Shown: positions 1-16,104 of the stretch, one piece after another
Position numbering within the stretch: position 1 is the first letter of the stretch
How the letters are laid out: every line of letters begins with the position of its first letter
Source: an uncultured Dokdonella sp.
Lineage (GTDB): Bacteria; Pseudomonadota; Gammaproteobacteria; Xanthomonadales; Rhodanobacteraceae
Assembly (NCBI GenBank): GCA_934526015.1
Contig: CAKSZY010000038.1
Span: forward strand, 1 to 16,104
Direction of reading: 5' to 3'
Length of the DNA stretch: 16,104 nt
Made by a program: the position numbers and the translations under genes
The notes under the pieces: model-generated
Seen by the model: the letters and a program-made list of their open reading frames with translations, nothing else
Database searches by the model: none
Told to the model about the DNA's origin: nothing

Positions 1-81
1 ACTATCAACAGCAGCGTGAGTTCGCCATGGCGGCGTGACTCACACCAACGAGTCTCCGAGATTCCCGGGGCGATTCATGGC

Positions 82-253
82 GACGGGGAGAAGGTGCGGC
101 GGCAGCCGCGGATGAGGGGTGCTTTCGAGCTTCTTCCGCAACAGCCGATGAAGCAGCGCTCGCGCACGGCTGCAGCGTCAATCGCACTCCACCTCCCACG
201 GCCCCTCATCCGGTGCTGCCGCACCACCTTCTCCCCGCTGCGCGGGGCGAAGG
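82..253. repeat. Intergenic hairpin repeat, copy A (172 bp)
   Basis: This unit is repeated 246 bp further on at 328-499 with the same length and only scattered substitutions, concentrated in the middle. Its two ends are inverted copies of each other: the first 36 bases or so (from about 81) pair with a segment near 204-239 at about 32 of 36 positions, so the unit can fold into a long imperfect hairpin. At its right end (233-247) is a small hairpin, CCCCGC-TGC-GCGGGG. There is no credible coding content; the open frames crossing it are low-complexity Arg/Ala/Pro translations. From memory, repeats of this composition are dispersed between genes in Xanthomonadales genomes. Confidence 0.85.
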
Positions 254-312
254 GACGGCTGGCGTCGTCGCAAGAATGCAAGGCTGAACTCTGGAGAAAG
301 CGCATGCTGGTC

Positions 313-340
313 CCTTCTCCCCGTCGCGACGGGGAGAAGG
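313..340. repeat. Perfect 28-bp palindrome at the start of repeat copy B
   Basis: The 28 bases are exactly self-complementary about the centre at 326/327 (core CCCCGTCGCGACGGGG), with flanks CCTTCT and AGAAGG. The right half is the left end of repeat copy B. The equivalent position in front of copy A does not show the full palindrome, so the left half is probably the end of another repeat unit abutting copy B head to head. Confidence 0.85.
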
Positions 341-499
341 TGCGGCGGCAGCCGCGGATGAGGGGCGCTTTCGGGCTTCTTCCGCAACAGCCGATGAAGT
401 GGCGCTCACGCACGGCTGCAATGGCGACCCCGCCCCACCTCCCACGGCCCCTCATCCGGTGCTGCCGCACCACCTTCTCCCCGCTGCGCGGGGCGAAGG
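328..499. repeat. Intergenic hairpin repeat, copy B (172 bp)
   Basis: Second copy of the unit at 82-253, in direct orientation. The terminal arms and the CCCCGC-TGC-GCGGGG hairpin (479-493) are unchanged, while the central part around 395-435 differs from copy A. Conservation of arms over the middle is what would be expected if the folded ends are the functional or mobilised part. The 74 bp between the copies share no obvious similarity with either unit apart from the palindrome at 313-340. Confidence 0.85.
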
Positions 500-679
500 A
501 ACCCGCATGCGGTTCTCGAGATTGCTGCGATCTCGCGCAAGAAGGCGGAGCAGCGGAGCGAGCTCCGCTCTACGAAAGCATGCAAGCGTGCGGGCTCTTG
601 TAGAGCCAAGCCTGCTCGGCTGAAGCCTTGACCGAAGGCGCACGAGCAGCGGAGCAAGGTCTGGTGGTGAAGTGCGGCC
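500..679. other. Gene-free stretch downstream of prfA with small inverted repeats
   Basis: No credible gene is visible. The stretch holds a tight inverted repeat AGCGGAGC-GA-GCTCCGCT (552-569) and a wider one, GCTCTAC (567-573) with GTAGAGC (600-606). The run AGCAGCGGAGCAAGG near 643-657 resembles the 551-560 region again. Together with the two 172-bp repeats this makes 1-679 a non-coding repeat cluster. The gene prmC, which usually follows prfA, is not here. No clear U-tailed terminator for prfA is seen. Confidence 0.6.
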
Positions 680-1762
<1,083 letters not shown>

Positions 1763-1891
1763 CGGCATTCCGGGCCGCATCCCCGCGGCGCGCGCATGAT
1801 ACGCGAGCCGCCGCACGCCCATGACTTCATGGACGGGCGCTGCCGGTCGGCTTGTCTAGAATGGCCATCCCGCCCCGCAGGAAGTTCCCCC
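1763..1891. promoter_or_regulatory. Divergent promoter region prfA / M16 operon with a central dyad
   Basis: Reading left, a TATCAT -10-like hexamer (complement of 1796-1801) lies 34 bases before the prfA ATG, but has no good -35. Reading right, TAGAAT at 1857-1862 is a good -10 for the M16 operon, 29 bases before its ATG, again with a poor -35. Between them is the dyad CCATGA-CT-TCATGG (1819-1832), placed so that a bound protein could affect either promoter. The -10 boxes are direct observations; promoter and operator roles are inference. Confidence 0.4.
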
Positions 1892-3280
1892 ATGTGCAAG
1901 CGTGCGATTTCCTGGGTGCTCGCCCTGGCCTTGCCGACGTCGGCGCTGGCTGCCGACGGCGACCGCGACCGCTGGCAGTTGCCGGTGGCGGTGAAGACGC
2001 TCGACAACGGCCTGACCGTCGTCGTCAGCGAAGACCGCACCTCGCCGACGATCGGCGTCAGTGTCGTCTACCACGTCGGCATGCGCCTCGAACCGAAGGG
2101 CCGCACCGGCTTCGCCCACCTGTTCGAGCACCTCATGTTCCAGGGAACGCCGGAGGCGCCGAAGGGCGTGTTCGACCGCGTCATCAGCGGCGGTGGCGGT
2201 TTCAACAACGGTTCCACCCGCGGCGACTACACGAATTACATCGAGACCGCGCCGGTCTCCGCGCTCGAGCCGATCCTCTGGCTCGAGGCCGACCGCATGA
2301 AGACGCTCGACTTCTCGGCGGAGAACCTCAAGAACCAGCAGGACGTGGTCAAGGAAGAGATCCGCGTCAACGTGCAGAACCGGCCCTACGGCCTGTTCTT
2401 CTGGGACGGCCTCAATGCGCTGGCCTTCTCGAAGTGGGAGAACAACCACGACGGCTACGGCAGCTTCACCGACCTCGAGAACGCGAAGCTCGACGACGTG
2501 CGCGCGTTCCACCGCGACTTCTACGGCCCGAACAACGCGGTCATCGCGATCGCCGGCGATGTCGAGGCGGACGCGGTGTTCGCCCTCGCCGAAAAGTACT
2601 TCGGCGGCATCGCCCGGCGCGCGGTGCCGACGGGTACCGACGTCGACGAGCCGCTCAACACGAAGGAAAAACGCGAGAAGCAGACCGACGCATTGGCCCA
2701 GGTGCCGGCGTTCGCGGCCGGCTGGAAGATGCCCGCGCGCGGCAGCGCCGACCACGCGCCGATGGCCGTGCTCGCCCAGGTGCTCGTCGGCGACACCGCC
2801 TCGCGCCTCTACCAGGGCCTGGTCAAGGGTCGCGAGCAGGTGCTCAACATCGACGGCGGGCTCAACTGGCCGCTCGGCGATGCCTGGGACTACGACGGTC
2901 CGACCCAGTTCGTGCTGTTCGGCCTGTACAAGCCGAACGCGTCGATGGATGCGATCCTCGTCGCCATCGACGAGGAAATCGCGCGCGTGGCGAAGGACGG
3001 CGTAGACGCGGCCACCCTGGCCCGCGTGAAGACGAAGATGATCGCCGATTACTACAACGGCCTCGATGCCTTCATCTCGCGCGCCGACGCGCTGGCCAAG
3101 GCGCAGGTGCTGTGGGGCGATGCGACGGTCGTCAACCGCGTGCCGGGCTGGATCGATGCAGTGGCCAGCGACGACATCCGGCGGGTTGCCGCCAAGTATC
3201 TGGTCGCCGCCAACCGCGTCGCCATCGACCGCGTGCCAGCCGTTGTCGCGGCGCCGTCCGCCGCTCCGGAACAGAAGTGA
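1892..3280 (+). CDS. Secreted M16 family zinc metallopeptidase, catalytic subunit
   Basis: M16B peptidases degrade or process peptides in a closed chamber formed by two half-shells. This 462-residue product carries the inverted zinc motif HLFEH at residues 76-80, with the distal acidic ligand in the KEEIR segment about 75 residues later (E155/E156). The metal site therefore looks intact. Residues 1-20 form a signal peptide (KR, a hydrophobic run, ALA before ADGD), placing it in the periplasm. The C-terminal half is an M16 inactive-fold domain; its equivalent of the substrate-binding R/Y region looks degenerate (VKGREQVLN). The start at 1892 has AGGAAG about 8 bases upstream, whereas the frame stays open much further upstream without coding character. 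It lies 8 bases before the second M16 gene, so the two are probably translated together. The physiological substrate is unknown. Confidence 0.93.
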   Translation: MCKRAISWVLALALPTSALAADGDRDRWQLPVAVKTLDNGLTVVVSEDRTSPTIGVSVVYHVGMRLEPKGRTGFAHLFEHLMFQGTPEAPKGVFDRVISGGGGFNNGSTRGDYTNYIETAPVSALEPILWLEADRMKTLDFSAENLKNQQDVVKEEIRVNVQNRPYGLFFWDGLNALAFSKWENNHDGYGSFTDLENAKLDDVRAFHRDFYGPNNAVIAIAGDVEADAVFALAEKYFGGIARRAVPTGTDVDEPLNTKEKREKQTDALAQVPAFAAGWKMPARGSADHAPMAVLAQVLVGDTASRLYQGLVKGREQVLNIDGGLNWPLGDAWDYDGPTQFVLFGLYKPNASMDAILVAIDEEIARVAKDGVDAATLARVKTKMIADYYNGLDAFISRADALAKAQVLWGDATVVNRVPGWIDAVASDDIRRVAAKYLVAANRVAIDRVPAVVAAPSAAPEQK

Positions 3281-3288
3281 GGCCGCCG

Positions 3289-4701
3289 ATGAAGACCCTG
3301 ACGCTTTCCCTTGCCCTGCTGTGCACCGGCAGCCTTGCCGTCGGCGCATCGGCCGCCGAGCCGTTCGTGCCGAAAGACATGCCGAAGTACGGCGCCGACA
3401 AGCCCCTGCCGGTCCCCGAGATTGCCAGGAAGACGCTCGCCAACGGCCTGGTCGTGTGGGTGCTGCCGCGTACCGGCGGCAACCCGAAGGTCGACCTCGT
3501 GCTCGCCGTGCGCGGCGGCAAGGCGGCCGATCCGCGCGAGCGCCCGGCGATGTCGGACCTGCTGGCCGACCTCCTCGTCGAGGGCACGCCGAGCCGCAGC
3601 TCGGCGCGCATCGCCGAAGAACTGCAGGCGCTCGGTGCCACCCTTGCCGCGAATGCCGGCAACGAGGGCATCAGCCTGCGCGCGGCCGGCATCGCCTCCG
3701 CTGCCGAGGCGCTGACCCTGCTGCTCGCCGACGTCGCCCGCCATGCCGAATTCCCGGCGGCCGAGATCGAGCTGGCCAGGGGCAATGCGCTGCAGGCACT
3801 GAAGGCCGCCGAGGCCGAACCCGACTACCAGGCCGGACAAGCCTTCGACGGCGCCGTCTATGGCGACCACCCGTACGCACGCTCGCGGCCGACCGAGGGG
3901 TCGATCAAGGGCACCGATCGCGCGGCCCTCGTCGCCGCGCACGCGGCGCGCTTCCGTCCCGACCGCGCCCTGCTGGTGATCGCCGGGCCGATCACCGCCG
4001 AACGCGGTTTTGCCGTCGCCGACAAGGCATTCGGCGACTGGAAGGCGAGCGGCAAGGCGATCGCCGACACGCCGCCGGCGAAGGCGGATCGTCCGCCGCA
4101 GCGCGTCTTCGTCGAACGTGCCGGCAGCGTGCAGTCGGCCGTGCGCATCGGTCGCCCGGCCTTCGTCGCCGGCAGCGCCGACGAAATTCCGGCGACGATC
4201 GCCAACGCGGTGCTCGGTGGTGATTTCTCCAGCCGCCTGTCGCGCGTACTGCGCGAAGAGAAGGGATACACCTACGGCGCCTACAGCGGTTTCTCGGCAT
4301 ACCGGGTCGGTGGCGCGTTCGTGGCCTCCGCCGACGTGCGCAACGAAGTCACCGGCGCCGCCGTCGGCGAGTTCCGCAAGCAGATGCAGGGGCTGGTCGA
4401 CACGCCGGTCGAGGCCGAGGAGCTGACCCGCGCGAAGCGTTCGACCGCGGGCAGCTACCTGTTCCGCAACCAGTTGCAGGGCGCGGTCGCCGCCTCGCTG
4501 GCGAACGGCTGGCTGCTCGGCCGCCCGCCCGAATACCTCGGCGAGTTCGTCGGCCGCACCAACCAGGTCACCGCGGCCGAAGTGCAGGCGATCGCGAGGA
4601 AGTACTTCGATCCGGATCAGCTCAGCATCGTCGTGGTCGGCGACAAGGCCGTGGCGGCGCAGCTCGAGCCGTTCGGAAAATTCGCTGCGAAAGCCGACTA
4701 G
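3289..4701 (+). CDS. Secreted M16 family protein, non-catalytic partner subunit
   Basis: 470 residues, with signal peptide MKTLTLSLALLCTGSLAVGASA cleaved before AEPF. It aligns with the M16 fold, but where the catalytic subunit has HLFEH this protein has DLLAD (residues 90-94), so all three zinc-site residues are lost. The second domain keeps the conserved stretch LSRVLREEKGYTYG (about 316-330), whose Arg and Tyr bind substrate in M16 enzymes. Its neighbour has the reverse pattern. The pair thus looks like the known split M16B heterodimers, in which one chain supplies zinc chemistry and the other supplies substrate binding; the Sphingomonas Sph2681/Sph2682 pair is the precedent I recall. A GAGG sits in front of the ATG, overlapping the end of the first gene. 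The last base of the stop codon is the first base of the cloverleaf element. Confidence 0.92.
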   Translation: MKTLTLSLALLCTGSLAVGASAAEPFVPKDMPKYGADKPLPVPEIARKTLANGLVVWVLPRTGGNPKVDLVLAVRGGKAADPRERPAMSDLLADLLVEGTPSRSSARIAEELQALGATLAANAGNEGISLRAAGIASAAEALTLLLADVARHAEFPAAEIELARGNALQALKAAEAEPDYQAGQAFDGAVYGDHPYARSRPTEGSIKGTDRAALVAAHAARFRPDRALLVIAGPITAERGFAVADKAFGDWKASGKAIADTPPAKADRPPQRVFVERAGSVQSAVRIGRPAFVAGSADEIPATIANAVLGGDFSSRLSRVLREEKGYTYGAYSGFSAYRVGGAFVASADVRNEVTGAAVGEFRKQMQGLVDTPVEAEELTRAKRSTAGSYLFRNQLQGAVAASLANGWLLGRPPEYLGEFVGRTNQVTAAEVQAIARKYFDPDQLSIVVVGDKAVAAQLEPFGKFAAKAD

Positions 4702-4985
4702 GGATGTTCTGAACAAGTCTGCACATGCGTCACCGCACTGCCTGCGCGCAGATCAAGGCGGGGCGACGAAGGCAGACTGGACGTCTGTCGAGTCGACCCG
4801 CCGCGGAGCTGCGCGCAGGCAGTGCGGCCCCAACTGCTTGAATCCAATGACGGGGTGATGTCCACGAGGCCCTCCCGCCGGCGCGCGCGGCTTGCCCAGG
4901 CAACCCGCCTCAGCGGCGCCACGCACACCACCGGGCGAGCCTCGTGGACATCATGCCGCATGCGCAGACTTGTTCAGAATATCCC
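4701..4985. repeat. 285-bp element with nested inverted repeats (cloverleaf / three-way junction fold)
   Basis: The outer arms 4701-4729 and 4957-4985 are inverted repeats matching at 27 of 29 positions (start GGGATGTTCTGAACAAGTC). Inside lie two further hairpins. Arm A has a perfect 19-bp stem, 4733-4751 with 4809-4827, continued by 4757-4766 with 4793-4802 (9 of 10) and capped by CAGAC/GTCTG at 4773-4787. Arm B has a 15-bp stem, 4856-4870 with 4939-4953, continued by 4880-4884 with 4916-4920, and capped by 4887-4895 with 4900-4908 around a CCAG loop. A short CCCC/GGGG pairing (4828-4831 with 4852-4855) sits between the arms. Most bases can be paired. No protein gene is credible inside, and no target-site duplication is visible. 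A non-autonomous mobile element or a structured RNA are the main alternatives. Confidence 0.85.
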
Positions 4986-4991
4986 TGGACG

Positions 4992-5017
4992 CCTGCAGGG
5001 TCCTTCGATCCTGCAGG
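4992..5017. terminator. Strong hairpin between convergent M16 operon and pilR
   Basis: CCTGCAGG at 4992-4999 pairs with CCTGCAGG at 5010-5017, and the stem continues inward to 11 pairs including one G-T, closed by a CTTC loop. It lies between two converging genes, where a bidirectional terminator is expected. There is no U-rich tail on either strand, so intrinsic termination is not proven. Confidence 0.4.
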
Positions 5018-5060
5018 GATCCGCGATCGGGAATCGGGCCGGAATTGCGCCGACCCGGCC

Positions 5061-6494
5061 TCACTCGATGCCGAGTTTCTCCAGGCGGTAACGCAGCTGG
5101 CGCAGGGTCAGGCCGAGCTGGCGCGCCGCCGCGGTGCGGTTCCAGCGCGTGGCGTCGAGTGCCTTCATGATGACCGCGCGCTCGGTCTCGGCGACGGTGG
5201 CGGCGAGATCGCCGACATACGCCGAATCCGGCAGCATGTGGGCCGGTGCCTCGGTGGCCGGCGGTGGTGCCGGCGCCGGCGCCACCGCCGGCTGCAGGCT
5301 GCTGGTGTTGGCCCAGCGTTCGGCGTTTTCGCCGGTCACGCCGGGCGCACGCGCCACCAGGCGCAGGTCCTCGGCGCTGATCGTGCCGTTCTCGCACAGG
5401 GCGACGGCGCGCTCGAGCACGTTTTCGAGCTCGCGCACGTTGCCGGGGAAATCGTAGGCGAGCAGGGACTTCAAGGCATCGGGCGTCAGTCGCGCCGGTG
5501 TCGTGCCGGCTTCGCGACCGAGCCGCTCGAGCACGCGCCCGGCCAGCTTGGGGATGTCGTCGCGGCGTTCGCGCAGCGGCGGCACGCGCAGTTCGATGAC
5601 GTTGATGCGGTAGAACAGGTCCTGGCGGAAGGCGCCGAGGTCGACCAGCTTGGCGAGGTTCTTGTGCGTGGCGGAGAGGATGCGCACGTCGACCGGGACC
5701 TCGGCGCGCGCGCCGATCGGCCGCACGGCCTTTTCCTGGATCACGCGCAGCAGCTTGACCTGCATGTGCACCGGCAACTCGGCGACCTCGTCGAGGAACA
5801 GGGTGCCGCCGTGGGCGGCCTGGAACAGGCCTTCCTTGTCCGCATGGGCACCGGTGAAGCTGCCCTTCTTGTGGCCGAAGAACTCGCTCTCCATCAGCTC
5901 CGAAGGGATCGCGCCGCAGTTGACCGGCACGAACGGCGAGGCCGCGCGCGGGCCGAGTTCGTGGATCAGCCGCGCGACCAGCTCCTTGCCGACGCCGGAT
6001 TCGCCGGCGATGTAGACCGGCGCCTGGCTGCGCGCGACCTTGGCGATCGTGCCGCGCAGTTCGTTCATCGCCGCCGAGTCGCCGATCAGGCGCGACTGGC
6101 TGGCGTCGCCGGTCGAGCGCTTTTCCTCGGACAGCTTGAGTGCGGTCTGCACGAGCCGGCGCAGCACGTTGATGTCGACCGGCTTGGAGACGAAGTCGAA
6201 GGCGCCGGCCTTCAGCGCGACGACGGCGGCGTCGACGTTGCCGTAGGCGGTGATCATCGCCACCGGCGTTTCCGCGTAATTGGCGGCGATGTGCTCGATG
6301 ATGTCGTGACCGGTGCCGTCGGGCAGGCGCATGTCGGTGAAGCAGAGCGCATAGCGCTGCTCGGACAGGCGGGTCTTGGCTTCGGTGACGGTGGCCGCCG
6401 TCTCGACGATGAGGCCCATGCGGCCGAGTGTCAGGGTCAACAGCTCGCGGATGTCGCGTTCGTCGTCGATAACCAGTGCGTAGTGCTTGCTCAT
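5061..6494 (-). CDS. pilR: PilR-like sigma-54-dependent response regulator (NtrC family)
   Basis: A 477-residue transcription activator. The receiver domain (about 1-120) has acidic D10/D11, the phosphorylated D54 in FTDMRLPDG, and K104. The AAA+ domain has Walker A GESGVGKE (164-171), the sigma-54 contact loop GSFTGA (211-216) and Walker B GGTLFLDE (229-236). A Pro/Ala-rich linker leads to a Fis-type helix-turn-helix ending [16 protein letters not shown] sequence and [11 protein letters not shown]. The [18 protein letters not shown] and [12 protein letters not shown] stretches and the C-terminus agree closely with PilR, which activates type IV pilin transcription when phosphorylated by PilS. 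I chose the ATG at 6494 because the receiver begins [12 protein letters not shown] and GGGAAGG lies upstream. No pilS or pilA neighbour is present, so the assignment rests on sequence resemblance; another NtrC-family regulator of the same subgroup is possible. Confidence 0.87.
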
Positions 6495-6528
6495 GCCTTC
6501 CCGGGGTGAGGGGTGAGCCATCTGGCCA

Positions 6529-6557
6529 AGGGTAAGGATGTTGCGGTCAATACTCAA
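6529..6557 (-). promoter_or_regulatory. Predicted sigma-70-type promoter of pilR
   Basis: On the minus strand TTGAGT (6552-6557) and TACCCT (6529-6534) are separated by 17 bases, and transcription would start some 25-30 bases before the pilR ATG. Match is partial at both boxes. A sigma-54 site was looked for here and not found with correct spacing. Confidence 0.4.
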
Positions 6558-6784
6558 TTCCATTCGGCCAGCGCAGCGCTGCCCGGCTGCCCGGCGGGAT
6601 CGGCGATGGCGAACCGCAAGCGTGCCGGGATGCGATGAAACCCCGCCGGGACCGCCGCTGCCGATGCCGGCCGGCATGGAAATCAATCAGTTGGACAGTG
6701 ACGCAAGAGCGGAATCGCTCGCGTCATCGGCGATGACGGGCCGGTGGTGGGCAGGAGTCCAGCGGAGCGCGGGTGCGTCGAAGC
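6558..6784. other. hemA-pilR intergenic region with several dyads
   Basis: No gene is visible. An inverted repeat CCCGGCGGG (6590-6598) with CCCGCCGGG (6642-6650) and a perfect palindrome ATGCCGGCCGGCAT (6664-6677) occupy the middle. Closest to hemA, GACGC-AA-GAGCG-GAAT-CGCTC-GCGTC (6700-6725) forms a good hairpin on either strand and is the best candidate for a hemA transcription stop, though it lacks a U-run. Confidence 0.45.
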
Positions 6785-8068
6785 TCAGCCGGATTCGTCC
6801 GCCGAAGGCGATTCGCGATCGGTGGTGGTGAACAGGCGTTCGGCCGAACGCAGCAGTTCGATGTCGCCGCGCAGGGCGGCCGCGCGCAGGTTGGCGCTCG
6901 GCGCGTGCAAGAGGCGGTTGGTCAGCGTGTGGGCGAGGAAGTCGAGGGTTTCCTCGGCCGGGCGGCCGCGGGCGAGCATGGCGCGTGCACGCGCCAGCAC
7001 TTCGTCGCGGCTGAGCTCGGCCTCGCGGCGCAGCCCGCCGACCGGATTGCGCAGGTCGAGCGCGCGCCACCAGCCCATGAAGTGCTCGACCGAGAGCTCG
7101 ATCATCGCCTCGGCCTCGCGGGCGGCCTGCTGGCGCGAGCGCAGGTTCTCGTCGATGACCTCGCGCAGGTCGTCGATGGTGTAGAGGAAGATGTCGTCGA
7201 GTTCAGCGACCGTGGCTTCGATGTCGCGCGGCACGGCGATGTCGACGAGGAACATCGGCCGGCGCCGGCGCTGGCCGATCGCGCCGGCGACCATTGCCCG
7301 GGTCAGCACGGGATCCTGGGCGGCGGTCGAGGAGATGACGATGTCGGCCTCGGCGAGGTGGCGTTCGAGGTCGGACAGGGCGATCGCGTACCCGCCGAAG
7401 CGGCTGGCCAGTGCTTGCGCATTGTCGAGCGTGCGATTGGCGACGATCAGGCGGCGCACGCGCGCCTCGGTCAGGTGGCGGGCGGCGAGTTCGATCGTCT
7501 CGCCGGCACCGACCAGCAGCACGCAGGCATCGGCGAGATTGGCGAACACGCGCTCGGCCAGGCGCACGGCGGTGAATGCGACCGACACCGTGCTGGTGCC
7601 GATACGGGTGTCCGAACGCACGCGCTTGGCCACGGCGAAGGTGTTCTGGAACAGCCGCTCGAGGGGCGCGTCGAGCGCGCGCGCCTCGCGGGCGAGGGTG
7701 TAGGCGTCCTTGACCTGGCCGAGGATCTGCGGCTCGCCGAGCACCATCGACTCGAGCCCCGTCGCCACCCGGAACAGGTGACGCACGGCGTCGGCATCGT
7801 GGTAGCGATAGGTGAATTCGTCTAGGTTCGAGCCGGTCAGCTGGCGATGCCGGTGCAGCCACTCGAACGGAGAAGCCTCGGCGCCGGCTTCGACGTTGCA
7901 GTAGAGCTCGGTGCGGTTGCAGGTCGACAGGATCGCCGCTTCGCGCACGCCGGGCTGGGTGATGAGCTGGCCGAGCGCCGGCGCGGTGTGCTCGGGCGCG
8001 AAGGCCACGCGTTCGCGCAGCGACACCGGCGCTGAAAGGTGGTTGAGTCCGAGAGCGATCAGGGCCAT
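6785..8068 (-). CDS. hemA: Glutamyl-tRNA reductase
   Basis: Reduces glutamyl-tRNA(Glu) with NADPH to glutamate-1-semialdehyde, the first committed step of the C5 route to haem. The 427-residue product has the catalytic cysteine C50 in STCNRTELY, the family signature RHLFRVATGLESMVLGEPQILGQVK-like region at 96-120, the NADPH-binding GAGETIEL (187-194), and the C-terminal helical dimerisation domain. I chose the ATG at 8068 because the product then starts MALIALGLNHLSAPVSLRER as in the family; the 28 residues encoded upstream do not fit. There is no recognisable Shine-Dalgarno before this ATG, which is unusual for a housekeeping gene and may mean a short or leaderless mRNA. It is divergent from lbcA. 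Downstream on the same strand comes pilR rather than the usual prfA. Confidence 0.97.
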   Translation of the reverse strand: MALIALGLNHLSAPVSLRERVAFAPEHTAPALGQLITQPGVREAAILSTCNRTELYCNVEAGAEASPFEWLHRHRQLTGSNLDEFTYRYHDADAVRHLFRVATGLESMVLGEPQILGQVKDAYTLAREARALDAPLERLFQNTFAVAKRVRSDTRIGTSTVSVAFTAVRLAERVFANLADACVLLVGAGETIELAARHLTEARVRRLIVANRTLDNAQALASRFGGYAIALSDLERHLAEADIVISSTAAQDPVLTRAMVAGAIGQRRRRPMFLVDIAVPRDIEATVAELDDIFLYTIDDLREVIDENLRSRQQAAREAEAMIELSVEHFMGWWRALDLRNPVGGLRREAELSRDEVLARARAMLARGRPAEETLDFLAHTLTNRLLHAPSANLRAAALRGDIELLRSAERLFTTTDRESPSADESG

Positions 8069-8241
8069 GCGTGCGAAATCGGCTAAGCTTGCCCGTGAAC
8101 GAACAGGTGCGCGACGGGTGGCGGCGAAGCCGGTCCCGGATGCAGGCCCCACCCGCGGGTGGTGCGGTGCAATCGCACCGGATTGTGCGGTCGCCTCCCC
8201 GCGAGTTCAAGCAAGTCCCGGATTCCGAAGGTGCTCCGCGC
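8069..8241. promoter_or_regulatory. Divergent hemA / lbcA control region with palindromes
   Basis: The 173 bp between the two starts contain a perfect palindrome CCACCCGCGGGTGG (8149-8162), followed three bases later by the hairpin CGGTGC-AATC-GCACCG (8165-8180). I cannot assign -10/-35 boxes with confidence on either strand. The dyads could be operators or a leader hairpin of the lbcA message; this is inference. Confidence 0.4.
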
Positions 8242-9981
8242 GTGTCGATCGGTTCCCGCAGTCCCCTCGTCCCTGTCCGCGCGGTGCGCATTGGCGTGGC
8301 TGTGGTGCTCGCTTGCGGCCTTCTCCTCGTCGGTTGCGCGACCCCGCAGGCGCGCCCCGACCTGCGGCAGCCTGCCACGCAGAGCGTGCACCCGGTCGCC
8401 CCCGAAGACGACCTGCCATTGCAGCTGATTGCCGGCGAACTGGCCCTGCAGCGCAGCGACAGCGGCGAAGCGGCACGTCGGTATGCGCGTGCGGCGACAC
8501 TGTCGGCCGACCCCGCGATCGCCGAGCAGGCGACCCGGCTGGCGATCGCGGCGCGCGCCTGGAGTGATGCGCGTGCGCCGCTGGAACGCTGGCGGCAACT
8601 GGCCCCGGGGGCGCGCGGGATCGTCCAGGCGCGCGCCTGGATCGCCCTCGGCGAAGGCGATGTCGAAACGGCGGCGACCGAACTGGAACGGCTGCTCGCC
8701 GACTCCGGCGACCGTGGCTGGCGCGCCGTCGCGCAAGTGCTCGCCGGCGCTGCCGACAAGGAATCGGCGGCGCGCCTGCTGGCGCGGATCGCCAGCGCGG
8801 AACGGCTCGGCGATCGCGAGGCGGACTGGTTGGCGATGAGCCAGCTGGCGCTGCGCCTTGGCGACGCTGCGCTCGCCACCCGCCTCGCGGACGCCGCACG
8901 GGCGCGCTTCGACAGTGCCGGCAGCCATGCCTGGAGCGCCCGGCTGGCGATGGATCGCGGTGAACTCGATCTTGCCCGTCGCCATTACGGCGAGGCGCTC
9001 AAGCGCGACCCGGACGACCTGCGCACGCGCACGGGCTATGCCGCACTGCTCGGCGACCATGGCGACAACGCCGGCGCGGCCAGGGTGCTGGCAGCCGGCC
9101 CGCAGAACGACGTCACCTTGGGCGCGCGCGCGGCCTATCTGGTGCGCGCGGACGACCAGCGGCAGTTGGCGGCGCTGTACCGCGAGATGCAGAAGGGTGG
9201 CGCCGATCGCTCGGCCAAGCGCTTCATGCTGCTCGGCGAGGTGGCCGAAATCCTCGAGCGTCCGCCGCACGAGGCGATCGACTGGTATCGCGCGGTCGCC
9301 GAGAGCGACGAGCGCTGGTTCGACGCCGGCATGCGCATCGTCGTGCTGGCGGACCGCGGCGGCGACACCGACGCCGTGCGCACGCAGCTGGCCGAGCTGC
9401 GCGCGGTGGCCGGCGCCGATGCCGATCGCGCCGTCGACCTCTACCTGCTCGAGGCCGAACTGCTGCTCGGCAAGTCGCTGCACGCCGAAGCGATCGTGGT
9501 CTACGGGCGCGGACTCGACCAGTTCCCCGGCGACGCGCGCCTGCTGTATGCGCGCGCGATGCAATGGATCGACGGCGACGAGCTGGCGTCCGCCGAGCGC
9601 GACCTGCGCGAGATCATCGCCGCCGATGCCGACAACGCCGATGCCTTGAATGCGCTCGGCTACACCCTTGCCGATCGCACCGATCGACATGCCGAAGCGC
9701 TGGAGCTGATCCGCCGCGCCCTGGCCATCAAGCCCGACGAGGCCGCGATCATCGACAGCTACGGCTGGGCGCACTACCGCCTCGGCGACCTCGGCGAAGC
9801 GAAGACACAGTTGCGCCGCGCCTATGCGAAGTTGCCCGATGCCGAGATCGCCGCCCACCTCGGCGAGGTGCTGTGGGTCGACGGGGAACGCGACGAGGCA
9901 CGCCGCATCTGGGACGAAGCGGGACGCCGGGATCCCGACAACAGGATCCTCGCCGAAACGCGGCAACGGCTCGATCCGTGA
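8242..9981 (+). CDS. lbcA: TPR-repeat outer-membrane lipoprotein, LbcA-like
   Basis: 579 residues from a GTG start. The N-terminus has Arg residues, a hydrophobic run and the lipobox LLVGC with lipidated cysteine C32; the next residue is Ala, not Asp, which favours sorting to the outer membrane. The rest is helical and repetitive, with clear TPR units near the C-terminus (DALNALGYTLAD, IIDSYGWAHYRLGDLGEA, AAHLGEVLWVDGERDEARR). Length, architecture and position between hemA and lolB match P. aeruginosa PA4667 (LbcA), which holds the periplasmic protease CtpA and its cell-wall hydrolase substrates. The GTG at 8242 is chosen because it leaves a normal signal sequence and has AAGG about 10 bases upstream; a GTG at 8284 would be shorter but possible, and the ATG at 8071 gives an implausible 57-residue leader. 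No ctpA is in the window, so the partner is inferred. Its stop overlaps the lolB start. Confidence 0.82.
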   Translation: MSIGSRSPLVPVRAVRIGVAVVLACGLLLVGCATPQARPDLRQPATQSVHPVAPEDDLPLQLIAGELALQRSDSGEAARRYARAATLSADPAIAEQATRLAIAARAWSDARAPLERWRQLAPGARGIVQARAWIALGEGDVETAATELERLLADSGDRGWRAVAQVLAGAADKESAARLLARIASAERLGDREADWLAMSQLALRLGDAALATRLADAARARFDSAGSHAWSARLAMDRGELDLARRHYGEALKRDPDDLRTRTGYAALLGDHGDNAGAARVLAAGPQNDVTLGARAAYLVRADDQRQLAALYREMQKGGADRSAKRFMLLGEVAEILERPPHEAIDWYRAVAESDERWFDAGMRIVVLADRGGDTDAVRTQLAELRAVAGADADRAVDLYLLEAELLLGKSLHAEAIVVYGRGLDQFPGDARLLYARAMQWIDGDELASAERDLREIIAADADNADALNALGYTLADRTDRHAEALELIRRALAIKPDEAAIIDSYGWAHYRLGDLGEAKTQLRRAYAKLPDAEIAAHLGEVLWVDGERDEARRIWDEAGRRDPDNRILAETRQRLDP

Positions 9982-10595
9982 TGCACGCCCTGAAGGTTGC
10001 CCGCGCGGGTCGGCTGGTCGGTCTCGCCTTCGGCCTGGCCTGGCTGGCCGGTTGCGCGACGCCGAAGCTGCGTCCCGACGCCGTGCTGCTGGCGGCGCAG
10101 GAGCAGCGCGAACGCACGCTCGCCGCGCGGCCGGACTGGAGCCTCAGCGGACGTCTCGCCGTGTCCACGCCGGATGATGCGGGCAGCGGCTCGCTCGAGT
10201 GGTCGCAGGAGGGCGACCGCTACCGCTTCACCGTGCATGCACCGGTCACCGGCAAGACCTGGACCCTGCGTGGCGATGCCGGCGGGGTCGAACTGGTCGG
10301 CCTGCGCGCCGGACCGGTGCACGATGCCGACGCCGCGGCGCTGCTCGAGCGTGAACTCGGCTGGAAGGTGCCGGTCGCCCAGCTCGCCTCCTGGGTGCGC
10401 GGCGCGCGCGCGGGCGGGCGCGGCGAACTGGAGTTCCGGCCCGACGGCCTGCCGGCGGCGCTGGTCGAGGACGGCTGGCGGATCGAATATCCCGATTACC
10501 TGGCGGGCACCGAGCCGCCCCTGCCGCGGCGGATCTTCGCCAGCCGCGACGGTTATCGCGTGCGCCTCGTCGTCGCCCGCTGGCAGACGCCATGA
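9981..10595 (+). CDS. lolB: Outer-membrane lipoprotein receptor LolB
   Basis: LolB takes lipoproteins from the periplasmic carrier LolA and inserts them into the inner leaflet of the outer membrane. The 204-residue product has a signal peptide with lipobox WLAGC (C25) followed by Ala, and the family's early stretch [22 protein letters not shown]. Later it has [19 protein letters not shown] and the C-terminal [20 protein letters not shown], consistent with the beta-strands of the LolA/LolB fold. The start ATG overlaps the lbcA stop as TGATG, and its own stop overlaps the ispE start as ATGA, so all three are probably translationally coupled. Being next to another outer-membrane lipoprotein gene is the usual arrangement. 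Confidence 0.94.
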
Positions 10596-11458
10596 GCGAC
10601 CGTGCCGGAGACGGCTGGAGCGCCTGGCCGGCGCCGGCCAAGCTCAACCTGTTCCTGCACATCGTCGGCCGCCGCGCCGACGGTTACCACGAACTGCAGA
10701 CCGTGTTCCGCCTGCTCGACTGGGGCGACACCGTGCATCTGCGCGCGCGCCCGGATGGTCGCATCCGGCGGGTATCGGACCTGGCCGGGGTGGCCGAGGA
10801 CGAGGATCTGGTCGTGCGTGCCGCGCAGCGCCTTCGCGAGCACGCGGGTCGACCCGGGCTCGGTGCCGACATCGCGGTCGACAAGCGCATCCCGCTCGGC
10901 GGCGGCCTCGGCGGTGGCAGTTCCGACGCGGCCAGCGTGCTGGTCGGCCTCGACCGGTTGTGGGGCCTCGGCCTCGGCATCGACGCGCTGGCAGCGCTCG
11001 GCCTCGGCCTCGGCGCCGATGTGCCGGTGTTCGTGCGCGGGCGCAGCGCCTTCGCCGAGGGCATCGGCGAGCGGCTGACGCCGCTGCAGCTGCCGCCGGA
11101 CGAGTACCTGGTTGTCGACCCCGGCGTCCATGTGCCGACCGCCGAGCTGTTCCAGGCCGCTGAATTGACACGCGATACGCCACGGTTGACAATTCGCGGC
11201 TTTCTCGGCGGCGAATCGACCCGAAACGCATTCGAACCGATCGTGCGGGCACGCCATGCGGCCGTCGCACGAGCCTTCGACTGGCTGGCACCCCATGGCG
11301 AACCGCGCCTGAGCGGCTCCGGGGGCGCGGTTTTCATGGCCGTCGATGGTGCGGGTGCGGAGCAGCTGGTCGCGACGTGCCCCGCCGGGATGCGTGCATG
11401 GATCGCGCGCGGCATCGACCGCTCCCCGTTGCTGGCAATGGCCGGCGCCGCGGACTGA
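10592..11458 (+). CDS. ispE: 4-diphosphocytidyl-2-C-methyl-D-erythritol kinase
   Basis: Phosphorylates CDP-methylerythritol with ATP in the non-mevalonate (MEP) route to isopentenyl diphosphate. The 288-residue GHMP kinase has the N-terminal [10 protein letters not shown] with K17, the ATP-binding glycine-rich loop [14 protein letters not shown] at 101-114, and the catalytic Asp D143 in GADVPVF. The C-terminal motif LSGSGGAVF is that of GHMP motif 3. All active-site residues seem present. It starts in a four-base overlap with lolB. A promoter-like pair inside its 3' third (11165-11193) may drive the downstream tRNA-Gln and prs. Confidence 0.96.
11165..11193 (+). promoter_or_regulatory. Promoter-like site inside ispE
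   Basis: A perfect -35 TTGACA (11165-11170) is followed after 17 bases by GACAAT (11188-11193), four of six to consensus. GAATTG (11162-11167) and CAATTC (11190-11195) form an inverted repeat across the two boxes. A second TTGACA overlaps at 11186-11191. Transcription from here would run through the end of ispE into tRNA-Gln and prs. Confidence 0.4.
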
Positions 11459-11512
11459 GCGATGCAGGACATGCGGCTGGCGGCGAGCGCCGAAAGGTTT
11501 CCGGGTTTCCGC

Positions 11513-11587
11513 TGGGGCGTCGCCAAGTGGTAAGGCACCGGGTTTTGATCCCGGCATTCGCAGGTTCGAATCCTGCCGCCCCAGCCA
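11513..11587 (+). tRNA. tRNA-Gln (anticodon UUG)
   Basis: Acceptor TGGGGCG (11513-11519) pairs with CGCCCCA (11577-11583); the anticodon stem is CCGGG/CCCGG around loop TTTTGAT with anticodon TTG at 11545-11547. The T arm is GCAGG-TTCGAAT-CCTGC. The discriminator is G and CCA is encoded. The T1-A72 acceptor pair is characteristic of glutamine tRNAs. It sits between ispE and prs, as in Pseudomonas and xanthomonads. Confidence 0.97.
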
Positions 11588-11651
11588 CGCCGCGACGAGC
11601 GGAAACCGCCCATGCCGGCGGGCTGGCGGCACTGCGTTGACGGGGTGGCGA

Positions 11652-12620
11652 GTGAATACGGCGGCGAAATCCAGCGGCATCCTGGTGTTCAGCGGCAACG
11701 CCAACCGTGCGCTTGCGCAGACCATCTGCGAGGAACTCGGCATTCCGCTCGGAAAGGCCCAGGTCGGCCGCTTCAGCGACGGCGAGGTCCAGGTCGAGAT
11801 CGAGGAAAACGTGCGCCGCCAGGAGGTGTTCGTCATCCAGCCGACTTCGGCGCCGACCGCGGACAATTTCATGGAGCTGCTGGTGCTGGTGGATGCGCTC
11901 AAGCGCGCCTCGGCGGCCAGCGTCACCGCCGTGCTGCCGTATTTCGGTTATGCGCGCCAGGACCGCCGGCAGCGCTCCGCGCGCGTGGCGATCACCGCCA
12001 AGGTCGCGGCGAAGATGATCGGCACGGTCGGCACCGACCGCGTGCTCACGGTCGACCTGCACGCCGACCAGATCCAGGGCTTCTTCGACATCCCGCTCGA
12101 CAACGTCTATGCCTCGCCGGTGCTGCTGGCCGACATCTGGCGCTACTACGCCAGGGACGACCTCATCGTGGTCAGCCCCGACGTCGGCGGCGTGGTGCGC
12201 GCGCGGGCGATCGCCAAGCGCCTCGACGACGCCGATCTGGCGATCATCGACAAGCGCCGCCCGCGCCCGAACGAGTCGACCGTGATGAACATCATCGGCG
12301 AGGTGCGCGACAAGGTGTGCGTGCTCGTCGACGACATCGTCGACACCGCCGGCACGCTCTGCGCCGCCGCCGCCGCGCTCAAGCGCAGCGGCGCGCGCAA
12401 GGTCGTCGCCTACTGCACGCATGCCGTGCTGTCGGGGCCGGCGATCCAGAACATCGAGGGTTCGCAGCTCGACGAACTCGTCGTCACCGACACCATCGCG
12501 CTGTCGCCGGCCGCTCGCGACTGCGCACGGATTCGCCAGTTGTCGGTGGCCGAGTTGCTTGCCGAGACGATCCGCCGCATCGCCTACGGCGAATCGGTCA
12601 GTTCGCTTTACGTGGATTGA
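11652..12620 (+). CDS. prs: Ribose-phosphate pyrophosphokinase (PRPP synthetase)
   Basis: Makes PRPP from ribose 5-phosphate and ATP for purine, pyrimidine, NAD, His and Trp synthesis. The 322-residue product begins at a GTG with GGGGTGG close upstream; the open frame extends back through tRNA-Gln, which rules out earlier starts. Landmarks are [16 protein letters not shown] (41-56), the metal and nucleotide segment [11 protein letters not shown] (135-145), the flexible catalytic loop KRRPRPN (201-207), and the PRPP-binding [10 protein letters not shown] (226-235). The C-terminus [13 protein letters not shown] is typical. Spacing of 107 bp to rplY holds three hairpins. Confidence 0.97.
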
Positions 12621-12625
12621 GGCGG

Positions 12626-12701
12626 GGCGCGCAGGCGCGCCGTCGAGGTCCATCCAAGGCTCCCCTGGTCGCGGGGGAGCTCCTTCGCCGCCGCGAGGCG
12701 G
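12626..12701 (+). promoter_or_regulatory. Three tandem hairpins between prs and rplY
   Basis: Hairpin 1 is GGCGCG-CAGG-CGCGCC (12626-12641), starting five bases after the prs stop. Hairpin 2 is GCTCCCC with GGGGAGC around an 8-base loop (12659-12680). Hairpin 3 is CCGCC-GCGA-GGCGG (12688-12701), with a GNRA loop, 26 bases before the rplY ATG. None has a full U-run, though CTCCTT follows hairpin 2. Possible roles are partial termination after prs, RNA processing, or translational control of rplY; none is shown by sequence alone. Confidence 0.5.
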
Positions 12702-12727
12702 TCCATTGCAATACAGGTAGTTCCATC

Positions 12728-13405
12728 ATGGCAAAGTCACACAAGATTTCGGTCCAGCTCCGCAAGGACGAGGGGAAAGGTGCGAGCCGCCGCCTGCGTC
12801 GTGCAGGGCAGGTGCCGGCCGTCGTTTACGGCGGCAAGCTCGCTCCGGTCAGCATCCAGATCGAGCACGAGGCCGTCTGGCTCGCCTCGCAGAACGAATC
12901 GTTCTATTCGGCGATCCTCGATCTCGACCTCGACGGCGACGTGCAGAAGGTCCTGCTGCGTGACATGCAGCGCCATCCGTTCAAGTCGCAGATCAACCAC
13001 ATCGACTTCCAGCGCGTGCTCGACGACCAGGCCATCCGCCTGCGCGTTCCGCTGCACTTCCTGAACCAGGAACAGTCGGTTGCCGGCAAGACCTCGGGCG
13101 TGATCATCATGCACGAGCTCAACGAGGTGCTGGTTTCGTGCCTGCCGAAGGACCTGCCGGAGTTCATCGAGGTCGACCTTTCCGGTCTCGGCATCGGCGA
13201 CATCATCCACCTCTCCGAGGTCAAGCTGCCGGCCGGTGTCGAAATCCCCGAACTGAAGCTCGGCAAGGAGCACGACATCGCCATCGTCATTGCCCGCGAA
13301 GCCAAGGAAGAAATCGACGTCGTTCCGGCCGAGGGCGAAGCCGCCCCCGCCGACGCGAAGAAGGACGACAAGAAGGACGCCGGCAAGAAGGACGCGAAGA
13401 AGTAA
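12728..13405 (+). CDS. rplY: Ribosomal protein bL25, CTC form
   Basis: Binds 5S rRNA in the large subunit. The 225-residue product is the long (CTC/TL5) form: an N-terminal 5S-binding domain of about 95 residues (KISVQLRKDEGKGASRRLR, VPAVVYGG), then a second beta-rich domain to about 190, and a charged tail. The tail from 193 is acidic, then ends in KKDDKKDAGKKDAKK (211-225), a Lys/Asp repeat probably disordered. The ATG at 12728 has AGGTAG at a workable distance. Order prs-rplY-pth-ychF is conserved in many gammaproteobacteria. The first residues MAKSHKISVQ fit the family. Confidence 0.96.
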   Translation: MAKSHKISVQLRKDEGKGASRRLRRAGQVPAVVYGGKLAPVSIQIEHEAVWLASQNESFYSAILDLDLDGDVQKVLLRDMQRHPFKSQINHIDFQRVLDDQAIRLRVPLHFLNQEQSVAGKTSGVIIMHELNEVLVSCLPKDLPEFIEVDLSGLGIGDIIHLSEVKLPAGVEIPELKLGKEHDIAIVIAREAKEEIDVVPAEGEAAPADAKKDDKKDAGKKDAKK

Positions 13406-13423
13406 GCGGCGGTTGCCGGCACC

Positions 13424-14008
13424 ATGGCCGGATTGCGCCTCGTGGTCGGCCTCGGCAATCCCGGGGCCGAACATGCCCGGACCCGGCACAATGCCGGGTT
13501 CTGGCTGGTCGATGCGCTCGCCCGGCGCGAGGGCGCGCGCTTCGGCATCGAGTCGAAGCTGCATGCGGAGACGGCGAAGATCGTCGTCGCCGGCGAACCG
13601 CTGTGGCTGCTGAAGCCGACCACGTACATGAACCGCAGCGGGCTCGCCGTCAACGCCGCGTTGCGCTACTGGAAGATCGAGCCCGGGCAGATGCTGGTCG
13701 CGCATGACGACCTCGACCTGCCGCCCGGCGTCGCCCGGCTCAAGTACGACGGCGGCCACGGTGGCCAGAACGGCCTGCGCGACCTCTTCGCGCACGTCGG
13801 CCACGGCCGCTTCCACCGCCTGCGCCTCGGCATCGGCCATCCCGGGCACAAGGACCGTGTCACCTCCTGGGTGCTCGGGCGTCCGTCCATCAGCGACGAG
13901 AACGCGATCATCGGCGCGGTTGCCGATGCCCTCGACGTGCTTGCGCTCGCCGTTGCCGGCGACTTCAATGAAGCGATGAAGCGGCTGCATACCGATAGCC
14001 GGAACTAG
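13424..14008 (+). CDS. pth: Peptidyl-tRNA hydrolase
   Basis: Cleaves peptidyl-tRNAs that drop off the ribosome, recycling the tRNA. The 194-residue enzyme shows the full catalytic set: N12 in GLGNPG, the base H22 in TRHNAGF, N70 in [11 protein letters not shown]95 in AHDDLDLP and N116 in GGHGGQNGL. All are offset by two from E. coli numbering. It lies 18 bases after rplY with no clear Shine-Dalgarno, so it may depend on coupling to rplY. Confidence 0.97.
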
Positions 14009-14106
14009 ATCGATCGCGGGTCCGCGGCGGCCAGGACTGCCCTGTGCCGGCGCTCCGGATCCCGGCTTCCACCCCTCTCCAATCCCCAATCCCGGACTTT
14101 CAAGCC
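14009..14106. other. pth-ychF spacer with a C-rich leader
   Basis: Ninety-eight bases with no gene. The last part contains CCAATCCCCAATCCCGG, a short tandem motif recalled from many xanthomonad intergenic regions, and no Shine-Dalgarno before the ychF ATG. Confidence 0.4.
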
Positions 14107-15198
14107 ATGGGCATCAAATGCGGCATCGTCGGTCTGCCAAACGTCGGCAAGTCGACCCTGTTCAATGCGCTGACCAAGGCGGGCATCGCTGCGGCCAACT
14201 TCCCGTTCTGCACGATCGACCCGAATATCGGCGTCGTGCCGGTGCCCGATCCGCGCCTCGAGGCGCTGGCCGGCATCGCCCGGCCGTTGAAGATCATCCC
14301 GACGACGATGGAGTTCGTCGACATCGCCGGCCTCGTCGCCGGCGCGTCGAAGGGCGAGGGCCTCGGCAACAAGTTCCTCGCCCACATCCGCGAGGTCGAT
14401 GCGATCGCCCACGTCGTGCGCTGCTTCGAGGACACCGACATCGTCCACGTCGCCGGCCGCATCGACCCGATCTCCGACATCGAGACGATCGACACCGAAC
14501 TGGCCCTGGCCGATCTCGAATCGGTCGACAAGGCACTGGCCCGCGTCGAGAAGGCCGCGAAGGCCAACGACAAGGACGCCCTGGCGCGCCGACCGGTGCT
14601 GCAGAAGCTGCGCGCGGCCCTCGACGAGGGCCGGCCGGCGCGCAGCCTCGGCCTCGACGAGGAGGAGCGTGCGCTGGTCCGCGAACTGTTCCTGCTGACC
14701 CTCAAGCCCTTGATGTACATCGCCAACGTGCGCGAGGACGGCTTCCGCGACAACCCCTTCCTGGAGCGCGTTCGCGAACGCGCCGCCGCCGAGGGGGCCG
14801 AGGTGGTGCCGGTCTGCGCGGCCATCGAGGAAGAGCTTGCCCAGCTCGACGAGGCCGACCGCGCCGTCTTCCTTGCAGACATGGGCCTGGACGAGCCCGG
14901 CCTGAACCGGGTGATCCGCGCCGGCTACGCCCTGCTGGGCCTGCAGACCTACTTCACCGCCGGCGAGAAGGAAGTGCGCGCCTGGCAGGTCAAGGTCGGC
15001 GCCACCGCACCGCAGGCGGCCGGCGTCATCCACACCGACTTCGAGCGCGGCTTCATCCGCGCCGAAACCATCGCCTACGACGATTACATCCGCTACAAGG
15101 GCGAATCCGGCGCCCGCGAGGCAGGTCGCCTGCGCCTGGAAGGCAAGGAATACGTGGTCAAGGAAGGCGACGTCCTGCATTTCCGCTTCAACGTCTGA
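14107..15198 (+). CDS. ychF: Redox-linked ribosome-associated ATPase YchF (Obg family)
   Basis: An Obg-related P-loop protein that prefers ATP, binds ribosomes and has been linked to oxidative-stress control. The 363-residue product has the P-loop GLPNVGKST (9-17), the switch segment DIAGLV (72-77), and NVRE (207-210) where GTPases carry NKxD, which explains the nucleotide preference. C5 and C35 are the conserved N-terminal cysteines. The insert between about 130 and 200 is the helical coiled-coil domain, and the C-terminal 80 residues ([18 protein letters not shown] to [14 protein letters not shown]) form the TGS domain. The ATG at 14107 gives the family N-terminus [10 protein letters not shown]; an earlier in-frame extension does not. 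Confidence 0.97.
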
Positions 15199-15234
15199 GG
15201 CAGCCCGCCAAGGCCGCCGCGGCGGTGCCATCCG

Positions 15235-15250
15235 GCCGCCTTCTGGCGGC
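15235..15250 (+). terminator. Hairpin after ychF
   Basis: GCCGCC-TTCT-GGCGGC lies 37 bases after the ychF stop, just upstream of the tRNA promoter. Another GC dyad, CCGCCGCGGCGG, lies at about 15213-15224. No U-run follows, so termination here is a guess from position. Confidence 0.35.
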
Positions 15251-15259
15251 GGGCGGCTG

Positions 15260-15288
15260 TTGACACCCCGATGCCTGTCCGCGAGAAT
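15260..15288 (+). promoter_or_regulatory. Promoter of the tRNA-Tyr/Gly/Thr-tuf operon
   Basis: A perfect TTGACA (15260-15265), 17-base spacer and GAGAAT (15283-15288, four of six). The bases that follow, GCGCGGC, give a GC-rich discriminator, as in stable-RNA promoters under stringent control. No later promoter of this quality is seen before tuf. Confidence 0.65.
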
Positions 15289-15381
15289 GCGCGGCTCCGT
15301 TTTCCGGAGGGCGGGATGCCCGGCGTCCGCCACTTCCGGGTGGCCGGCCGAGAGGTTGCAGAGAGTCGAAAGCGAGTTCGT

Positions 15382-15453
15382 GGAAGGATACCCAAGCGGC
15401 CAACGGGGGCAGACTGTAAATCGGCTGGCTCACGCCTTCGTTGGTTCGACCAG
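15382..15453 (+). pseudogene. Broken tRNA-Tyr copy
   Basis: From GGAAGGA the sequence follows the intact tRNA-Tyr at 15586 with only four substitutions over 68 bases, including an unchanged D arm and GTA anticodon loop. After TTCGA the similarity stops: there is no 3' T-stem strand, no TCCTTCC acceptor strand and no CCA. One substitution also puts a mismatch in the anticodon stem (TCTGC to TCGGC). It would be transcribed in the operon but cannot form an acceptor stem. Confidence 0.88.
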
Positions 15454-15474
15454 GTTCGCCGGGAGCGAACTTGA

Positions 15475-15496
15475 ACGCGACGCGCAAGCGGCGCGG
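15475..15496 (+). other. GNRA-loop hairpin after the broken tRNA-Tyr
   Basis: CGCG, an A-G mismatch, then CGC-GCAA-GCG and CGCG make a hairpin with a GCAA tetraloop. It corresponds to the hairpin at 15687-15708, which has a GAAA loop. Confidence 0.6.
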
Positions 15497-15585
15497 CCCC
15501 GGAGGGGCGAAGGGCAGGATGCCCTGAGTCATCCACCTCCCGATGGCGGCATGACAGTTTTTGCGAGTTGAAAGAACGAGTTCAC

Positions 15586-15671
15586 GGAGGGATACCCAAG
15601 CGGCCAACGGGGGCAGACTGTAAATCTGCTGGCTTACGCCTTCGGTGGTTCGAATCCACCTCCCTCCACCA
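15586..15671 (+). tRNA. tRNA-Tyr (anticodon GUA)
   Basis: Class II tRNA of 86 bases. Acceptor GGAGGGA (15586-15592) pairs with TCCCTCC (15661-15667), discriminator A and encoded CCA. Anticodon stem GCAGA/TCTGC with loop CTGTAAA, anticodon GTA at 15620-15622. A long variable arm follows, and the T arm is GGTGG-TTCGAAT-CCACC. First intact tRNA of the operon ending in tuf. Confidence 0.97.
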
Positions 15672-15686
15672 GCACCACCAGTTCCA

Positions 15687-15708
15687 CCGCGACGCGAAAG
15701 CGGCGCGG
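15687..15708 (+). other. GNRA-loop hairpin after tRNA-Tyr
   Basis: CCGCG-A-CGC-GAAA-GCG-G-CGCGG folds with one A-G mismatch and a GAAA tetraloop, 15 bases after the CCA end of tRNA-Tyr and 30 before tRNA-Gly. No U-run, so a processing signal is more likely than a terminator. Confidence 0.6.
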
Positions 15709-15737
15709 CCTGTTCAGATTCAAGGAGTTCGGTCCGG

Positions 15738-15811
<74 letters not shown>

Positions 15812-15843
15812 TTGAACGATCCGCGAGGTCCTTGGAAACACGC

Positions 15844-15919
<76 letters not shown>

Positions 15920-15958
15920 GATGCCGAAGCGGTCATTCGTGATCGCAGAGTCAGATCG

Positions 15959-15976
15959 GCGGCCATCCATGGCCGC
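15959..15976 (+). promoter_or_regulatory. Leader hairpin before tuf
   Basis: GCGGCC-ATCCAT-GGCCGC is a perfect 6-bp stem in the 109 bases between tRNA-Thr and tuf, ending 52 bases before the start codon. It may mark processing of the tRNA part from the tuf message; no promoter or terminator tail is evident. Confidence 0.4.
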
Positions 15977-16028
15977 ACTTCCACTGAAAGAACGCACATC
16001 CAACTCTTCATCAGCGAGATAGGCAGTC

Positions 16029-16104
16029 ATGGCAAAGGGTAAGTTCGAGCGCACCAAGCCGCACGTGAACGTGGGCACGATCGGTCATGTGGACCACGGC
16101 AAGA
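16029..16104 (+). CDS. tuf: Elongation factor Tu, 5' end only
   Basis: Delivers aminoacyl-tRNA to the ribosome as a GTP complex. Only 25 codons are in the window, ending at the edge within the G1 loop: the product starts MAKGKFERTKPHVNVGTIG and continues HVDHGK, which is the EF-Tu N-terminus. It is cut by the window end and not by mutation. Position after tRNA-Thr marks it as the tufB-type copy of the tRNA-tuf operon; whether a second tuf exists elsewhere cannot be seen. Confidence 0.96.
   Translation, partial: MAKGKFERTKPHVNVGTIGHVDHGK

Follow-up and report, generated by a model that had tools for sequence, protein, structure and literature searches.

A cloverleaf-forming 285-base element behind an M16 peptidase gene of Dokdonella, a probable MITE-like repeat

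Directly behind an M16 peptidase gene in a contig of an uncultured Dokdonella sp. lie 285 non-coding bases (positions 4701-4985 of the window, i.e. of the whole stretch of 16,104 nucleotides analysed here) that can fold almost entirely upon themselves. The locus raises the question whether such a structure is a mobile repeat, a structured RNA, a target of recombination or a local accident of pairing. The features discussed are listed here with their coordinates in the window.

3289..4701, plus strand: M16 peptidase gene, whose TAG stop codon (4699-4701) overlaps the first base of the element
4701..4985, no strand assigned: whole cloverleaf element, with core limits set by arms and fold; the real ends may lie 1-2 bases farther out
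4701..4729, plus strand: left outer arm (terminal inverted repeat), 27 of 29 matches against the right arm
4957..4985, minus strand: right outer arm (terminal inverted repeat), pairing with the left arm
4733..4827, plus strand: hairpin 1, with a perfect 19-bp base stem (4733-4751/4809-4827), more stacked pairs and a small loop
4828..4855, plus strand: small, weaker hairpin (CCCC...GGGG) in the middle, at the junction, seen both when the RNA is folded and when the opposite strand is folded as DNA
4856..4953, plus strand: hairpin 2, with a perfect 15-bp base stem (4856-4870/4939-4953) and an irregular upper stem
4698..4973, minus strand: open frame of 91 codons across the element; the same frame is called as a protein in the database entry P0002 (below)
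5061..6686, minus strand: sigma-54-dependent response regulator (Pfam), the convergent neighbour

Fold and genomic setting

A preliminary description of the locus had reported a 29-bp outer inverted repeat with 27 matches, enclosing two hairpins with perfect base stems of 19 and 15 bp. All three were recovered at 4701-4729/4957-4985 and at the stem positions listed above, and since the fold adds a third hairpin (4828-4855), the element is a four-way cloverleaf. In this fold, 226 of the 285 bases are paired. The description had also held that the pairing exceeds what a GC-rich sequence gives by chance, and this was borne out: the RNA fold has an energy of -200 kcal/mol, as compared with a mean of -119.5 (sd 4.8) for shuffled sequences, corresponding to z = -16.6 with 0 of 200 shuffles equally good, and the DNA fold of the other strand reached z = -15.7, again with 0 of 200. 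Among 159 segments of 285 bases taken across the 16 kb at steps of 100 (mean -137, sd 16), the element was the most stable. As its GC content is 67%, against 69% for the whole window, composition does not explain the fold. The 13-base core of the arms is present in the 16 kb at the two ends of the element only. Hairpins 1 and 2 were also considered as copies of each other, which was ruled out (best blastn piece 19 bases, E 0.62).

The element begins, as previously noted, on the last base of the M16 stop codon and lies between convergent genes, the M16 peptidase on the plus and the response regulator on the minus strand. To its right follows a 75-base spacer with another hairpin, and then the end of the regulator gene at 5061. 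This separate 11-bp hairpin (4992-5017, immediately right of the element) may mark the end of one of the two convergent genes; a search of 4600-5100 found 0 promoter-like or terminator-like sites and 0 Rho-independent terminators (G+C-rich stem followed by a T run). The nested 285-bp layout is, as had been remarked, unlike a simple REP or terminator. Pfam supports two M16 genes, the regulator, hemA, a TPR protein and prfA; the other genes of the window, assigned by reading the open reading frames, we take to be lolB, ispE, prs, rplY, pth and ychF. The two M16 peptidase genes form a tandem pair on the same strand (1823-4701). In the six neighbouring stretches read by Pfam, no transposase domain was found, as expected for a non-autonomous element, and neither was a reverse transcriptase or a Y1 transposase.

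The nearest relatives of the M16 protein besides itself (P0004-P0013) have 76-85% identity and include proteins labelled Dokdonella sp. (P0005, 82%) and Xanthomonadales bacterium (P0008, 81%), by which the host is probably related to Dokdonella. In the 12 nearest relatives (P0004-P0015) the last residue is lysine; in the M16 protein of the window it is aspartate, followed by TAG. This only hints that an insertion may have altered the last codon of the gene, and as the more distant relatives P0016-P0018 do not end in lysine either, the final codon is not fixed in the family.

A second copy and the search for more

The 91-codon minus-strand frame probably does not encode a real protein; it was searched against 5.8 billion proteins. 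The search spanned lengths of 0.55 to 1.75 times that of the query only, so that copies inside longer or shorter open reading frames would be missed. It returned 7 candidates with one match at E up to 10, namely P0002 (87 residues, E 3.9e-39, 94% identity over 85% of the query), an entry with 2 member sequences on 3 contigs, from the sources ncbi and ena, and with no Pfam domain; the plus-strand frame had no match among 47 candidates. Of 77 codons compared between P0002 and the element, 72 agree, with the start codon among the 5 differences; leaving it out, 72 of 76 comparable codons agree. Judged by this agreement, P0002 is an open reading frame read from another copy of the same element DNA. 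The preliminary description had proposed looking for homologous copies, and because of P0002 the reading as a local accident was rejected; the element is most likely not one.

The similarity extends from about 4931 down to about 4703 and breaks off no more than a base or two from 4701-4703. There P0002 continues from the last codons of the element (...CSEHP) into LNRSGFRLPD and then a stop, while in the window the codon next to those matching CSEHP is already a stop. The tail of P0002 was placed as antisense of 27 M16 C-termini (that of the window and those of 26 relatives) in three frames, with placements of at least 4 residues. None was fully compatible, the best partial placements being those on P0017 (5 of 6 residues) and P0015 (4 of 5) in the most permissive frame, and a P0002 copy at the same locus, antisense to the M16 end, was rejected for these 27 proteins. 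In another frame, the flank in the window itself reads LVGFRSEF and has the tripeptide GFR in common with the P0002 tail; as one or another tripeptide of the tail occurs in 505 of the 4588 48-base segments of this sequence, this match is not telling. Because the similarity stops at the tip of the arm and the P0002 flank fits no M16 C-terminus, we infer that the element is discrete and has at least one further copy. Coincidence of ends and arms, which had been proposed as the mark of such an element, was thereby found at the left end of one copy. The P0002 copy is probably located at another site; it may lie in the same genome, or in the same intergenic region with an insertion that spared the gene there.

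Further copies were sought at the nucleotide level. A plasmid collection of 7.3 billion bases contained no copy of the element. In plasmids and phages, blastn gave short matches only, none of them covering 80% of the query (best 21% and 13%, chance-like), and no copy was seen in plasmids, phages or viral contigs; tblastn in plasmids gave 0 matches. Patterns of the arm matched isolated sites in 7 + 1 + 1 stretches. At these nine sites, the inverted partner that agreed best with the 13-base core in a range of 3 kb had 8-11 matches, with 8-12 for random 13-mers (40 per locus, same nine loci), and the best inward-facing partner at 100-600 bases had 8 or 9, compared with 13 in the window. One of the sites, L008, was the only match of the arm pattern in genome contigs, with 305 bases downstream within the stretch compared; this single genome-contig scan says little, since it required a 20-base arm almost letter for letter. 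The two-arm pattern and the stem-1 pattern had 0 matches each in viral contigs, and of 20 pattern matches in viral contigs none was confirmed. The 14-base stem-2 pattern was too unspecific, matching at least 120 stretches, and both stem-2 arms together were found in none of 135 loci examined. No transposon with the ends of the element was seen when the right arm was searched in plasmids. The CTGAACAAGTC-bounded repeats that the preliminary description mentioned for related genomes were accordingly not recovered, the plasmid, phage and viral arm scans and the one genome-contig scan yielding isolated sites with no fitting partner. In the literature searched, TTCTGAACAAGTC was not found, and a limited search including texts with TGAACAAGTC revealed no such element by title or the start of the abstract.

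Mobility, structured RNA and other explanations

We regard the element as probably a discrete, MITE-like and non-autonomous element of a Dokdonella lineage, moved in trans by a transposase acting on its arms. The 29-base outer arms would serve as terminal inverted repeats for a transposase encoded elsewhere, putatively of the DDE type. The element would have landed between the two convergent genes, directly behind the M16 stop, and insertion would explain this position; read-through transcripts of the M16 gene would then carry the cloverleaf, which could stabilise the mRNA or help to end it. Of the features of MITEs, terminal inverted repeats (27/29) and small size with no transposase gene are present, 285 bp being too short for one. 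The MITE-like option, already raised in the preliminary description, is the best supported of those named there, given a second copy whose similarity stops at the arm tip, at one end and in one copy; it is from this one boundary that mobility is inferred. Against mobility stands that a single other copy was found, known as a protein and at its left end. Flanking direct matches of at least 3 bases with symmetric ends were CTAG/CTGG (3 of 4), GAC/GAC and GCC/GCC, none of them convincing. The CTAG target and the end sequence had led us to consider an IS5-family origin, for which the target is YTAR; this assignment was dropped because the P0002 codons beyond the arm did not match YTAR when read by hand. 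Also against the mobile reading, bacterial MITEs are described in PMC2229807 and PMC10969869 as AT-rich for the most part and shorter than about 200 bp, and the element is GC-rich and longer.

It is unlikely, albeit worth weighing, that the element is instead a structured RNA or 3'-UTR element under selection, transcribed from the M16 side and not, or no longer, mobile, in which the cloverleaf would protect or process the mRNA (e.g. as an RNase III substrate) or act as a small RNA. The four amino-acid differences in P0002 each require at least one base change. With one change each, two fall on bases unpaired on the plus strand (4781, 4835), and the other two (4759, 4924) are C to T and convert a plus-strand C-G pair to U-G, so that 0 of 4 inferred changes break a predicted plus-strand pair. 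A substitution taken at random among those that change the protein leaves the structure intact with a probability of 0.35-0.48 for transition weights of 1 to 4, and the chance of four out of four is 0.015-0.054, depending on the transition bias. On the minus strand, the same two C-to-T changes produce A-C mismatches; if the structure matters, it is therefore that of the plus-strand (M16-sense) RNA, as these changes would break minus-strand pairs. Together this points weakly to a selected plus-strand fold, or to luck, since the changes number just four and synonymous ones stay hidden, only those that alter the protein being visible. Transcripts of MITEs have been reported to regulate adjacent mRNAs (PMC2229807), which would suit such an RNA. 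Against it, no Rfam family was found in the element at its threshold: at the gathering score the whole window gave three tRNAs only, and around the element there were 6 matches at E up to 10, all far under their gathering scores, the best being MIR918 (26.8 of 268 bits, E 0.009). These weak matches (miRNA precursors, a betaproteobacterial sRNA, a snoRNA) were rejected as far below thresholds. The lack of promoter-like or terminator-like sites at 4600-5100 likewise speaks against an RNA gene, and the differing flank of P0002 suggests dispersal.

With an appreciably smaller chance, the locus would exemplify a new kind of mobile repeat in which the internal cloverleaf is itself selected, the plus-strand RNA or the folded strand being needed for spread or effect. 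If this were true, the cloverleaf would be needed, beyond the terminal repeats used by the transposase, for spread or for an effect on the preceding gene. Slightly less probable again is an old, non-mobile intergenic palindrome inherited at the same place by a few relatives, with the P0002 flank as diverged intergenic DNA. For such a palindrome speak that only 1 relative was found, that the P0002 tail was compared with M16 coding ends and the window's own flank only, and that GFR is common to the tail and this flank, in another frame; tripeptide sharing is, however, frequent by chance (above), and about 95% codon agreement up to the arm tip with no in-frame match beyond it looks like a boundary rather than gradual divergence. 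Least probable, in our estimate, is that single-strand recombination or a protein that handles palindromes (cruciform, retron-like or IS200-like) uses the element as its substrate and recognises the folded strand itself. Very strong folding of both strands, DNA included (z = -15.7), would favour it; the six neighbouring stretches read by Pfam yielded none of the enzymes in question (reverse transcriptase, Y1 transposase), and near-perfect terminal arms are what double-strand-acting transposases use.

Relation to known repeats, and other repeats in the window

The MITE-like element was compared with known small repeats as described in PMC2229807, PMC10969869 and PMC3733652. QMITE2 of Coxiella has terminal repeats of 23-29 bp and direct repeats of 7-9 bp (PMC10969869). 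The element resembles it in its long terminal inverted repeats (29), its non-coding core, its very stable transcript fold and its intergenic location; it differs from QMITE2 (about 160-200 bp, summed from parts) in being GC-rich and 285 bp long, in having no clear duplication, and in a core made of separate long hairpins. CIR of Caulobacter and Brucella are about 110 bp long, with two arms and a linker, and are listed with no terminal inverted repeats, whereas the other small bacterial repeats form a stem loop by pairing of their 5' and 3' ends and have no arms (PMC2229807). Two long hairpin arms with a linker between them are common to CIR and the element, which, unlike CIR, has a terminal stem of 29 bp that closes off the arms to make a cloverleaf, placing it outside the CIR description. 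It thus joins the terminal repeats of the end-paired repeats with the arms of CIR. The Correia/NEMIS repeats of Neisseria (107-155 bp) have terminal repeats of 24 bp, similar in length to those found here, and TA ends with target duplication, and RNase III, which cuts double strands, has been proposed to act on the stem-loop of their transcript (PMC2229807); the element, by contrast, does not have TA at both ends and shows no clear duplication. REP palindromes are 20-40 bp long and of high copy number (PMC3733652); the element shares with them intergenic position and strong folding, and differs from REP/BIME as a nested 285-bp unit rather than a single palindrome. A GC-rich element in which a long terminal stem encloses two long hairpins standing apart is absent from the passages of PMC2229807 consulted, and its layout raises the question whether the inner fold has a function or is cargo or a relic. 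Such repeats are traceable through spurious open reading frames in protein databases.

The window contains further repeats. At 60-520, there are two direct repeats of 177 bases that are 92% alike; inverted repeats (GGGGAGAAGGTGCGGC.../CCCCTCATCCGG...) lie inside them as well as between them. A distant blastn search with these repeats found similar stretches in 162 plasmid records, at no fewer than 460 places, all of them in Sinorhizobium, Rhizobium, Shinella, Neorhizobium or Allorhizobium. We take the repeats to resemble the RIME repeats of rhizobia, found here in a probable gammaproteobacterium. At 15373-15449, a stretch of 77 bases resembles the 5' portion of the tRNA-Tyr gene (15586-15671) at 92% and lies 204 bases upstream of that gene; ARAGORN calls the downstream one only, and the 77-base stretch may be a tRNA relic or the trace of an integration event.
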